DNA from: Petrimonas sp. IBARAKI | GTDB taxonomy: Bacteria > Bacteroidota > Bacteroidia > Bacteroidales > Dysgonomonadaceae | Direction of reading: 5' to 3' | NCBI GenBank assembly: GCA_002356435.2 | Contig: AP018040.2 | Coordinates: 1,426,001-1,490,000, forward strand | Length of the DNA: 64,000 bases | In this document: piece after piece, positions 1 to 64,000 of the stretch | How positions within the stretch are numbered: the first letter of the stretch is position 1 | Layout of the letters: every line of letters begins with the position of its first letter | Notes under the pieces: model-generated | Seen by the model: only the letters and a program-made list of their open reading frames with translations | What the model was told of the DNA's origin: nothing | Database searches by the model: none | Translations under genes and position numbers: made by a program

Positions 1-1
1 T

Positions 2-235
2 ATTCATTTAAAAAATCAGCTGAATGTCCTTCCCAAGATATTCAGGACAGAAATTCCCGAAGACCTAGAGCATGAACTGCGCAAATGCAAGACCGATGCC
101 GATGCCGTGGAGGTAGGAGTGGAGTGGTGCCTTTTGCAAAGCAGGGAGTTGGTGCAGCGGGGTGTGCCCGGAATCCACTTTTATGCTTTGGGGGCAACAG
201 AAAGTATTTACCGGGTAGCCCGGGAGGTGTATTGA
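2..235 (+). CDS. metF: Methylenetetrahydrofolate reductase, C-terminal part (partial at window edge)
   Basis: An open frame enters from the left edge and ends at TGA 233-235, giving 77 residues. The stretch GVPGIHFYALG near the end is the conserved C-terminal strand of the MetF TIM barrel, where most relatives have GIHFYTLN. MetF reduces 5,10-methylenetetrahydrofolate to 5-methyltetrahydrofolate for methionine synthesis in the cytoplasm. Only the last quarter of the gene is visible, so the start and active-site residues cannot be checked. The gene ends 5 bases before the convergent phosphate permease. The motif makes the call fairly safe despite the short length. Confidence 0.8.
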   Translation: MHLKNQLNVLPKIFRTEIPEDLEHELRKCKTDADAVEVGVEWCLLQSRELVQRGVPGIHFYALGATESIYRVAREVY

Positions 236-239
236 TGTA

Positions 240-1271
240 CTAGAAATAGAGAAACTTTCCTGCTGTAAAATAAACTGTGGCGGCAATCAGTGCGCTGACG
301 GGAATAGTTAATATCCATGCAACAAGTAGTTTCCGGGTAACCCCCCAGCGGACAGCTGATAGGCGTTTTACCGAACCAACACCAATGATTGCACCTGTGA
401 TGGTGTGGGTAGTACTTACGGGAATTTTTAGGAACTCGGTGAGGTACAGTGTGAATGCCCCGGCAGTTTCCGCAACAACTCCTTCAAAAGGAGTTACTTT
501 GGTGATGCGTGTTCCCATAGTCTTGACAATCTTCCAACCACCGGACATTGTGCCCAACGAGATGGCAAAGAAGCAGGAGAATGCTACCCAGTTGGGTAAA
601 TCGCTGATGGACTCAATTCCGAATCCTATTTCAGGGTGCTGGATGTGGGTGGCGATTAATGCGGCGGCGATGATGCCCATTACTTTTTGAGAGTCGTTCA
701 GCCCGTGGCCGATACTGAACAGGGCAGATGATACGAGCTGGAAATGCTTAAACCAGGTATTCGCCTTGTGCGGATTCGCACGCTTTACAGACCATTGCAA
801 GACGATGGTAAGAATCATGGCTACCAGCATCCCTACCAGGGGCGCAATGAAAATAAAGGAAGCAATCTTCACAATCACGGAAACCTTGATGACCGAAAAA
901 CTGGCCCATTTTGCAATGGCCGCGCCGGCAAACCCTCCAATCAATGTATGCGAAGAGGACGAAGGAATCCCAAGCCACCAGGTCAGCAAATTCCACGTAA
1001 TGGCTGCCACTAACCCGGAAAAAATAATGGGAAGAGTGATGAATTCGGCAATCACGGTTTTTGAAACGGTGTCGGCAATCCCGAAGCCACCGATGAGGTA
1101 TTTGGCAATGAAGAAAGCGACAAAGTTAAACATGGCTGCCCACAGAACGGCTTGAAAGGGAGTCAGCACCTTGGTGGAAACGATGGTGGCAATGGAGTTG
1201 GCCGCATCGTGAAAGCCATTTATAAAATCAAAAATAAGCGCTAAGGAAATAATAACGATCAATAACGTCAT
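240..1271 (-). CDS. PiT-family inorganic phosphate permease
   Basis: The 343-residue polytopic membrane protein has both signature repeats of the PiT family: an N-terminal GFHDAANSIATIVSTKVL block (about residues 19-36) and a C-terminal VSTTHTITGAIIGVG block (about 284-298), with GHGLNDSQKVMGI between them. These proteins import phosphate, often as a metal-phosphate complex, using the proton or sodium gradient. The length matches the short bacterial form without a large central loop. The ATG is at 1271, downstream of the DUF47 gene on the same strand (57-base gap). A PiT permease next to DUF47 is a common arrangement and supports the function. Confidence 0.93.
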   Translation of the reverse strand: MTLLIVIISLALIFDFINGFHDAANSIATIVSTKVLTPFQAVLWAAMFNFVAFFIAKYLIGGFGIADTVSKTVIAEFITLPIIFSGLVAAITWNLLTWWLGIPSSSSHTLIGGFAGAAIAKWASFSVIKVSVIVKIASFIFIAPLVGMLVAMILTIVLQWSVKRANPHKANTWFKHFQLVSSALFSIGHGLNDSQKVMGIIAAALIATHIQHPEIGFGIESISDLPNWVAFSCFFAISLGTMSGGWKIVKTMGTRITKVTPFEGVVAETAGAFTLYLTEFLKIPVSTTHTITGAIIGVGSVKRLSAVRWGVTRKLLVAWILTIPVSALIAATVYFTAGKFLYF

Positions 1272-1328
1272 ACGGATTATTATAAGTTAAGATAAAATAG
1301 AATGAAAAACAGCCAGGTAATAACTCTT

Positions 1329-1976
1329 TTACGCGTATTTTACGATAATCGTTTTTATAATCTTCCCTACGCCTTCAGCTGCATCGGTGGCTTTTTCAAG
1401 CTCAAACATGATTTCTTTCTTTTTTATCAACTCGATGCTCTCTTTTTGATTTTCAAATAAGTCGATAAGGAAGTGTTCATAAACATCATCAGCCCTGTTT
1501 TCAATAAGATGTAGTTCCCGGCAATAATCCGATACTCTTTTTCTACTTTTCTTCAGGACATCCAATTCATTTACGGCTTTTTCTATCTGGGCAGATGCTT
1601 CTATAATCAGTTCGACCATATCTTTGGCTGCAGCCGGCATCTCTTTGGGATTATACAAAAAAACTTTTTTGGCAGCGCTGTTGATATAATCTGTGACATC
1701 GTCCATTTTGGTTGCCAGGTTATGAATATCTTCACGATCAAAGGGTGTGATGAAAGTAGCATTCAGTTCATCAAAAATTTTGTTGGAAAGGGTGTCCCCT
1801 TTGCGTTCCTCCTCTTTTATTTTTTTGTAGTAATCTGCAGCATTAGCGTGATTGCCTTTTTCCACAAACTCCAACATTAAATAAGATGCTGATTTTATCA
1901 CTTCTACTATCCCCTTCAAAAGCGGAAAGAACTTGGGCTCCTTTGGGGTGAACTTACTAAAAAATGAATTATTCAT
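1329..1976 (-). CDS. DUF47 family (PhoU-like) phosphate transport accessory protein
   Basis: This 215-residue, mostly helical, charged protein has the DUF47/PhoU-like pattern: an early EFVEKGNHANAADYYKKI stretch, a central FDREDIHNLATKMDDVTDYI block and a C-terminal EIMFELEKATDAAEGVGKII helix. Acidic helices of this kind bind metal clusters in PhoU-type proteins. It lies directly upstream of the PiT permease on the same strand and is probably co-transcribed with it, so a regulatory or accessory role in phosphate uptake is inferred. The start is ATG at 1976. There is no signal peptide, so it should be cytoplasmic. Confidence 0.9.
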   Translation of the reverse strand: MNNSFFSKFTPKEPKFFPLLKGIVEVIKSASYLMLEFVEKGNHANAADYYKKIKEEERKGDTLSNKIFDELNATFITPFDREDIHNLATKMDDVTDYINSAAKKVFLYNPKEMPAAAKDMVELIIEASAQIEKAVNELDVLKKSRKRVSDYCRELHLIENRADDVYEHFLIDLFENQKESIELIKKKEIMFELEKATDAAEGVGKIIKTIIVKYA

Positions 1977-2343
1977 TGTCCTTTTGTATCTATAAATTTC
2001 AGAAAACGGTCGCGGAACAGGCGCAGATTTTTCTGATCAACGCGAGTCTACAAGCAAAAAATCACGCAAAATTACTTCATTTTTTTAATTTTGAGTTAAG
2101 AAATTGTTTTGGATTTTAAATTTCTTCAAAATAACCCGCTACTATGTGCGAATTGAAAATCCAAATCCATCAAAAAGTACGCATGAAACAAAAAATAAGT
2201 ATAAAGCATGGCATGACAAAAATTAAAACAGTTTATACGATGAGGATAAAAATACAACAATCCGTTAACGGACAATTAAAAGGCTTGCAGAAAGGGGTAC
2301 AAAACGTTTTTTTGACACGCTTTTCAGTTTCGCTCTTTTTCAT
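1977..2343. other. Divergent intergenic region without a supported gene
   Basis: About 370 AT-rich bases separate the leftward DUF47 gene from rightward holB. A 70-codon frame at 2144-2356 has low-complexity Lys/Ile composition and no recognisable domain, so I do not count it. I expect the region to hold the two divergent promoters. Confidence 0.5.
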
Positions 2344-2351
2344 TACTTTTG
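2344..2351 (+). promoter_or_regulatory. Bacteroidota-type -7 box upstream of holB
   Basis: TACTTTTG matches the TAnnTTTG -7 consensus of the Bacteroidota primary sigma factor and lies 22 bases before the ATG, with GGAGG (2365-2369) between. I see no well-spaced -33 TTTG, so the match rests on the -7 box and its position. Confidence 0.45.
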
Positions 2352-2373
2352 TATAATCAAGAACGGAGGATAC

Positions 2374-3486
2374 ATGTATTTTCGTAACATCATAGGGCTT
2401 CACGATGTTAAAAAACACCTGACCGATTCCGTGCAGCGCGGCTTTATTCCGCATGCCCGGTTGTTTCACGGTCCGGAAGGTGTGGGAAAACTGCCGTTGG
2501 CCATTGCTTATGCCAGATACCTGAACTGCGAAGACAGAACGTTGGAAGATTCCTGTGGTAAATGTGCATCGTGTCACAAATTTGATAAACTGATGCACCC
2601 CGATCTGCACTTCGTGTTTCCGGTGGTAAAATCGAAAGTTAGCGATGAATATTTGCCCGAGTGGCGTGAGTTTTTGAGTGGACAGACTTATTTCAACCTG
2701 AACGATTGGCTCAACTTCATAAATGCCGAGAATGCACAGGGCATTATTTACTCAAAGGAGAGCGATGAGATTATACGCAAACTGAGCCTGAAGGTTTACG
2801 AGGCCCTATATAAGATAATGATTGTATGGTTGCCTGAAAAGATGCACGATGCATGTGCCAACAAGTTGCTGAAAATGATTGAAGAACCACCCGAAAAAAC
2901 TGTTTTCCTGCTGGTTTCAGAAGACTTGGACCATGTACTGCCCACTATTCAGTCGCGTTGCCAACCGTTGAACATCCGGGCAGTAGAGCCGGATGAGATG
3001 GTGGCCTCTATCCGGTCGGTTTATGGTTTACAGGAAGAAGAGGCAAAGTATGTGACGCATATCGCCAACGGGAGTTTTTCAAAAGCCGTGAGTATTATTC
3101 AGTCTGCTGACGACAATAAATATTTTTTTTCATTGTTTAAGGAGATGATGCGCTCTTCGGTATCGAGGAATATTAAAGCGATAAAATCGGTTGCGGGTGA
3201 AATGGCTTCTATGGGCAGGGAAATGCAGAAAAGCTATTTGCTGTACAGCCTGCGTCTGTTTCGGGAGTTCTTCATAAGTAACTTCAATGAACCCGACATG
3301 ATTTATCTCAGCGAGGAAGAAAAAGAATTTGGTGAACGTTTTGCGCCTTTTATCAACGAAGGAAACATCCAATCGTTTAACGATGAGTTTCAGCTTGCCT
3401 ACCGGCAAATAGAGCAAAACGGAAATGCCAAAATTATTTTTTTAGATTTATGTTTAAAAGGTACAATGCTTTTAAAAAATAAGTAA
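2374..3486 (+). CDS. holB: DNA polymerase III subunit delta' (clamp-loader)
   Basis: The 370-residue AAA+ type protein has RLFHGPEGVGK at residues 30-39 and a zinc-ribbon set C52, C61, C64, C67, as in DnaX/HolB clamp-loader subunits, followed by KLLKMIEEPPEKTVFLL and the sensor-like TIQSRC. Its P-loop reads GVGKLPL, so the usual Ser/Thr after the Lys is missing. That is expected for delta', which does not hydrolyse ATP. It helps load the sliding clamp at the replication fork. The start ATG is preceded by a clear GGAGG. It is followed by ricT, a pairing also seen in other bacteria, where yaaT (ricT) follows holB. Confidence 0.93.
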   Translation: MYFRNIIGLHDVKKHLTDSVQRGFIPHARLFHGPEGVGKLPLAIAYARYLNCEDRTLEDSCGKCASCHKFDKLMHPDLHFVFPVVKSKVSDEYLPEWREFLSGQTYFNLNDWLNFINAENAQGIIYSKESDEIIRKLSLKVYEALYKIMIVWLPEKMHDACANKLLKMIEEPPEKTVFLLVSEDLDHVLPTIQSRCQPLNIRAVEPDEMVASIRSVYGLQEEEAKYVTHIANGSFSKAVSIIQSADDNKYFFSLFKEMMRSSVSRNIKAIKSVAGEMASMGREMQKSYLLYSLRLFREFFISNFNEPDMIYLSEEEKEFGERFAPFINEGNIQSFNDEFQLAYRQIEQNGNAKIIFLDLCLKGTMLLKNK

Positions 3487-3543
3487 TTCAATATTCCACG
3501 GAGCGAGTAACGCGAACGAAGTGAGCGGGCAACAATTGAATTA
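3484..3543. repeat. 60-base palindromic element between holB and ricT
   Basis: A perfect 9-base inverted repeat, TAATTCAAT (3484-3492) and ATTGAATTA (3535-3543), encloses a GC-richer core containing GAGCGAGTAACGCGAACGAA and then GTGAGCG, itself partly symmetrical. The left arm includes the holB stop codon. It could be an attenuator or terminator-like hairpin between holB and ricT, or a member of a small dispersed palindrome family. I see no second copy in the window. Confidence 0.5.
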
Positions 3544-3591
3544 CACGCAGTTAAATAACGTTTGCCCTTAGACAATATCAATGTATATATT

Positions 3592-4797
3592 ATGGACAGA
3601 GAAAAATTATCAGATAGATTAGCGGACATTGTCCCTGAAAGAATAACGACTGTACGAAACAGTGGTTCTTGCAAGGGATGTCCCAAACATTCCACTAAAC
3701 TTCATGTTTATGATTGGTTGCACGATTTCCCCGAAATGCAGGAACTGACCAATATGGTAGAAGTTCAGTTTAAAAATACCCGGAAAGGATATTACATAAA
3801 CAGCAACAATATCGATTTGAAAAAGGGCGATGTTGTGGCCGTTGAAGCTTCTCCCGGTCACGATATCGGAACGGTAACACTTACCGGAAAGCTGGTGGAG
3901 GCACAGATGCGTAAAAACAACTATCGAGAAGATGGCAATAGTGGCCCGAGACGGGTTTACCGGTTAGTGCGTCCGGCAGATATGGAAAAGTATGAGCTGG
4001 CTAAAGCTAAAGAACAACCTACCATGATTCGTTCCAGAGAGCTGGCTGAGAGTCTTGGCTTGAATATGAAAATTGGAGACGTTGAATATCAGGGGGATGG
4101 AAGTAAGGCCATTTTTTACTATATTGCTGATGAACGCGTGGACTTTCGCCAATTAATCAAAGATTTTGCTGCGGAATTCAGGGTAAAGATTGAGATGAAG
4201 CAAATTGGCGCGCGCCAGGAAGCCGGAAGGATAGGGGGAGTTGGACCTTGTGGACGCGAGTTATGTTGTAGCAGTTGGATGTCAAGTTTTGTATCGGTAT
4301 CTACTTCAGCTGCCCGGTACCAGGATATCTCCTTTAACCCACAAAAACTCGCGGGACAATGTGGAAAATTGAAATGCTGTATGAATTATGAAGTGGATGC
4401 ATACGTGGAAGCCAGCAGAAGGTTACCGTCGCGTGAGATTGTGCTGCAGACCAAAGACAGTGATTATTTTCACTTCAAGACCGATATTTTATCGGGTCAG
4501 ATCACGTATTCCACGGATAAGAATAATCCGATAAACTTGGAGACAATATCAAAAGAGAGAGTATTTCAAATTATTGAGTGGAATAAAAAAGGGAAAAAAC
4601 CTTCAAAGTTAGTGTCTGAAACTGAGTCCGGTGAAACAAAAGAAGAAACTATCCAGAACGATTTACTGGGAGATCAGAGTATTACCCGTTTTGATAAAAA
4701 GGATGATGGAAGTACTTCTAAAAGGAGAAAACCAAGGAGGGGTAGACAGGACAACAGAAACAGGAAAGGAAAACCGCCTAAACAAAATGAGGAGTAA
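3592..4797 (+). CDS. ricT: PSP1-domain protein RicT (YaaT), regulatory iron-sulfur complex subunit
   Basis: The cysteine pattern is diagnostic: CKGCPKH near the N-terminus, then GPCGRELCCSSW and GQCGKLKCCMNYE in the PSP1 domain. In Bacillus, RicT with RicA and RicF forms a complex carrying Fe-S clusters that affects RNA maturation; in Bacteroidota the role is inferred from homology. The frame extends upstream to a TTG at 3562, but the ATG at 3592 gives the normal N-terminus and 401 residues. The C-terminal tail is very basic (KRRKPRRGRQDNRNRKGK), suggesting nucleic-acid contact. It overlaps the gldH start by 11 bases, so the two are translationally linked. Confidence 0.9.
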   Translation: MDREKLSDRLADIVPERITTVRNSGSCKGCPKHSTKLHVYDWLHDFPEMQELTNMVEVQFKNTRKGYYINSNNIDLKKGDVVAVEASPGHDIGTVTLTGKLVEAQMRKNNYREDGNSGPRRVYRLVRPADMEKYELAKAKEQPTMIRSRELAESLGLNMKIGDVEYQGDGSKAIFYYIADERVDFRQLIKDFAAEFRVKIEMKQIGARQEAGRIGGVGPCGRELCCSSWMSSFVSVSTSAARYQDISFNPQKLAGQCGKLKCCMNYEVDAYVEASRRLPSREIVLQTKDSDYFHFKTDILSGQITYSTDKNNPINLETISKERVFQIIEWNKKGKKPSKLVSETESGETKEETIQNDLLGDQSITRFDKKDDGSTSKRRKPRRGRQDNRNRKGKPPKQNEE

Positions 4798-5251
4798 GCT
4801 GTTTGTTGGTTTTTTAGTTGTTTTTGCTTGCTTATCTTCGTGTGACGAAGGAGAGGTTTATTATCGTTTTCATCCGATCAAAAACAGCAGCTGGAGCAAG
4901 CAGGCCACAGCTAATTTTTTAATCGACTCGCTTTCCGTTGATCCGGATAAACGATACGATATCGTGTTGGAGATCGTTAACAACAACCGGTATCCTTACC
5001 AGAACATCTGGTTGCTCGTTCAACAGAACATAACAGATACTACATTTGTTGGCGACACTGTCGAGATAACACTGGCTGATCCTCAAGGAAAATGGCTGGG
5101 AAAAGGTACTGCGGGGCTTTATCAGCTGTCTGTTCCCTACAAAACATCCGTAGCTCTGGATTCCGCACGTGCTTATCTTATCCGCATCCGTCAGGTGATG
5201 AAAGACAATCCCATTAAGGGTATTGAGAAAGTGGGGGTGTTGGTAAAATAA
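4787..5251 (+). CDS. gldH: Gliding motility lipoprotein GldH
   Basis: The 154-residue protein starts at the ATG at 4787 and has a lipoprotein signal: hydrophobic LFVGFLVVFACLSSC with the lipobox Cys at about residue 19. The body has the GldH pattern, with YYRFHPIKNSSWSK, the NNNRYPYQNIWLLVQQN strand and a DPQGKWLGKGTAGLYQ segment. GldH is part of the Bacteroidota gliding/type IX secretion-related set of envelope lipoproteins. In non-gliding Bacteroidales it is retained, and its job there is less clear. The frame opens further upstream, but that extension overlaps ricT and lacks a signal peptide. Confidence 0.9.
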   Translation: MRSKLFVGFLVVFACLSSCDEGEVYYRFHPIKNSSWSKQATANFLIDSLSVDPDKRYDIVLEIVNNNRYPYQNIWLLVQQNITDTTFVGDTVEITLADPQGKWLGKGTAGLYQLSVPYKTSVALDSARAYLIRIRQVMKDNPIKGIEKVGVLVK

Positions 5252-5260
5252 GTGTATGGC

Positions 5261-5899
5261 TTATTCTGAACTGCCGGATAAATTTAATTGTGCACTTTCC
5301 GCCGGCTGGATGTTGCATATCATTTTCAAGTTAATATTGATCATTTCGTCTACCTTTAGCATACCCATCATTTGTACGGGAGGCTCCAGTCCGAAGTCAC
5401 GAATATTTATATGTTTTTCAATGTCAAAAATGTATCTCGTACCGTTTTTTTCGGTTTTAATGGGGAATTGGTATTTTTTTGTAACTCCCGTAATGGTAAC
5501 ATCTACAACGGCCACGCCTGTCGCGAGCTTTGGATTTTCGGGTAAGTCTATGTGATTCAGCTGAATATCCATCGTTGGGTATTTGTCGGATTTCAATAGT
5601 TTATAAAAATCCCTGAGAGCCATCTTATTGCTTGAAGTAAATCTTTTCACCGGTACAATAAGCCGGTTTTCGCTCAGGTAAAGTTTTTTATCGTTTTGTG
5701 ATGCAGTGATGATCATGTTCTTTTGTATGAAGTTTTCACTGCTTTGGGTAAGTGTGAAATTAACAATATTCGAGCTGCCGTTTATCGATAAACTGCTGTT
5801 TTTATTCACGTCTACAGCAACTACAGCTGAAGATGTTTGCGCGACAACAGCTCCTGTAGTCAGGATACCTATAAGTAAGAGGGCAAATAAAGCTTTCAT
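5261..5899 (-). CDS. YceI-family periplasmic protein (copy 1)
   Basis: The protein has 212 residues from the ATG at 5899; the frame also extends to a TTG at 5905, which I consider less likely. An N-terminal signal peptide (KALFALLLIGILTTGAVVAQ) is followed by a lipocalin-like YceI domain, with SSLSINGSSNIVNFT, the KYPTMDIQLNHIDL strand and DVTITGVTKKYQFPI. YceI proteins are secreted beta-barrel carriers that bind amphiphilic isoprenoid molecules in structural studies. It is the last gene of a leftward YceI-porin-YceI cluster probably controlled by the adjacent Rrf2 regulator. Confidence 0.85.
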   Translation of the reverse strand: MKALFALLLIGILTTGAVVAQTSSAVVAVDVNKNSSLSINGSSNIVNFTLTQSSENFIQKNMIITASQNDKKLYLSENRLIVPVKRFTSSNKMALRDFYKLLKSDKYPTMDIQLNHIDLPENPKLATGVAVVDVTITGVTKKYQFPIKTEKNGTRYIFDIEKHINIRDFGLEPPVQMMGMLKVDEMININLKMICNIQPAESAQLNLSGSSE

Positions 5900-5961
5900 T
5901 GTCAATTTTTTAAAGAAAGAACCAAACCGGTATCAATTTACCGGCTTGGTTTTTATTGTTC

Positions 5962-7308
5962 TTAAAATGCTATGGATCCCTGCAAAGTCAATCCGTTGAA
6001 CTCTGCACCATCTTGTATGGATCTGGCTGGAAATCCGTTGTATTTTTGGTTTACATATTCAATTTTTGCCATAACGTTTTTTGTCATATACCAACCGGCT
6101 GCAATGGCTACGCGATTTATATCCACTTCGTAATGATTGGGTTCACCCTGTGCAGCTCCCATGTCGGCTTTCATTGTGTTATAACGGGCACCTACATAAA
6201 AATCTTCATCAGCTCCGAAGCGAACCACTAAGTCTGTAACAAATTGATTGGACTTTCTCACATCAGGCTCGTTAGCACCTCTCCCGCCTGCATTCTCCAG
6301 TGTTGTAAATGATTCGAGTGAAAATCCCTGAACAGGAGAAAACTTCAAAAACAAGTTACCCATTACAGCAGCTACCTTGTCCCCAAAACCGGGGTTGAAA
6401 CGTCCGTTTGTAAAATTGGCGTTGGATATAGGGGCATTGTACATTACTCCGTAGTAGTTTGAACCCGTACGATCACCTCCAAACAACGTGTTTCTTACGG
6501 ATCCGGCCGTGTAATATCCCGATGCGCTGGCGCGTAGCCTGAACTGGCTGTTGATTTGTTTGTCGTAAGCCAGTTTTCCAATCCAGGCAGGATTATGTAC
6601 ACCGTTTGAATATTTGGTTTGAGCACGCGTAGTGTCAATTTTTGTCAGATCGTTGTTGAGTTTGCCGTTGGTTACAGCTCCTACAAGGATAAAATCTCCG
6701 ACGTGAACATCAACCTCAGCGCCAATTTCGGTGGCAAATTCATCCATGATGTGGTTTTCCATAAAGGGGTTGTAAAATGTCAACCCGCCATCAGAACGAC
6801 GAAAGTGGGCGTCACCGTAGTTTACATCAAATTGACCCACTTTAATGGTGGTGTATTTCATGATTTCATCCACAAAATCCCAAGGTAGGAACTCCATTTT
6901 TTCAAATTGAAGAAAACCTCCCTTTACCCACGTTTCGTTGTGATGCCTTGAAGCCAGATAGAGTTCAAAATTCAAGTAAATGCCATCGGATAAATTTGAC
7001 TTGATGTAAAGATTGGCCTGAGGTAAGCCAAAGCCACTGGTCAAGGGAACCAGAGAGTTAGCTGCCGGGTTTGCGTAATCGTAATTATAGCCACTTTCTC
7101 TTGTCACAGTATTGCTGTGGTCGAGCATGGAGAACGGAAGTGTCAAAGCACCGCCTAATTGTACATTGAAACCTTCAAATTCGGTTTCGGTTTTTGGTGT
7201 TTCAAAAACGTTGATTCCGTCTTTGTTTGTAGGACGCAATTGAGCGAACATCATGCCCGAAGCTAACAAGGTAGCTGCCAGAAGTAAACCTCTCTGTTTC
7301 ATTTTCAT
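5962..7308 (-). CDS. Outer-membrane porin-like beta-barrel protein
   Basis: The 448-residue protein has a signal peptide (KQRGLLLAATLLASGMMFAQ) and then alternating aromatic/polar strands ending in GLTLQGSIAF, whose final Phe is typical of an outer-membrane barrel recognised by BamA. Segments such as TTIKVGQFDVNYGDAHFRRSD and NPFMENHIMDEFATEIGAEV resemble phosphate-selective-porin-like families of Bacteroidota. The substrate cannot be read from sequence. It sits between two yceI genes with short gaps (62 and 44 bases) on the same strand, so the three are probably one transcription unit. Confidence 0.75.
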   Translation of the reverse strand: MKMKQRGLLLAATLLASGMMFAQLRPTNKDGINVFETPKTETEFEGFNVQLGGALTLPFSMLDHSNTVTRESGYNYDYANPAANSLVPLTSGFGLPQANLYIKSNLSDGIYLNFELYLASRHHNETWVKGGFLQFEKMEFLPWDFVDEIMKYTTIKVGQFDVNYGDAHFRRSDGGLTFYNPFMENHIMDEFATEIGAEVDVHVGDFILVGAVTNGKLNNDLTKIDTTRAQTKYSNGVHNPAWIGKLAYDKQINSQFRLRASASGYYTAGSVRNTLFGGDRTGSNYYGVMYNAPISNANFTNGRFNPGFGDKVAAVMGNLFLKFSPVQGFSLESFTTLENAGGRGANEPDVRKSNQFVTDLVVRFGADEDFYVGARYNTMKADMGAAQGEPNHYEVDINRVAIAAGWYMTKNVMAKIEYVNQKYNGFPARSIQDGAEFNGLTLQGSIAF

Positions 7309-7352
7309 TAGTTTTCGTTAGTTTAAATATTAAGTAAATAATTTGGTTTGTT

Positions 7353-7943
7353 TTAGTTGAATTGAACGGCAGGCCCTTCAAAAGTTACGTTGTATTTGAC
7401 CGTAACCTGATCACCGACTTTCATCACTCCTAACATTGCCGTTGGAGCTTTCATATTGTAGTCGCTCATTTTAAGGGGCAAACTACCTTCAAAAGTATAC
7501 GTTCCCGGTTTTATTTCTTTGCCATTAGCCTCAAGAGTAACTGTTTTAGATGTGCCGGCCATTGCAAGCGTTCCACCTATAACCACACTAATGTCAGACC
7601 CGTTTGTTGTAATGGATTTTACTTCAGACATTTTAAAGTTGATAAATGGGTTTTTGGGTTCGTTAAATGTTTCATGCGTTTTTTTGTCCATCAATTTCTC
7701 CCCGTTGATTATTGACTTTACGGGAACATTCACGTTAAGAACTGTGGCTTTGTTGTTTGAAACAGTTAATTCCCCCGATGCCTGAGTCGACGTGGTTGTG
7801 TAGGGGTGAACATTTGTTGTTCCGGAAATAGTAATAGTTGATGATTTGATTTTCAATGTTTGAGCTTTAACCGTTGTTCCTGTTAAAACAAAAATAAATG
7901 CGATCAACACAGTTGGAAATTTGAATAAAAAATTACTTTTCAT
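7353..7943 (-). CDS. YceI-family periplasmic protein (copy 2)
   Basis: The 196-residue protein has a signal peptide ending near TTVKAQ and a YceI beta-barrel domain, with STITISGTTNVHPYT at the start of the domain, GEKLMDKKTHETFNEPKNP in the middle and LPLKMSDYNMKAPTAMLG near the end. It is the first gene of the leftward YceI-porin-YceI group. The three operator-like repeats lie within about 260 bases upstream of its ATG (7943), so it is the best candidate target of the Rrf2 regulator. Its exact ligand is unknown. Confidence 0.87.
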   Translation of the reverse strand: MKSNFLFKFPTVLIAFIFVLTGTTVKAQTLKIKSSTITISGTTNVHPYTTTSTQASGELTVSNNKATVLNVNVPVKSIINGEKLMDKKTHETFNEPKNPFINFKMSEVKSITTNGSDISVVIGGTLAMAGTSKTVTLEANGKEIKPGTYTFEGSLPLKMSDYNMKAPTAMLGVMKVGDQVTVKYNVTFEGPAVQFN

Positions 7944-7995
7944 TGTTTCTGTATTTATTATTAAAAAGTTTGTAAATCGTTAATGTTTAGTTATA

Positions 7996-8013
7996 CTATA
8001 GTTTTAGTAGGAA
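7996..8013 (-). promoter_or_regulatory. Rrf2-type operator, copy 1 (degenerate)
   Basis: CTATAGTTTTAGTAGGAA matches CTATAGGTTTAGTAGGAT of the other two copies at 16 of 18 positions. It lies about 55 bases upstream of the yceI copy-2 ATG, a good place for a repressor site. Confidence 0.5.
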
Positions 8014-8123
8014 TACATTTATCAATTCATCTCATTCAGACATTTAACTTTAAATAGCTGAGAAGTCGGTCCGAATTTTTTAAGACAAGCCTGTTTACTT
8101 ACTCTTTCTTGTTTGGATAAACT

Positions 8124-8145
8124 AATCCTATAGGTTTAGTAGGAT
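8124..8145 (-). promoter_or_regulatory. Rrf2-type operator, copy 2
   Basis: The site contains TCCTATAGGTTTAGTAGGA, an imperfect palindrome with TCCTA/TAGGA ends. It repeats almost exactly 50 bases further on, about five helical turns. It lies between the Rrf2 gene and the yceI-porin-yceI group. Confidence 0.6.
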
Positions 8146-8173
8146 AATGCGTGAAAAAATGCAATATCAATCC

Positions 8174-8195
8174 AATCCTATAGGTTTAGTGGGAT
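8174..8195 (-). promoter_or_regulatory. Rrf2-type operator, copy 3
   Basis: The site contains TCCTATAGGTTTAGTGGGA, one base different from copy 2 over the 19-base core. It ends about 15 bases after the Rrf2 stop codon, within the same regulatory region. Confidence 0.6.
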
Positions 8196-8209
8196 ATGCT
8201 TTAAAAAAA

Positions 8210-8641
8210 TTATTCACAAATTTCAGGACAATCATATTTAGTTTCTTTTATAATCTGCTCAAGTGTTTTAGCTGAAAGAATTTCAATTATCTGATGACGA
8301 AATTGCTTCCAGTAATTATTGGCTGTACATTGGTGTGTGGCTCTTTCGCAAAAACTCCTGTTTTTCACACATTCTATTATCACTATTTGCTCAAAAGCCG
8401 TGTAAATGTCCAACATTGTTATTTTATCGGCTGGCCGGGCCAGCATATAACCACTTCCTCGTCCTTTTGTATTTGAAATCAATCCTTTCAGTTTGAGGGC
8501 ACTTATGATGTAATCCAAATATTTCACAGAAATATTTTGATTTTTGGCAATATCTTTTTGCAATATGCCTGTTGGTTCTTTACAACAAGCAATTTCGATC
8601 ATTGTTCTAAGTCCGTACCGTATTTTTGAATTGATTTTCAT
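8210..8641 (-). CDS. Rrf2-family transcriptional regulator with a three-cysteine cluster
   Basis: The 143-residue protein has an N-terminal winged helix (KINSKIRYGLRTMIEIA, then QKDIAKNQNISVKYLDYII) and the Rrf2 wing LKGLISNTKGRGSGYMLAR. The C-terminal half has C-x6-C-x6-C (ECVKNRSFCERATHQC), the place where IscR and NsrR hold an Fe-S cluster, although their spacing is slightly shorter. A cluster-based redox, NO or iron signal is therefore likely but not shown. A further Cys pair (DCPEIC) lies at the C-terminus. The upstream gene-free region and three repeated palindromes point to local control of yceI-porin-yceI. Confidence 0.9.
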   Translation of the reverse strand: MKINSKIRYGLRTMIEIACCKEPTGILQKDIAKNQNISVKYLDYIISALKLKGLISNTKGRGSGYMLARPADKITMLDIYTAFEQIVIIECVKNRSFCERATHQCTANNYWKQFRHQIIEILSAKTLEQIIKETKYDCPEICE

Positions 8642-8797
8642 TCTCTATGAAAAACTGTACAAATATAATGCAATTTTTTGTACTGGAGTGTTTTCCCGGG
8701 GATTTTTAGAAAAATTTGTTTTCCTCGTGTGCTTGCCTCATCCAACAGTTGAAAAGATGACTGCTAACACGAATGTAACTGTTACTCAGGTCCATTT

Positions 8798-10228
8798 TCA
8801 GAATATGGCCTGTTGCAAAATATAAGCCCCTGCCCCGAACGTGTATCCGATAAGTGCGATGAGTGAAATACGTTTCAGGTACCAGCCAAACGGTACTTTT
8901 TCAAGTCCCATAAAAACCACACCTGCCGCAGAACCAATGATAAGGATGCTTCCGCCAACCCCTGCGCAATAGGCGAGAAAATGCCAAAAAACACCGTCTT
9001 CCACGAAATTTTGCATAAACACCGGATCGGCCATCGTACTTAAAGCGGCCGGATCCAGCACCGGGTACATACCGATAGCTGCTGCAACCAAAGGGACGTT
9101 ATCAACAATGGCAGACAATAATCCAATGGCATAGGCCTGAGCATAGACATTGGGAAGATGTTGTGCCATAAAGGCGGATGATTGCTGAAGAATTCCTGCG
9201 CTTTGAAGGGCGTCAACAGCCAGCAATATTCCCAGAAAAAACATTAAGGTAGAAAAATCGATTCGTCCCAATACTTTTGAAACACGAAGCTTCAGGTTTT
9301 CGTTGAGCTGGTTTTTTTGGTTGTACAGAATCTCGGTATAAATCCATAATAAGCTTACACCCAGTAATAAACCTATGAAAGGCGGCAGGTGGGTAACTCC
9401 CTTGAACACGGGAGATAAAACAAGGATGGAAACCCCGAAAATCAGTATCCCCAGCCGGTCTTTTTTTTGCATATGAAGCAATAATTCGGAGTTTTCTTTT
9501 TCTTCTGTTTGGGAAATTTCTTCTTCCTGGATATTGCCTTTTAATAAAAACTGTGCTACAAAAACCGGGGCTATCATGGATACAAGGCTTGGAAAGAACA
9601 ACTGAGGTATAATGGATGCAGTGATGTTTCCCTTAACCCATAACATGATGGTCGTAACGTCACCGATCGGAGACCAGGCCCCGCCGCTGTTAGCCGCAAT
9701 AACAATGATACTGCCGAAAAGCCATCGTTCACGGGGTTCACGGATAATACGACGGGTAAGCATAATCATTACAATGGTTGTAGTCAGGTTGTCGAGAACG
9801 GCAGACATAAAAAACGTGATAAAGCTGATTAACCAGAGTAACCGACGTTTTTTTCGTGTCGTAATTTTTTCAGTAATATACGTGAATCCGCCGTGAACGT
9901 CAATGAGCTCCACAATGGTCATAGCGGCAAGCAAAAAGAATAACATTTCACTGATGTCCCCAATACTTTCCAGAATCTGATGATCAATTACAAAGTGGCG
10001 TACCTGAATTCCAAAAGCGTGGTGTTGGAGTTCAGGATGCGAATGGATATAATGGTTGAAAGCATCGGGAGAGACGCTGAGGACTGTGCTTGGTGCCAGA
10101 TACACGTAAATTACCCATAAAAGCGTACCGATTAGTAAAGCAACGCTGGCTTTGTTAACCTTTATGGTATGTTCCATCGCGATAAAAAAATAACCTGCGA
10201 TGAAAAGGAGGATCATTGCATAAATCAT
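8798..10228 (-). CDS. nhaD: NhaD-type sodium:proton antiporter
   Basis: The 476-residue polytopic membrane protein has about 12 hydrophobic segments. NhaD/ion-transporter superfamily signatures include ESIGDISEMLFFLLAAMTI, SAVLDNLTTTIVMIMLTRR and NSGGAWSPIGDVTTIMLW, with a second DNVPLVAAAIGMY block in the C-terminal repeat. It should export sodium in exchange for protons at the inner membrane, serving salt and pH balance. The start is the ATG at 10228; a second ATG four codons in is also possible. The gene stands alone, with a 134-base gap to the glycogen module. Confidence 0.9.
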   Translation of the reverse strand: MIYAMILLFIAGYFFIAMEHTIKVNKASVALLIGTLLWVIYVYLAPSTVLSVSPDAFNHYIHSHPELQHHAFGIQVRHFVIDHQILESIGDISEMLFFLLAAMTIVELIDVHGGFTYITEKITTRKKRRLLWLISFITFFMSAVLDNLTTTIVMIMLTRRIIREPRERWLFGSIIVIAANSGGAWSPIGDVTTIMLWVKGNITASIIPQLFFPSLVSMIAPVFVAQFLLKGNIQEEEISQTEEKENSELLLHMQKKDRLGILIFGVSILVLSPVFKGVTHLPPFIGLLLGVSLLWIYTEILYNQKNQLNENLKLRVSKVLGRIDFSTLMFFLGILLAVDALQSAGILQQSSAFMAQHLPNVYAQAYAIGLLSAIVDNVPLVAAAIGMYPVLDPAALSTMADPVFMQNFVEDGVFWHFLAYCAGVGGSILIIGSAAGVVFMGLEKVPFGWYLKRISLIALIGYTFGAGAYILQQAIF

Positions 10229-10253
10229 GTTGCAGTCTTTTAAAAAAATCGTG

Positions 10254-10261
10254 CAAAGTTA
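10254..10261 (-). promoter_or_regulatory. -7 promoter box for the NhaD gene
   Basis: Read on the minus strand this is TAACTTTG, a TAnnTTTG match 25 bases before the nhaD ATG in a short AT-rich spacer. Confidence 0.4.
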
Positions 10262-10362
10262 ACTATTAAATCGAAAAAAATAGAAATATAAAATTCAAAA
10301 CGGTTTCTAATCTTTAAACCTTAACTTTGTGCTTTATCCGGTAGAGAATAGCCTGGTCCGAT

Positions 10363-11691
10363 TTATTTTACCGGAGTTTTTTCCACTAATTTTTCTTCAT
10401 TCTCTGTCAGTACTTTCTTCAGTTCGGATTGGAGTTTCTTAATTTCACGCTCCTGGTTGTGAATAGTGGTGAGAAGCGAATTTAATTCTTCATTGTCTAC
10501 CGAATCCGGGAATTGTGCTTTGACCCGGTCAATAAAATCGCTTAAGACATTCATGTAATTGTTAAACGCGTCGTAGGGCGATTGGTAAGGGCTGAATTTA
10601 CTGTGCATTGAACCGTCGTAAAAATGCTTGGTAGACATGTAATAAAAATGATCGCTCGATTGCAGGTATTGCCAGTCTTTCTTCAAGCGCCTGTCGTTGG
10701 CCAAGCGAATTCTTTCACTGATCTCGTAGAGGGTGTTGAATGCACTTTTTTGAAGCTTGTTTCCCAGCCACCGGCTTAAATCGCGTTCTTCGTCCGACCA
10801 GGAAATAGCCAGGGGAACCGATACGGTACCCACCGGTTTATGGGTGTCCATAATTTGACTGGGAGTGGAAAACTCAATGCCTTTGTCGAAAGCAAATTTA
10901 GGCAGTGCTTTCATAAATTCAAATATTCCCGAATGAGCCGGTTGGAGGTTCCCGAACGTTTCATAATTCATGAAAATATTGAATACCTCTTCCTGCGGTG
11001 AAGTTGCAGCAATCCACGATATGTATTTCTCCGCCGTTAACGGATATTCTTTCCACGTATAATCTGAAAATCGGAGCGAAATGTCGTCGCTGAACTGTGA
11101 GTTGCGCAGCAATAGTTTCATGTTGGGTTGATTTTCGGATTTGTACACATAGTTGGGGCTTCTCCAGGAGAGGATGAGTTTAGCTCCTTCAGAAACCATT
11201 TTAGTGTAGCCCATGTTGTAAGCCATTTCAGCGATATCGTCTGAAAAGATCATTTCCGTATTTCGCAGAACTTTTGGTTTCTGATCGAAAAGTAATTTGA
11301 TCTTCTGCGTTTGTTGCTGCACCTGGCTTTGAAATTCTACAGGATCGATCAGGCTTGAAAGGGAGTGTGAGTATGTTTCGGCTAAAAACTCAACAGCGCC
11401 GGTTCTGCTTAATTCCTTCAGTCCGTCGATTACTTCCGGAGCATACACTTCCATCTGGTCAAGAGCTACTCCTGAAACCGATATGGCAAATTTAAACTTC
11501 CCCTTATAGGTGTTTATTAAATCGAGCAGCATGCGGTTTGCCGGGATGAAAGACCGGGCAGCTATCTGCTGCATGATGTCTTCGTTTGAATAATCATCGT
11601 AATAATAGTGGTCCCTTCCGATATTGAAGAAACGGTATCTTTTTAACCGGTACGGTTGATGGATTTGAAAATAAAAGCAAATTGTTTTCAT
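10363..11691 (-). CDS. Glycoside hydrolase family 57 enzyme (alpha-amylase/alpha-glucan type)
   Basis: The 442-residue protein begins KTICFYFQIHQPYRLKRYRF, the GH57 first motif (HQPYR), and continues with GAVEFLAETYSHSLSSL and RNTEMIFSDDIAEMAYNMG, conserved GH57 blocks containing the probable catalytic Glu and Asp region. The last 40 residues form a charged coiled coil (HNQEREIKKLQSELKKVL). There is no signal peptide, so it should act on alpha-glucan in the cytoplasm. It is the last of three leftward genes (debranching enzyme, GT4, GH57), the usual Bacteroidales glycogen module. Confidence 0.92.
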   Translation of the reverse strand: MKTICFYFQIHQPYRLKRYRFFNIGRDHYYYDDYSNEDIMQQIAARSFIPANRMLLDLINTYKGKFKFAISVSGVALDQMEVYAPEVIDGLKELSRTGAVEFLAETYSHSLSSLIDPVEFQSQVQQQTQKIKLLFDQKPKVLRNTEMIFSDDIAEMAYNMGYTKMVSEGAKLILSWRSPNYVYKSENQPNMKLLLRNSQFSDDISLRFSDYTWKEYPLTAEKYISWIAATSPQEEVFNIFMNYETFGNLQPAHSGIFEFMKALPKFAFDKGIEFSTPSQIMDTHKPVGTVSVPLAISWSDEERDLSRWLGNKLQKSAFNTLYEISERIRLANDRRLKKDWQYLQSSDHFYYMSTKHFYDGSMHSKFSPYQSPYDAFNNYMNVLSDFIDRVKAQFPDSVDNEELNSLLTTIHNQEREIKKLQSELKKVLTENEEKLVEKTPVK

Positions 11692-11730
11692 ATTTTTTTA
11701 GACTGTTAGATTTTTACTGTCTTCTTGTCT

Positions 11731-12987
11731 TCACACCAGGCTGTCGTAGATGGCCCGGATTTTTTTTCCGGCATCCTCCCAAACGATACTGTCCACCTCT
11801 CGTTTTCCCTCCTCTTTGAGAAATTCCGCCATACCCGGGTACGTACAAATCGAATACATGGCGTCCGCCATGGCGTCAACATCCCAGTAGTCGGTTTTAA
11901 TGACGTTATTCAGTATCTCTGCACAACCCGACTGGTAGGAGATTATACTTGGCACACCGCACTGCATAGCTTCAAGCGGTGAAATACCAAAAGGTTCTGA
12001 TACCGAAGGCATAACATATACATCGCTCGATTTCAGCATTTCATAGACCTGTTCGCCTCGAAGGAACCCGGTAAAGTGGAATCTGTCAGCAATTCCCCGA
12101 TCGGCAACCAAACGTATCATCTGGTTCATCATGTCGCCGCTCCCCGCCATCACGAACCGGATGTGCTTGGTCCTTCTTAGTACCTGAGTGGCCGCGTCTA
12201 CAAAAAACTCCGGGCCTTTTTGCATGGTAATCCGTCCCAGGAAGGTAATGACTTTTTCCTTCACTCCCGATATCCGTTCGATCGCTTCAATCTCCGGGCT
12301 CAACGGCTCAACGGCGTTGTGGACGGTGGATACTTTCCATTCGGGTTGATGATAGTTCTCAATGACAGTTTTGCGGGTAAGGTTGCTTACACAGATAATG
12401 TGGTCGCAGTGATCCATTCCGTTCTTCTCGATTCCGTAAACAGTAGGATTAGGCTTGCCGCGGCTGCGGTCGAACTCCGTTGCGTGCACATGAATGACCA
12501 GCGGTTTTCCACTTACGCTTTTTGCGTGGAGGCCAGAGGAATAGGTGAGCCAATCGTGCGCATGGATAATGTCGTATTCATACGTCCGGGCAATAACACC
12601 CGTAACGATGGAGTAATTGTTGGTCTCCTCCAGGATATTGTTTGGGTACCTTCCTGAGAATTCCAGACATCCCAGGTCGTTGGTGTTCATATAGTTGAAG
12701 TTAGCGTAAATGTTATCACGCATCCAAAAATATTCCTCGGGGTTCATATATTTCTCGAGCCTGGCCTTGGCAGTTTCCCAGCTCACGTCGCGCCATACGA
12801 CGGGAGTATTGTTACAGCCAATTATTTTCAGAAAACTTTGGTCTTCGTCACCCCAGGGCTTGGGAATGACAAACAGGATTTCCATATCTTCCTGCTTAGC
12901 CATACCCTTGGTTAATCCATAACTTGCGGTTCCAAGCCCACCCAGTATATGAGGCGGAAATTCCCACCCTAACATCAACGCTTTCAT
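11731..12987 (-). CDS. Glycosyltransferase family 4, glycogen/starch synthase-like
   Basis: The 418-residue GT-B enzyme opens with KALMLGWEFPPHILGGLGTA, has an early HAHDWLTYSSGLHAK block, and carries the GT4 nucleotide-sugar motif EPFGISPLEAMQCGVPSI near the C-terminus. The opening GWEFPPH.GGLG pattern is typical of archaeal-like glycogen synthases. The enzyme probably extends alpha-1,4-glucan chains from a nucleotide glucose. It is flanked by the debranching enzyme upstream (69-base gap) and GH57 downstream (39-base gap), which supports a glycogen role rather than a cell-surface polysaccharide role. Confidence 0.9.
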   Translation of the reverse strand: MKALMLGWEFPPHILGGLGTASYGLTKGMAKQEDMEILFVIPKPWGDEDQSFLKIIGCNNTPVVWRDVSWETAKARLEKYMNPEEYFWMRDNIYANFNYMNTNDLGCLEFSGRYPNNILEETNNYSIVTGVIARTYEYDIIHAHDWLTYSSGLHAKSVSGKPLVIHVHATEFDRSRGKPNPTVYGIEKNGMDHCDHIICVSNLTRKTVIENYHQPEWKVSTVHNAVEPLSPEIEAIERISGVKEKVITFLGRITMQKGPEFFVDAATQVLRRTKHIRFVMAGSGDMMNQMIRLVADRGIADRFHFTGFLRGEQVYEMLKSSDVYVMPSVSEPFGISPLEAMQCGVPSIISYQSGCAEILNNVIKTDYWDVDAMADAMYSICTYPGMAEFLKEEGKREVDSIVWEDAGKKIRAIYDSLV

Positions 12988-13056
12988 TCTATCGTGTTTT
13001 ATATTCTCTTGTAGTTCAATAGTTCTTCATTTACGATTCATCGTTTTCCGCAAGGT

Positions 13057-14997
13057 TTACCCAAATGATCTGATGAGTCTCTTTGCACGTAAAGTTTCTG
13101 AAACACTCATGGCAAAAGAATATCCTCCGTGGGCATAAAACGGGGGGCTGGAATCGTAAAATTCAGACAAGGTTCCAATGCAATCGTTTTGCATCTGATC
13201 TTCCAGCTCAATCATTACCCGGTCTGCCAGGGAGAGTCCGCTCATGCTGAACACTTTCAGGTACGCTTCAATGTAAGCTCCTATAAGCCAGGGAAAAGCA
13301 CACCCGTTGAAATAGGCATATTCCTTTTCTTCGGATGTTCCTGCATAACGAGGGCGGTAGTTATAGCCTTTCGGGCTTAAAGAACGTATGCCCACCGGGG
13401 TAAGCAACTCTTTGGTGACGAAATCGATCACCAATTTTTTCTGACGCCTGTCCAGCGGCGAATAGTCCATAGAAACAGCAAAAATCATATTGGGACGAAC
13501 ATTCCTGTCTGCATAAGTGCCATCCACATAATCATATAAATAGCCGGCATCGTTGAGAAATGTTTCGATAAACGACTGTTGCGCCTTCAAGGCTTTCTCT
13601 TCGTATGTTGTAGCCAGAACTTCTTTATTTGTCGCAGCGGCCACCTCTTCCGCAAATTTAAGTGCATTGTGCCACAAAGCATTGAATTCAACCAGGTATC
13701 CCGATCTTGGAGTGACAGGCTTGCCGTTTTGCACCGCATTCATCCAGCTCACGGCAACATCACGTCCGTACGTTGAGACTAATCCGTTCTCAGGGTCAAC
13801 AGTTAAGTTGGGATGCTTGTTTGACAAAATAAAATTGATTATGGAAAAAAGAAAGTCGACATATTTTTCTTTAAAAACGGGCTTGTTTTCTTTCCAGTAT
13901 TGTTGCAGTGCCCAGGTTACCCACAACAAGACATCAGGGTCGTCTATCTGTTTTATAATGTTTTTCCGCGGTTTGTCGTTCAAAAAATCCTGAATATGGG
14001 GTATGGCCGAATCCATGATTTTTGTAAAGTCATCGGGCCTGCCCACCGACAGGGTGCAACCGGGCAACGACACAAACTGATCCCGGGCGCGTACCTTGAA
14101 CCAGGGATAGCCGGCCAGCAGGTACATCTCGTCCGTTTTTGGAATGTAATAAAACTGATGGGCGGAGTTTTTCAGGCAATTGTAAAAACTAGACCTTGGC
14201 GTGCGTTTTTTAAGTTCAGCGTTAAATTCATCGGTAAGGGCAGAGGTGTTTACCAGAATGTCACCAGCAGAAAAAATTACCTCCTCGCCTTTTGCAATTG
14301 GCATCTCAAAATACCCGGGGACATACAGGTCCTCCTTGAACGTATCTCCGTTTTGCATATCTTGAATGTACTCCACGCCCTGATTCCAGTAGGGTTGGTA
14401 CATAAAGTCGACTCTCTTGTTGAATTGCATGAAAAATTCGGGATAACCATAATACATACTGGTGCTGATTCCATTCTCCACTTCGCGGTATGAACGGTCC
14501 ACCTGATCGTTTTGCCTGGTTAACTGTGAAATGTTCCGAAATGCCATACAGGGTTTGAACCGCATGGTGGTCGGCGAATGGGCATCCATCAACTTGTACC
14601 GGATCATGAGCCGGTTTTCTTTCGATGAAAACATAATCTCTTTAGAAAGAATAACGCCTCCTACACGGTAAATAGTTTTTGGAACACTATCGATATTATA
14701 TTCACGGATGTATTTGTGCCCTTTCGGGCTGTAGTTGTCGTCGTTGTATTTGTGGATTCCTAAATTGAATTGTGCACCGTGCTGTATAACGGTTTCATCA
14801 ATAGAAGAGAGGATCAGGTGATTGTCGTCGTCCAGAAAGGGTACCGGCATCACCAGAAGTCCTTGATATTTCGATGTATTGCAACCCGAGATCGATGTGT
14901 TTTGATAAGCCCCTTTTCTGTTAGTCCTCAGTATGTTGCGATACAGTGAGTACTCCAAGTTAATCATCAGGTCCTTATCGAATTTAAGATAACTCAT
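13057..14997 (-). CDS. Glycogen debranching enzyme (amylo-alpha-1,6-glucosidase)
   Basis: The 646-residue protein has an N-terminal beta domain (GAYQNTSISGCNTSKYQGLLV) that resembles GDE_N, then the (alpha/alpha)6 amylo-1,6-glucosidase domain with AGYPWFKVRARDQFVSLPG, DPENGLVSTYGRDVAVSWMNA and the late CAFPWLIGAYIEAYLK and PFYAHGGYSFAMSVSE blocks. It removes alpha-1,6 branches from glycogen in the cytoplasm. The ATG at 14997 makes it the first gene of the three-gene glycogen group. The 166-base gap to the divergent rhomboid gene should hold both promoters. Confidence 0.92.
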   Translation of the reverse strand: MSYLKFDKDLMINLEYSLYRNILRTNRKGAYQNTSISGCNTSKYQGLLVMPVPFLDDDNHLILSSIDETVIQHGAQFNLGIHKYNDDNYSPKGHKYIREYNIDSVPKTIYRVGGVILSKEIMFSSKENRLMIRYKLMDAHSPTTMRFKPCMAFRNISQLTRQNDQVDRSYREVENGISTSMYYGYPEFFMQFNKRVDFMYQPYWNQGVEYIQDMQNGDTFKEDLYVPGYFEMPIAKGEEVIFSAGDILVNTSALTDEFNAELKKRTPRSSFYNCLKNSAHQFYYIPKTDEMYLLAGYPWFKVRARDQFVSLPGCTLSVGRPDDFTKIMDSAIPHIQDFLNDKPRKNIIKQIDDPDVLLWVTWALQQYWKENKPVFKEKYVDFLFSIINFILSNKHPNLTVDPENGLVSTYGRDVAVSWMNAVQNGKPVTPRSGYLVEFNALWHNALKFAEEVAAATNKEVLATTYEEKALKAQQSFIETFLNDAGYLYDYVDGTYADRNVRPNMIFAVSMDYSPLDRRQKKLVIDFVTKELLTPVGIRSLSPKGYNYRPRYAGTSEEKEYAYFNGCAFPWLIGAYIEAYLKVFSMSGLSLADRVMIELEDQMQNDCIGTLSEFYDSSPPFYAHGGYSFAMSVSETLRAKRLIRSFG

Positions 14998-15163
14998 AGT
15001 TGATAGAGGAATTAGAAATATACCACTTTAGTTTTGATGTTCGAAAGATAGTTAATTGCCGTTGATTCGGCAAATAATAAACTCTTTTTTTTCTACCTGC
15101 TTCTTTTTTGTTTTTTGGGTAATTTCCGGCGAAAAACGGTTCTTTTTATTTAGTTTTGCATCT

Positions 15164-15832
15164 ATGGATAATGCAACAATACATACAGAAAGGTGGCAGA
15201 AAAAAAGGATTCGTCTGGCAACGATTCCCGCACTGGTAATATGTGTGCTGGTCTGGTTGACTTTTCTGATTGATTATGCCCGCATTTTTCGTTTTAATTT
15301 CTCACTTCTGGGAATTTACCCCCGTCAACTGAACGGTTTGGCCGGTATAGTTTTCTCGCCTTTTATACATGGATCGCTTTCACACCTTGTCTCAAATACA
15401 TTTCCGATGTTGGTTTTGTTTTCGTTGTTATTCTATTTTTACAATCAGATAGCCTTTAAGTCACTCACTTTACTTTGGCTATTGAGCGGCTTTTTTACGT
15501 GGCTGATAGGTCGGAACTCATACCACGTGGGCGCAAGCGGTTTAATCTTTGCACTGGTTTTCTTTTTGTTCTTCAGCGGGTTGTTCCGAAAATATATTCC
15601 GCTTGTTGCCGTATCCATGGTGGTGGCTTTTGTTTATGGAAGTACCGTCTGGAGTATTTTCCCGATTACCGAATATATCGATGTAAACCTTTCGTGGGAA
15701 GCCCATTTGTCGGGGGCTGCAGCAGGGCTCATCGTTGCTTTTGTTTTCAGAAGCAGGGGCCCGCAAAAACCGGAAGTCCTTTGGGAAGAAGACGGTGAAG
15801 ATGATAATGATGAGACAGTGATAACAGGGTGA
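15164..15832 (+). CDS. Rhomboid-family intramembrane serine protease
   Basis: The protein has 222 residues from the ATG at 15164. The frame runs further upstream to 15056, but that part covers the promoter region and adds an unusual hydrophobic leader. Six hydrophobic segments carry the catalytic pair: GASG (nucleophile Ser) after RNSYHV, and the late His in SWEAHLSGAAAG. HGSLSHLVSNTFPM matches the conserved H.s..HL.sN block. Rhomboids cut substrates inside the membrane; the substrate is unknown. The C-terminus is acidic (EEDGEDDNDE). A TAGTTTTG box (15151-15158) lies so close to the ATG that the transcript may be nearly leaderless. Confidence 0.9.
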   Translation: MDNATIHTERWQKKRIRLATIPALVICVLVWLTFLIDYARIFRFNFSLLGIYPRQLNGLAGIVFSPFIHGSLSHLVSNTFPMLVLFSLLFYFYNQIAFKSLTLLWLLSGFFTWLIGRNSYHVGASGLIFALVFFLFFSGLFRKYIPLVAVSMVVAFVYGSTVWSIFPITEYIDVNLSWEAHLSGAAAGLIVAFVFRSRGPQKPEVLWEEDGEDDNDETVITG

Positions 15833-15839
15833 TTTTATA

Positions 15840-16841
15840 TCATTTAGGCTGGTACATCATTAACCCCTCTAACGTATCGGAGATGTCCTGATAAGGATAT
15901 TTGTGGACTAAAAAATAGTGATCCTTAGTTGAGTCCGGATCCCAGTTGTTATACCCGGAGGAATTGACGATAATTTTTCCGGGGCCACATACATAAAAAT
16001 ATCTTTCGGGGTCGCGAATGGCGCAAAGAACTGCTGTCTGGTCCCAGGACATCCTGTTTTTTACGGGTTTATTTTCGTATGTGGCTAAATTATACTTGTA
16101 CGCCCAGGAAACCGGATTGTTTTGATCATTTTTTTCTGCCACCTTGCTTCCGGTAAAAATACGCTCTCCTATTTCAAAACCGCTGAAAAGAATGGGTGTT
16201 GGCCAGCGCTCCAATACATAAGAAGAAGAGACCGAATCTATAAATACATTGAATTCCCGGCCCTCGGGAAACCGTCCGGCCATGGCAACCCATTTTTTTA
16301 CTTTCTTTTTAACCAGTTCTACACCCGATAACGGAGAATAATCATCATTCCCGGTTTTTAGTAATTCTGCCAGGTTGGTTGTAAATCCAACGGTTACGAT
16401 GGTCACGCTTTTATCCGGCTGTGAAGCCAGTACCTTCCTATAAATCTCGCTCGCTTTCGGATAATCCGTTTTAGATTTTAAATCGGGAGCAAATCTTACC
16501 AGCAGGGAGTCGTTCCAATTGTTGGATGCCGTGAAATTTGCTACACCGTTATCGGGAATTCCAACAGGAATGCCCCCTTTTCCGTAGTAACGGTTAAACA
16601 TTTCGATGGTAGGTGCTATACTGGGATGACCGTCACTTGCCAGTGTGGCTAAAATTTCGCATTCCCCCAAATCTGCCAAGGCATGCAGGATGGCTATTGC
16701 TCCCACATCATCATAATCGGGCCCCATGTCCGTATCGAAAATTATTTTTTCAGGTGAGGCAACAGCTCCTTCTTGGGGATTTGAATTGCAGGAAAAGAAA
16801 ACCAACAAGGGTATCAGTAGATAAACAAATAATGCTTTCAT
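15840..16841 (-). CDS. Nucleoside hydrolase, predicted lipoprotein
   Basis: The 333-residue protein has the lipoprotein signal KALFVYLLIPLLVFFSC (Cys at about 18), followed by FDTDMGPDYDDVGAI, the calcium-binding DxDxxxDD start of inosine-uridine nucleoside hydrolases, and the late MSWDQTAVLCAI segment. It should cleave the N-glycosidic bond of nucleosides outside the cytoplasm, probably in the periplasm, for scavenging. It converges with the rhomboid gene (7-base gap) and diverges from DAP dehydrogenase. Substrate preference cannot be read from the sequence. Confidence 0.88.
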   Translation of the reverse strand: MKALFVYLLIPLLVFFSCNSNPQEGAVASPEKIIFDTDMGPDYDDVGAIAILHALADLGECEILATLASDGHPSIAPTIEMFNRYYGKGGIPVGIPDNGVANFTASNNWNDSLLVRFAPDLKSKTDYPKASEIYRKVLASQPDKSVTIVTVGFTTNLAELLKTGNDDYSPLSGVELVKKKVKKWVAMAGRFPEGREFNVFIDSVSSSYVLERWPTPILFSGFEIGERIFTGSKVAEKNDQNNPVSWAYKYNLATYENKPVKNRMSWDQTAVLCAIRDPERYFYVCGPGKIIVNSSGYNNWDPDSTKDHYFLVHKYPYQDISDTLEGLMMYQPK

Positions 16842-17067
16842 ATTATTATCATTTAAAAGTTAGATTCAATACCACTTTCCTTTCGAGAAAAACCTCCCCG
16901 GAAATAAAACACTTTATATTTAGTGAGAATAGAAGACACAAAGGTTGTCCGTATTTCGAAAAGTAAAAGTACAGAAAAAAATGCAACACTGTAGACTTTT
17001 ACATACTGATTTGTGATTGAGCAGAAATATCCGGGATTATGAGCCGGCAAAAATCCGCATTTTTTAC
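16842..17067. other. Divergent intergenic region, nucleoside hydrolase / DAP dehydrogenase
   Basis: About 225 bases without a supported gene lie between two divergent starts and should contain both promoters. I see no strong palindrome. Confidence 0.4.
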
Positions 17068-17075
17068 TATTTTTG
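17068..17075 (+). promoter_or_regulatory. -7 promoter box for DAP dehydrogenase
   Basis: TATTTTTG matches TAnnTTTG and lies 21 bases before the chosen ATG at 17096, which supports that start over the upstream one at 17039. Confidence 0.5.
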
Positions 17076-17095
17076 TGCATCAAAATTATAAGAAA

Positions 17096-17992
17096 ATGAA
17101 AAAAATCAGAGCTGCCGTTATCGGTTACGGCAATATTGGGAAATACGTAATGGAATCGTTGATCGATGCCCCGGATTTTGAAATTACGGGAGTTGTGCGT
17201 CGTGATGCAACGAATGTGCCTGCCGAGCTGAAAGGATTTGAAGTCGTAAATTCGATATCGCAATTGAAAAATACGGATGTTGCGTTACTCTGTACCCCTA
17301 CGCGAAGCGTGGAGAAATTTGCTAAAGAATGTCTGGCGTTAGGAATTAACACGGTGGACAGTTATGATATTCACGGAGGCATTGTAGATTTACGCCATTC
17401 GTTAAACGACGTTGCGAAACAACACAATGCCGTTTCTATCGTTTCCGCCGGATGGGATCCTGGAAGCGATTCCGTTGTCCGCACGTTGATGGAGGCCATG
17501 GCGCCAAAGGGAATAACTTATACCAATTTCGGCCCGGGAATGAGCATGGGACATACGGTAGCTGTAAAAGCGATTGAGGGTGTTAAAGCGGCACTTTCAA
17601 TGACTATTCCAACCGGAACGGGAGTTCATCGCCGGATGGTTTACATCGAGCTGAATGATGGTTATGATTTTGACCAGGTAGCTAAAGCCATTCAATCCGA
17701 TGATTACTTCGCACACGATGAAACACACGTTTTCCGGGTAGAGAACGTGGAAGCATTAAAAGATATGGGACACGGCGTGTTGATGGAACGTAAAGGGGTA
17801 TCCGGAAATACACAGAACCAGCTTTTCAGGTTCGATATGCGCATAAACAACCCCGCGTTGACCGCACAGGTAATGGTCGGGTGTGCCAGGGCTGCTGTGA
17901 AACAAAAGCCGGGTGCCTATACATTAATAGAAATACCTGTTGTAGACCTTCTTCCAGGCGACAGGGAAAAATGGATTAAGAAATTGGTTTAA
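17096..17992 (+). CDS. ddh: meso-Diaminopimelate D-dehydrogenase
   Basis: The 298-residue protein opens KKIRAAVIGYGNIGKYVMES, an NADP-binding Rossmann motif of the Ddh family, and has SYDIHGGIVDLRHSLNDVAK, SAGWDPGSDSVVRTL and FGPGMSMGHTVAVKAI, the substrate-pocket blocks of the enzyme. It makes meso-diaminopimelate directly from tetrahydrodipicolinate, ammonia and NADPH for lysine and peptidoglycan synthesis. I chose the ATG at 17096 because the upstream 19 residues cover the promoter box. lgt follows after 31 bases, but with its own -7 box. Confidence 0.95.
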   Translation: MKKIRAAVIGYGNIGKYVMESLIDAPDFEITGVVRRDATNVPAELKGFEVVNSISQLKNTDVALLCTPTRSVEKFAKECLALGINTVDSYDIHGGIVDLRHSLNDVAKQHNAVSIVSAGWDPGSDSVVRTLMEAMAPKGITYTNFGPGMSMGHTVAVKAIEGVKAALSMTIPTGTGVHRRMVYIELNDGYDFDQVAKAIQSDDYFAHDETHVFRVENVEALKDMGHGVLMERKGVSGNTQNQLFRFDMRINNPALTAQVMVGCARAAVKQKPGAYTLIEIPVVDLLPGDREKWIKKLV

Positions 17993-17998
17993 TTTTCT

Positions 17999-18006
17999 TA
18001 TCTTTG
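17999..18006 (+). promoter_or_regulatory. -7 promoter box for lgt
   Basis: TATCTTTG (TAnnTTTG) sits in the 31-base gap after the ddh stop, 17 bases before the lgt ATG. Confidence 0.45.
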
Positions 18007-18023
18007 CTCCAAATTCAACACAG

Positions 18024-18923
18024 ATGAATACATTATTAACCGTAACATGGAATGTAGATCCTACAATTTTTACTGTTTTAAGCCGTGAAATCCGTTGGTA
18101 CGGATTACTTTGGGTTATCGGGTTAATTGTGGCCGTGTACATTGTACAGAGAATCTACAAGAGTGAAAAACTTCCCGAAAAGTGGTTCGATTCACTTTTT
18201 GTCTACATGATGCTTGGGATCATTCTTGGTGCCCGGTTGGGACACTGTTTGTTTTACGAACCGGAATATTACCTGGCAAACCCCGTGGAGATGTTGAAAA
18301 TCTGGGAAGGAGGGTTGGCAAGTCACGGAGGGGTCATCGGCATTATTATTGCCGTTTGGCTGTATTCAAAAAGGGTCACCAAAAAGAGCATGCTTTGGAC
18401 TTTCGACCGGGTAATGGTCCCCACAGGGTTCACCGCTGCGATGATTCGTTTTGGGAACCTGATGAATCACGAGATTTACGGCGGCCCCACCGATCTGCCT
18501 TGGGGATTCCGTTTTATTGATAATGTGGGATTATGGATGCGCGGCGCAGAACCGGTCTATACAGAACCTTCTCATCCCACGCAAATTTACGAAGCCTTGA
18601 TATACCTTCTCGTTTTCGGAATTACCATGTATATGTACTGGAAAACGAACGCCAAAAATCGACAGGGATTGATTCTTGGTGTAGGCATTGCATTGATTTT
18701 TATAGCCAGGTTTTTTATTGAATTTGTTAAAAATGTACAAGTGGATTCCGAAATTGCCATGCGTGAAAATACAGGATTAATCCTCGGGCAATGGCTCAGC
18801 ATACCGTTTATTATCTGGGGATTGTGGCTGATTTGGCGGTCAATGAAAAGGAAAGCTGAACTTCCGGTTCAGAAAGAGAAGATCAATGCAGATTACAGCC
18901 AAAACGTTAAACCGAAGAAATAG
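18024..18923 (+). CDS. lgt: Prolipoprotein diacylglyceryl transferase
   Basis: The 299-residue inner-membrane protein has about seven hydrophobic segments. It has the Lgt signature RFGNLMNHEIYGGPTDLPWG, GGLASHGGVIGIIIAVW and EPSHPTQIYEALIYL. It moves a diacylglyceryl group from phosphatidylglycerol to the lipobox Cys of prelipoproteins, the step needed by the several lipoproteins in this window. The tail is basic and ends at 18923. An AT-rich 58-base spacer follows before the flavodiiron protein start. Confidence 0.96.
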   Translation: MNTLLTVTWNVDPTIFTVLSREIRWYGLLWVIGLIVAVYIVQRIYKSEKLPEKWFDSLFVYMMLGIILGARLGHCLFYEPEYYLANPVEMLKIWEGGLASHGGVIGIIIAVWLYSKRVTKKSMLWTFDRVMVPTGFTAAMIRFGNLMNHEIYGGPTDLPWGFRFIDNVGLWMRGAEPVYTEPSHPTQIYEALIYLLVFGITMYMYWKTNAKNRQGLILGVGIALIFIARFFIEFVKNVQVDSEIAMRENTGLILGQWLSIPFIIWGLWLIWRSMKRKAELPVQKEKINADYSQNVKPKK

Positions 18924-18981
18924 GGTTAAGAGCGAAGGAAATGAAGACGTTAAACTTTTAAACTGTAAACTTTATACTGTA

Positions 18982-20214
18982 ATGTACAAACCATTTGAAA
19001 TCAAAGAGAACCTGTTTTACGTCGGAGTAAACGATCGGACAAAACATCTTTTCGAAAATCTTTGGCCCTTACCAAAAGGAGTATCTTATAATTCGTACAT
19101 CATTAACGACGAAAAAATTGCGTTGATAGATACCGTGGATATCTGTTATGCAGATGTTTTTTTCAATAAAATCCGTTCCGTTTTAGGGGACAAGCAAATC
19201 GATTATCTTATCGTCAATCATATGGAGCCTGATCATTCCGGTTCCGTGGAACTGCTTAAGACCCGTTATCCCCAGATAAAAATAGTGGGAAACAGCCGTA
19301 CAGCGGAAATGCTGAAAGGGTATTACGGTATTACTGATAATGTAGTTGTCATAGAAGATAAAGAAGAACTGAACCTGGGAAAAAACAACCTTCAGTTTTA
19401 CCTGACCCCCATGGTCCATTGGCCGGAGACAATGATGACTTACGTAAAAGAATCAAAAACATTGTTCTCTGCAGATGCTTTCGGTACATTTGGCACTCTG
19501 GACGGAGGGGTAACGGATATACAACTCAATCCGGAGCGATACTGGGATGAAATGATCCGGTATTATTCCAACATCGTAGGGAAATTCGGATCTCCTGTAC
19601 AGGCTGCTCTGAAAAAACTGAGCGGGATGGGGATCGAGACAATTTGTTCTACTCACGGCCCCGTATGGACGCAACCCGATACCCTTGGGAAAGTGGTGTC
19701 GCTTTACGACCGGTTAAGCCGGTACGAGTCTGAAAACGGATTGGTCATTGCATACGGAAGCATGTACGGAAACACGGAACAATTGGCAGAAATCATTGCC
19801 GCAGCGGCAGCCGAAAACGGCGCCAGGAACATCATTATGCACAACGTTTCCAAGAGCCACGAGTCGGAAGTGTTGAGGGATATCTTTAAATATCGAGGGC
19901 TCATAATCGGCTCACCCACGTACAACAATAAACTTTACCCGGCTGTGGAAAGCTTGTTGTCGGCTTTACAAAACCGGAACGTGAAAAATAAATTTTTCAG
20001 TTTTTTCAGTGGACATACCTGGGCAGATGGAGCCAAAAGAGAGTTGAAAGCATTTGCTGAAGGCATGGAGTTCGAAACGATTTGTGAGTCGGTGGAGATG
20101 AAGCAGTCACTGAACAGAAACGTGATGGAAAATGCGTATGCGTTAGGTAAGGCTATGGCTGAGAGGCTTCATTCGGGCGATGCCGTCATACCGCATAAGA
20201 CTACCTGTCATTGA
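18982..20214 (+). CDS. FprA-type flavodiiron protein
   Basis: The protein has 410 residues from the ATG at 18982. The N-terminal MBL-like diiron domain has NHMEPDHSG (the H-x-E-x-D-H ligand set), then SADAFGTFG and STHGPVWT ligands. The C-terminal flavodoxin domain has YGSMYGNTEQLAEIIAAAA and SPTYNNKLYP. Such proteins reduce O2 to water or NO to N2O and protect anaerobes. The frame opens upstream to 18886, overlapping lgt, but the extension has no domain and the ATG at 18982 gives the usual N-terminus (YKPFEIKENLFYVGV). Confidence 0.94.
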   Translation: MYKPFEIKENLFYVGVNDRTKHLFENLWPLPKGVSYNSYIINDEKIALIDTVDICYADVFFNKIRSVLGDKQIDYLIVNHMEPDHSGSVELLKTRYPQIKIVGNSRTAEMLKGYYGITDNVVVIEDKEELNLGKNNLQFYLTPMVHWPETMMTYVKESKTLFSADAFGTFGTLDGGVTDIQLNPERYWDEMIRYYSNIVGKFGSPVQAALKKLSGMGIETICSTHGPVWTQPDTLGKVVSLYDRLSRYESENGLVIAYGSMYGNTEQLAEIIAAAAAENGARNIIMHNVSKSHESEVLRDIFKYRGLIIGSPTYNNKLYPAVESLLSALQNRNVKNKFFSFFSGHTWADGAKRELKAFAEGMEFETICESVEMKQSLNRNVMENAYALGKAMAERLHSGDAVIPHKTTCH

Positions 20215-20258
20215 CCATTAACGATTTGCAATTATAACTTATTATTTTTTAAAAATAT

Positions 20259-21068
20259 ATGCGACTAATTATTCAATCCGATGCCAACCAAATGGCACAG
20301 TGGGCAGCAAACTACATCGCTGCAAAAATTAACAAGGCGAATCCAACTTCGGAAAAACCCTTTGTATTGGGGCTTCCTACCGGTTCTTCACCGCTTTTGA
20401 CATACAAAGCGTTGATTAAGCTGTACGAGTCAGGCGTGGTGTCGTTTGAGAACGTGATAACTTTCAATATGGATGAATACATAGGTTTACCCAAAGACCA
20501 TCCGCAGAGCTATTACACGTTCATGTGGCAAAACTTTTTCAACCATATCGATATCAAGAAGGAAAATGTGCATATCCTCAACGGTATGGCGGAGGATCCG
20601 GAAGCCGAATGCAGGGCGTACGAAGATGCCATGAAAGATGCCGGTGGCGTAGACTTGTTCCTCGGTGGGATAGGCCCCGACGGACACATCGCCTTTAATG
20701 AGCCGGGGTCGTCACTTTCCTCACGTACACGAATAAAAACGCTCACAACCGATACCGTCATCGCCAATTCACGCTTTTTCGATAACGATGTGAACAAGGT
20801 GCCTAAGACGGCTCTCACAGTGGGAGTGGGGACGGTTCTCGATGCTAAAGAGGTGTTGATTCTGGTGAACGGCCATCACAAAGCGCGTGCACTGTATCAT
20901 GCTGTTGAGGGCCCCATCAACCAGATGTGGACGATCAGCGCGCTGCAGTTGCATCAAAAAGGGATTATCGTCTGCGATTACGATGCCTGTGCCGAACTGA
21001 GAGTAGGCACTTATAAGTATTTTCTGGATATTGAACACGACAATTTAGATCCCGAATCATTGTTATAA
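20259..21068 (+). CDS. nagB: Glucosamine-6-phosphate deaminase
   Basis: The 269-residue protein is colinear with Nag[20 protein letters not shown] near the N-terminus, [18 protein letters not shown], then [20 protein letters not shown] with the active-site Asp, His and Glu. It turns glucosamine-6-phosphate into fructose-6-phosphate and ammonia, for amino-sugar breakdown. The ATG at 20259 follows an AT-rich leader. Alkaline phosphatase follows after 11 bases, so the two may be co-transcribed, although they have no obvious shared pathway. Confidence 0.96.
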
Positions 21069-21079
21069 CAAAGTAGATT

Positions 21080-22225
21080 ATGAAACAACGACAGGTAACA
21101 ATCGCATTGGCTGCGGGAGTGATGTTGCTTTGTAGCTTCAGCTCTTTTGCACAGGAAAAAACCAAAGACGTTACGTTGTATCAGGGTGGGGAAGCGTATG
21201 CCGTTAAATCCTTCCCCTCGTCATTCGTAAACAAAACACCGAAGAACGTTATTCTTTTTATTGGGGATGGGATGGGAGTTTCGCAACTTTTTGCGGGGCT
21301 CACCGCAAATAGGGGAAGTTTGTTTATCGAAAATTGTAAATATATCGGGTTCTCAAAAACTTCGTCGGCCGACCGGTACGTAACCGACTCGGCAGCAGGA
21401 GCCACTGCCATTTCCACGGGAACCAAAACCTACAATGGAGCTATAGGTGTGGGGCCCGATAAGAACCCGATAAAAACAATTCTTGAAGAAGCGTCGGAAC
21501 AGGGAAAAGCGACCGGACTGGTATCCACCTCTTCCATTACCCACGCAACACCGGCATCCTTCATAGCACATCAGCCGAGCAGAAGCCAGGAGGAAGATAT
21601 TGCTACCGACTTTCTCAAAACCGATATTGATGTTTTTATCGGTGGAGGGTATGATTTCTTCGCTAACAGAGCGGACGGGCGTAACCTGTTGCATGACCTT
21701 GTCCGTAAAGGCTATGCCGTAGAAAGGGAGTTAAGCGGAATTGAAAATTTCAAAGGGAAAAAATTAGCCGGCCTAACGGCGCCAAAAGGGAATCCGCGCG
21801 TATCGGAACGCGGGAATATGCTCCCGGTTTCCACACAAACAGCTATTCGTGTTTTGCAGCAGAATGAAAAAGGTTTTTTTCTGATGGTGGAAGGTTCATT
21901 TATCGATTCTGGCGGCCACGGAAATAACACCGTTCAAGTGGTTGAAGAGGTGTTGGACTTTGACCAGGCCGTAGGTAAAGCGCTTGAATTTGCTGCCGGT
22001 AACGGGGAAACGTTAGTTATCGTTACTGCTGACCACGAGACCGGAGGGATGGCTATTCTTGATGGTTCCGTTGAAACGGGAATGGTAAAGGGTGGCTATG
22101 CAACGGGCGGACATACGGGAGTCATGGTTCCCATCTTTGCTTACGGCCCGGGAGCATCGGAGTTTATCGGAATTATGGAAAATACCGATATTCATGCCAA
22201 AATCCGGAATTTTTTGTTGAAATAA
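21080..22225 (+). CDS. Alkaline phosphatase, secreted
   Basis: The 381-residue protein has a signal peptide (ALAAGVMLLCSFSSFAQ). Active-site motifs are present: FIGDGMGVSQL (metal Asp), VTDSAAGATAISTGTK (nucleophile Ser in DSA), SFIDSGGHGNN, TADHETGG and TGGHTG (metal ligands). It is shorter than E. coli PhoA (about 450 residues) but has the full metal site. It should release phosphate from monoesters in the periplasm, fitting the phosphate uptake genes at the left end of the window, though they are not linked. It converges with the hypothetical gene at 22242. Confidence 0.94.
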   Translation: MKQRQVTIALAAGVMLLCSFSSFAQEKTKDVTLYQGGEAYAVKSFPSSFVNKTPKNVILFIGDGMGVSQLFAGLTANRGSLFIENCKYIGFSKTSSADRYVTDSAAGATAISTGTKTYNGAIGVGPDKNPIKTILEEASEQGKATGLVSTSSITHATPASFIAHQPSRSQEEDIATDFLKTDIDVFIGGGYDFFANRADGRNLLHDLVRKGYAVERELSGIENFKGKKLAGLTAPKGNPRVSERGNMLPVSTQTAIRVLQQNEKGFFLMVEGSFIDSGGHGNNTVQVVEEVLDFDQAVGKALEFAAGNGETLVIVTADHETGGMAILDGSVETGMVKGGYATGGHTGVMVPIFAYGPGASEFIGIMENTDIHAKIRNFLLK

Positions 22226-22241
22226 AAGCTTCGGGATAATT

Positions 22242-22802
22242 TCAGAAAATAGTTATCCTTACACCAGGGGTATGCCCCTTTATATCGGTAAGTTTACCGT
22301 TAAAGAAACTGTATTCAAACAAGGTGTCTCCTACGCGTGATATTTTGTTTGTACGGAAGTCATATTCTATGCGGTAATTCCCGATCCGGATAATTCTTCC
22401 TGAACTGAAATCATATTCAATCCTGTGCGGTCCCACCTGTTTCAACCTATCCGTGGAAAACTCGTATTCCAGGTCATAAGGACCTATCTTTCTTAACTTT
22501 CCACTCATATTGTCATACAGTCGGACTCCATTTCTTCTCAAGACCTCGAAATTATCCAACATGCCGTTATGTATGCTGAACAGTAAATCATCGTTGATGA
22601 TTATTTCAGCCGACATTCCGCTTCCGGATTCATTAATTTCTATATCCGCGGGATTTTCAGTTTGGTGGGCATATTCCCATGTCCCGTCGTCGTATAGAAA
22701 TACTTTAGTGCCGTCCCGGGTGTATGCTGTCTGTTGTGCATTTGCTTGAGCGCAGAATAACGGCAATAATAGTATAATCAGTAGTTTAAATGATATTTTC
22801 AT
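22242..22802 (-). CDS. Secreted protein with short beta-type sequence repeats, function unknown
   Basis: The 186-residue protein has a signal peptide (LLIILLLPLFCAQANAQ) and then an early YTRDGTKVFLYDDGTWEYA stretch. The second half is built from five degenerate repeats of roughly 14-20 residues of the type IG-Y-IEYDF-GRI, for example VGPHRIEYDFSSGRIIRIG and IGNYRIEYDFRTNKISRVG. The pattern suggests stacked beta hairpins, like MORN- or YD-type repeats. I do not recognise a named family or partner. The protein should be periplasmic. Confidence 0.75.
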   Translation of the reverse strand: MKISFKLLIILLLPLFCAQANAQQTAYTRDGTKVFLYDDGTWEYAHQTENPADIEINESGSGMSAEIIINDDLLFSIHNGMLDNFEVLRRNGVRLYDNMSGKLRKIGPYDLEYEFSTDRLKQVGPHRIEYDFSSGRIIRIGNYRIEYDFRTNKISRVGDTLFEYSFFNGKLTDIKGHTPGVRITIF

Positions 22803-22847
22803 GCGGTTCTAATGTTGTAATTGTATGTCATCCGGGACACAAGAAAC

Positions 22848-23444
22848 TCAGTCTCCCTGATGTGATGCTAATTTTCTTTTTTTGAGCAAATTTTTATATA
22901 CCAGCCGCAATACAACCACCACAAAAATGACCAGGATAACGGCAACCAGGATGGGCGTGAACAGCGACAGGATTGAAAAACCGGTGGCGGCGACGCCTTC
23001 TCCGGTTGAAACGACGGGATTTCCTGCCCCGGCAGTGAATTTAGTCGATAGAAGGCGGGTTACGGCACTTCCGCTTTGAATGGTGGCAGCTGCTCCCCCG
23101 CCCACGACAAACCCTACTATCCATTTCATCCACTCACTGTCGGAAGGGAAAACCGATGTCATCAACAGCGTGCCTGCTGCCACTGATAAAGGCGTGGCTA
23201 TACTGTCCAGCAAGTTGTCAACAAAAGGAATATAATACGCCAATACTTCAACGACAGCCGCAACGCCAAAGCTTAACAATGCCGGAACAGAACTCATCCA
23301 CGAAAAGCTCTCCCCCAACGGCAAAATCCCAAAATGCGAAGCCAATCCGGCAACCAGAAGCGGTATGAACACCCGGAACCCGGTACTGGCACTCAATCCG
23401 ATGCCGAGCGCCACGGCACTGATGGTTTCTACGTTTAATTCCAT
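22848..23444 (-). CDS. DUF4126 family membrane protein
   Basis: The 198-residue hydrophobic protein has about five membrane segments. Blocks GLSASTGFRVFIPLLVAGLA, DNLLDSIATPLSVAAGTLL and GGGAAATIQSGSAVTRLLST match the DUF4126 family, whose function is unknown. The last 20 residues after the final membrane segment are basic (KNLLKKRKLASH). It lies upstream of the repeat-containing secreted protein on the same strand (45-base gap), but I see no functional link. Confidence 0.82.
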   Translation of the reverse strand: MELNVETISAVALGIGLSASTGFRVFIPLLVAGLASHFGILPLGESFSWMSSVPALLSFGVAAVVEVLAYYIPFVDNLLDSIATPLSVAAGTLLMTSVFPSDSEWMKWIVGFVVGGGAAATIQSGSAVTRLLSTKFTAGAGNPVVSTGEGVAATGFSILSLFTPILVAVILVIFVVVVLRLVYKNLLKKRKLASHQGD

Positions 23445-23501
23445 AGTTAAAGGAGGTGTTTTTAAAAGTTTTCCGTATGCTTAAAACGTTTTTTTGACTT
23501 A

Positions 23502-23840
23502 CTAAAAACCTTTTGGTTTAACACCACATGCGTCTCCCGTGGGCTCATCATCTGTGCGGTGCCAGATATCCTTGAACCCTTCGGGGTTTCGCCGGAATTT
23601 TGCCAGGATATACGAACACGACGGAATGACTTTATATCCGTTTTTGCGGGCATACTTTACCAGCTCATCAAACAATTTGCCGGCAATTCCCTGCCCTTCC
23701 AGTTCGGGACGGACGCCGGTGTGATAAGCGTTTAAAAGATTGTTTTTCACTTCAAAATCGAGTTCGGCAATCTGCCTGCCTTCTTTCTCGATAAAAAAAC
23801 TTCCTGTGCCGTTGCTGTTGCTTTTAAATTGTATATCCAT
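23502..23840 (-). CDS. Small GNAT-type N-acetyltransferase (YjdJ-like)
   Basis: The 112-residue protein has the compact GNAT fold of the Gcn5-related N-acetyltransferase-like family: EGQGIAGKLFDELVKYARK is the acetyl-CoA-binding Q/R-x-x-G-x-G/A segment and helix, followed by GYKVIPSCSYILAKFRRNP. Small members of this family in bacteria have unclear substrates. The C-terminal 20 residues (TDDEPTGDACGVKPKGF) are a polar tail. The start is ATG at 23840, next to the divergent esterase. Confidence 0.82.
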   Translation of the reverse strand: MDIQFKSNSNGTGSFFIEKEGRQIAELDFEVKNNLLNAYHTGVRPELEGQGIAGKLFDELVKYARKNGYKVIPSCSYILAKFRRNPEGFKDIWHRTDDEPTGDACGVKPKGF

Positions 23841-23953
23841 TTCTTTAAATCATTAATTTCAGGTATAACAATTGCTTCGTCAATGGGTTCAAAAAATTCA
23901 TGTCAATTGCGGTCAAATGGTTATCTTTGGAAAAAATTTATTCACACACGATC

Positions 23954-24817
23954 ATGATAAAACGTCTTTCATTCAGCAGCCTGTTTTTAATAGGGTTATC
24001 AGCAGTGCTTTACGCTTCAAAAGTAGATACGGTCAATGTCTTCAGCCCCTCTATGCAAAAAGAAATCAAAACGGTGGTAATCATTCCCGATGCTTATTCG
24101 CAAGAAACGGAATTTCCGGTTCTTTATTTGTTACACGGTTACAGTGACAATTACGGTGGGTGGGTTAACAAAGTGCCTGCGGTGAAAGAGTTGGCCGATT
24201 GGCACAATATGATTATCGTTTGTCCCGATGGAGCTTACGGGAGCTGGTATTTCGACAGTCCCGTGGATCCTGCATTTAAGTTTGAAACTTTTGTATCGAA
24301 AGAATTGGTGGATTGGGTGGACAAGAACTACAAGACCGTCCGAAAACGCGAAGGACGCGCCATTACCGGATTAAGTATGGGTGGCCACGGCGGATTGTAC
24401 CTGGGATTTCGCCATCAGGATGTCTACGGTGCTTGTGGAAGTATGAGTGGAGGAGTAGATATTCGTCCTTTTCCCAACAACTGGGATCTGGCAAAACGGT
24501 TAGGCACGCAACGTGAAAACCCCGATAACTGGGAGAAGAACACCGTAATGAATCAGTTGCATTTGCTTACGCCCAACTCCTCCAGAATAATAATCGATTG
24601 CGGTTCCGGTGATTTCTTTTACGAAGTAAACGTCAGGTTACATCAGGAACTTCTTTACCGGAATATACCCCACGATTTTATCTCGCGCCCCGGTGTACAT
24701 AACTGGGAATATTGGGCAAACGCCATTAAATACCAGGCGTTGTTTTTCAACGATTATTTTGATGCGGGGAAGGCATCATCTTCTCCATCTGCGAATACGC
24801 ATCGTGGAAGAAGATGA
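23954..24817 (+). CDS. Secreted esterase, alpha/beta-hydrolase fold (esterase D/tributyrin esterase-like)
   Basis: The protein has 287 residues from the ATG at 23954; a longer frame from 23900 lacks a sensible signal. A signal-like leader (SFSSLFLIGLSAVLYAS) is followed by FPVLYLLHGYSDNYGGW, the nucleophile elbow GLSMGGHGG, an acid in IIIDCGSGDFF and the late GVHNWEYW His. This is the catalytic triad layout of the esterase D / putative esterase family. It should hydrolyse acyl esters in the periplasm, for example on polysaccharides. Its 3' end overlaps the convergent MBL hydrolase gene by 71 bases. Confidence 0.88.
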   Translation: MIKRLSFSSLFLIGLSAVLYASKVDTVNVFSPSMQKEIKTVVIIPDAYSQETEFPVLYLLHGYSDNYGGWVNKVPAVKELADWHNMIIVCPDGAYGSWYFDSPVDPAFKFETFVSKELVDWVDKNYKTVRKREGRAITGLSMGGHGGLYLGFRHQDVYGACGSMSGGVDIRPFPNNWDLAKRLGTQRENPDNWEKNTVMNQLHLLTPNSSRIIIDCGSGDFFYEVNVRLHQELLYRNIPHDFISRPGVHNWEYWANAIKYQALFFNDYFDAGKASSSPSANTHRGRR

Positions 24818-25556
24818 GCGTCGCATTTTGGGCCTTAGCCTCGTCCAGAAAACGTTTTTTCTCTTCCATGGCCAGTGCGGCGTTATTGTCGTAGGCCGAT
24901 AACCAGCTTAGCGGCAGATGTGCCGAAGTAGGGACAACATCTGCGGGGAAAACGATTTTTTCTCCCTCATTTTCGAAAAAGAGGACTATCTGTCCGGGTG
25001 TATGTCCATCGTAGAGCTTGAGGGTTACGTTTTCACAGAGCGGTTGTTCCGATTCTATCAGCCGGAGTTGTCCTGCCTCGAAGACAGGTTCAATGTTTTC
25101 CTGGAAAAACGAAGCCGCTTCGTAAAGCATCGGTTTTCTGTAATTATCCCATTGCGCCCGACTCAGCCAGTAAGTGGCCCGGGGAAAAGCAGGGACAACC
25201 TCCTGTTTCCCGTTAAAAACCGTTCCTCCGCCGCAGTGATCAAAATGGAGGTGGGTAAGTACAACATCGGTTACTTCGTCAGGCGAATAGCCGATTTTTC
25301 CGATTTCTGCCCTCAGGTCTTTCAAATTGTGCGGCTGGTAGAACTTCAGCTTGTTCAATTGCTTGTCGCCAGCCCCACAATCTACCAGTATTTTATGTCG
25401 GTCGGTTTCAATGAAGAGGCATCGCATTGCCATCAGGCACATGTTGTTATGGTTGCTTGGATACCGTTTGTGCCAGTATTTTTTGGGTATGGGCCCAAAC
25501 ATGGCACCGCCATCTGCCCAGAAATAACCTGTTTCAATTATGTGGAAATTTGCCAT
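24747..25556 (-). CDS. MBL-fold metallo-hydrolase
   Basis: The protein has 269 residues from the ATG at 25556; a TTG seven codons upstream is possible but less likely. Metal motifs are VLTHLHFDHCGGGTVF (HxHxDH) with later DGHTPGQIVLFFE and FPADVVPT. The order and spacing fit the glyoxalase II-like/lactonase-like branch. There is no signal peptide, and the substrate is unknown. Its last 71 bases overlap the end of the esterase gene in the opposite sense, so the C-terminal sequence may not be strongly conserved. It is divergent from rfbD. Confidence 0.88.
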   Translation of the reverse strand: MANFHIIETGYFWADGGAMFGPIPKKYWHKRYPSNHNNMCLMAMRCLFIETDRHKILVDCGAGDKQLNKLKFYQPHNLKDLRAEIGKIGYSPDEVTDVVLTHLHFDHCGGGTVFNGKQEVVPAFPRATYWLSRAQWDNYRKPMLYEAASFFQENIEPVFEAGQLRLIESEQPLCENVTLKLYDGHTPGQIVLFFENEGEKIVFPADVVPTSAHLPLSWLSAYDNNAALAMEEKKRFLDEAKAQNATLIFFHDAYSQMEKMMPSPHQNNR

Positions 25557-25564
25557 TTTCGTAG

Positions 25565-25572
25565 TACTTTTG
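25565..25572 (+). promoter_or_regulatory. -7 promoter box for rfbD-prfC
   Basis: TACTTTTG (TAnnTTTG) lies 24 bases before the ATG at 25597, supporting that start for rfbD. Confidence 0.45.
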
Positions 25573-25596
25573 TGCAAAAGTAAAAAGAAAAGTGTA

Positions 25597-26535
25597 ATGG
25601 CTATCTACACAGGATCAAATAAACATCTTGGCGGAACGGAAACTGTTACCCGGAAACAGACCGTCTTTTACGGACTGGTTCAAAAAAACGTTTTGGTCAC
25701 CGGTGCAAACGGACAACTGGGACAAGAACTGAAACAACTGGCAGAAAAAACAAATTCCCCCTTTCGGTTTATCTATACCGACGCAGATGTGCTGGATATT
25801 ACCGATGCGGGGCAAGTACAGCACTTTGTATCGGAATACTCCATTGAGTACGTCATCAACTGTGCAGCCTATACGGCTGTGGATAAGGCTGAAGCCGATG
25901 AGGAAGTGGCGTACAGGATCAATTGCACCGGTGCGGAAAACCTGGCCAGGTCGGGTGCAAAAATAATTCATATCTCTACTGATTATGTGTTCGACGGCAC
26001 GGCCAGTACTCCCTATAAAGAGGATGCCTCCACGAATCCGTTGTCGGTTTACGGAAAATCGAAACTGAAGGGCGAAGAGGCGATTTGGGAGTTTGCCGAA
26101 GAGTGGATAATTATCCGTACTTCGTGGCTCTATTCCGAATTTGGAAACAATTTCGTGAAGACAATGCTCCGCCTCATGAATGAGCGCGATAAGCTAAACG
26201 TCGTTGCCGACCAATACGGAACACCTACCTACGCCGCCGACCTGGCAGAGATGATTCTGGTCATCCTTGAATGTGAGGAGTGGAAATCGGGCGTTTATCA
26301 TTTTTCCAACCTGGGGGAAACCACCTGGTTCAAATTTGCAGAAAAAATAAAAGAGTTGGCTGCCGTAGGCCGTTGCCGGTTAGATCCCGTTCCTGCCTGC
26401 GAATACAAAACAGCCGCTGTACGGCCAATGTACAGCGTATTGGATAAATCAAAAATTCAATCGGCTTTCCGTGTCGTTATTCCGCAATGGGAGAACGGGC
26501 TGGAGAGATGCATTGAAAAGCTTACAAATAGATGA
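25597..26535 (+). CDS. rfbD: dTDP-4-dehydrorhamnose reductase
   Basis: The extended SDR has the NAD(P)-binding [43 protein letters not shown] and the catalytic [11 protein letters not shown] (YxxxK). It makes dTDP-L-rhamnose from the 4-keto sugar for surface polysaccharide. From the ATG at 25597 it has 312 residues, about 25-30 more than usual, because of an N-terminal [20 protein letters not shown] stretch before the Rossmann fold; no internal ATG gives a more standard start. It overlaps prfC by ATGA, so the two are translationally coupled. The other rhamnose genes (rfbABC) are not in the window. Confidence 0.9.
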
Positions 26536-28106
26536 CATTACAACAAGAGATTCAACGCCGGCGAACGTTTGCCATCATCAGCCATCCCGACGCGGGAAAA
26601 ACCACATTAACGGAGAAACTGTTGCTTTTTGGCGGGGCCATACACGTGGCGGGAGCTGTAAAATCAAACAAGATAAAAAAAACCGCCACATCCGACTGGA
26701 TGGAGATCGAAAGGCAACGCGGGATTTCCGTAGCTACTTCCGTGATGGGGTTTGAGTACGGCAATTATAAAATCAATATTCTCGATACACCCGGGCACCA
26801 GGATTTCGCAGAAGACACCTATCGTACACTGACAGCTGTGGACAGCGTAATTGTGGTGGTAGATATTGCCAAGGGTGTGGAAGCACAAACCCGCAAGCTG
26901 ATGGAGGTGTGCCGTATGCGCCATACGCCGGTGATGATCTTTGTGAACAAGCTGGACCGTGAGGGAAAAGATCCGTTCGAGATCCTGGATGAACTGGAAG
27001 AAGAGCTCCAGGTAGCGGTACGGCCACTGAGCTGGCCGATCGATATGGGTGAACGTTTCAAAGGAGTGTATAACCTCTATCAGAACAGCCTCGACTTGTA
27101 TCAACCGAGTAAACAGATCGTTACGGAATCCGTGCACTTGAATATTCAATCGCCGGAAGTAGAGAGGCATATCGGGGCAAAGCTTTCGGAAAAGCTGCGA
27201 AGCGATGTGGAGCTTATATCGGAGGTGTATCCCGGATTTAACCGGGAAGAGTACCTTGCCGGGAAACTGGCGCCTGTCTTCTTTGGTTCGGCACTCAACA
27301 ATTTCGGGGTAAAAGAGTTGCTCGATTGTTTTGTGGAGATTGCTCCGTCACCGCGGGCCGTACAGACCGAAGAGCGTGTGGTGGACCCCTACGAAGAGTC
27401 CTTTTCCGGATTTGTCTTTAAGATACATGCCAATATGGATCCCAATCACCGGTCGTGCATAGCTTTTGTGAAGGTCTGTTCGGGCAGGTTCGAACGCAAC
27501 GTCAATTACAAGCATGTGCGGTATAGCCGGTTAATGAAGTTTTCTTCGCCCACGGCCTTCATGGCTCAGAAAAAAGAGATTCTGGACGAAGCTTTTGCAG
27601 GAGATATCGTGGGCTTGCCCGACAACGGAAACTTTAAAATTGGCGACACCCTCACTGCTGGAGAGGACCTTCATTTTAAGGGATTACCCAGCTTCTCGCC
27701 GGAGATGTTCAAGTACATCGAAAATGCCGACCCGATGAAGTCGAAACAACTGCAGAAAGGGGTGGAGCAACTGATGGACGAAGGGGTGGCACAGCTTTTC
27801 ACCAACCAGTTTAACGGCCGCAAAATCATCGGAACCGTCGGACAGCTTCAGTTTGAAGTAATCCAATACCGCCTTTTGCACGAATACGGTGCGCAATGCC
27901 GTTGGGAACCTATTAACCTTTATAAAGCGTGCTGGATAGAAAGTGACGATGCGGCGCAACTGGAAGATTTCAAAAAGCGTAAATATCAGTACATGGCTAA
28001 AGATAAAGAGGGTAGGGATGTGTTTCTGGCCGAATCAAACTATCTGTTAATGATGGCGCAGCAAGACTTTAAAAACATTGCCTTCCATTTCAATTCCGAG
28101 TTCTGA
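26532..28106 (+). CDS. prfC: Peptide chain release factor 3
   Basis: The 524-residue translational GTPase has G1 [16 protein letters not shown]3 [16 protein letters not shown] and G4 NKLDREGKD, followed by the EF-G-like domain II and the RF3 C-terminal domain ([17 protein letters not shown]). It recycles RF1/RF2 after termination. The length equals E. coli RF3. It begins inside the rfbD stop codon and ends 27 bases before the convergent MutS-like gene. Confidence 0.96.
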
Positions 28107-28132
28107 CGAACATTTCCAGGATTCTTCATCCG

Positions 28133-29932
28133 CTATTCCGTAATGCCCATGCTTTTCATCAGAAAAGAGGCATTCATGGTCCGGGCAATTCCCTGCTGAA
28201 GCTTGTAATCGAAAGAGAGGAGGTCGTTTTCAATTTTTGCGTCGAAGTGAAAGTTTGCGATCTCTTGCGGGTATTCATTCTCCAGTTCTCCCAACGTTAA
28301 ATCGTGTGTGGCAATGATGCCGTTTCCGCCTAACTTCACCAGCCGTTTCATGAGTTGGGAAGAACCCTTTTGCTTGTCGTGAGAGTTCGTGCCTTTCAGT
28401 ATCTCGTCCAGGATAATGAACAGGTCGTGTTCTCCCGACTCCAACCGTTCGATAATCATTTTCAGCCGTTTGAGCTCGGCGAAAAAATAGGATTCGTTGT
28501 TTACCAGAGAATCGGCTGTGCGCAGGTTTGTCAATAACTGGCCCGGACGATAACTCATGGATTCGGCACAAACGGGCAGGCCGGCCCCTGCCAGCACGTA
28601 ATTTACACCGACAGTACGCAAATAAGTACTTTTCCCGGCCATATTGGCTCCGGTAACAATCATGAAAAACGGTTTCCGGAAAACGTTGATATCGTTCTTT
28701 ACGCATTTACGGCGCGGAAGGAGCGGATGCCCCAGTTTTCTTGCCCGGAAAGGGAGTGATTCCTCAAACGTGGGAAACACATAATCGGGGTTGTTTGCGG
28801 CAAACGTGCCCATGGACACTAGCGCATCAACCTGTGCCAGTGTAGAGAACCATTTTTCGATTTCCACAGCATGGCGTTGCATCCATTGTTCTATCTTCAG
28901 GGCGTAAACAACATTCCACAAAAAAAGAGGATTCAGGAGAAGAAAAACGGGTACGGCAAAAGCCAGATCAAGGTTCCGGCTGTATTGTGCCAGTTGCTTA
29001 ATGGCAGCTGACGCACTTTGCCGTTCGTTCTTTATCGACTGTTGCAGCGAATGTAACTGTACACTTTCGAAGCTGGTCGTTTCCATCAATTTTAACAGGT
29101 CAGCATACGATTCCAGCACTTTTGCCTTGTTATCGAATAAAGACCGGATCAGCTTCACCTTCTTCATGGGGATAACCGAAACCAACAATGTTGTAAAATA
29201 CAACAAGGTGATTGACGCTCCGCTTGTCAGTCCGGCCAGCGCCAGTGCAATGGCCAGTACGTATAAAGCAGGAACAACCCAGGTGGCAATTTTCCATAAT
29301 GAAGGCCGGGGAAACAGTTCCTGTTTCCTACAAAGCTGTTTGATGGAACGATTATCGAATAATTTATCGTCCGATAACATCCCAATTGTCCTGAAGCTGA
29401 GGCAGAAATCTTCTTTCTCCGAAAGCTCTTTTACAGCAAGCTGCCTTATGCGGATTTCTTCGCTGTCCTTAAGCGGACTTCCTACTATCCCGGCAAGAGC
29501 TTCTTTCCCCATGGCAAGGCTGGTTCGGTTGAGCATTTGAAAAACAGACCTTTCCCCAAAAATATCTAAATCAAAGCTGAAGCTGTGAGCAGGATCCACA
29601 TGCTCCGGTGCGCCGTCGAAAGGCGAGAAATCGTATACAAAGGCCTGGAGTTCGTTCCCGGCTATCCGGGCCAGCGCTTCTGATTTGGCTTTTTTAAACA
29701 GTAAATTCTTATGCCTGGCCAGCAGGGCCAAGAAACAAACTCCGGTTACCGCGGCAAAGAGAACAGCCAGTAAAGTATTTTGATGAAAAAAATAGGTAAG
29801 CGCTGAACCGGTCAAAAAGACGAAGAATCGTAAAAGACTGTTCGCATTGAGTTCTTTCTTGTACCTGGCAGCAGCATTGAGCTGATTTTCGGCAAGCTCC
29901 CGGTACTTGGCTATTCTTTCGGTAACAGGCAT
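28133..29932 (-). CDS. Membrane-anchored MutS-like ATPase (MutS C-terminal domain only)
   Basis: The 599-residue protein has the MutS ATPase core in its last third: Walker A TGANMAGKSTYLRTVG, AESMSYRPGQLLTNLRTADS, and Walker B with FIILDEILKGTNSHDKQKGS. The mismatch-binding domain I of true MutS is absent. The N-terminus has two hydrophobic spans (about residues 33-75) and another pair in the middle (about 215-265), so it is probably an integral membrane protein. Such MutS-related proteins are common in Bacteroidota, with unknown function. The start is coupled (TAATG) to the upstream mechanosensitive channel gene. Confidence 0.88.
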   Translation of the reverse strand: MPVTERIAKYRELAENQLNAAARYKKELNANSLLRFFVFLTGSALTYFFHQNTLLAVLFAAVTGVCFLALLARHKNLLFKKAKSEALARIAGNELQAFVYDFSPFDGAPEHVDPAHSFSFDLDIFGERSVFQMLNRTSLAMGKEALAGIVGSPLKDSEEIRIRQLAVKELSEKEDFCLSFRTIGMLSDDKLFDNRSIKQLCRKQELFPRPSLWKIATWVVPALYVLAIALALAGLTSGASITLLYFTTLLVSVIPMKKVKLIRSLFDNKAKVLESYADLLKLMETTSFESVQLHSLQQSIKNERQSASAAIKQLAQYSRNLDLAFAVPVFLLLNPLFLWNVVYALKIEQWMQRHAVEIEKWFSTLAQVDALVSMGTFAANNPDYVFPTFEESLPFRARKLGHPLLPRRKCVKNDINVFRKPFFMIVTGANMAGKSTYLRTVGVNYVLAGAGLPVCAESMSYRPGQLLTNLRTADSLVNNESYFFAELKRLKMIIERLESGEHDLFIILDEILKGTNSHDKQKGSSQLMKRLVKLGGNGIIATHDLTLGELENEYPQEIANFHFDAKIENDLLSFDYKLQQGIARTMNASFLMKSMGITE

Positions 29933-30840
29933 TAATTGGCGTTTTGTTCAGTTGAGTTGGCCAGATGGACGGTCATTTGACGGAAAGGGATCACCAGGCC
30001 GCGCGCATTGATCTCTTTGTATACCTCCTCATTCAGGTCGTGGGTAACATTCCAGTAGTCGTTTAAATTCACCCAGGCCCTCAGGGAGAAATCGATAGAA
30101 TCTTCGTTCATTTTGGTCATCCGGGCAAACGGCTCGGGATCTTTCAACACCAACGGATGCCTGTTGGCAATATCCAGCAGCATTTTTTTTACTACATCCA
30201 CATCGGTTCCGTATTCAATGCTCGCTGTAATTTCTACCCGCCGGGTGGTTTGTGTGTTGTAATTGATGATGTTTCCGGTCGACAGCGGCCCGTTGGGTAT
30301 GTAAATGGTTTTGTTGTCGGCTGTGGTTAGCGTTGTATAGAGAATACCGATGCTCTGAACGGTTCCCACCAGGTTCTGCGCTTCAATGTAGTCGCCGCCT
30401 TTGAAAGGCTTGTTGAAGAGCAACATCACGCCTCCGGCAAAGTTGGCCAGGTTGTCTTTTACCGCCAAGCCTACCGCCAGGCCGGCCGAAGCAATCAATG
30501 CCGCCAGAGAGACGGTTTGTGTTCCGACTACGTTTATGATCAACATAACGAGCAGTACGAAGAGAAAGATATCGAGCAGGTTCTTTAGAAAACCTTTCAG
30601 GGCGATATCCATTTGCCGTCTCGACATGATCTTGTCTGCCAGTTTTCGGATTTTACCGATTATCCATTTCCCTACAAAAAAGATGAGGAGAGCTACCGCA
30701 AGTTTACCCAGGAAATCAATTCCCCACGTGAGGGATTGTTGTCCTAACTCCTCAAAGCGGCCATCTTTGATCATCTCGGCAACTTTTCCTCCGGTTTTTA
30801 CTACTGCAGAATCGGCAGATACAAAAGTATTTAATAACAT
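29932..30840 (-). CDS. Small-conductance mechanosensitive channel (MscS family)
   Basis: The 302-residue protein has three N-terminal hydrophobic segments. The third, VSLAALIASAGLAVGLAVKD, is the pore helix with Gly/Ala packing typical of MscS TM3, followed by NLANFAGGVMLLFNKPFKGGDYIE and the beta domain. It opens under membrane tension to release solutes. The stop codon overlaps the ATG of the MutS-like gene, so the two are made together. Divergent from the TPR gene, with a -7 box at 30872-30879. Confidence 0.93.
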   Translation of the reverse strand: MLLNTFVSADSAVVKTGGKVAEMIKDGRFEELGQQSLTWGIDFLGKLAVALLIFFVGKWIIGKIRKLADKIMSRRQMDIALKGFLKNLLDIFLFVLLVMLIINVVGTQTVSLAALIASAGLAVGLAVKDNLANFAGGVMLLFNKPFKGGDYIEAQNLVGTVQSIGILYTTLTTADNKTIYIPNGPLSTGNIINYNTQTTRRVEITASIEYGTDVDVVKKMLLDIANRHPLVLKDPEPFARMTKMNEDSIDFSLRAWVNLNDYWNVTHDLNEEVYKEINARGLVIPFRQMTVHLANSTEQNAN

Positions 30841-30871
30841 AGTTTATTTCTTTTAAATGCAATTGAGGGCG

Positions 30872-30899
30872 CAAAGTTACAAAAAATGAGCTAATTTTG
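30872..30899. promoter_or_regulatory. Divergent -7 boxes, mscS-type gene and TPR gene
   Basis: Two TAnnTTTG matches face opposite ways: TAACTTTG on the minus strand (30872-30879), 32 bases before the channel ATG, and TAATTTTG on the plus strand (30892-30899), 25 bases before the TPR gene ATG. Their cores are only about 12 bases apart. Confidence 0.45.
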
Positions 30900-30923
30900 T
30901 CGTTCATTTGATCGGGTAGTACA

Positions 30924-31754
30924 ATGAAATATATTTTGAATTTTCTCTTGCTGCTGTTTTGCAGTTTTTCAATATCGGCCCAGACCGATACCTATAACGG
31001 ATGGATCGACAAATCGGCAAAGTTTATCGAAAATAACCGGCTCGACAGTGCTGCTGTTGCCTTGCAAAAAGCCATGAGGCTGGATCCGGCTAACGAAAAT
31101 AATGCTGTGCTCCTGTTGAATCTGGGAATCCTGCAACGTCAGCTCAGGCAGACCGATGACGCTTATATTTCATTCACGGCATCCCTTGGGAACAACCCCG
31201 ATCCTGTGTTGGTGCTTCATAACCGGGCTTCCCTTTTGTGCGACTTGGGCCGTTTTGATGAGGCGATGGAGGATTACAACTCCATTATTGATAAACAACC
31301 GGCAGACGTGGAGGCCTATTATCGCCGGGGATTGCTGTTCCTGGAAAAAAACGACCGGGAAAGTGCCGAAGCCGATTTCAGAACCTGCGAAAACACGGAC
31401 CCAGGCAACTTGTTCACCAAGCTCAGCAAAGCGTTGATCTTCAAGCTTGATGATGACTGGACAGAAGCCGAGAAAATTTATACCGATATTATTAACACAA
31501 CTGTAAAACCGAGCTCGGCATATTACCTTAACAGGGCCGAATGTTACGTGAACACCGACCGGTTCTCGAAAGCCGCCGCAGACCTTCACGCTGTCGAAAG
31601 CGACGAAAAGGCAAATCCCTATTTTTATGTTTTACGCGGCCGGCTTCGGTTGGATCAGTTTGACAAGTTTGCGGCCAGAGTTGATTTCGAAAAGGCAAAA
31701 GAATTGGGATACGATGCGGAACTGGCCGATAAATGGATCGAGAGGGCCAGGTAA
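30924..31754 (+). CDS. Secreted tetratricopeptide repeat protein
   Basis: The 276-residue protein has a signal peptide (LNFLLLLFCSFSISAQ) and about six TPR-like units, clear in AAVALQKAMRLDPANENNAV, LHNRASLLCDLGRFDEAMED and YYLNRAECYVNTDRFSKAAA. TPR proteins act as scaffolds; this one should be periplasmic. Nothing in the sequence points to a specific partner. It stands alone between the channel gene and the Fur-type regulator, with a 97-base gap before the latter. Confidence 0.85.
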   Translation: MKYILNFLLLLFCSFSISAQTDTYNGWIDKSAKFIENNRLDSAAVALQKAMRLDPANENNAVLLLNLGILQRQLRQTDDAYISFTASLGNNPDPVLVLHNRASLLCDLGRFDEAMEDYNSIIDKQPADVEAYYRRGLLFLEKNDRESAEADFRTCENTDPGNLFTKLSKALIFKLDDDWTEAEKIYTDIINTTVKPSSAYYLNRAECYVNTDRFSKAAADLHAVESDEKANPYFYVLRGRLRLDQFDKFAARVDFEKAKELGYDAELADKWIERAR

Positions 31755-31810
31755 TCCATCATTTTAATATTTTTTAAATTACCCGGATACCTCATTTTAA
31801 TGAAATAGTG

Positions 31811-31839
31811 TTACATTTGCAACAATGTTGCATTTGTAA
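31811..31839. promoter_or_regulatory. Nested palindrome, candidate Fur/Zur operator over the promoter
   Basis: TGCAACAATGTTGCA (31818-31832) is a perfect palindrome, and TTACA (31811-31815) / TGTAA (31835-31839) form an outer pair on the same centre (31825). A -7 box TACATTTG (31812-31819) lies inside the left half, so a bound regulator would block transcription. It lies 13 bases before the ATG of a Fur-family gene, which suggests autoregulation and control of the TonB receptor operon. Confidence 0.65.
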
Positions 31840-31851
31840 GATTATAGCATT

Positions 31852-32253
31852 ATGACAGTCGAGAATATTTTACGCGATTACCATTTAAAAAGTACAACCT
31901 GTCGGAAGTTCATTCTCAATGAGTTGCTTCGAAGCCAGACGGCTCTGACTGAACACGAAATAAAAACTTCGTTTCCCGATCTTTTTGACCGTGTTACGTT
32001 TTATCGAACGCTCAAAACGTTGGAGGACGCCGGTGTTATCCACAAGATTGTTTTGCAGGACAACACAATCAGGTATGCCGTTTCCAAGAAACCTTTCCAC
32101 GAACAAGATATTCATTCCCATTTTCATTGCTGCGTTTGCAACGAGGTCTTTTGTATTCAAAACAAAAGCCAAATAAACATAGAATTGCCGCAAGGGTTTG
32201 TTCAACACCGTGTTTCGATGATTGTAGAAGGTGTCTGTGCTGCCTGTAACTGA
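31852..32253 (+). CDS. Fur-family metal-responsive repressor (Zur-like)
   Basis: The 133-residue protein has the Fur winged helix (STTCRKFILNELLRSQTALT, then FDRVTFYRTLKTLEDAGVI) and the dimerisation domain with metal ligands: EQDIHSHFHCCVCNEVFCIQ and the final GVCAACN, whose two CxxC pairs form the structural zinc site. Its target metal is not proven; the His-rich partner genes favour zinc. It is followed after 19 bases by a TonB receptor and then DUF4625, and is preceded by a palindrome overlapping its own promoter. I infer a self-regulated zinc or other metal uptake operon. Confidence 0.88.
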   Translation: MTVENILRDYHLKSTTCRKFILNELLRSQTALTEHEIKTSFPDLFDRVTFYRTLKTLEDAGVIHKIVLQDNTIRYAVSKKPFHEQDIHSHFHCCVCNEVFCIQNKSQINIELPQGFVQHRVSMIVEGVCAACN

Positions 32254-32272
32254 TGTAACAACTTCCTCCTGA

Positions 32273-34648
32273 ATGAAAAAAATTGTTCTGGCGATGACTT
32301 TCGCCTTAAGTTTTTTGTTGTCGTTTTCTCAGACTTACTCCCTGAAAGGGTATGTTTGCGATGCCTTGTCCAAGGAGCCGCTTCCCGGAGCGATAGTAGT
32401 GCTGGGGCCGAATGAAATTTACGCAGTTTCCGGCAGGGACGGGGCTTTTTCCGTTGATCTGCCCGGAAAAACCCCACATACCCTGGAGGTTCGTTTTACC
32501 GGATACGAGTTGCTGACGACGAGCATCATCCTGACTTCCGACACTGTGTTGCACTTCCACCTGGAAACAACCTCCTATTCGTTGAACGAAGTAGTCGTGC
32601 ACGGGAAAAACGGTCATGGTCGCTTGTTGTCTGCCATCACTGCAAAAGAAATTGACAGGTCCTTTTTCATGAAAAACAATTCGGCCAGCTTTTCAAAATC
32701 CTTATCGAAGGTTGCCGGCGTTTCATCGATGGATATAGGGGCAAACGTGTCGAAACCGGTTATCCGTGGATTGGGTTTCAACCGCATAGCAGTAGCAGAC
32801 AAAGGGGTTGTTCAGCAAAATCAGCAATGGGGAGCCGATCACGGGCTTGACATTGACCAGTACGACGTGGATAAGGTGTTTATTCACAAAGGGCCCATGT
32901 CGCTTTTTTACGGTTCCGATGCCATTGGCGGTGTTATTGAGATCCTTCCGGTGGATGTCCCTTCGGAAAACATGGTTTGGGGGGATGTGTCCCTGATTGC
33001 CAAATCGAACAATAATCTGTCGGGAATAACGGCAATGACAAGCGTAAAAAGGGGAAGGTGGTTTTTACGTGGACGCCTGACGGCACAACGCTTCGCCGAT
33101 TATCGCGTTCCGGCCGATACGGTTACCTACCTTACGTGGAAATTGCCCCTTTATGGACGAAGAATGAAAAACACCGCCGGACAGGAACTAAACGCTGCTT
33201 TGTCGGCCAACTACAGCCGGGAAAACATCAGCTCGTGGACCCATATTTCCAATGTTTTCTCCAAAAACGGCTTTTTCCCCGGTTCACACGGTATCCCTGA
33301 TCTGAAAAGGCTGACCCCCGACGGAAATTCTTTTAATATCGGGTATCCATACAGTACCTCCAATCATTTTAAAATCTCCAACGGGACAGAAATCGACTGG
33401 GACAATTCATCACTATACTTCGATATTGGTTTTCAGCAAAATAACCGTGCCGAATGGTCGAAGTTCCATACGCATTACGGCAACCAAGCTCCGCCGCAAG
33501 TCAATCCCGATCTGGAATTAAGTTTCTCACTGCAAACAATGTCCGTCAACTCCCGGCTGTCTTTCGGCAAAGATTCGCTCTGGACAAAAACAGCAGGCAT
33601 GTCGGTGGAAGTCCAGCGAAACAGGGTGGGAGGGTATTCTTTTCTGATGCCTGACTTTGAAAGATATACCGCCGGAGCATATGCGGCAACCTCGTATAAG
33701 GTATCCCCGAAACTGATGCTTACCGGAGGGGTGCGTTTCGATTCCGGGAAATTGAATATTCGCGGTTTCTATGACGACACTTTGGCCGATTTCCTGCAAC
33801 TTGGCGGATATGATGCTGATGATGTCCGGTATTACGCCCGGCGTGCCGATGCCTTAAGAAAGAATTTTCATTCGTTCTCCGGGGCGCTGGGGGCGGTCTA
33901 TGACCCAAACCGACTGAGTTCACTAAAGATAAACATTGGACGAAGCTTCCGCTTTCCTACTGCCAATGAGTTGGCATCCAACGGGGTGCATCACGGAGCT
34001 TTCCGTCACGAGAAAGGAAACAACAGTTTGAAACCCGAAACCGGTTGGCAATATGACCTTGGTTATTCCCTCAAGAACCGGCGATTAAACCTCTCCATCA
34101 ATCATTTTGCATCCTACTTCCCCAATTATATTTACCTGAACCCTACGGGGCAATGGTCGGTTTTGCCACATGCCGGACAGATTTACGAATATACCCAGTC
34201 CCGTGTGTTTCTGGCAGGTGGAGAGCTGGAAGCGGCCTATCGTTTTACCGAGAACCTTTTGTTGTCAGCCAATTGGGAATATGTTTACAACCGGAATATC
34301 GACAACGGTTATCCGTTGCCTTTTTCACCACCTGTGGATATGTTGTTGGCACTGATTTATTCCAATCACGGGAAGGGCCCGTTAATCCAGTATTCGGCCA
34401 GTCTGGAGAACCAAACCGTGTTCGCACAGAACCGTATTGCCAACAACGAGGAAAAAACGCCGGGGACGTCGTTGTTCAACTTGCTTTGCAGCATGAACTG
34501 GAAGGTGGGTGATTTCCGCTTTTTTACCGATTTTCAGGTGCAGAATATTTTCGACACCCCTTTTTATAATCACTTGAGTTATTACCGGAAGTTAAATATC
34601 CCCGAGCCGGGACGAAACATCCAGTTTATTTTGAAAATACCCTTTTAA
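32273..34648 (+). CDS. TonB-dependent outer-membrane receptor, likely metal or metallophore uptake
   Basis: The 791-residue protein has a signal peptide (LAMTFALSFLLSFSQ), a carboxypeptidase-D-regulatory-like domain (about 24-105), the plug (SKVAGVSSMDIGANVSKPVI, RGLGFNRIAV) and a 22-strand barrel ending in F. It imports a ligand across the outer membrane using TonB energy. The long extracellular region contains GVHHGAFRHEKGNNS, rich in His. Its position between the Fur-type regulator and the His-rich DUF4625 lipoprotein suggests metal, perhaps zinc, uptake. It is not a SusC-type receptor and has no SusD partner. Confidence 0.92.
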   Translation: MKKIVLAMTFALSFLLSFSQTYSLKGYVCDALSKEPLPGAIVVLGPNEIYAVSGRDGAFSVDLPGKTPHTLEVRFTGYELLTTSIILTSDTVLHFHLETTSYSLNEVVVHGKNGHGRLLSAITAKEIDRSFFMKNNSASFSKSLSKVAGVSSMDIGANVSKPVIRGLGFNRIAVADKGVVQQNQQWGADHGLDIDQYDVDKVFIHKGPMSLFYGSDAIGGVIEILPVDVPSENMVWGDVSLIAKSNNNLSGITAMTSVKRGRWFLRGRLTAQRFADYRVPADTVTYLTWKLPLYGRRMKNTAGQELNAALSANYSRENISSWTHISNVFSKNGFFPGSHGIPDLKRLTPDGNSFNIGYPYSTSNHFKISNGTEIDWDNSSLYFDIGFQQNNRAEWSKFHTHYGNQAPPQVNPDLELSFSLQTMSVNSRLSFGKDSLWTKTAGMSVEVQRNRVGGYSFLMPDFERYTAGAYAATSYKVSPKLMLTGGVRFDSGKLNIRGFYDDTLADFLQLGGYDADDVRYYARRADALRKNFHSFSGALGAVYDPNRLSSLKINIGRSFRFPTANELASNGVHHGAFRHEKGNNSLKPETGWQYDLGYSLKNRRLNLSINHFASYFPNYIYLNPTGQWSVLPHAGQIYEYTQSRVFLAGGELEAAYRFTENLLLSANWEYVYNRNIDNGYPLPFSPPVDMLLALIYSNHGKGPLIQYSASLENQTVFAQNRIANNEEKTPGTSLFNLLCSMNWKVGDFRFFTDFQVQNIFDTPFYNHLSYYRKLNIPEPGRNIQFILKIPF

Positions 34649-34660
34649 ATTAATCAAACA

Positions 34661-35167
34661 ATGAAAAAAGTATTTTTTACAACAGTTTTAGCGATAAGCG
34701 CCTTTGTTTTCTTATCGTGTGAAAAAGAGTCGATTGACGCCGAAAGGCCTGTAATTAAATTAATTGCCCCTGAAGAAGAGGAAGGCATCAAGCCCGGATC
34801 CGATATTCACTTCGATGCGGTCTTAACGGACAATGTTGCCCTAAAGTCGTATAAAATCAATATACACGGAGCATTTGACGGGCACAGCCACAGTGCGGCA
34901 ACACGTGCGGCCGGTGATGTTGTTGCTTTTGAAAAAACCTGGCTGGAAGCCGATTTTATTCAACTCGGAGACGAGCCTATTGCGGGAAAAAAAGAAGCCC
35001 GGCTTCATCACCACCACATGGTGATCCCCGCAGAAATTGACGGGAAGCCCATCCGGGAAGGACATTATCATTTTACAATCTATTGCACGGATGAGGCAGG
35101 AAATGAGTCTTTTATCGCTCGGGAAATTGAAATATCCTCCAGTGCCGAAGAGCATATGTACCATTAA
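34661..35167 (+). CDS. DUF4625 His-rich lipoprotein
   Basis: The 168-residue protein has a lipoprotein signal (VLAISAFVFLSC, Cys at about 20) and one Ig-like DUF4625 domain. His-rich stretches stand out: HGAFDGHSHSAATRAAG and the LHHHHMVIP plus EGHYHF pair near the C-terminus, with a final HMYH. Such His clusters are typical of metal-binding surface lipoproteins. It is the last gene of the Fur-TonB receptor group and ends before a terminator at 35193-35219. Metal binding is inferred, not shown. Confidence 0.85.
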   Translation: MKKVFFTTVLAISAFVFLSCEKESIDAERPVIKLIAPEEEEGIKPGSDIHFDAVLTDNVALKSYKINIHGAFDGHSHSAATRAAGDVVAFEKTWLEADFIQLGDEPIAGKKEARLHHHHMVIPAEIDGKPIREGHYHFTIYCTDEAGNESFIAREIEISSSAEEHMYH

Positions 35168-35192
35168 TAAGCGGTTTTTTAAAAAAGTAAGG

Positions 35193-35219
35193 AAGTGGGT
35201 TCAATTCCCACTTTTTTTG
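35193..35219 (+). terminator. Rho-independent terminator after the DUF4625 gene
   Basis: The stem AAGTGGG (35193-35199) / CCCACTT (35207-35213) is followed by a run of T. It closes the Fur-TonB receptor-DUF4625 group. Confidence 0.75.
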
Positions 35220-35222
35220 TTT

Positions 35223-35230
35223 TATATTTG
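35223..35230 (+). promoter_or_regulatory. -7 promoter box for the phosphotriesterase-DUF1080 pair
   Basis: TATATTTG (TAnnTTTG) lies just after the terminator and 35 bases before the next start. Confidence 0.45.
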
Positions 35231-35265
35231 TAGAATCAATCATCGAATATCAAATTCATATAAGG

Positions 35266-36315
35266 GTGTTGAAATTTAATCCGGGAGAAACAGTTATTCT
35301 TTTCGTCCTGTTTTTCTTTTCGTCTTGCAATTTTTCAGGAGAGAGCGGGCAGGTGATGACGGTGAACGGGATAATCCCATCCGGCTCAGCGGGAGTATTT
35401 CTCACGCACGAGCATCTTCTGGTTGATTTTATCGGTGCTGACTCCCTATCCGCCGACAGGTGGAAGAGAGAAGAGGTCGTTCAAAAAATGTTGCCTTTCT
35501 TGCTGGAAGCGAAGGAGTCAGGTTGCCAGACCTTTGTGGATTGCACTCCCGATTATTTGGGGCGTGATGTCCTTCTGTTGCAGGAACTGTCGAAATTATC
35601 GGGCGTTAATATTCTTACCAACACCGGATTTTACGGAGCCGTGGACAACAAGTTCGTCCCCCGGTTTGCTTTCGATGAAAGTGCCGGCCAGTTGGCCGAA
35701 AGATGGATAAACGAATGGGAACACGGAATAGGCGGCACAACCGTTAAACCGGGGTTTATCAAAATCGGGGTCAATAGTACAAACTTATCGGGAATGAATA
35801 CCAAGTTGATATCGGCTGCCGCCAAAACCCACCTTAAAACCGGATTGGTTATCGCATCCCATACGGGTCCGTCGTCTCTGGCATATGAGCAACTTTCCGT
35901 TCTGCAAGAAGAAGGGGTGTTGCCCGATGCTTTTATCTGGGTACATGCGCAAGCGGAAAAGGATTCCGTAAAACGTGCGGAAGCGGCCCGTCTGGGTGCC
36001 TGGATAAGCTTGGACGGGCTGAACGAGGACAACATTCCGGATTACATCAAGATGATAACCGGGATGAAGAATGAAAATCTGTTGCATAAAGTACTTCTGT
36101 CGCACGATGCCGGCTGGTACGATCCGGCGAAGCCCGGCGGTGGCGAAGTCCGGGGATATACGGCTCTTTTCCGTGAACTTGTCCCTGCCTTGTTGAACAA
36201 CGGTTTTACCCGTGAAGAAGTGCGGCTTTTGCTGGAGATAAATCCCGTGAAAGCGTTTGAAATAAAGATCAGAAAAAACACGAATAACGAATCATTAAAA
36301 AATTTTAAGCAATGA
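35266..36315 (+). CDS. Phosphotriesterase-family amidohydrolase, predicted lipoprotein
   Basis: The 349-residue protein starts at GTG (35266) or at the TTG next to it; no upstream ATG fits the frame. A lipoprotein signal (VILFVLFFFSSC) is followed by the PTE-family metal site: THEHLLVDF (HxH), DCTPDYLGRD, GFIKIGVN for the carbamylated-Lys region, ASHTGPSS, and SHDAGWYDP near the C-terminus. These enzymes hydrolyse phosphotriesters or, in many cases, lactones; the natural substrate is unknown. It overlaps the DUF1080 gene by ATGA, so a joint role in breaking down an imported compound is possible. Confidence 0.85.
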   Translation: MLKFNPGETVILFVLFFFSSCNFSGESGQVMTVNGIIPSGSAGVFLTHEHLLVDFIGADSLSADRWKREEVVQKMLPFLLEAKESGCQTFVDCTPDYLGRDVLLLQELSKLSGVNILTNTGFYGAVDNKFVPRFAFDESAGQLAERWINEWEHGIGGTTVKPGFIKIGVNSTNLSGMNTKLISAAAKTHLKTGLVIASHTGPSSLAYEQLSVLQEEGVLPDAFIWVHAQAEKDSVKRAEAARLGAWISLDGLNEDNIPDYIKMITGMKNENLLHKVLLSHDAGWYDPAKPGGGEVRGYTALFRELVPALLNNGFTREEVRLLLEINPVKAFEIKIRKNTNNESLKNFKQ

Positions 36316-37046
36316 AAACTACATGGATTTACCTGTTATCAATTCTTTTCCTTGTTTCCTGTGGAGCAACGCGCACGGCAAAAGTGAACGAATTGACCAA
36401 CAAAGAAGAAAAACAAGGATGGACACTTTTATTTAACGGAAAAGATTTTACCGGATGGCGCCAGTATAACGGGAACAGTGTGCCTGAGAATTGGATCATC
36501 GAAGACGGTACCATGAAAGTGTTTACGGCCCCGAATGCACGTCCGGGGCAAGGGGTAGGAGGCGATCTGATTTACTTCGCCAGTAAATTCAAAAACTTTG
36601 AACTCTCCATTGACTGGAAAGCAGAAAAAGAAGCCAACTCCGGTATTTTCTACAACGTCCGCGAAGAAAAAGGGAGGGCCATTTACAGCTCGGCGCCCGA
36701 AGTCCAAATTCTGGATAACGAGAATGCTAGCGACAACAAAATAGACAGTCACCTCGCCGGATCGCTTTACGATATGCTGCCTGCGGATCCAAAGACCGTG
36801 AACCCTTACGGGGAATGGAACACGATTGTTATTCGGGTGGACAACGGCAAGGTTACCCATACGCAAAACGGGGTGAAAGTAGTTGAATACACCTTGTGGA
36901 CAAAAGATTGGGACAGAATGGTGGAAAACAGCAAGTTCAAAAGTTTTCCCGGATTCCAGGAAGGTGTTTCCCGGGAAGGTTATATCGGGTTGCAAGATCA
37001 CGGATATGCCATCTGGTTCCGTAACGTGAAAATCAGGGAATTGTGA
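36312..37046 (+). CDS. DUF1080 (3-keto-disaccharide hydrolase-like) lipoprotein
   Basis: The 244-residue protein has a lipoprotein signal (WIYLLSILFLVSC) and a concanavalin-like DUF1080 domain with GWTLLFNGKDFTGWRQYNG, NFELSIDWKAEKEANSGIFY and the closing GYIGLQDHGYAIWFRNVKIR. Some members cleave 3-keto-glucosides; others only bind sugars. It is coupled to the phosphotriesterase-family gene by a 4-base overlap. Substrate and catalysis are not certain. Confidence 0.87.
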   Translation: MKTTWIYLLSILFLVSCGATRTAKVNELTNKEEKQGWTLLFNGKDFTGWRQYNGNSVPENWIIEDGTMKVFTAPNARPGQGVGGDLIYFASKFKNFELSIDWKAEKEANSGIFYNVREEKGRAIYSSAPEVQILDNENASDNKIDSHLAGSLYDMLPADPKTVNPYGEWNTIVIRVDNGKVTHTQNGVKVVEYTLWTKDWDRMVENSKFKSFPGFQEGVSREGYIGLQDHGYAIWFRNVKIREL

Positions 37047-37154
37047 TTTAGTACTTTATCCCGAACAAAAGATGTAGATTTGCGTTTGAATTAAAAGTAT
37101 AATCAAAACCAAAAATACGTTCGGAGCAAACCGACACGTAAAAAGAATTATCGT

Positions 37155-38027
37155 ATGAAATGGATAAACAGAAACGATAGCGAATCCAACTACGAAGATC
37201 GTCGGGGTAGAGGAGTGAAGCGGGGAGCTGCATTCGGCGGTGTTGGGATGATCATTGTTGCCATAATCGCCCTGTTGTTGGGGAAGAACCCTTTTCAGGC
37301 CATCGATATGGTAAACAGTGTGGTGCCCGGACAAACATCGGAAGAGGTGGTGGATCCTTCGCGCATGAACGAAAACGAAGACCTGAAAGTATTCACGCTT
37401 GGTGTTTTTAACAGCGCCAACGATGTGTGGACGGAAATTTTCAGGACTCAGATGGGTGAAAGTTACCGTAACCCGGTTCTTGTGAATTTTACCGATCAGA
37501 CCACCTCTGCCTGCGGCGGCGCAACGGCTCAGGTGGGGCCTTTTTACTGTCCCGGCGATGAAAAAGTGTATATCGACCTCAACTTCTTTCACCAGTTGAC
37601 ACGCGATTACGGTGCCAGGGGCGACATGGCAATGGCTTACGTTACGGCTCATGAAGTGGGGCATCACGTGCAGAAACTGCTGGGTATTGTCGATCAGGTA
37701 AACCAATACCGGGGCCGTATCAGTGAAGCTGAATACAACAAGATCATGGTCAAGATGGAACTGCAGGCCGATTTTTTCGCCGGGTTGTGGGCCAATCAGG
37801 CCAGCAAACTGGGAATAATTCAACTCGAGCCGGGAGACTTGGAGTCGGCCATCAGCGCCACGACCGCCGTTGGTGATGATACCCTGCAAAAGGAGGCGAT
37901 GGGTTACACCGTCCCTGATTCATTCACGCACGGAACGGCTGCCCAACGGACATACTGGTTCCGCAAAGGTTACCAGACCGGCGATATCCGGCAAGGTGAC
38001 ACGTTCAACGATCCGAGCCTCAGATAG
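37155..38027 (+). CDS. Putative neutral zinc metallopeptidase (YpfJ family)
   Basis: The 290-residue protein has one N-terminal membrane anchor (AAFGGVGMIIVAIIALLLG) and the zinc peptidase motif VTAHEVGHHVQKLLG (HExxH with catalytic Glu), followed by ELQADFFAGLWANQ, where the third ligand is expected. The short tail GTAAQRTYWFRKGYQTGD is typical of the YpfJ/putative-neutral-zinc-metallopeptidase family. The substrate is unknown. The N-terminal cytoplasmic tail is basic and Asp-rich. It ends 5 bases before the convergent ABC ATPase. Confidence 0.9.
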   Translation: MKWINRNDSESNYEDRRGRGVKRGAAFGGVGMIIVAIIALLLGKNPFQAIDMVNSVVPGQTSEEVVDPSRMNENEDLKVFTLGVFNSANDVWTEIFRTQMGESYRNPVLVNFTDQTTSACGGATAQVGPFYCPGDEKVYIDLNFFHQLTRDYGARGDMAMAYVTAHEVGHHVQKLLGIVDQVNQYRGRISEAEYNKIMVKMELQADFFAGLWANQASKLGIIQLEPGDLESAISATTAVGDDTLQKEAMGYTVPDSFTHGTAAQRTYWFRKGYQTGDIRQGDTFNDPSLR

Positions 38028-38032
38028 ATCCG

Positions 38033-38806
38033 TTACACGGCAAAATAACTTTCCAATTCTTTCAGGGTGTCCTGGGTGGTTTGGGTATCCCTCACCACCA
38101 GCCCTTTCTCGAGAACAACAATGCGGTCACAGACTTCCGTAACGTGGTTGAGGTCGTGGCTCGAAATAAGCATCGTCATGCTCCTGGTGCTTTTCAGTTC
38201 ATTGAGCATCCGTTTCAGGCGGATTTGCGAAGTGGGGTCGAGCGCGGTGAACGGCTCATCGAGAACAAGTATCTGCGGATCGCTGAGAAGTGCGGCGGCT
38301 ATCCCGGTCTTTTTCTGGTTCCCTTTCGAGAGGTCGCGGATCAGCTTCTTCGAACCCAAGATCTCGCCGTTAAAGAACTCCTTCATCGACTCTAAAAAGG
38401 CGGTAATATCGCCTTCCGATTTTCCGTAGACTTTTCCCGTGAAAGCAAAATATTCCTCGGGAGTAAGAAAGTCGATCAGGAAACTCTCGTCGAGGAACGA
38501 CCCCACTTTCGATTTCCAGTCGTCGCGACGGGCAACTCTTTCCCCGTCAATACGTACTTCGCCCGAGCTCGCTTCAATCAGGTCGAGTATCAGCCGGAAA
38601 AAAGTGGTTTTTCCTGCGCCGTTGTTTCCAACCAGTCCGAAGCTTTCGCCGTTCTTAACAGTTATTTCCGGAATATTTAAAACAGCTACGCCGTTGTATA
38701 TTTTCTTGAGATCGGTTACTTTAATCACAGTATTTACTGCAATGGGTACGGGTGGCGGCATTGAAATTGCGGTATCCAGGGTTGGTTGAATTTCTTCAGC
38801 GTTCAT
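38033..38806 (-). CDS. ABC transporter ATP-binding protein
   Basis: The 257-residue ATPase has Walker A GLVGNNGAGKTTFFRLIL, a divergent signature LSKGNQKKTGIAAALLSD (LSKGN in place of LSGGQ) and Walker B ILVLDEPFTALDP, then SSHDLNHVTEVCD. It serves the DUF5687 membrane protein directly upstream (33-base gap), a usual Bacteroidota exporter-type pair of unknown substrate. The start is ATG at 38806. Confidence 0.92.
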   Translation of the reverse strand: MNAEEIQPTLDTAISMPPPVPIAVNTVIKVTDLKKIYNGVAVLNIPEITVKNGESFGLVGNNGAGKTTFFRLILDLIEASSGEVRIDGERVARRDDWKSKVGSFLDESFLIDFLTPEEYFAFTGKVYGKSEGDITAFLESMKEFFNGEILGSKKLIRDLSKGNQKKTGIAAALLSDPQILVLDEPFTALDPTSQIRLKRMLNELKSTRSMTMLISSHDLNHVTEVCDRIVVLEKGLVVRDTQTTQDTLKELESYFAV

Positions 38807-38839
38807 ATCGTTAATTTTAATTATTTGTTCGTGGTAAGT

Positions 38840-40321
38840 TCACTCCTTTTTTCTGAATCCTTCGCAAAGCGCGTATTTCCGCCTCAAGAACTGCTTTTCG
38901 GTAACTTCGAGCAGTTGTTTCCAGAAAACAATGCCGGCCAGCCCCAGGACGGACAAGATGATGAGTGCGATGTGTTTAGCGGAAAACAACGAGAAAATAC
39001 CGATTAATCCCATCGGAACAACCAGCAGGGGAATCATGATGATGAAGTTTTTGTAGCTCACTCCCTGCATGTTCATGGCAGAGCCTTTTGAGAGTTCCAA
39101 CCGTTTGGTATTGAACGTGGCCCCAAAGAGGTAGACGTGGATGTTCACCCCTGCGTTATACAGGAAAGCGACCGAGTGATTGATCAGAATATCCCTTCCA
39201 AACAGGAAATAGGGCGTGGTAAGTATGAAGGAGATGATGCTGAGCGACAACAGTAGAAAATAATTGGCCTTGATGTACGACTGGGTATCGATGTCTCTTG
39301 TCATCAGGAAATCGAAATAGGAACCTTCCCAGTTGATGATCCATTGTCCGAACAGGATCATGCCTATGCCGGTAACGAAGATAGCGACGAACATCAGCAT
39401 GGCATCGTTTTCCTTGTACATGTCGCTGGGGTAAAACAGCAACCCGTAGAGCAGGAAAAGTACAGCTGTGTAGAGCACGTTCTTGGTCCGTTTATGCCTT
39501 AACACGAGTTTCATCTCCAGGGAAATGATCTCTCCTATTTTCCCGAAACGTTCCATGAACGTGAAGTTTTGGGTTTCGGCCTGCTTCCGGATTGTTTTTC
39601 TGTCGAAGTTCTCGGGATAATAATTCTGAGCGAAGAACCCTTTGTTCAGCAGGAAAGCTGCTCCGCTGAATACCAAAACAATTATCCATCCAATCGGATT
39701 TTCGATAAGGAAGCCGAACACCTGCTGCGATAACGCGAAAAGGGAGTAGATGTTGAAATATTCCAATGCTGCCAGTCCGGCGACGATCAGGAGAAAAGAG
39801 GCGATTCCCGTAATGGATGACCCGAATTTACGTTTCAGGAAAGAAGCAAAAAGCGTGTTGAACCAGATCAGGAAAATGACGATCAGAACAAACCGGAACG
39901 CTCCGCCTAAACCGTATGCCGGGTGAATACCCGTGACGGAAAAAGGTATGGCAAAACAAAGTGTGAGGTAGTTTGCCGGGTTGAGCAAGGGTTTGATCAA
40001 CAGGTAATTCACCAGCTTGCTTCTCTTCACCGGCAACACCTGATAGCTTTGCAGGTTGATGGTGCTCAACGGTTGAAACAGGAACCGGAAAAGCAATGCC
40101 AGGACGGTTACGTACATCAGGATACCGTTAAACGTGAGTGCGGGATCGAGTTTCGGAGCGGCTTCTGCCAGGATTCTGGGCATCATAAAACCCAGGAGTA
40201 CGAAGATTACCAGGAAGTATACAGCACTCAACCCGACGAATATATTAACGATCAGGTTTTTATAATATCCGGGTGCGCGTACACTTTTCAGCCAATAGTG
40301 TTTGAAAAATGTTGAATACAT
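38840..40321 (-). CDS. DUF5687 family ABC transporter permease
   Basis: The 493-residue membrane protein has about 11-12 hydrophobic segments. It begins STFFKHYWLKSVRAPGYYKN and has the DUF5687 QSYQVLPVKRSKLVNYLLIK block, shared by Bacteroidota permeases that pair with an ATPase. A large central loop (NKGFFAQNYYPENFDRK to ERFGKIGEIISLEMKLV) is cytoplasmic. The substrate is unknown. With the downstream ATPase it forms a two-gene ABC system read leftward. Confidence 0.87.
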   Translation of the reverse strand: MYSTFFKHYWLKSVRAPGYYKNLIVNIFVGLSAVYFLVIFVLLGFMMPRILAEAAPKLDPALTFNGILMYVTVLALLFRFLFQPLSTINLQSYQVLPVKRSKLVNYLLIKPLLNPANYLTLCFAIPFSVTGIHPAYGLGGAFRFVLIVIFLIWFNTLFASFLKRKFGSSITGIASFLLIVAGLAALEYFNIYSLFALSQQVFGFLIENPIGWIIVLVFSGAAFLLNKGFFAQNYYPENFDRKTIRKQAETQNFTFMERFGKIGEIISLEMKLVLRHKRTKNVLYTAVLFLLYGLLFYPSDMYKENDAMLMFVAIFVTGIGMILFGQWIINWEGSYFDFLMTRDIDTQSYIKANYFLLLSLSIISFILTTPYFLFGRDILINHSVAFLYNAGVNIHVYLFGATFNTKRLELSKGSAMNMQGVSYKNFIIMIPLLVVPMGLIGIFSLFSAKHIALIILSVLGLAGIVFWKQLLEVTEKQFLRRKYALCEGFRKKE

Positions 40322-40341
40322 GAAGTTTTAGTCTGATGCTT

Positions 40342-41880
40342 TTATTTTTTTCCGAAAAATGCGCCGAAAATGCTTCGGGTGATAGTTCTGCCGAGTTGCG
40401 AACTTATTTGCCGTGTGGCACTTCTGCCCACTTGCTCCAGCAAATCGCCCACGATGCCCCGCTCTTCTTTTTTCCTGCGGGCTTCGGCGCGTCTTTCACG
40501 TTCGGCTTCCGCCTGTAACCTCCGTTCCTCTTTTTCCAGACGGATACGCTCTTTCTCGGCTTCTGCCTGCTCACGTTCTTCGGCGAGCAGTTCCTGTTTT
40601 TGGGAAAGAATTTCGAAAGCGGATTCCCGGTCGACCAGTTTTTCATACACTCCATAAATGAGTGATTGCTTCATTATCTGGTCCCTTTCTCCTGCCGTAA
40701 TCGGTCCGATCTGGCCCTGCGGCGGCAGGATATTGGCGCGTTGCACCATTTGGGGCGCACCTTTTTCATCGAGGAACGACACCAGCGCTTCGCCGGTGTT
40801 CAGTTGTGTGATAGCCTCTTCCGTGTCGAACTTCGGATTGGACCGGAACGTGTTGGCCGCCACCTTTACCGCTTTCTGATCGTTGGGCGTGTAGGCTCGG
40901 AGCGCGTGTTGCACACGGTTGCCGAGTTGTCCGAGAATTACGGGCGGGATATCGGCGGGATTTTGCGTGCAGAAATAGATACCTACCCCTTTGGAGCGGA
41001 TGAGGCGGACAATCTGTTCCACCTTTTCGAGCAACGGCTTGGGCATGTCGTTAAACAGCATGTGTGCTTCATCAAAGAAAAAAACCAGTTTAGGCTTGTC
41101 CATATCGCCCACTTCGGGCAAGTTGTTAAACAGGTCGTCGAGCAGCCAAAGTAGGAAAGTGGTATACACCCGTGGGGAGTTCATCAGTTTGTCGGCGGCC
41201 AAAATGTTGATTACTCCTCTTCCTTGCTCCGTTTGCATAAAATCGGTAATCACCAGTTCGGGCTCACCGAAGAATTTGTCGGCGCCTTCGCTTTCCAGGC
41301 GTAGCAGCGCGCGTTGTATGGCGCCGATGCTTGCCGGAGAGATGTTCCCGTATTCGGTGGTGTATTTTGCCCGGTTGTCTCCTACGAACTGGATCATCTT
41401 TTGCAAGTCTTTCAAGTCGAGGAGCAGCAGGTTGTTATCGTCGGCAATTTTGAAAACCATAGTCAGTACCGCTCCCTGAGTTTCGTTCAGTTGCAGCAGT
41501 CGTTCGAGCAACATCGGCCCCATTTCGGTAACGGTTGTCCGCACCGGATGCCCCTGTTCGCCGAAAACGTCCCAGAACCTTACCGGGAAGCCTTTAAACT
41601 CAAATCCTTTTTCACCTAACTTATAACCGTCCACGCGTTTGGAAACGCTCTCCTTGTTTCCGCCTGTTTTGGCCACGCCGGAGAGGTCGCCTTTCATGTC
41701 GGCGGCAAAGACGGGTACTCCCATTTCGCTGAATGTTTCAGAAAGTGTTTGCAAGGTGACGGTTTTTCCTGTTCCTGTGGCACCTGTTATTAGTCCGTGG
41801 CGGTTTGCCATTTTGGGGATAAGGCAAACTTCAGCCTCGTCGTTGATGGCTATAAAAGCGCGTTTGCTGTTGTCGAACAT
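40342..41880 (-). CDS. HerA-like ATPase (DUF853 family)
   Basis: The 512-residue protein has Walker A GATGTGKTVTLQTL (about residues 33-46), Walker B LVFFFDEAHMLFND, and the arginine-rich motif VRLIRSKGVGIYFCTQNPAD, matching the DUF853/HerA-like helicase family. The last 100 residues form a highly charged coiled coil (EEREQAEAEKERIRLEKEER) ending GRTITRSIFGAFFGKK. The role is unknown; relatives are linked to DNA handling. It is the last GC-rich gene before the AT-rich accessory island that starts at about 41.9 kb. Confidence 0.88.
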   Translation of the reverse strand: MFDNSKRAFIAINDEAEVCLIPKMANRHGLITGATGTGKTVTLQTLSETFSEMGVPVFAADMKGDLSGVAKTGGNKESVSKRVDGYKLGEKGFEFKGFPVRFWDVFGEQGHPVRTTVTEMGPMLLERLLQLNETQGAVLTMVFKIADDNNLLLLDLKDLQKMIQFVGDNRAKYTTEYGNISPASIGAIQRALLRLESEGADKFFGEPELVITDFMQTEQGRGVINILAADKLMNSPRVYTTFLLWLLDDLFNNLPEVGDMDKPKLVFFFDEAHMLFNDMPKPLLEKVEQIVRLIRSKGVGIYFCTQNPADIPPVILGQLGNRVQHALRAYTPNDQKAVKVAANTFRSNPKFDTEEAITQLNTGEALVSFLDEKGAPQMVQRANILPPQGQIGPITAGERDQIMKQSLIYGVYEKLVDRESAFEILSQKQELLAEEREQAEAEKERIRLEKEERRLQAEAERERRAEARRKKEERGIVGDLLEQVGRSATRQISSQLGRTITRSIFGAFFGKK

Positions 41881-41894
41881 AGGTTTGTAAAGTT

Positions 41895-42281
41895 TTAGCA
41901 GGTATAATGGACAAAGTTAAGGAAATATTTGGAAAAGACGTGTGAAGTTCCGTGAAGAATGGCGGTTTTCCGATAATTCTCTTTCCAGATTGCCTCACCT
42001 GAATATGAGAGCAGGTTATAGGTCAGGACAGCCATCGTTTCGGTTTGTTGTACAACGGGATTCATCATTTCAAATCTATCCATTTTCACCTTTCCCCGCA
42101 TGTTCTCGTACAACTCTTTTATTTTGTCACAACCGTCGATCCGTTTTTCGTGGGCAGGGTCGAAATAGGTAAAATCCTTCGAATACAGTTCGAGATAGGG
42201 AGAGGGATTACCATCATGCCATGCTTCGAGAGCGGCACTCTCCAAATCAATAATTGTCTCACTAATGGTACGTTTTTCCAT
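41895..42281 (-). pseudogene. SnoaL/NTF2-like protein with a damaged C-terminus
   Basis: From the ATG at 42281 the frame codes 128 residues. The first about 90 are colinear with the SnoaL/ketosteroid-isomerase-like family (TIIDLESAALEAWHDGNPSP, EMMNPVVQQTETMAVLTYNL). After YSGEAIWK the expected final strands are replaced by an unrelated tail, KTAILHGTSHVFSKYF. The change looks like a frameshift or deletion plus run-on into the intergenic region. It lies 14 bases from the HerA-like gene start. It may be non-functional. Confidence 0.65.
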
Positions 42282-42367
42282 GATGTTTTTATATTTAGTT
42301 GATAGTTGTTCAGGTTTTTCTCCGGGCAATGGAGGTTTCCAGATAATTATTTATCCGTATCTTCATG

Positions 42368-42811
42368 TTAGTAGTTATAAAGAATCTCAGTCTTATGTCT
42401 CGATTCCTTTTTATTTTTTAGTTCTTCAAAGAACGGTTTAAGAAATCCTCCCAGTTCATAGTTATCGATATCTTTTAAATCCACCCATTCATATTCTTGA
42501 GCTTCATCATTTAAAGACACATCATACGAATCTGTTTTACATGTATAATCAATAAATATCATGTGTCTTTTCTCATGAAAAGAATCATTATACACACTCT
42601 CTTTTATACTGATCAGGTGAATATCGTAAATTTTCAGGCCGGTTTCTTCCAATATCTCCCTTTTCAATGCTTCTTCCATTTTTTCTCCCAATTCGATATG
42701 GCCTCCGGGAATAATATATTTATCATTCCATTTATGGGCTTTGCAAAGCAGTACCTTATTATCCGGATTAAAAATAATTGCCCCCACAGTAGGTTCGGGA
42801 TATTTCATCAT
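42368..42811 (-). CDS. NUDIX hydrolase
   Basis: The protein has 147 residues from the ATG at 42811; the frame extends to a TTG at 42823. The NUDIX box is complete: GGHIELGEKMEEALKREILE followed by ETGL, matching Gx5Ex7REUxEExGU. It should hydrolyse a nucleoside diphosphate linked to another group, perhaps in sanitation of damaged nucleotides. The substrate is unknown. It is AT-rich like its island neighbours, and 27 bases from the DUF4386 gene upstream on the same strand. Confidence 0.9.
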   Translation of the reverse strand: MMKYPEPTVGAIIFNPDNKVLLCKAHKWNDKYIIPGGHIELGEKMEEALKREILEETGLKIYDIHLISIKESVYNDSFHEKRHMIFIDYTCKTDSYDVSLNDEAQEYEWVDLKDIDNYELGGFLKPFFEELKNKKESRHKTEILYNY

Positions 42812-42838
42812 TTTACTCTTCAATTTTTTATTTCAAAT

Positions 42839-43540
42839 TCAGACCTGTCGTTTTGCCATTTGTATGAGTCTTCTCCCTATCAAGACAGAAAAGACAATCC
42901 AGGGGACAAGAGAGAGTAATGAGCAAATCAGTCCCAGGGTCCCTGCTGTCGAGGGAATTATCATAAAAATCCCTGCAATCAGGCCCCACGTGGCTGAAGA
43001 TCTTTTAAAATCCCTTGATTTATACATTGTCATGGAAATCAAAATGAGCGTAATAGCATTAAACACATAATATACATCAAATGCCGTTCCTTTATATCTT
43101 GCTATCAAGCCTTGCCCTACCGCCAGCAACTGCTGTTTATACTCCATTGATTCCGCGGAGAAATATTGTTTGCTGATTGATAACACTTCAAATCCAACGG
43201 CAGATACATAATAAACTGCAATTCCTGTTAATCCGATTATCGTGGCGATAAGCATATTGGTGAAATTTACTTTCCTTAATGCTGCAAATAATCCAAGGTA
43301 CACCAGGATTAAAATCCCGTTATTTATATAGTACAAGAGATCAAGGCTCAATAATCCAATGAGCCAATTTTTACGGAACAGTTCAAAAAATCCCATTGTG
43401 GTTTCAGGGGGAGGAAAGAGGGTGAATATAACCAGTTGTATCGGTATTATTAAAACGATTACTATAGCTGCGACTCCGCCAACCTTGTACAACTTATTCC
43501 AATTTAACTCTTCGTTGGACTTGTATTCTGTTTCTTCCAT
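42839..43540 (-). CDS. DUF4386 family membrane protein
   Basis: The 233-residue protein has six hydrophobic segments. It opens with a polar stretch (EETEYKSNEELNWNKLY), then GGVAAIVIVLIIPIQLVIF, and continues in the DUF4386 pattern with NNGILILVYLGLFAALRK and STAGTLGLICSLLSLVPW. DUF4386 proteins are small integral membrane proteins of unknown function. It sits in the accessory island between the MBL gene and the NUDIX gene, all on the minus strand. Confidence 0.82.
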   Translation of the reverse strand: MEETEYKSNEELNWNKLYKVGGVAAIVIVLIIPIQLVIFTLFPPPETTMGFFELFRKNWLIGLLSLDLLYYINNGILILVYLGLFAALRKVNFTNMLIATIIGLTGIAVYYVSAVGFEVLSISKQYFSAESMEYKQQLLAVGQGLIARYKGTAFDVYYVFNAITLILISMTMYKSRDFKRSSATWGLIAGIFMIIPSTAGTLGLICSLLSLVPWIVFSVLIGRRLIQMAKRQV

Positions 43541-43658
43541 TTTTGTTATTTTGTTTGTTCCGTTTACAAAGGCCGCTATTTATCCAAAGAATCATATGGT
43601 TTCTTATGTCGTCTTATTCTTGCGCGGAACAGTGTAGGCTATATCAGCGGCAATTTTT

Positions 43659-44585
43659 TCATTCAAACAGCTTAATCGTATAATCCAAAAGCTCGATTCC
43701 GCCGGATTTCCCGTGTCCGACTATAATTTTTTTTACTTCTGGATACTTCATCTTTACTTTTCTTACTGTATTCGGCCACTCTTCTACATTTGCTTCCGCA
43801 AGATTACCTTTCCCCGCTCCTGCTTCTTTTATTAAACAACCCCCAAACATAATATCTTCCAGGGGGAAATAAGCAATAATGTTATCGCAGGAATGACCTT
43901 CTCCCAGAAAATCAACATACACTTCTTCGTTGCCGACTTTCAATTCAAAATGTTCATCAAACCCGTGCTTCGGCATAGTAGAACCATTTTCTTTCAGTAC
44001 TTGTATCGTTCTGTTGTAGGCGTAAGAAATAATGTCCTGTCTGTGAAATTCCTCCAGGCCTCCCAAATTGTCGATATGATAATGCGTTGGAACAACCGCT
44101 ATAATTTTGCATTTCAACGATTGTGTTAACCAGTCAATCAGCTCGCGAGATGTTTCATTGTCTGTCGGTGTATCGAAAACAACAGCTTCATTGTTGTTCA
44201 CAATAATCATTCCGTTGCACGAAATTTTCTCGAAGTTCCCAAAATCAAGAAATGAAATATGCTGATATACATGCTCCGAAACCTGATTGATCATCAAAGA
44301 CGCTGACCTGTATGCCCTGTTCTCCGTTGTTCGATCTATGTTGACATTGCCATGAGCTATAGAGTGAGTTCCATCCGGATTTACAATTATGTTGCCATGA
44401 ACGGTAGAGTGCGTTCCGTTTGGATTTACAATTACATTGCCATGAACTGTAGAGTGAGTCCCGTCCGGATTTACAATTACGTTGCCATGAACAGTAGAAT
44501 GCGTTCCGTCCGGATTTACTACAACTGTCTGTCCTACCACATCTGTCACAAATACAATACAACAAATCATCAATAAAATTTTCAT
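43659..44585 (-). CDS. Subclass B1 metallo-beta-lactamase with N-terminal tandem repeats
   Basis: The protein has 308 residues from the ATG at 44585. A signal peptide (KILLMICCIVFVTDVVGQ) is followed by four 15-residue repeats (consensus VIVNPDGTHSTVHGN) and then a full MBL domain. All B1 zinc ligands are visible: THYHIDNLGG (H116, H118, D120), GEGHSCDN (H196), FGGCLIKEAG (C221) and VGHGKSGG (H263), by standard B1 numbering. Periplasmic carbapenem-type beta-lactam hydrolysis is expected by family, but activity is not shown. The repeat linker is unusual. A long in-frame extension to 44801 carries a truncated DHFR-family fragment; I treat it as accidental. Confidence 0.85.
   Translation of the reverse strand: MKILLMICCIVFVTDVVGQTVVVNPDGTHSTVHGNVIVNPDGTHSTVHGNVIVNPNGTHSTVHGNIIVNPDGTHSIAHGNVNIDRTTENRAYRSASLMINQVSEHVYQHISFLDFGNFEKISCNGMIIVNNNEAVVFDTPTDNETSRELIDWLTQSLKCKIIAVVPTHYHIDNLGGLEEFHRQDIISYAYNRTIQVLKENGSTMPKHGFDEHFELKVGNEEVYVDFLGEGHSCDNIIAYFPLEDIMFGGCLIKEAGAGKGNLAEANVEEWPNTVRKVKMKYPEVKKIIVGHGKSGGIELLDYTIKLFE
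44347..44526 (-). repeat. Four 45-base tandem repeats inside the B1 MBL gene
   Basis: Exact 45-base periodicity (units at 44347, 44392, 44437 and 44482) encodes the 15-residue NPDGTHS-VHGN units. The units differ mostly by single bases. The number is a multiple of three per unit, so copy-number change would keep the frame. It is not CRISPR: no spacers and fully coding. Confidence 0.95.
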
Positions 44586-44801
44586 ATTTCTTCCTCTAGG
44601 CCTTGACTTGCTAATTTTGCACTTTTCCAGCACGGTTCGCCAAAACTCCATAAGCTGGTAGGTTATCCTTCCGTATAACGCTGTGTCAGCACTTCTCAAG
44701 AGGTCAGCGTAATGCTGATGTATTTCATCGTCAGGGATACCTGAGGTATGGTCACAAAACCCGTCAAGCGTCATATTGATTGCTGCAATTACTTTTTTCA
44801 T
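44586..44801 (-). pseudogene. Truncated DHFR-family (RibD C-terminal-like) gene fragment
   Basis: The open frame gives about 58 residues of a RibD C-terminal/dihydrofolate-reductase-like protein: KKVIAAINMTLDGFCDHTSG, then RSADTALYGRITYQLMEFW. After EFWRTVLE the homology stops and the sequence runs into the MBL gene (KCKISKSRPRGRN). The remaining two thirds of the family are missing. It is most likely a relic left when the MBL gene was joined here. Confidence 0.7.
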
Positions 44802-44847
44802 AATTTTTTTTGTCAGTCTGTTTTGTGAATCGTCCTACAATGACTAG

Positions 44848-44867
44848 TAACGGTTGTTAGTGGCTGG
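44848..44867 (-). repeat. Cassette-type element A (collapsed)
   Basis: On the plus strand TAACGG is followed after one base by TGTTAGTGGCTGG. The same outer motifs bound the full-length elements D and E, but here the long palindromic core is absent. It lies just after the 3' end of the alcohol dehydrogenase gene. Confidence 0.5.
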
Positions 44868-44875
44868 TGTTCTTA

Positions 44876-45841
44876 TCATTCATGTATCTTTAAAATAACA
44901 TTACCTGTTTTTTGCCCCGATTCAACGTATCTGTAAGCATCCACAATTTGGCCTAACGTATAAAATCTGTCTATTACAGGCTTGAATTCACCTTTTTCAA
45001 CAAGCTCTTTCAAAAATATTATATCTTGCTTGGTGATAGACGGAATTGGAAACAAAAGTCTTTTACCTCCCCAAAGTGGTGTGGTCAATGCAAATAATAT
45101 ATTTTCTGCGTTTTTCCCAAATTCCGTTGAGATGTATATTCCTTTTTCAGTTAATAAAGGTTTGCACTTACCAAATGAACTTTTTCCCACTGCGTCAAAG
45201 ATGAAAGCAAACTTATCTTCTGTCTTTGTAAAATCCTGTGTCTGATAATCAATGACTGTGTCTGCACCGAGAGATCTCACTAGATCTACGTTTTTTGTAT
45301 TACAGACAGCAGTTACTATTGCTCCAAAGTGTTTTAATAATTGTACGGCTGCAGAACCGATAGCCCCCGTTGCTCCGTAGACTAGAACTTTTTGTCCGCG
45401 TTCTACTTTTGCTGCCCGAATATTTACTAAGGCATAATGAGATCCTTCCGTAATAGCTGCCGCTTCATCAAAACTCATATTCTCCGGCATGTTTATAACC
45501 GCATCGTTTTCAGCGATAGTCAGATATTCTCCGTGTCCACCAAAGGTTTTATCATTGAAGCCAAAAACTTTATCTCCATTCCTGAATGCAGTTACATATT
45601 TCCCAACTTCTTCAACAACACCCGAAAACTCACAACCTAGTATTTTGTGTTTTGGTCGAAATAGTCCGCTCCAAAATCTTGAAATAAAATATTCAGCACT
45701 ACGGAATCCCGAATCGGTGCGGTTAACTGTTGACGAATATACCTTAAGCAATATTTCATTGTCCCTCGGTGAAGGCCTGGCGACTTCCGTTAATCTGGCA
45801 ACTTCCGGTGGGCCGTATTTTGAGTATATAATTGCTTTCAT
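44876..45841 (-). CDS. MDR-family NAD(P)-dependent alcohol dehydrogenase/quinone oxidoreductase
   Basis: The 321-residue protein has a GroES-like N-terminal domain (IYSKYGPPEVARLTEVARP, GCEFSGVVEEVGKYVTAF) and the Rossmann motif VLVYGATGAIGSAAVQLLKH, a common NADPH-linked pattern for the MDR superfamily. The classical structural-zinc Cys cluster is absent, so it is probably a zinc-independent quinone oxidoreductase. The substrate is unknown. It begins next to element B and ends next to element A, on the minus strand of the cassette-like region. Confidence 0.88.
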   Translation of the reverse strand: MKAIIYSKYGPPEVARLTEVARPSPRDNEILLKVYSSTVNRTDSGFRSAEYFISRFWSGLFRPKHKILGCEFSGVVEEVGKYVTAFRNGDKVFGFNDKTFGGHGEYLTIAENDAVINMPENMSFDEAAAITEGSHYALVNIRAAKVERGQKVLVYGATGAIGSAAVQLLKHFGAIVTAVCNTKNVDLVRSLGADTVIDYQTQDFTKTEDKFAFIFDAVGKSSFGKCKPLLTEKGIYISTEFGKNAENILFALTTPLWGGKRLLFPIPSITKQDIIFLKELVEKGEFKPVIDRFYTLGQIVDAYRYVESGQKTGNVILKIHE

Positions 45842-45883
45842 TTTCTATTTGATTTGTTGATTCTTGATCGTCTTGCCCCATAC

Positions 45884-45917
45884 TTACCACCAACATGCCA
45901 GATCGCGGAGTGCGTCC
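45884..45917 (-). repeat. Cassette-type element B (partial)
   Basis: Plus-strand ACTTACCACCAAC is nearly identical to ACTTGCCACCAAC at the left edge of element E. It is followed by ATGCCAGATCGCGGAG, part of a core. It falls between the serine hydrolase stop and the alcohol dehydrogenase ATG. Confidence 0.5.
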
Positions 45918-45921
45918 TTTT

Positions 45922-47244
45922 TTATTCTCTCGTGAATGTAAATTGTCCACCGCCTTGTTTTAGGATCATTGTGTTGTCTGTCGGACTGAATTCCAACACA
46001 ACTCCCGCCCGGTCAAATTTAAATTTATCTTTTTCGGTTGCTTCAAGTGGAAACGCTGATTGTCCTGTTGCTTGTGCTATTAACGTATTTCCGTCTTTTG
46101 TAATTGTAATTTTCAAAGCGATTTGCTTGGAAGCATAAACTCCCAGATACCCGTCCAATTCTTCCGGAGTCAAGTTGTAAGTTGTGAATACCGGAATTTC
46201 GTATGGCTTGTCGTAAACCGCACTTAAAACCGCAATAGAAATGTCATTGTTATTGAAGTTTGTTCCGTTTGAAGTTAAAGCGTACGAAATCTTGTCGTCG
46301 GTAAAATGCGAGTAGACCGAACTGAACCCATCAATTCCGCCTGTGTGTCCGAAGCCAATACTTTCGTAGAAAGGAATTGGAAACAAACCAATTCCGTAAC
46401 CGTCTTTTATGGTTTTCATTATCTCAAGACTTTCAGATTTCAAAAGTCTTCCGCCAAATAAAGCGTCTGCAAATTTTGTCAAGTCGCTTGGTGTAGAAAT
46501 AATAGCGCCAGCACCCAGCGGAATGGTATAATCTGTTTCATTTTCCACTTTCCAGGTCCCTGCGAAACTGTATGATTTACATTCGTTGTTGTTAGGATTG
46601 ATTTTGCCAAAAACATACGTGTTTGTCAAATTTATTGGTCTAACAATGTATTCTTGCAATAAGTCTGCATACGATTTTGCAAAAGTCGCTTCAAGAATGT
46701 AAGATAAGAGAACAAAGTTTGAATTGCTGTATTCTGCTTTACTGTCTGGTTTGAAGTCGCTACCGCCTTTTGAAATGATTTCCACCATTTCTTTTTCTGT
46801 CTTTGGTTGCGTGTTCCAGGTCAAGTAATCTTTGTCGTTTGTGAAATTGTGTATTCCGCTTCTATGACCTAGCAAATGCTTTACGGTAATTTCATCTGCG
46901 TTTATGATTGTTGGAAACCATTTGTCAATAGTTTGGTTCAGGCATACCTTTTTTTCTTCAACCGCTTTTAAAACCAAAACGGCTGTGAACGATTTAGAAA
47001 TGGAGCCAATTCTGTATTTAGAATTTTCAGTTGCTTTGGTGTTGTTTTCAACGTCTGCGAGACCAACGGTTTTTGAATAAATTATTTCTCCGTTTTTTGA
47101 AACGGCGACGCTTCCCATAAACTTATTGTTTTGTTCAAGTGCGTTGAAATAGTTATCTAATTTAGTTTTGTCAAAACCGGTTTGAGCAATTCCTATTTGA
47201 CCTAATGTCAGAACTAGAGCTGTTGTTAAGATTGTTTTTGTCAT
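45922..47244 (-). CDS. Serine hydrolase, beta-lactamase-related (class C/DD-peptidase type)
   Basis: The 440-residue protein has a signal peptide (LTTALVLTLGQIGIAQ). Active-site motifs are SISKSFTAVLV (SxxK with catalytic Ser), YSNSNFVLL (YxN) and GHTGGIDGFS (H/KTG position). A C-terminal lipocalin-like/DUF3471-type domain follows (LDGYLGVYASKQIALKITIT). The family includes class C beta-lactamases, D-aminopeptidases and esterases, and true lactamase activity cannot be claimed. It lies in the cassette-like array between elements C and B. Confidence 0.87.
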   Translation of the reverse strand: MTKTILTTALVLTLGQIGIAQTGFDKTKLDNYFNALEQNNKFMGSVAVSKNGEIIYSKTVGLADVENNTKATENSKYRIGSISKSFTAVLVLKAVEEKKVCLNQTIDKWFPTIINADEITVKHLLGHRSGIHNFTNDKDYLTWNTQPKTEKEMVEIISKGGSDFKPDSKAEYSNSNFVLLSYILEATFAKSYADLLQEYIVRPINLTNTYVFGKINPNNNECKSYSFAGTWKVENETDYTIPLGAGAIISTPSDLTKFADALFGGRLLKSESLEIMKTIKDGYGIGLFPIPFYESIGFGHTGGIDGFSSVYSHFTDDKISYALTSNGTNFNNNDISIAVLSAVYDKPYEIPVFTTYNLTPEELDGYLGVYASKQIALKITITKDGNTLIAQATGQSAFPLEATEKDKFKFDRAGVVLEFSPTDNTMILKQGGGQFTFTRE

Positions 47245-47283
47245 TTTTGTCTTGTTAATGTTGTCGTTTACGGGTCGCCTTTA

Positions 47284-47302
47284 AATAACGTTTAGTGTAT
47301 GG
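47284..47302 (-). repeat. Cassette-type element C (collapsed, weak)
   Basis: Plus-strand TAACGTTTAGTGTATGG resembles a shortened form of element A (TAACGG, then TAGTGGCTGG). It lies between the serine hydrolase ATG and the tail-tube stop codon. Support is modest. Confidence 0.3.
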
Positions 47303-47331
47303 ATAGTAACCGATTAAGGAATTCATCCCTG

Positions 47332-47793
47332 TCAAGTTGCAAGCTCTGTCGTTAATCCTTCGTGCGCTAACTCTAACGTCTCTATTGTAACTTCATTTGC
47401 ATCCGATTTTAAATCCGGACTTGAAATTTTAGTAGGCCAAGCATTTGTCAACCTCCAAGTCATAATAGGTTTTCCACCTTCATCCAACAACTGGATTGTT
47501 ACTGTTTCTCTTTTAATGGTATTCATTTTAATGGCATCATACCAATTAAAGAAATTATTGTTTTTCACTAAAACGCCTTTCTTAAGAATAATGTTTCCTC
47601 CTTTAGTTAATCCAGGCATTTTAATCGTTGAGAATTGTTTGCCATCTCCATGTCTGTATTCCATGGGTTGTGTATCTGTTCCTAATCCGGAAATTTCTTG
47701 AAACGATATTGTCTTGTCTTGTGAACCGAATTTAACTGTAAAGTAAAACTTGGGTAATGGCCATACATTATTATCTTGAGTTTCTCCTGTCAT
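47332..47793 (-). CDS. Orphan phage/eCIS tail-tube protein (gp19-like)
   Basis: The 153-residue protein has the conserved phage tail-tube fold of the TIGR02241/T4 gp19-like family: FYFTVKFGSQDKTISFQEIS, GLGTDTQPMEYRHGD, the MPGLTKGGNIILKKGVL strand, and the end TIETLELAHEGLT. In extracellular contractile injection systems such a protein forms the inner tube. No sheath, baseplate, ATPase or spike gene is in the window. It starts 4 bases after the methyltransferase gene and is on the minus strand between elements D and C, as part of a two-gene cassette. Confidence 0.85.
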   Translation of the reverse strand: MTGETQDNNVWPLPKFYFTVKFGSQDKTISFQEISGLGTDTQPMEYRHGDGKQFSTIKMPGLTKGGNIILKKGVLVKNNNFFNWYDAIKMNTIKRETVTIQLLDEGGKPIMTWRLTNAWPTKISSPDLKSDANEVTIETLELAHEGLTTELAT

Positions 47794-47797
47794 AATA

Positions 47798-48709
47798 TTA
47801 TAGATTTGATTTTTTTATTATCGTCGTTTTAAAATCATATCCTTCAATCTCGTATTTTTTTAAGTCATACTGTTTATTGTCAAGATATTTCTCAATAAAC
47901 GGTAAATCCGGTGCATAGTGAAAGCTGCCATCGATTTTCAATGAGTTCAGAATATTCATATAAGTTTTGGCATATTCGATATAGTTGCCGTCTTCTCTCA
48001 AATTATGATGATTAAAATGATTGGAAAATCCCAGGTTACTGACTACGGTTCCCCATTTGTCTGTTCCGTAATCGTATTCCAGCCAATCTGATGTTATTAA
48101 ATTTGAGGTTGAAAACTTAAATCTGTCAATTCCATAAGCTTCAATTTTTTGATTTCTAAAATAATCTACCAGATATCCATTAATTCCACAACCTATATCC
48201 AAAACCGGTTGTAATAAATGTTTAATATCAACTTGTAAAATTTTAAGTTGCAATTTAGGGGTATATTCAGAGCAAACAACTGGACTTATTTTCTCGTTGT
48301 CATCTTTATATAATTTTTCTGCGAAAGGATTATTTTCTTTAAGCCAGAATTTTAGCTTTTCGTAATGTTCTTTTGAAATGTTGTCAATTGAATATGCTCT
48401 TGTCTGAAGGGCTTCAAATAAATTAGAATATATTTGTCTTAAGTTGTTTATAGCTTTTAAGTCAAACGAATAGTATTGATTTACTCTGCAAAACTCTTCG
48501 ATGGCTTTATCTTTTGCATAATCAATTAAATACTCTTTAGAATGAGGGGTTAGTTTGTCAATATTCGAAATAGCTTTTACTGTTTCATTGGCAAATTGAA
48601 ATATCTCCAGATTATCAAGAAAAATGTTTTTACCTTGATTAAATCCTATTTGTTTATCAATATTTTCGGTAAATCTGTCTGTTGGCATTGGTTTTTTTGT
48701 ATATGGCAT
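47798..48709 (-). CDS. SAM-dependent methyltransferase (unassigned)
   Basis: The protein has 303 residues from the ATG at 48709. The frame extends to 48745, but those codons lie inside the palindromic element D. The SAM-binding motif I is VLDIGCGINGYLVDYF (central), followed by YGIDRF and a helical N-terminal half of about 150 residues with no family I recognise. The substrate is unknown. Its start codon coincides with the end of element D (CCGTTATG). It is co-transcribed with the orphan tail-tube gene (4-base gap). Confidence 0.7.
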   Translation of the reverse strand: MPYTKKPMPTDRFTENIDKQIGFNQGKNIFLDNLEIFQFANETVKAISNIDKLTPHSKEYLIDYAKDKAIEEFCRVNQYYSFDLKAINNLRQIYSNLFEALQTRAYSIDNISKEHYEKLKFWLKENNPFAEKLYKDDNEKISPVVCSEYTPKLQLKILQVDIKHLLQPVLDIGCGINGYLVDYFRNQKIEAYGIDRFKFSTSNLITSDWLEYDYGTDKWGTVVSNLGFSNHFNHHNLREDGNYIEYAKTYMNILNSLKIDGSFHYAPDLPFIEKYLDNKQYDLKKYEIEGYDFKTTIIKKSNL

Positions 48710-48840
48710 AACGGTGCGGGGCTTGGCGATGGTGGCACTTAGCATACAAGTTTGATAAATGCACCAGCTTTAAACTTCACAGAAATGTTTAATAGAAGCC
48801 GTTATCTGCCACTGTCGCCAAACCCTTGTTGGTGGCTGTT
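48709..48840 (-). repeat. Cassette-type palindromic element D (full-length)
   Basis: The inverted arms GGGGCTTGGCGATGGTGGCA (48718-48737) and the complement of 48807-48826 match at 16 of 20 positions, with a 69-base loop. Outer motifs are plus-strand ATAACGG (48709-48714) and TTGTTGGTGGCTG (48827-48839). On the minus strand it starts 8 bases after the DprA-like stop and ends with the methyltransferase ATG, so it lies exactly between two gene units. Confidence 0.75.
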
Positions 48841-48848
48841 TTTCTTTT

Positions 48849-50003
48849 TTAAAAAGAAAGTGTTCCTTGTTTTTCTCGTTTTGGTTCTCCTTTTAATTTG
48901 TATAAAGTAGTTCGTTTCACTTTCTCGTTTTCTATAAAGTCTAACTTCTTTAAATAATTATTCAACTTTTGAGTAGTCCAAGTTAGGTTTAACTTTGTTA
49001 GAAGTTCCTTAGCAGTCAACGAGCGTCCATTAAATGCTGAACGGATTTTGTCATTTAGGTTATCCAATTCATTTGGTTCTTGAACGACTGGGATTTGGTC
49101 AGACAAAATTGTGTCGTAAGCCTTTACTAATTCATTTCCGTTGAAATCAACAGCAACTGCACCTCTTTGTATAAGAATGTTGTTTGCATTTTTCTCTGTT
49201 AGTTCTGGTTTACGAACATAAATTTTTCGTCCTTTTCGTAAGCCATCAATTACACCTGACCAAGTTCCGCCTTTTTCAGAAGATTCTGCTACATAAATTT
49301 CATCGACAAGTCCGTAGATAATAGAATTTCTTGCCATTGCTAATTCTACTTTCCAAGGTGCTTTTGGGAAAAAGGTACTTAAAACTAATACGTCTCCGTC
49401 AATGATTTGTTTGTAGTAATTTTTGAAACCCGAAGTAAATGTCATTATGCCTTGCGGAAGAACGATAATACTTTGTCCTTTGTAGTTGATGGCTGAATCT
49501 AATGCTTGTATGTCTACCCCTTTTGCAAAACCGCTTACAACTACTTTATATTCTTGACTTGCGATTTTTGCAATGTTGTCAGTAAATTTTAAAGCAATAT
49601 CGGAAGCGGTTCGTGAACCTACAATTGCAATAGACTTTTCTTCAAGTATCTTTTTATTACCTTTTATGTATAAAACTGCAGGAGAATAAGTAGCTTTTAA
49701 ATTCGATTTGAGTTTTTTGGAATATTCTGGTGAAGTAATTGGAATAATTTCAAAACCTTGGTTAAAAAGAGATTCTGCTAAAAAGGCATTGCTTCCTAAT
49801 TCCGATTTTGCTTTTCGTAAATCAAAAATATGATTTTCGTCTAATTGATAAATGTTTTTCCAATCACTTTCAGATAACCCGAAAAAATCGACAATAGAAA
49901 TTTGGTTCTCGTGATAGAACTTTATAATGAGGTCATTTATTTTTTTATGTCCCCATTTTGGCAAATGTGCCAACGCTATCCAATATGCTACTTCGTTTGT
50001 CAT
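48849..50003 (-). CDS. DprA-like protein, PsyrA/RqlI-type partner of the RecQ-PRTase
   Basis: The 384-residue protein has a DprA/Smf Rossmann domain (IVGSRTASDIALKFTDNIAK, SGFAKGVDIQALDSAI and IVLPQGIMTF) and a C-terminal winged helix (KELLTKLNLTWTTQKLNNYL). The N-terminal helical region resembles a SAM/HhH domain (PKWGHKKINDLIIKF). It follows the RecQ-PRTase gene with a 5-base gap. A DprA-like antitoxin beside a RecQ-like helicase with a PRTase domain matches the described PsyrTA (RqlHI) phage-defence system. I assign it on domain and context, not on sequence identity. An AT hairpin lies at the stop codon. Confidence 0.8.
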   Translation of the reverse strand: MTNEVAYWIALAHLPKWGHKKINDLIIKFYHENQISIVDFFGLSESDWKNIYQLDENHIFDLRKAKSELGSNAFLAESLFNQGFEIIPITSPEYSKKLKSNLKATYSPAVLYIKGNKKILEEKSIAIVGSRTASDIALKFTDNIAKIASQEYKVVVSGFAKGVDIQALDSAINYKGQSIIVLPQGIMTFTSGFKNYYKQIIDGDVLVLSTFFPKAPWKVELAMARNSIIYGLVDEIYVAESSEKGGTWSGVIDGLRKGRKIYVRKPELTEKNANNILIQRGAVAVDFNGNELVKAYDTILSDQIPVVQEPNELDNLNDKIRSAFNGRSLTAKELLTKLNLTWTTQKLNNYLKKLDFIENEKVKRTTLYKLKGEPKREKQGTLSF

Positions 50004-50008
50004 ACTAT

Positions 50009-52024
50009 TTACACAATATCTCCACCAACTGTTCTTGCTATCACAATCGGTGCTATTTTTAATGCTCCAAAATTAGTCAAAATTTTTCCAATTTCCTTTA
50101 TTGTAGCCCCACTATCAAATATATCGTCAATCAGTAAAACACTCTTTCCTCTTATTTCATCTGGTTTTGTATAAGTAAACGCTCCACTTACATTTTCTGT
50201 TTTAAGGTATCCGTTTTCAAATATTTTTTGTTCTTTCGTCTGTTTGTTTTTTTGCAGATTGTGTGAAATTGGAAACTTTAATACTTGAGCAACTTTTGTT
50301 GCAAAGTTTTTCACTAAATCGCCTGATGATGTTGGAGGAACGTAAACGACCAAATCAAATTTTTCTTGTCCGAACTTTTTGCGAAATGCTTTTAAGATTA
50401 AAGACAAAAGAAAATCGGGAAAAAATCCACCATTTTCATACTTTGAACGATGAATTGCAGTACCAACATTTGAAACACCATAATAAGATGCAGCTACACC
50501 ATTAACAATATTTGAACCTTTGCTTTCAACTTCCAATATTGGGAAGTAGTTTTCTCTAAATGCTTGTAGCTTTTCTGTCCATTTAGCTGTTACGCTTACG
50601 ACAATTTTTTCCTCCCCTGTATTATCGCAATTAGTAAAAGTATGATTAGTATTGTCTCCTAAATAGTCGCATAGAAATTTCATTCTTGAGCCGGTTGTTT
50701 CTACATAACCAATCATGTTTTCAAGATCATTCAGTTTCGCATCGCGTAGTTCTTCAAATGCCTTTGTATTCAATGGTTGTGAATTACGAACAAATTCATA
50801 TTTCTTACTTTTTCCAATAATCACTTCTCGGATAATCCCTTGCTCAATTAAGTCTGCTTTAATTACTCTTATTTGTGTTTGTTTTAAGTTTGTTCGTTTC
50901 ATTAATTCTCGTTCGCCAAGCAACTCATTTTTTACAGCATTGATAACTCTTTCGTATTTTTTTATTGCCGGCCTGCCACCTTCAATAAACGCTTCTGGCA
51001 ATTTTTTGTCTTCAGGATTGTAAAATAAAATCACACAAGTCGGCTTACCGTCTCTACCTGCACGACCAATTTCTTGATAATAGTGTATTGGCGATTGTGG
51101 AATTTGAGTGTGAATAATGAAACGAATGTCGGGTTTATCAATTCCCATTCCTAATGCATTTGTAGAAATGATACATTTCCATTTATTATTCATCATTCCA
51201 TCTTCAATGGCGATTCTTGAATCAGCGTCAAGTCCTGCGTTGTATGCGGTTGAAGAAATTCCCAAGTGTTCAAACCATTTTGAATAGATTTCTGTATCAA
51301 CTCTTGTACCTGTATATAAAATTCCCGAACCCGAAATATTATTTAGGTTTTCACCTAACCAAATCAATTTTTCATCTTCTGAATTCACTTTAACTACGAA
51401 TAATTTAAAGTTGTCTCTCATCAGGTTTCCCCTGATTGTTGTGATGTTGTTGCCAATTTGTTGAGCAATGTCTAATTCAACTCTTTTGGTTGCAGTAGCT
51501 GTTGTCGCAAGAACCGGAAGCCCTGTCGGTAAAAGTTTTACAAGATTGATAATTCTTTTGAAAGCTGGTCGGAAGTCGTGTCCCCAGACAGAAATACAAT
51601 GCGCTTCATCCACAACAACCATTGATAATTTCATTTGTTGTGTTGCTTCAATCCATTCGCTGTTTTCTTGTCGTTCGGGTGCTATGTATAAAATTTTTAT
51701 TTTGCCTTGTTTAGCTTCATGTATGATTTGGCTGTTTTTTTCTGGTGTTTGTTCACTATTGATACACTCTGCTGAAATTCCAAGTGAAGTTAGTTTCTTT
51801 ACTTGGTCTCGCATTAAAGCAATAAGTGGGGAGAAAATAACCGTTATCCCTTGAAAAACAGAAGCAGGAAACTGAAAGCACAACGATTTTCCAAAACCTG
51901 TCTTTTCAATTAGCAATACTTTTTCACCATTGAGAATCTTCTCAATAACCTGCCATTGTTCATCGTGAAACTTTGGTAGTTTAAAGGCTCGTTGTAGAAT
52001 TTGTTCTGCTTCTTGTCTTGTCAT
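50009..52024 (-). CDS. RecQ-like helicase fused to a ComF-type phosphoribosyltransferase (PsyrT/RqlH-like)
   Basis: From the ATG at 52024 the protein has 671 residues; a TTG five codons earlier is also open. The N-terminal SF2 helicase has motif I EKTGFGKSLCFQFPA, DEAHCISVWGHDFRPAF (DEAH box), TTATATKRVELDIA and the C-terminal GRAGRDGKPTCVILFY. The last about 150 residues are a ComF-type PRTase ending with VLLIDDIFDSGATIKEIG, the PRPP-binding loop. The pairing with the DprA-like gene is the hallmark of PsyrTA/RqlHI anti-phage toxin-antitoxin loci. It lies between elements E and D. Confidence 0.85.
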   Translation of the reverse strand: MTRQEAEQILQRAFKLPKFHDEQWQVIEKILNGEKVLLIEKTGFGKSLCFQFPASVFQGITVIFSPLIALMRDQVKKLTSLGISAECINSEQTPEKNSQIIHEAKQGKIKILYIAPERQENSEWIEATQQMKLSMVVVDEAHCISVWGHDFRPAFKRIINLVKLLPTGLPVLATTATATKRVELDIAQQIGNNITTIRGNLMRDNFKLFVVKVNSEDEKLIWLGENLNNISGSGILYTGTRVDTEIYSKWFEHLGISSTAYNAGLDADSRIAIEDGMMNNKWKCIISTNALGMGIDKPDIRFIIHTQIPQSPIHYYQEIGRAGRDGKPTCVILFYNPEDKKLPEAFIEGGRPAIKKYERVINAVKNELLGERELMKRTNLKQTQIRVIKADLIEQGIIREVIIGKSKKYEFVRNSQPLNTKAFEELRDAKLNDLENMIGYVETTGSRMKFLCDYLGDNTNHTFTNCDNTGEEKIVVSVTAKWTEKLQAFRENYFPILEVESKGSNIVNGVAASYYGVSNVGTAIHRSKYENGGFFPDFLLSLILKAFRKKFGQEKFDLVVYVPPTSSGDLVKNFATKVAQVLKFPISHNLQKNKQTKEQKIFENGYLKTENVSGAFTYTKPDEIRGKSVLLIDDIFDSGATIKEIGKILTNFGALKIAPIVIARTVGGDIV

Positions 52025-52081
52025 TTTTGGGTCCTTCAAATTTTCTGTTCAGCTTCTTTTAGCGGTGTCGCCTTAGACTTG

Positions 52082-52222
52082 CCACCAACGGATTATGGTA
52101 TGAGGTCGTGGCGGATTTACGAGAGTAAATCAGTCCGACCGAGCAGGACGCTGGCACGAGATTCGATGCAATCGAATCGAGCCGACCCCCGCCATGCCTT
52201 ATACCATGTGTTAGCCGCTGGG
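52082..52222 (-). repeat. Cassette-type palindromic element E (full-length, multi-hairpin)
   Basis: Arms ATGGTATGAGGTCGTGGCGG (52095-52114) and the complement of 52189-52207 pair over about 20 bases with one gap. Inside lie ATTTAC/GTAAAT (52115-52130) and GATTCGAT/ATCGAATC (52160-52178), so the strand could fold into a branched hairpin. Outer motifs are GCCACCAACGG on the left and TGTTAGCCGCTGGG on the right. The stop codon of the ImmA/IrrE gene (52211-52213) lies inside the right motif. Confidence 0.8.
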
Positions 52223-53488
52223 TTTTTGTATGTTTCTCATTATATGTCCAATCGAAATATTTGTTGTGTCTTGCAAGAAGTTTAATCCAATCAATCTGTA
52301 TTTTGCGACTTCTTTAGAGACTCCAAAAACTACTTGTAATTCACTTAGAAAGCTAAATACTAACCTTTGATTTACTGGTTGGTTATCCAAATACAAATAA
52401 CCTTTATTAATATTTTCCTTTTTAAAATATTCTTTAACGTATCTTTCCAAATGATGTTTTGGCATTAGCATTGAACTCGCAAACATGTTTGCTTGTATTT
52501 CTAATCGCTTGTTGTTAGAAAATGAATCACTTTGAAACAAAGAAATAGATTCATCTTTATCTGTTTTGGTATCAAGATATTGTCTTAAGATTTCATTGTG
52601 AAGAACTAAGTGCCCTATCTCATGTGCAAAAGTAAAACGGAATCTATTGATATCTGATTTCAATGAATTTGAAATGTGTATTTTTATTGGATTGAATTCT
52701 ATTTTGCCTAAAATACTGTTAGGCAAGTCCTTGTCAAGATAAAACTTCGCATTATATATGTCTTTTACCCTATTACTCACTTTTTCAATATCCAAGCATG
52801 AGTTTTCATAAAATGAGTAATCAAATAACTCATTTATTGTGATTTCTATATATTCACTCGATCTGAATGGAATATTGATATACTTAGGGATATTGTAGAA
52901 ATTGTCAATTATTCCAAAATTTAAAAGTAAATCAGGAAGCCTGTTATATCCTTTGTTCTCAAATTGTGCAATGAAATTTGTTGTGGTGAGAATATCGTTG
53001 GTTAATGATTCGTCAATTACTTCGGATTCAATATTTGTTTGTTTCTTATCCTTTCTATGATTAATCCAATCAATTTCATTTTCCAGATTCAATCGTCCAA
53101 TTGCAATTTTTGTGTTTCTTGCAAATCCTAATGTTGCTTTTTGAAACGGTGATTTTGAAATTAGAATGCCTTTTGTGTTATGTTCTCCGATTTCATTTAA
53201 CACAGAACCTAGCTCTCTTATGTCATTTACGGGAATACTGCTTTTATAGTCTTTACATTCAATTATTGTAAGCAATGAGTATTTTTCTGCACCTTTTTGA
53301 TAAGTTTCTATTGATATGTCAACTTCAATATCCGTTTCTGTTTTTGAGGAAGGGTATTTCTTTTTCCAAAAGATTTTACTGTTTTTTCCGCTTACATAAA
53401 ATTCGTCATTTTCAAGTAAGTCTTTTATGATATTAAAGACTTTCTTCTCAAATGAATCTCCTTTTTCTGTTGTTGATTTTTTCCTCAT
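52211..53488 (-). CDS. Mrr-like nuclease fused to an ImmA/IrrE metallopeptidase
   Basis: The 425-residue protein has an N-terminal PD-(D/E)xK-type nuclease segment: ETDIEVDISIETYQ, then TIIECKDYKSSIPVNDIREL (E-x-K core) and GILISKSPFQKAT. The C-terminal half has the zinc peptidase motif FTFAHEIGHLVLHNEIL and RLEIQANMFASSMLMPK, matching ImmA/IrrE/DUF955. ImmA-type proteases cut phage-type repressors. A joined nuclease is unusual. Its stop codon is inside element E. It resembles no named defence protein that I can assign with confidence. Confidence 0.75.
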   Translation of the reverse strand: MRKKSTTEKGDSFEKKVFNIIKDLLENDEFYVSGKNSKIFWKKKYPSSKTETDIEVDISIETYQKGAEKYSLLTIIECKDYKSSIPVNDIRELGSVLNEIGEHNTKGILISKSPFQKATLGFARNTKIAIGRLNLENEIDWINHRKDKKQTNIESEVIDESLTNDILTTTNFIAQFENKGYNRLPDLLLNFGIIDNFYNIPKYINIPFRSSEYIEITINELFDYSFYENSCLDIEKVSNRVKDIYNAKFYLDKDLPNSILGKIEFNPIKIHISNSLKSDINRFRFTFAHEIGHLVLHNEILRQYLDTKTDKDESISLFQSDSFSNNKRLEIQANMFASSMLMPKHHLERYVKEYFKKENINKGYLYLDNQPVNQRLVFSFLSELQVVFGVSKEVAKYRLIGLNFLQDTTNISIGHIMRNIQKPSG

Positions 53489-53521
53489 TAAAATTGTTGC
53501 AGTTACTCTTTTTCAAACCTT

Positions 53522-53563
53522 GCGGCTAACATCTTAGTGTTTTATTCGCCGTTATAGCCCACC
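53522..53563 (+). repeat. Cassette-type element F (short, opposite orientation)
   Basis: Plus-strand GCGGCTAACA (53522-53531) and GCCGTTATAGCCCACC (53548-53563) match, on the opposite strand, the outer motifs of element E (right motif) and element D (left motif). It lies just upstream of the ImmA/IrrE ATG. It has no long core. Confidence 0.45.
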
Positions 53564-53865
53564 AAAGTTATTGAAAAGAAGTTGATTCACAAATTTTCAC
53601 AAAGATTAATTTAATATGATATCAATAATGGCAAATAAAACTAGTTGAACGGAACCTATTGCTATGGGAAAAGTATTTATGGGAGGTTGGCGTTTTTGCT
53701 TGATTTGGGTTAATAAGTTCCTATAAAAGCTCTTTTTCAAGTACATGATTGTTTTTTAATCTTAGATCGTCCACGTAAATGCATAATTCTCCCTGTATGA
53801 TTTTGCTCATCATCTATACGGGTTTTGTCATTAAATGGAAAGAACGCTTTTGTTAATTATCAGAA
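53564..53865. other. AT-rich gap, left flank of the IS91-family element
   Basis: About 300 bases hold no supported gene. The region should contain the IS91 terminus, but I see no clear terminal hairpin or conserved end. It may also include the true edge of the cassette-like array. Confidence 0.4.
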
Positions 53866-55026
53866 TTATCCTGGTTCCATGTGTAAAACATTGCATGCCG
53901 GGCTTACCATTAATTTCCCTTTTTTGCACTTTGCGCAAATAATCGGGTCCTTACCGGATATTATTTGTAAAACTTCCATTGCAAGCAGTCCTGTAAGTCT
54001 TGAAAAATAGGTTGGGGTGGGCAACAGTGAATAGCATAAATTGAGCTTTGTTTTCCTTTTGCAGATAGCCATGAATCCGAAGTAACGTATTTTGCTAAAT
54101 CCACATGGAAGGACATGCTGCATGAATCGCCGTATAAACTCCATAGTTTCCAGGGTCATTGTTTTTCTTGCACCTCCTGCCTTGTTATCCCTATAGCTGA
54201 AAGTAACCTTATCATCTTTGTAACCTACCATACGGTGGTTGCTAATTGCCACACGGTGTGTGTAGTTGCCCAGATAACGGACCAGGTTATCGGGTGAAGC
54301 AAACGGTTTTTCTGCATAAACCACCCATTTTTTAGCGTAGCATTTTGCTTTTATGGTCTGAAAATCGGGTGTATCATCCGGAAGTTTGATCTCCTTCCTG
54401 AATACTGACTCCTGCAGTAGCCGACATAAAATACCCCTGAAAACGGTGCTGAGCACTTTTACCGGGACAAAAAACTTTTTAGCACTTGGTACCCATTCCA
54501 TTCCATCATCGGATACTCCTCCGGCAGGAACAATGGTATGAATATGCGGGTGATAGGTCATTGTTTGACCCCAGGTGTGTAACAGGGCAACAGCTCCGGC
54601 CTCTGCGCCTAAATAATGCGTGTTTCTGGCACATTGCATCAGTGTTTGTCCGGCTGCTTTGAAGAGCAAGGAATAAGCAATCCTCTGATTGATATAAAAC
54701 AGTTTGTGCAGACACGCGGGTATTGTGAAAACAATGTGAAAATGTTTTACCGGGGGGAGATCAGCCGCAAGTTTATCCACCCATTGCATCCGTTTTATGT
54801 ACTGGCATTTGGGACAATTGCGATTACGACACGAGTTATAGGATTGAACCTTGTGACCGCAATGATTGCAACTCAATGTATGCCCGCCAAGTTCTGAAGT
54901 ACGACAGGCAATAATATCTTCCATTGCTTTTTGCTGTACGGCACAAAGTGTGTTCTCGGTCAGGAAATCGTGTCTCTTATCCCGGAAAATGTCAGCAATC
55001 TCTATGATTTGCTTTTTATTCTCCAT
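53866..55026 (-). CDS. IS91-family transposase
   Basis: The 386-residue protein has an N-terminal Cys zinc-binding region (LSCNHCGHKVQSYNSCRNRN plus CPKCQ, typical of IS91/ISCR transposases), the HPHIHTIVPAGGVSDDG metal motif and the late YLGNYTHRVAISNHR motif expected to hold a catalytic Tyr. A C-terminal Cys pair (CAKCKKGKLMV) closes it. IS91 transposases work by rolling-circle transposition and can mobilise flanking DNA. The 9-base spaced tyrosine recombinase upstream forms one unit with it. Confidence 0.93.
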   Translation of the reverse strand: MENKKQIIEIADIFRDKRHDFLTENTLCAVQQKAMEDIIACRTSELGGHTLSCNHCGHKVQSYNSCRNRNCPKCQYIKRMQWVDKLAADLPPVKHFHIVFTIPACLHKLFYINQRIAYSLLFKAAGQTLMQCARNTHYLGAEAGAVALLHTWGQTMTYHPHIHTIVPAGGVSDDGMEWVPSAKKFFVPVKVLSTVFRGILCRLLQESVFRKEIKLPDDTPDFQTIKAKCYAKKWVVYAEKPFASPDNLVRYLGNYTHRVAISNHRMVGYKDDKVTFSYRDNKAGGARKTMTLETMEFIRRFMQHVLPCGFSKIRYFGFMAICKRKTKLNLCYSLLPTPTYFSRLTGLLAMEVLQIISGKDPIICAKCKKGKLMVSPACNVLHMEPG

Positions 55027-55035
55027 AATGATAGA

Positions 55036-55887
55036 TCAGAAAAGTGTTATATCATCCAATGGAGAAGTAAACTCGCTGGTTTTGATATGGGCTACATGCA
55101 GGTAAACAGCTGTGGTCTTCAATGAAGTATGACCCATGAACTGCTGTATCTGTCTCAGGTTTACACCGGCTTCCAATAAATGGGTGGCAAAACAATGACG
55201 CAATGTATGAAACGATACCTCTTTTTTTATTCCGGCATTTTTAGCACTGTTTTTCACAATATACTCTACAGTTCTTTCCGACAAGGGTTGTCCTTTACGC
55301 CCCATCGGTTCGAATAGATAAGTGCTTGGTCGTTCCAATTTATAATACATTCGCAGCACTTCGAGTGTTTTCCACGAAAGAATGGTATATCTGTCCTTCT
55401 TCCCCTTTCCTTGCACGATACGTACTTGCATACGCTGTGAATCAATGTCGCGTGGTTTGATTTGTAATACTTCCATCCTGCGAAGTCCCGCAGAATAAGT
55501 AAGCATTAGAATGGCTCTGTGCTTTATGTTGTTTGTTACCGTGATCATGCGTTGCACTTCCTGCAATGACAAAACTATGGGGAGTTTTTTCTCCTTGCGA
55601 GGCCGTCTTACATGGAACTCTTCCCATTTGCGATGGCAGACGTCTACATGAAAAATCTTGAAAGCACTTATAAGCTGGTTTACCGTGGAAACGGAAATTC
55701 CTTTTTTGGTAATCAGGTAATGTAACCAGTTTTTAAAGTCTTCGGTGGTAACCTCATACAGCGATTTACCCAAGTCTTTTTCAAGTTTTATGAGCAGGCT
55801 GCAATACGTCTTAATTGTACGGGGACTGTAATTGCGAATTTGCATCTCCTTGATCTGCAAACTCTCGAATGTTTTGTTTAGATTCAT
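55036..55887 (-). CDS. Tyrosine recombinase (IS91-associated, XerC/D-like)
   Basis: The 283-residue protein has an N-terminal SAM-like domain (TIKTYCSLLIKLEKDLGKSL) and the catalytic set: Arg in SAGLRRMEVLQIK, Lys in GKGKKDRY, HTLRHCFATHLLEAG (H-x-x-R), GH and Tyr in TAVYLHVA. The TSPLDDI tail resembles the end of IntI integrases, but the IntI-specific insertion before the HxxR box is absent, so I do not call it an integron integrase. IS91-type elements with a neighbouring Y-recombinase gene are known. The start is ATG at 55887. Confidence 0.88.
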   Translation of the reverse strand: MNLNKTFESLQIKEMQIRNYSPRTIKTYCSLLIKLEKDLGKSLYEVTTEDFKNWLHYLITKKGISVSTVNQLISAFKIFHVDVCHRKWEEFHVRRPRKEKKLPIVLSLQEVQRMITVTNNIKHRAILMLTYSAGLRRMEVLQIKPRDIDSQRMQVRIVQGKGKKDRYTILSWKTLEVLRMYYKLERPSTYLFEPMGRKGQPLSERTVEYIVKNSAKNAGIKKEVSFHTLRHCFATHLLEAGVNLRQIQQFMGHTSLKTTAVYLHVAHIKTSEFTSPLDDITLF

Positions 55888-56232
55888 AATGATAATTAAT
55901 TGAAGTTATTACGCTTCAAAATTATCACTATTCTAATTTACCGACAGGTTTAGTTCAACGTATTATTTACGCAATATATATACAACTTTCGTAAATATCC
56001 GATTTATAACATTCGTATATCCCCATGTAATCGGGGGTGTTTACGAAAGTTTGTTGAATCTGGATAAATAATGGTGGAAACAGGTGTGTTGCATAAGTAT
56101 CAGTATTTTGAATCGCAAACTTATATAAAAAAGTTTGAATTTTATACGCCGCCCGATAAAAATCGGGGCCGTAACTGTTCTACTTGTAATTAACGTGTTC
56201 TAAGACACAAAGTATAATTTAAAATTATCATT
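55888..56232 (+). other. Structured non-coding flank of the IS110-family element
   Basis: No gene. The stem ACTTTCGTAAA (55985-55995) / TTTACGAAAGT (56040-56050) encloses a CCCC/GGGG hairpin. Further stems are CAAACTT/AAGTTTG (56116-56137) and CCCGAT/ATCGGG (56152-56167). In IS110-group elements this left non-coding end encodes the bridge RNA that pairs with target and donor. The folded segment is a candidate for that RNA. Confidence 0.5.
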
Positions 56233-57375
56233 ATGAGAACAGTTAGCGGCCTCGACGTTCACAAAGATAGCATATTTATGTGCATCCTGGACGAGCAAGG
56301 CAAAAAAACAGAAGAAAAATTCGGAGTTACCACTCGCGAAATAAAGCGGATGGCCGTTGTAATGCACTCCCGTTTTGTGAGTGATGTATGTATGGAGAGT
56401 ACGGGCATTTATTGGATTCCCCTCTGGCGTTTATTGGAATCAGATTTCAAGCTTCATCTGGTCAACCCCCAGTTTCTTAAACAATTGCCCGGTCGCAAGA
56501 GCGATGTGAAAGACGCGCAGTGGATTGCCACGGCCCTGCTCAAGGAATTAGTCAGGGACAGCTTTGTTCCTGACGGCAACATTCAACGCCTGCGCCAATA
56601 CGGACGGCGCATCAACGAGATAAACAAGGACACGGTTCGTTGTGAACAGCGTATCGACATGCTTCTTCAGCGCTGCAACGTGCGTTTGAGCAATTATGTC
56701 TCGCGCACCAGAAGCAGGAGCTACCGCAAAGTGGTGGATTCCCTGATAAGGGGTGAGACATCCGTGGATGAACTTATCCGGCTTATCCACGGGCGCACGG
56801 TTAACCGACACGGAAAATCGGCGGTGCATGATGCGTTGGAGGGCTGCATCGTTGAAAGCGACAGGGATTTGCTTGGGCAATACACGCAGATGCTTGACAT
56901 GTATCAATCACAAAAACAGCAATGCCACGAGGCGATGGTTCAAATGTGTATGAACCTTTATCGGGAAGCATTTTTGTTTCTGCTCGGTATTCCGGGTGTG
57001 AAGGAGCTCTCGGCAGCTATCATCATTTCTGAAATAGGCGACAATATGGAACTTTTTGCTACCGCAGCAGCCCTTGTGTCATGGGCAGGACTCAGACCGC
57101 GTAACGATGAAAGCGCAGGAAAAATTAAGAGCCGCCAAATAACACACGGGAACAAGTATCTGAGAAAAGCTTTGATAGAATGTGCATGGAGTGCCGCCCG
57201 AACAAGAGGATCCGTGTTTTACTGCCGTTTTTGGCATTTAAAAGGCATGAAGAAACACCATAACGCCATTATCGTAGCCGTTGCCCGGGAGATGCTTGCC
57301 GTTATCTGGAAACTGCTTTCCAGACATGAGAATTTTGATGAAACGTATCATCTGAAGAAAAAAACTGCTTCGTAG
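56233..57375 (+). CDS. IS110-family transposase
   Basis: The 380-residue protein begins TVSGLDVHKDSIFMCILDEQ, the DEDD RuvC-like domain of IS110-type recombinases, with CMESTGIYWIPLWRLLESDF and NPQFLKQLPGRKSDVKDAQW. The C-terminal Transposase_20 region has GIPGVKELSAAIIISEIGDN, SWAGLRPRNDESAGKIKSRQ and a late Ser (CAWSAARTRGSVFY). Such enzymes use a bridge RNA to choose target and donor. Complete and uninterrupted, so it could be active. The left flank is the structured RNA candidate. Confidence 0.92.
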   Translation: MRTVSGLDVHKDSIFMCILDEQGKKTEEKFGVTTREIKRMAVVMHSRFVSDVCMESTGIYWIPLWRLLESDFKLHLVNPQFLKQLPGRKSDVKDAQWIATALLKELVRDSFVPDGNIQRLRQYGRRINEINKDTVRCEQRIDMLLQRCNVRLSNYVSRTRSRSYRKVVDSLIRGETSVDELIRLIHGRTVNRHGKSAVHDALEGCIVESDRDLLGQYTQMLDMYQSQKQQCHEAMVQMCMNLYREAFLFLLGIPGVKELSAAIIISEIGDNMELFATAAALVSWAGLRPRNDESAGKIKSRQITHGNKYLRKALIECAWSAARTRGSVFYCRFWHLKGMKKHHNAIIVAVAREMLAVIWKLLSRHENFDETYHLKKKTAS

Positions 57376-57801
57376 GGCGGACTCCTGTTCCGCTTTTCCG
57401 GAGCAGTCGGATTGTTTGTAAGGCCTTTATATTTGTGGTGGATTTTATACCCCGGTTCGCAAACTGACCGTGGCAGACAATCCGTATTGAACGCCGATCA
57501 AGAACCGTAAGAGTTCGAAGAGGAAATTAATTTACATTGACGAAAGTTCATTCTTCTTTCGTCAGTAAATCTATGTGTCTAAAATATAGCAAACCAGCTT
57601 CAATGAGTTTATTATGCAGGGAAACAAATGGATTTATAGAGGAAATATAACGATTATTTGGATAAAAAACGGTATTGTTAAAAAGTTACGTGTATTTTTG
57701 ACAATGGCGTTGTTGGGAGGAAGTTAAGACACATAAGCATAAGTCTTCCCTTCTTTCGCGAAAGAAGTCACCTTGCCCATCTTAAAGAGGAAGCAGGAAT
57801 T
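57376..57801. other. Non-coding right flank of the IS110 element
   Basis: No supported gene. A perfect 9-base stem TGACGAAAG (57538-57546) / CTTTCGTCA (57556-57564) sits about 165 bases after the transposase stop. It shares ACGAAAGTT with the hairpin in the left flank. The element end is probably near here. The following 240 bases to the XRE gene are AT-rich and featureless. Confidence 0.45.
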
Positions 57802-58239
57802 CTACTTCCTGTCCTCTAGCAATTTTTCCAGAAGAGCACTCTTTTCTTTCTCTAGTTCGAGCATCCGTTCGTAGAGGGCCGTTTTTTCTTTGTTCAGTTC
57901 CAGAATCTGTTCGAGCGGATTATAGGTGTATGTGCAATTTTCACTCGAGGATGCAATATTACCCACACTCCCTTTTTCAAATGTATTGTTTTCGATGATA
58001 TAAGTTACCGGATCTTCTTCCAAATCCTTGATCAGTTCGGGAGCCACGTTCAACGCTTTGGCAAAACGTTCGATTACGTCGTCGTTGAGGACTTTTCGCT
58101 GTTCGTAGGTGGAAATCAGTGCCTGGCTAAGCCCCATCTCCGCGGCGAGAGCTTCCTGTTTTATGCCCAGTGTATGGCGGAAACGCTTGATAGCGTGCCC
58201 GTGATGGGTATTTTTTACTTTTTGTTCTTTGGTTTCCAT
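57802..58239 (-). CDS. XRE-family helix-turn-helix regulator with coiled-coil tail
   Basis: The 145-residue protein has an N-terminal XRE HTH (HAIKRFRHTLGIKQEALAAE, then QALISTYEQRKVL) and a C-terminal leucine-rich coil (LNKEKTALYERMLELEKEKS). The coil probably drives dimerisation. It could be a phage-, plasmid- or SusC/D-linked regulator; I see no operator. It is 14 codons longer than the simplest XRE proteins because of the coil. It stands between the IS110 element and the SusC gene, divergent from the latter. Confidence 0.85.
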   Translation of the reverse strand: METKEQKVKNTHHGHAIKRFRHTLGIKQEALAAEMGLSQALISTYEQRKVLNDDVIERFAKALNVAPELIKDLEEDPVTYIIENNTFEKGSVGNIASSSENCTYTYNPLEQILELNKEKTALYERMLELEKEKSALLEKLLEDRK

Positions 58240-58615
58240 ATATCTGTCTGGATATTATTTTATTACCACAAATATAGACAAAAAAGCGGAGGTACTGATA
58301 ACTATCAATGCAAAAATAATAATTAACAATGAAGTTCTTGGTATATGTTCGGTTAAATTTCGTTTTCTTTGACCCATGAACAAATAAATGTTAAATTTAA
58401 AAAAGCTAAGACCCATGGATTTGTAACAGAATTTAAACGGTACGAAACAGTATAGTGCTTTTTTATATCCTAACCCCGAATCCGCAAAACTCAAATCAGG
58501 AGGCCAAAGAATGGAAACGCCCTTAATAATAAGGCCCTTGCGGAGCTTGGGGTAAGAACAACTACATACAATTGCCCGGAAATACCCGTTTAATTTTAAC
58601 TATATAAATAAGACA
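58240..58615. other. Divergent region between XRE and SusC genes
   Basis: 376 bases without a supported gene. On the minus strand TATATTTG (58269-58276) fits a -7 box for the XRE gene, 30 bases before its ATG. I see no clear promoter for the SusC gene; a 79-codon leftward frame (58255-58494) has no domain. Confidence 0.45.
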
Positions 58616-61600
58616 ATGAAAATCATTAAATTACTCCGGTGGAAGAGGGTAGGGTTATCCTCGACCATCTTATTCGTTTTTATTTTGGCATTGTTGAACA
58701 CATTTGACAGTTTTGCCGACGACTATTTCCCGGAATCGCAACCGTCTTTTAACATACAACAGCAGAAAAGGCAGATTGCAGGTATAGTTACGGATGCAAA
58801 AGGGGAGGCCGTCATCGGAGCCAATATCATAGAAAAAGGCACGACGAACGGAACGGTGACCGACAACAACGGGGGTTTTTCCCTCACCGTGGAAAACGAC
58901 GGTATACTCCAGATCTCTTACATTGGCTACCTCACACAGGAAGTCAACACCGTAGGACAAACAACCGTCACGATAACCCTGCAGGAAGATACGCAGGCCC
59001 TGGACGAACTGGTTGTGGTGGGTTACGGAACCATGAAGAAAAGTGACCTGACCGGAGCTGTAAGCCGTGTGACATTGGACGACAAAACTTCCCTGCCGAA
59101 CATGAACTTATCTCAGGCACTATCCGGTACAATGGCAGGGGTCAACCTTTCAAGCCGGGGGATGGCCGGAGGAGATGCGGACATATCCATCCGCGGACAA
59201 ACCACATTGTCGGCCAGTAAAACACCTCTTATTGTGCTGGACGGCATCATCTTCAACGGAAGGCTGAACGATATCAACGTAAGCGATATCGAATATATCG
59301 ACGTGCTGAAGGACGCCAGCGCCGCCGCCGTTTACGGCTCCCGGTCGGCCAACGGTGTTATCATCATAACCACTAAAAAAGGAAGAAGCGAAAAACCGAA
59401 AATTACGGTCAACGCTTACTACGGGACGCAATTCGAAACCAACCATCCGGTGAAATACATGAATGGCAACCAATATGCGTTGCGAATGCTGGATTATTAT
59501 TACCAACAAAACCTCTACAATTGGTATGGCAAATATGCAAAGGGATCGGAGGAAATTTCAAGCAAGCCTGTACGTCCGGACGCTTCCGACAGGGAAGTTG
59601 TGGCTTCCTATTTGAGGACCCGGGAAGAAATGGAGAACTACAAGGCCGGCAACAATATCGACTGGTTCGATGTGGTTATGCGCGACAAGCCGGTGATTCA
59701 GAACTACGACGTGAGTTATTCCGGAAGCACAAACAAGGTGAATTACTATATCTCCGGCTCATACACCGGAGAAGAAGGAATTATTGTCAATGACCAGTGG
59801 GACCGCCTGACGTTCAATTCGAAGGTGGACGGAAAAATAACGGACTGGATGTCCGTGGGGTTCAACGTCAATTATTCTTATCAGGACTATTCCGGTAGGG
59901 AGCCCGCCTTTGTGGATGTCCGCAACGCCAGCCCTCTGGCAAACAACGATCTGGAGTCTCCGGATAAATACGTTGTTTACCTGACCGGTGAAAACTACAT
60001 GCCGCATCCCCTGGGATGGACAAAAATTAAAAATGAAGATATCCGAAACTCTCTTTTTCTCGTGGCCAATACAAGAATGGATGTTCCGTTCGTAAAAGGG
60101 TTGTCTTACGATTTTAACTATTCAAACACGTATTGGAACCGGAAAAACAATTCGTTTTACCCGGCGTCGATGCATGACGGTGCCGCCAACAAGGGTAAAG
60201 CTGAAAAAATCCCCGAAGAGCAAAGGAGTTGGATTTTTAACAACATAATTACTTACCTGCGCTCATTTGATGAGCACAGTATCAATGCGACGCTTCTGTA
60301 CAGCCGTGAAAAGTCGATGGGCGAAAGGTTTCGTTTTACTTCCGAGGGATTCGATAACGAGGCATTGGGATATTACCAGATGGCCTTCGGAACCATCCTC
60401 AGTACCGGCAACAATGAGAAGTGGCAGGAAACCGGAGTGTCTTATATGGGACGCCTGAATTATACGTTTAGAAACCGTTATATGGCTACGGCGACAATAC
60501 GGCGAGACGGATTTTCGGGTTTTGGAGCAAACTCAAAGTACGTTGACCTGCCCTCGTTTTCCTTAGGCTGGATTGCTTCGGAAGAGCAATTCATGGAAAA
60601 CCTGAAATCGCTTTACCTGAAGTTCAGGCTTTCCTACGGACAGAACGGCAACCAGGGGGCGGGACGTTATACAAGCCTCTCCAAGATGTCGAGCGACAAC
60701 TACGTCTTTGATAAAACCACCGGAGTAGGGGTTTTTCCTAATTTTGATCAACTGGGAAATGCGTCATTGGCATGGGAGAAAACATCATCGTTCAATCTCG
60801 GCATCGATTTCGGGTTACTCCGGAACCGGAGGATTTCCGGATCACTGGATCTCTATACTTCCGAAACGTCCAATGTGCTGGTGAGGAGGAAGCTTCCGTA
60901 CTCCTCCGGGTACGAGCAGGGGTGGACCAATATCGGACATGTGAAAACGAAAGGGATGGACCTTGAACTGAGATCCTCAAACATTGAAACTAAAAATTTT
61001 AGCTGGAATTCAACGTTCACTTTCTCGTTGAACCGGGATAAGATTTCCAAATTATACGGCGGCAAGAACGATAAGGATATCGGAAACTCCTGGTTCGTGG
61101 GACAGCCCATCCAATCGTTGTACAACTACCATATTACAGGTATCTGGACGGAAGAAGACCTGTTTTCGAAGACATATACCGAACAGAGCAACATGACTCC
61201 GGAGGAGATGGGATGGACTCCCGGGCAGATATATCCCGGATGGCGCCCCGGACAATGGAAATATGAAGATGTAAACGGTGACGGGATCATCGATCCGGAT
61301 AATGACCGCAAGATCGTAGGTTATAAATCACCGAACTTTCGTTTCAGCTTAAGCAATACCCTGGCTTACAAAAGCTGGTCGCTCTATTTCATGCTGAACT
61401 CCATCCAGGGCGGTAACGGGTATTACATGCTGAACAACGCCGAGTTCCTGAACGTGTCGTCGCGGTCGGACGATGTATACCGGGTTAATCAGCCCGCCAT
61501 ACGTCAATACTGGACTCCCGATAACGGCGTGGGCAATGCCACCGGAATCTATAACTCGCAGCCGCAATCCGGAGCCATATACCAGAGCCGGTCTTTTGTC

Positions 61601-61816
61601 CGCCTGCAAGATATATCCCTGATGTACAAATGCAGTCCGGATTTGTTAAAGTCATTCGGAGGTTTTGATTATTTACAGCTTTACGTATCGGGAAAGAATC
61701 TTTATACCTGGACCAAATGGCAGGGATGGGACCCTGAACTTGCCGACGACGCGGACAACAGAAAATTCAGGCCCAATACCCGTAACATTGTCGTGGGAAT
61801 CAAATTTGCTTTTTAA
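58616..61816 (+). CDS. SusC/RagA-type TonB-linked outer-membrane protein
   Basis: The 1066-residue protein has a signal peptide (TILFVFILALLNTFDSFA), a CarboxypepD_reg-like domain (about 55-140), the SusC TonB-box region DELVVVGYGTMKKSDLTGAV, plug (DVLKDASAAAVYGSRSANG) and barrel ending GIKFAF. It imports glycans or other nutrients with SusD. The SusD gene follows after 17 bases. No glycosidase, sulfatase or ECF/HTCS regulator is linked, so the substrate is unknown. Confidence 0.95.
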   Translation: MKIIKLLRWKRVGLSSTILFVFILALLNTFDSFADDYFPESQPSFNIQQQKRQIAGIVTDAKGEAVIGANIIEKGTTNGTVTDNNGGFSLTVENDGILQISYIGYLTQEVNTVGQTTVTITLQEDTQALDELVVVGYGTMKKSDLTGAVSRVTLDDKTSLPNMNLSQALSGTMAGVNLSSRGMAGGDADISIRGQTTLSASKTPLIVLDGIIFNGRLNDINVSDIEYIDVLKDASAAAVYGSRSANGVIIITTKKGRSEKPKITVNAYYGTQFETNHPVKYMNGNQYALRMLDYYYQQNLYNWYGKYAKGSEEISSKPVRPDASDREVVASYLRTREEMENYKAGNNIDWFDVVMRDKPVIQNYDVSYSGSTNKVNYYISGSYTGEEGIIVNDQWDRLTFNSKVDGKITDWMSVGFNVNYSYQDYSGREPAFVDVRNASPLANNDLESPDKYVVYLTGENYMPHPLGWTKIKNEDIRNSLFLVANTRMDVPFVKGLSYDFNYSNTYWNRKNNSFYPASMHDGAANKGKAEKIPEEQRSWIFNNIITYLRSFDEHSINATLLYSREKSMGERFRFTSEGFDNEALGYYQMAFGTILSTGNNEKWQETGVSYMGRLNYTFRNRYMATATIRRDGFSGFGANSKYVDLPSFSLGWIASEEQFMENLKSLYLKFRLSYGQNGNQGAGRYTSLSKMSSDNYVFDKTTGVGVFPNFDQLGNASLAWEKTSSFNLGIDFGLLRNRRISGSLDLYTSETSNVLVRRKLPYSSGYEQGWTNIGHVKTKGMDLELRSSNIETKNFSWNSTFTFSLNRDKISKLYGGKNDKDIGNSWFVGQPIQSLYNYHITGIWTEEDLFSKTYTEQSNMTPEEMGWTPGQIYPGWRPGQWKYEDVNGDGIIDPDNDRKIVGYKSPNFRFSLSNTLAYKSWSLYFMLNSIQGGNGYYMLNNAEFLNVSSRSDDVYRVNQPAIRQYWTPDNGVGNATGIYNSQPQSGAIYQSRSFVRLQDISLMYKCSPDLLKSFGGFDYLQLYVSGKNLYTWTKWQGWDPELADDADNRKFRPNTRNIVVGIKFAF

Positions 61817-61833
61817 CATAAAAAATATTTATT

Positions 61834-63555
61834 ATGAAGACTTCTATTGATTATAAAAATATTATTTTTTGCCTGCTGCTGGTTATCCCCTTGACATGGG
61901 GGTCGTGCAACGACAGCGCATTCCTGGAGGAGAAGCCGATGGACTTCCTTGCCCCGGAAAATGCATACAACACGGAAGCCGGTCTACGGCAAGGAATTAA
62001 CGGGCTTCATTGGTCTGTCCGCAACGATTTCTTTTTTGGCGAAGAGATACAGGAGCACAGCAGTACCTATAAAGGGCTTGGAACCGATGTTGCCTTTCAC
62101 GGAGAGGATCCGAACAGCACGAAGTTTGTAAGCAATTACGTGAATTACTTCACATCCACCAACGGAATAGTCCGGGAGTGGTGGCGTCGCCCGTTCCGTA
62201 TCATTCAGCGTGCGAACCTGATTCTGGAATACATAGACAAATCGGATATTAACTGGTCCACGCCGACAAAGAAAGATGAGTTTTCCGGTGAAGCATTGTT
62301 TTTTCGCGCGTGGTGTTACCGTCACCTGGTGTCTAATTACGGGGACGTTCCCGTTGTCACGGAGGTGACCAACGAGTTTAAGACGGACTATGTGCGGCAG
62401 CCGAAAGCCGATGCCTTCAAATTGATGGAGGAGGACCTGACAAAAGCCGTGTCTTTCCTCCCCGACAGGGGTAAAGAAGAGAGTCCCGGCCGTATTACCA
62501 AAGGTGCCGCATTGCATCTCCTTACCGAGATATACCTGATGGAGGGTAAATACGATGAAGCGATACAGTCGTCAACCCGGCTAATCGATAACATGGGATA
62601 CAAACTGATGACCAACCGCTTCGGCAGCGCCGGAAACTCTGTATGGGGCACGGGAGATGTTTTCTATGACCTGTTTGCGGCCAACAACCAGAACCTGGCC
62701 GAAAACACGGAAAATATCTGGTCAATCCAGTTTGATGAACCGGGAGTTATCGGAGGGAGCAACAACCGCGGGGGGCGTGCCTGGGGGCCGGCCTATTTCA
62801 GAATGGGGAACACCCCCGACGGCAAAAAAGCGTTTCGGGGTGAGCTGATAGACGGTAAATACACGGGTTATTCCGATTCCCTGGGAAGAGGGGTGTCCTG
62901 GATACGGCCGACCTACTATATGACGCATATCGTGTGGGGAAAGGATTTCGACAAGGATATCCGGAACGCCAAACACATGGTGAAGCGTGATTTCTACTTC
63001 GATAATCCCGAGTCCGCCTATCATGGTCAACGAATCGATTTCAGCCTGTACCCGCCAAGCGCGGGGCGTGACCCGATCCGAGACACGTGTCAATATATTT
63101 ATCCGTTCTTTTTAAAATTCTATGATCCCTGCAATGTCCTTGAAAATCCGGCCACATCGGGAAACGGGGCTTCTTACAAGGACATATATGCCATGCGGCT
63201 GGCCGAAACCTACCTGTTCCGGGCAGAAGCGTATATCCAGACCGGGCAGAAAGAAAAGGCGTTGGCAGATATCAATGTCATACGCAACAGGGCCAAGGCC
63301 ACACCCGCCACAGTGGATGAGGTGGATATCGATTACCTGCTGGATGAACGCGCCCGTGAATTGTACCAGGAAGAGTGCCGTTTTTATGTGTTGCGCAGGA
63401 CGGGAAAGCTTGTTGAACGAGTCCGGAAATACAACAATAATCCGCTGACTCCGGGACTGAATATTCAGGATTATCACGTGTTGCTTCCCATACCGCAGGA
63501 GCAGATTGACCTAAACATCAGTGGTGATTTTCCGCAGAATCCAGGATATCAATAA
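61834..63555 (+). CDS. SusD/RagB-family nutrient-binding lipoprotein
   Basis: The 573-residue protein has a lipoprotein signal (FCLLLVIPLTWGSC), and SusD-type TPR helices with the FFRAWCYRHLVSNYGDVPVV block and the C-terminal LAETYLFRAEAYIQTGQKEK and LLDERARELYQEECR, ending LPIPQEQIDLN. It caps the SusC barrel and binds ligand. The pair is followed by a terminator at 63603-63640. Its substrate is unknown. Confidence 0.95.
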   Translation: MKTSIDYKNIIFCLLLVIPLTWGSCNDSAFLEEKPMDFLAPENAYNTEAGLRQGINGLHWSVRNDFFFGEEIQEHSSTYKGLGTDVAFHGEDPNSTKFVSNYVNYFTSTNGIVREWWRRPFRIIQRANLILEYIDKSDINWSTPTKKDEFSGEALFFRAWCYRHLVSNYGDVPVVTEVTNEFKTDYVRQPKADAFKLMEEDLTKAVSFLPDRGKEESPGRITKGAALHLLTEIYLMEGKYDEAIQSSTRLIDNMGYKLMTNRFGSAGNSVWGTGDVFYDLFAANNQNLAENTENIWSIQFDEPGVIGGSNNRGGRAWGPAYFRMGNTPDGKKAFRGELIDGKYTGYSDSLGRGVSWIRPTYYMTHIVWGKDFDKDIRNAKHMVKRDFYFDNPESAYHGQRIDFSLYPPSAGRDPIRDTCQYIYPFFLKFYDPCNVLENPATSGNGASYKDIYAMRLAETYLFRAEAYIQTGQKEKALADINVIRNRAKATPATVDEVDIDYLLDERARELYQEECRFYVLRRTGKLVERVRKYNNNPLTPGLNIQDYHVLLPIPQEQIDLNISGDFPQNPGYQ

Positions 63556-63602
63556 AGGGAATAAATTCACCGGTAATGGAGTCCGGTAAAAGGTTACAGA
63601 GG

Positions 63603-63640
63603 CTGCCTCAATATTAGAGGCAGTTTCTCCTTTTTTTTCG
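63603..63640 (+). terminator. Rho-independent terminator after susD
   Basis: A perfect 7-base stem, CTGCCTC (63603-63609) / GAGGCAG (63617-63623), is followed by T-rich sequence including TTTTTTTT. It ends the SusC/SusD transcript. Confidence 0.85.
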
Positions 63641-63642
63641 TC

Positions 63643-63781
63643 TCATCGAATTCTTAGCCCGTTATTTACAGGCTTATCTATCGTCAATAATGTTACTTCG
63701 TTTTCGTTTACCGCACCCAAAATAAGACATTCGCTTTGTATGGTAGCGATTTGTTCTGTCGTAAAATTTACAACTGCAGTG
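63643..63781 (-). pseudogene. 3' remnant of a CsaA-type tRNA-binding protein gene
   Basis: On the minus strand an open stretch of about 46 codons reads TAVVNFTTEQIATIQSECLI, then LGAVNENEVTLLTIDKP and a stop at 63643-63645. AVVNF plus S-ECLILGAV and a closing VNNGLRI match the C-terminal half of CsaA/YtpR-type tRNA-binding domains. The frame is stopped upstream, and the neighbouring gene takes over. No start is possible in the window, so it is a fragment. Confidence 0.6.
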
Positions 63782-64000
63782 TTATATATGATGTTGTGAT
63801 TTGTACTTTTTTATCCAATATGTTAAACTCAAACCTGCTAAAACTATCGAAATTCCTAACATCTCAATTGAACCCAAATATAAATTAAATCTTTCGGGTT
63901 CAGTTACTCTCAAGTTGCTATTCAAATCAATGTGCTTACTACCAAACATTACCACCATCCACCCAAAATGGAGCGCCCAAGAGTATCCGATATGACCAGT
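63782..64000 (-). CDS. C-terminal part of an unidentified membrane protein (partial at window edge)
   Basis: An open minus-strand frame enters from the right edge and ends at TAA (63782-63784), 72 residues. It reads SWALHFGWMVVMFGSKHIDL, then a soluble loop NSNLRVTEPERFNLYLG and a hydrophobic MLGISIVLAGLSLTYWIKKY before QHHI. Two likely membrane segments with a short basic tail are visible. I do not recognise the family. The CsaA-type remnant begins where it ends. Confidence 0.55.
   Translation of the reverse strand, partial: TGHIGYSWALHFGWMVVMFGSKHIDLNSNLRVTEPERFNLYLGSIEMLGISIVLAGLSLTYWIKKYKSQHHI

Follow-up and report, generated by a model that had tools for sequence, protein, structure and literature searches.

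The gene array analysed here very probably belongs to a Bacteroidota-specific type of integron, the putative integrase of which lacks the insert found in IntI. It lies in a window of 64,000 nt from Petrimonas sp. IBARAKI (AP018040.2, positions 1,426,001–1,490,000 of the forward strand; genome G000). The grounds for this reading come from sequence comparison, and comprise the sites themselves, their covariation and strand bias, the order of the arrays, the boundary of attI, the linkage of the integrase, the exchange of cassettes, the absence of the insert and the membership of the veb1 attC in the same family of sites. An original prediction from the window, that a different cassette system might operate in the Bacteroidota, is upheld.

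Integrons spread antibiotic resistance. The Bacteroidota had been thought to be nearly free of them, and IntegronFinder 2 reported one complete integron in the phylum, in Salinibacter (PMC9024848). An earlier survey made the extra domain a condition for keeping an integrase (PMC2426708), and the view that integrons cannot function without the IntI insert has been restated (PMC8138268). The G000 genome has an integrase and an attI, of a type that surveys based on the IntI domain reject; the type was probably missed because surveys require this domain. No prior description was found in the open-access PMC literature, preprints and subscription papers lying outside that search.

Genomes and element models

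Genome G049, from the same species as G000, was used as the comparison strain. Three models of the element family were employed. R1, a sequence-only model, was built from 12 elements of G000, G049 and relatives, including elements D and E of the window (Table 1). R2 is a structural (covariance) model, and was run on 297 genomes drawn evenly across the Bacteroidota; in this phylum sample, the threshold for integrases was an E value of at most 1e-60. R3, also a covariance model, was built from elements of other Bacteroidota families with D and E left out. Its independence is good but incomplete, since its elements came from the R1 search and R1 contained D and E.

A BLAST search with element E across the host's taxonomic family gave one clear relative (G047, E=5e-12), the other matches being short or at chance level; sequence search alone therefore overlooks the element family. 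Structure was assessed in 110 elements (102 distinct), aligned without structure information. RNAalifold returned no structure from a 12-sequence MAFFT alignment of the elements because the two arms slip, and the helix appeared only at about 100 elements.

Elements and genes in the window

Table 1. Elements, cargo genes and adjoining features of the array, with positions in the window
Feature	Position	Strand	Description and evidence
Element E	52085-52217	minus	attC-type site YAAC...GTTG, 3' of ImmA-nuclease gene; R2 61.8 bits, R3 E=8.8e-10
Element D	48708-48835	minus	attC-type site CAAC...GTTA, 3' of PsyrA; R2 55.3 bits, R3 E=2.2e-11
Element C	47285-47393	minus	May be a decayed site; retains loop motif TTGACAGG and CGTTA; 12.2 bits, alone not significant
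Element A	44847-44863	minus	Stemless remnant CTAACAACCGTTA 3' of alcohol dehydrogenase gene; 9.7 bits, alone not significant
PsyrT and PsyrA, cargo between E and D	48849-52039 (PsyrT 50009-52039; PsyrA 48849-50003)	minus	PADLOC 1.4e-268 and 1.4e-75
ImmA/IrrE peptidase-like and Mrr nuclease-like protein, cargo	52211-53488	minus	Pfam M78 1.4e-14, Mrr_cat 5.7e-8
Methyltransferase-like gene (no family match) and gp19 tail-tube-like gene, cargo	47332-48745	minus	
Serine hydrolase, alcohol dehydrogenase and DHFR-relic/metallo-beta-lactamase fusion ORF, cargo	43659-47244	minus	Pfam
attI copy	55957-56020	minus	ACGAATGTT...ACGAAAGTT...GCGTAAATAATACGTT; head of the window's array
IS91-type unit	53527-55956	minus	Transposase 53866-55026 and tyrosine recombinase 55036-55887; Pfam Y2_Tnp, Phage_integrase
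Weak attC-like hairpin	53526-53651		3' end of IS91-type unit
IS110-family transposase	56233-57375	plus	Adjoins attI copy; NF033542 5.6e-69

Elements D and E are the top two R3 matches in the 64-kb window. Both are imperfect palindromes with YAAC at one end, CCGTTR at the other and long complementary arms; in the gene-sense reading, D is CACCAACA...ACCGTTATG and E, which has one extra base in its right arm, is GGCTAACA...CCGTTGG. Their single-stranded folding is modestly above that of shuffled sequences (z -2.4 and -3.1). Five elements, A to E, had been predicted to form a single family. This holds for D and E, but A and C are at most decayed remnants, that of A occurring in G049 too. Element B was rejected as a family member, as a full unfiltered model search of the window gave it no score.

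The genes of the array are on a single strand, as claimed, and the start codon predicted inside an outer motif is seen at D, where the methyltransferase-like gene begins within the core (GTTATG); its G049 counterpart begins at the same in-core ATG. The RecQ/DprA pair is the known PsyrTA phage-defence toxin-antitoxin pair (PADLOC). In the G049 counterpart of the fusion ORF, DHFR is intact and the genes are separate.

Beside the window's own array there is an attI copy with no integrase of its own. Over 148 nt, a span that takes in the first part of the IS unit, this copy is 96% identical to the attI adjoining the integrase at G000:1504785. The original observation that no IntI-type integrase is visible holds for the window, but an integrase sits 15 kb past its right end.

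The IS91-type unit is inserted directly after the GTT of attI, and GTT precedes its copies. Its tyrosine recombinase is 39% identical to the head integrase. Movement of the array by such units, and not by the head integrase, would agree with the exact placement of copies at the GTT cores of attI and of attC-type sites, but is judged very unlikely; superintegrons such as that of Flavobacterium difficile are headed by an integrase of about 350 aa, and the insertion pattern suits a parasite of the sites.

Structure, strand and distribution of the elements

The elements form a family of hairpins of about 130 nt, with the core YAAC...GTTR and a 22-pair structure that covaries strongly. In the 110-element alignment, a single nested helix has standard pairs in 80.7% of cells. 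Its covariation score of 0.432 was reached by 0 of 500 shuffles, which gave 0.112±0.007; with partner columns slid, the score was no higher than 0.068. Elements from other Bacteroidota families have the same helix (86.2% paired, covariation 0.311). The AAC/GTT pairs of the core are kept at 99–100%, and Y and R are invariant where aligned.

The full 7-nt boxes, RYYYAAC and GTTRRRY, were not matched, the left outer positions being mainly C-G-C and the right end varying after GTTR. Neither L boxes nor the extrahelical bases canonical for attC were evident in the elements; the alignment has no consistent bulge, and wobbles are present instead. Two positions are conserved as A·C on the gene-sense (top) strand (86% and 56%) and are T·G on the other; across all pairs of the top strand there are 186 A·C and 55 G·T cells. 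The bottom strand therefore folds better: of 276 elements, 215 have a more stable bottom strand, the mean difference being 1.8 kcal/mol. Asymmetry of this kind is familiar from attC; in the elements it arises through wobbles, which may select the strand.

These features also bear on the suggestion that the elements are RNA structures, acting as terminators or 3'-UTR stabilizers of defence genes, for which their position 3' of genes and the covarying stem could be cited. However, the conserved A·C would be a mismatch in the transcript, the antisense strand folds better, an Rfam search of the 64-kb window gave zero matches, and the fixed YAAC/GTTR ends and the GTT common to attI are left unexplained. 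An RNA role is thus given hardly any weight.

R1 matches were found in 50 of the 101 genomes of the host's taxonomic family, and R2 matches in 155 of the 297 Bacteroidota genomes, representing 89 of 141 genera. There were no matches in genomes of Cupriavidus, Caulobacter, Bradyrhizobium, Treponema and Fibrobacterota (together >35 Mb). Outside the Bacteroidota, matches were seen in one Peregrinibacteria genome, one 'Bacillota' MAG, which may be mis-binned, and one Shewanella plasmid.

Arrays and movement of cassettes

All 133 pairs of adjacent elements separated by under 4 kb are co-oriented, their median spacing being 1.1 kb. Of 196 elements, 158 have a gene of 80 codons or more ending at their YAAC side; in a mirrored control the number is 22 of 196. 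Superintegrons are present in Flavobacterium. In F. difficile there are 51 elements, and a 36-kb stretch contains 43 of these at a median spacing of 722 bp; the longest ORF is on the sense strand in 28 of 42 units. In F. enshiense the matches number 81. Thirteen F. difficile units with 'opposite' ORFs resemble low-complexity, gene-less cassettes.

Comparison of G000 and G049 reveals arrays that are alike up to element D (window position 48724), beyond which the cargo differs: G000 carries PsyrTA there, and G049 a different set of defence-like genes. A second difference lies beside the integrase. At D, identity between the two strains extends about 15 nt beyond the GTT core, and ordinary homologous recombination could therefore explain that one exchange. 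Between genera, about seven cassette-sized matches (at least 90% identity) end at GTT or no more than 8 nt from it.

The prediction that these units are cassettes is supported by the occurrence of the elements behind many unrelated genes in the 155 Bacteroidota genomes with R2 matches. Variation of genes between strains at the same sites, which it anticipated, is found in G049 both from D onward and beside the integrase. Gain or exchange of cassettes is likewise upheld by units common to different genera, which stop at the GTT core, and by the location of an integrase and attI at the array head.

Since the elements are palindromic, dispersed and numerous, they might be taken for MITE- or REP-like transposable repeats that have settled behind genes. 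MITEs move alone. In the elements described here, however, co-orientation is complete, most units hold one sense-strand gene, and there is linkage to an integrase and to an attI with a fixed crossover. The units in common contain the gene and end at GTT, unlike a MITE or REP element, which moves without a gene and has terminal repeats and target duplication. An origin as mobile repeats is consequently highly improbable.

The integrase and attI

The tyrosine recombinase at the head of the G000 arrays is a protein of 280 aa (C1:1504785–1505627), encoded 15 kb outside the window and divergently from the arrays. The 280-aa integrase gene also heads arrays in G049, G041, G052, G062, G074 and G087, and a 356-aa relative is found at the array head in G053, G092 and G060. 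The opposite arrangement, with the integrase reading towards the array, is seen in Flavobacterium and others, giving two orientations overall.

Upstream of the integrase gene, a region of about 190 bp is conserved and terminates in ACGTT; the sequence beyond varies between strains, with first cassettes that differ. The attI alignment breaks at this point, mean identity being 70% in the 25 nt before and 36% after. In some strains, an IS91-type unit directly follows the ACGTT of attI. This is the picture that insertion of cassettes at attI would be expected to produce.

In the phylum sample, 82 genomes had both the integrase and the elements, 12 the integrase only, 73 the elements only and 130 neither. 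Co-occurrence was marked (82/94 vs 73/203; p=1.6e-17, a value that ignores relatedness). Draft contigs and loss could explain the genomes with elements only or integrase only.

The inserted domain of IntI, some 40 extra residues in the catalytic part, was absent from every array integrase checked. When some 40 sequences are aligned, the insert site is occupied by 26–27 residues in the array integrases and 68 in IntI1. Against IntI4 (2A3V), the alignment jumps from IntI4 residue 180 to 244, where the query has about 20 residues. The whole protein scored 232.6 bits against TIGR02249, below the cut-off of 265 bits, and none of the 101 genomes of the host's taxonomic family was above it; the best family match was NCBIfam NF040815, 'site-specific tyrosine recombinase/integron integrase' (236 bits). 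A tree that included four IntI and three Xer sequences places 30 Bacteroidota sequences in one clade (94/90); a 100/100 split separates Xer from the side that contains the array integrases of Bacteroidota together with IntI and the IS91-linked enzymes. The branching within that side is compatible both with a Bacteroidota integrase that arose from IntI and lost the insert and with one of an older form.

It might be argued that these are decayed arrays of ordinary IntI (CALIN), the IntI having been lost or acting elsewhere, as many genomes have elements but no integrase and IntI1 does recombine the veb1 attC, if weakly. Against this, no genome in the host's taxonomic family exceeds the IntI cut-off, the head integrases examined all lack the insert, and attI is conserved beside an insert-less integrase. 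There is thus scant chance that the arrays are relics of IntI.

Comparison with known systems

Of the features that define an integron functionally, an array-end tyrosine integrase, an adjoining attI and a cassette array in one orientation were found in the sequence; so were two features of attC, namely a YAAC/GTTR core at the stem ends and a folding asymmetry towards the bottom strand. Class 1–3 and sedentary chromosomal integrons share with the Bacteroidota type an integrase gene with adjoining attI, co-oriented cassettes ending in a folded YAAC...GTTR, crossover at GTT, better folding of the bottom strand and arrays of superintegron size. In contrast to those systems, the Bacteroidota integrase is without the IntI insert and has two orientations relative to the array, the outer core positions depart from RYYYAAC/GTTRRRY, and the sites have conserved wobbles and not clear extrahelical bases. 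XerA, XerC and XerD resemble the Bacteroidota integrases in fold, in catalytic motifs and in having no insert, but the latter head arrays and are split from Xer in the tree (100/100).

The R2 match in the Shewanella plasmid is the attC of blaVEB-16 (84.2 bits; R3, 63.6 bits). This site occurs in 40 plasmid records, nearly all annotated blaVEB, and most of the matches stop at GTTA. The aadA1 cassette of the same plasmid region had no match to the model; R2 is therefore not a general attC detector. By both R2 and R3, the veb1 attC, from the VEB extended-spectrum beta-lactamase cassette of class 1 integrons, is a member of the element family, although it lies behind a resistance gene on proteobacterial plasmids and is used poorly by IntI1. 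The published description gives it a length of 133 bp, inner boxes that have diverged and a single extrahelical base, and IntI1 recombined it at 4.4e-5, 50-fold below the aadB attC (PMC3518468). Within the element family, this is the one site with published recombination by an integron integrase. The family is thus not new in the strict sense originally proposed, as it includes this known site.

VEB relatives, with up to 56% identity, are present in 30 of the 297 Bacteroidota genomes. Of 20 Bacteroidota loci encoding VEB-like proteins, one has an upstream element (L263:1217–1349), the right core of which is degraded (CCGCTG), with no element downstream; this gives at most weak support. A Bacteroidota origin of the blaVEB cassette would fit.

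Proposed mechanism and significance

It is proposed that a tyrosine recombinase of the IntI/SPLD branch, of 280 aa here and about 350–380 aa elsewhere, captures gene cassettes without the IntI insert. Each cassette would usually consist of one gene ending in an attC-type site of about 130 nt. The bottom strand of the site is predicted to fold into a hairpin of about 19 bp capped by the YAAC/GTTR core; the top strand, which has A·C mismatches where the bottom strand has its two T·G wobbles, would be the poorer substrate for folding. Acting on the bottom strand as a single-stranded substrate, the integrase would perform the chemistry, joining the folded attC to the attI upstream of its own gene with crossover at GTT; new cassettes would therefore enter beside the integrase and in one orientation. 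Cassettes may later be exchanged between strains and genera.

It seems likely that this is a second, phylum-wide and largely overlooked type of integron, in which the integrase lacks a domain held to be essential and the choice of strand is based on wobbles, and that resistance cassettes, among them at least blaVEB, have passed from this reservoir to class 1 integrons of pathogens. If the Bacteroidota type is active, the oddness of the veb1 attC and its poor recombination by IntI1 would be explained as those of a site made for another integrase, and whether an integron needs the IntI insert would become directly testable. A large phylum would then have gene-capture sites in about half of the sampled genomes, with phage-defence genes as part of the cargo.

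Variation in cassettes and their sites

In the same-species genome G049, DHFR is intact at this locus and the metallo-beta-lactamase is a gene of its own; a third gene is present as well. The DHFR-relic/metallo-beta-lactamase fusion of the window results from a deletion of ~2.4 kb relative to G049. At a further locus, L263, the beta-lactamase gene beside a family element is VEB-like (54% identical). About a dozen units of the Flavobacterium difficile array (L241, L242) lack a real gene and hold low-complexity repeats, some near-identical to one another. Outside Bacteroidota, a genome of Peregrinibacteria (CPR; G404, locus L181) contains four family elements and a related integrase, which may reflect transfer or mis-binning.

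Coordinates of cassette features and adjoining mobile elements
Feature	Position	Remarks
DHFR-relic/metallo-beta-lactamase ORF	window 43659-44801	Fusion
IS91-type transposase and tyrosine recombinase unit	window 53527-55956	
IS110-family transposase	window 56233-57375	Immediately adjoins attI copy
G049 alternative cargo, flanked by family elements	L022 12378-18675	PDC-S32-like, AbiJ-like and ubiquitin-like E1/JAB defence genes
Family element, right core degraded	L263:1217-1349	Upstream of VEB-like beta-lactamase gene

Mobile elements beside the attI copy

In other bacteria, some members of the IS110/IS1111 group are known to target attC. The IS91-type unit, also beside the attI copy, is present in several copies within the genome; these start with GAACTAAACC, immediately 3' of a GTT that in most cases belongs to an attI or attC-type site. 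At its other end the unit closes with ...GATGTT and an attC-like hairpin, which is weak at 15.3 bits. The unit looks like a self-mobile cassette, a parasite of these Bacteroidota integrons.

Follow-up and report, generated by a model that had tools for sequence, protein, structure and literature searches.

How a metallo-beta-lactamase came to carry a tandem repeat array ahead of its catalytic domain, and what the array does there, are the questions raised by bla, a gene in the 64,000-nucleotide stretch of Petrimonas sp. IBARAKI DNA analysed here (the window). The features of the locus are given in Table 1. In the enzyme domain, all six B1 zinc ligands are present, namely the HxHxD motif and the His196-, Cys221- and His263-type residues, and they line up with those of the solved B1 enzymes 6t5l and 9gx9. 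The product scored 249 bits against the NCBIfam model bla_subclass_B1 (NF033088), whose curated cut-off is 200, which bears out the assignment to B1 with six zinc ligands made in an earlier note on this DNA. With the enzyme domain only, the highest-scoring named NCBIfam models were CIM (281.9 bits) and CHM (275.2 bits), and bla fell far short of the cut-offs of these two families (490 and 475 bits, respectively). The NCBIfam family bla_B1_long (subclass B1, long type) resembles bla in being a B1 enzyme with extra sequence; however, the match to bla spans positions 12-218 of the 334 in that model, which places that family's additional sequence at the C-terminus, whereas that of bla is N-terminal. 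The product of bla is a B1 enzyme with intact ligands, which presumably carries out ordinary two-zinc hydrolysis.

Table 1. Features of bla and its surroundings, with positions in the window
Feature	Position	Strand	Basis
bla, 308 aa; metallo-beta-lactamase of subclass B1 preceded by the repeat module (start codon ATG, 44585; stop codon, 43659-43661)	43659..44585	-	ORF, models, structures
Inferred Sec signal peptide, MKILLMICCIVFVTDVVG cut before Q, residues 1-18	44532..44585	-	Cleavage site read from sequence; near-identical leader in the G009/L082 small repeat protein
Four 45-bp (15-aa) repeats, residues 21-80	44346..44525	-	TRF and translation
Repeat units, in order	44525-44481, 44480-44436, 44435-44391, 44390-44346	-	
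Short linker where the fusion meets the lactamase domain, residues 81-92	44310..44345	-	Comparison with repeat-free G920, G683, G029 and G011 homologues
B1 metallo-beta-lactamase domain, residues 93-308	43662..44309	-	Model and structure matches, ligands
Zinc ligands His168, His170, Asp172	44082-44084, 44076-44078, 44070-44072	-	
Zinc ligands His231, Cys250, His291	43893-43895, 43836-43838, 43713-43715	-	
RibD_C-type reductase remnant, cut by two deletions, in frame with bla	44588..44801	-	Comparison with same-species G087
Deletion-junction region: 90 bp lost between direct repeats (CTGGAAAA) and ~2.4 kb lost in a second deletion	44588..44630	-	Comparison with G087
SnoaL-like gene, much of it absent from conspecific G087	41895-42353		
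Serine hydrolase, beta-lactamase/DD-peptidase superfamily	45922-47244	-	
T4 gp19-type tail tube gene	47332-47793		PF06841, 151 bits

The four repeat units read, in order, VVVNPDGTHSTVHGN, VIVNPDGTHSTVHGN, VIVNPNGTHSTVHGN and IIVNPDGTHSIAHGN, each with two His. TRF reported the array as 3.8 copies of 45 bp with 85% matches (score 255, 44347-44519) and in a second register of 90 bp (score 289). Translation and TRF thus confirm the four His-rich 15-residue repeats that had been noted downstream of the signal peptide and ahead of the enzyme. A chance repeat is ruled out by these scores, and an assembly artefact by the presence of the same array in the independent closed genome G087, a second strain of the species. 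The repeats hold eight His in 61 residues, three acidic residues, and no Cys, Lys or Arg. By inspection, the leader MKILLMICCIVFVTDVVGQ contains no plausible lipobox in the cleavage region. The predicted cut, between VVG and QTVVV, falls just ahead of the first repeat; provided this site is right, the mature enzyme would keep the repeats, and their removal with the signal peptide, which the earlier note thought would weaken any link to lactamase function, appears not to occur. AlphaFold models of a repeat protein of the 15-residue class and of the full enzyme were of low confidence (mean pLDDT 58 and 41, respectively), and both of these poor models show a regular strand pattern in each repeat unit. 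None of the B1 models or solved structures found covers the repeats, the matches beginning at about residue 85 or later. This agrees with the claim that no B1 enzyme is known to have such a linker, but the repeats themselves are not specific to lactamases, as described below.

The nearest repeat-free enzymes are those of genomes G683 (73% identity), G920 (71%), G029 (68%) and G011 (65%). Lipobox-like leaders are found in G920 (ILLGCNDVKAEKEVYKSETLLINQ, LLGC), G029 (ILLGCKE, LLGC) and G011 (LIGCKK, LIGC). The G683 lactamase (locus L089) has LLGF where its relatives have LLGC, an apparent loss of the lipidation Cys. CIM-1, CIM-2 and CJO-1, characterised relatives in the closest named group, are reported to be membrane-associated lipoproteins (PMC10920655, PMC12326980). 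The lipidated CIM/CHM/CJO B1 enzymes of Chryseobacterium (PMC10920655, PMC12326980) have the same ligand set as bla; in contrast, they have a lipobox, whereas bla has a signal-peptidase-I-like leader followed by repeats. In the window strain, in conspecific G087 and in a third fusion at locus L015, the repeats stand in for the lipoprotein leader at the same junction. The sequence that follows the repeats in L015 (GATEKEVYKSETLLINQ / ATEKEVYKSETLLINQISEHVYQHIS) closely matches the sequence that follows the lipobox in G920 (VKAEKEVYKSETLLINQISEHVYQHIS), and thus the swap point is well defined.

The likely source of the new 5' end is an unnamed, uncharacterised family of small secreted proteins of Bacteroidota with NPDGTHS repeats. 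A scan of one genome per species across 84,980 species found the repeat at 66 loci, all of them in Bacteroidota where the record title named an organism, and among those of the loci that were read out, only one encodes a lactamase. Over 60 other Bacteroidota genomes have the module, almost always in small secreted proteins; the earlier note had reckoned that occurrence in many unrelated proteins would loosen the connection with the lactamase, and a breadth of this kind does make any special tie to lactamase chemistry weak. In a single-sequence search, one of 395 other genomes across the phylum matched at E ≤ 1e-6, which makes the module scattered and not common. The repeat proteins are short (median 149 residues in the 49 examined), and their signal peptide runs straight into the repeats, with mostly 23-26 residues from the start to the first unit. 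The lactamase has the same layout: tandem NP(D/N)GTHS units, at a spacing of 15, come immediately after its signal peptide, and the distance in it is 23. Most repeat proteins have a spacing of 19, and a second class, which includes the lactamase, has 15. The NP(D/N)GTHS consensus of the units is strong, but both our own pattern and the search words are biased towards it.

The leader, the position of the first repeat, the 15-residue spacing and the unit consensus of bla are shared with small repeat proteins such as those at G009/L082, L014 and L016. The closest case comes from G009, in the window genome's own family, where the small protein has the leader MRNLLLLCFVAFVTTAFGQTVVVNPDGTHSVITGN as against MKILLMICCIVFVTDVVGQTVVVNPDGTHSTVHGN in the lactamase. 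At the DNA level, the 5' end of bla aligns with this small-protein gene from the start-codon region at 70% identity over 141 bp (E 6e-12). Comparison of protein and of DNA thus shows bla to be a chimeric gene whose 5' module is homologous to small repeat-protein genes. The two kinds of protein differ at the other end: most of the repeat proteins, many with the 19-residue spacing, end in a Lys/Arg-rich tail (at least 28% of the last 25 residues in 30 of 49; median 32%), whereas bla lacks this tail and the enzyme occupies its place. At loci L009-L073, most of the small proteins have such a tail and yet repeats almost free of Lys and Arg. Some repeat proteins have other C-terminal parts, for example DUF4468 in L016. 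No Pfam or NCBIfam family reached its cut-off over the repeats, and in the open-access literature we found no description of the repeat motif or of B1 N-terminal extensions. Among plasmid records, the repeats alone clearly matched one Dyadobacter plasmid, and none covered 80% of the enzyme plus repeats; in viral contigs, the repeats had one weak match and the lactamase had no relative.

Next to the sequences themselves, their distribution bears on the origin of the fusion. Among 101 genomes of the family, the fusion is found in the window genome and in G087, and it is also found at L015 (genomes G885/G922), in another family of the same order with different flanking genes (families f1 and f145). 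In a separate search of 393 genomes of the order, it was found in the window genome only, while about 40 genomes matched the enzyme part alone and four the repeats alone. The three repeat-bearing enzymes group together in the tree (in 88% of bootstrap trees, and with support of 91/86, which is below the 95 mark and concerns three sequences); this favours, without proving, their descent from one fusion. Since the fusion occurs in two families whose other sampled members do not have it, and since its flanks differ, movement between families by transfer is suggested. The L015 lactamase (L015:3941-4705) lacks 41 codons in frame, with YFP joined to KVKK, and is probably inactive because the Cys zinc ligand was lost with them.

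On balance, we favour the view that bla is a chimeric B1 lactamase whose leader was swapped for the 5' end of a small-secreted-protein gene in one fusion, with transfer between families and with the repeats acting as a spacer or tether. The ancestor would have been a probable lipoprotein akin to the CIM/CHM enzymes of Bacteroidota. Its leader would have given way to the 5' end of a gene for a small secreted NPDGTHS-repeat protein, the part that encodes the signal peptide and the 15-residue repeats. This single swap would then have spread between families while the repeat number changed. The product would be exported by Sec and cut by signal peptidase I at the predicted site, so that the mature enzyme would have repeats at its N-terminus instead of a lipid anchor, and the lactamase part would work as an ordinary two-zinc B1 enzyme. 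The swap would probably change where the enzyme is located rather than how it works. For the repeats, a spacer or envelope tether is our leading guess; they may form a short, beta-rich stalk of little charge that spaces the enzyme or retains it in the envelope by non-lipid means, and this is the weakest step, the stalk being a guess given the poor models.

The repeats may instead have been passive, with a new signal peptide or translation start being what was selected and the array coming along with no role of its own. We regard this as less likely than the favoured view as a whole, although as a role for the repeats it comes close in likelihood to a spacer or tether. The behaviour of the array fits it. 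Between the window strain and G087, 14 of 183 sites differ in the repeats (9 silent, 5 amino-acid-changing), as against 12 of 648 in the enzyme domain (7 silent, 5 replacing) and 0 of 57 in the leader, which makes the repeats about four times more variable than the enzyme. The number of units, which had been suspected to vary, does so: there are four in the window strain, four in G087 and three in L015. Units 1 and 2 of L015 differ from each other at 3 of 45 sites and from every window unit at no fewer than 6, which suggests turnover within the array; the differences as a whole point to turnover, weak constraint, or both. However, each of the three fusions still has three or more repeats in frame, their NPDGTHS core almost intact (some units read NSDGTHS or NPNGTHS), although recombination between units could easily have deleted them. 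It is much harder to credit the repeats with being a His-rich reservoir of zinc, there to supply the two-zinc active site or to shield it. Their eight His invite this idea, as do the CusB/CusA-type RND efflux genes near the G009 small repeat-protein gene (L082:3-3663), but such genes are not evident beside the other listed repeat genes, whose neighbourhoods show no evident metal theme. The first His is near-invariant in the units sampled (97%), also in repeat proteins with no recognised metal domain, whereas only about 18% of the 236 family units have the second (VHG), and the repeats have no Cys and few acidic residues. The suggestion of the earlier note that the repeats bind zinc near the active site thus found no support, the second His being mostly absent from the family and a consistent metal theme missing.

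The upstream region of bla was reshaped in the window strain by two deletions. Upstream of the gene, G087 has about 300 bp that belong to bla itself, a DUF4419 gene and a complete RibD_C-type reductase of 188 residues; of this stretch, just parts of the reductase are left in the window strain. The larger deletion reaches to within a few bases of the bla ATG, and the gene's own upstream region is gone. The open frame now reaches up to 44801 (380 aa), with bla fused to the reductase remnant. The working enzyme presumably still starts at 44585, since an upstream start would bury the signal peptide; the ATG there is closely preceded by an AGGAAG stretch. Because the deletion placed bla directly behind the remnant, its expression probably depends on transcription from upstream genes; a scan for the Bacteroidota-type promoter pattern gave nothing above chance and nothing at bla. 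A serine hydrolase gene upstream is read in the same direction as bla and may be transcribed together with it, and a tail tube gene lies beyond it. Elsewhere in the window, much of a SnoaL-like gene is missing from G087, and thus the stretch has lost DNA more than once. The loss of the upstream region and the fusion to a truncated reductase would also fit a decaying or silent relic, and the L015 homologue without its Cys-ligand region fits decay as well as function. We nevertheless think a relic unlikely, since both conspecific strains have an undamaged frame and all the ligands, their enzyme domains differ at few sites, and the AGGAAG stretch stands close to the ATG.

A bolder version of the favoured leader swap is that the NPDGTHS repeat is a lipid-free module for envelope association or display in Bacteroidota, not yet described, which a B1 lactamase captured in place of its lipoprotein anchor. 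We hold this only tentatively and find it rather doubtful; if true, it would be a new way of placing a carbapenemase in or on the envelope. Work on NDM-1 cited in PMC12326980 indicates that a lipid anchor, as opposed to a soluble form, affects how stable a B1 enzyme is during zinc starvation and how it is released in vesicles, and the same paper calls the origin of the NDM lipidation sequence unknown. Taken together, bla is unusual, but it is a known enzyme with a swapped leader and not a new kind of enzyme. As a natural swap with close relatives on either side, it makes anchor and repeats directly comparable, and it draws attention to the small secreted repeat proteins, a widespread family that none of the protein family models used (Pfam, NCBIfam) describes.
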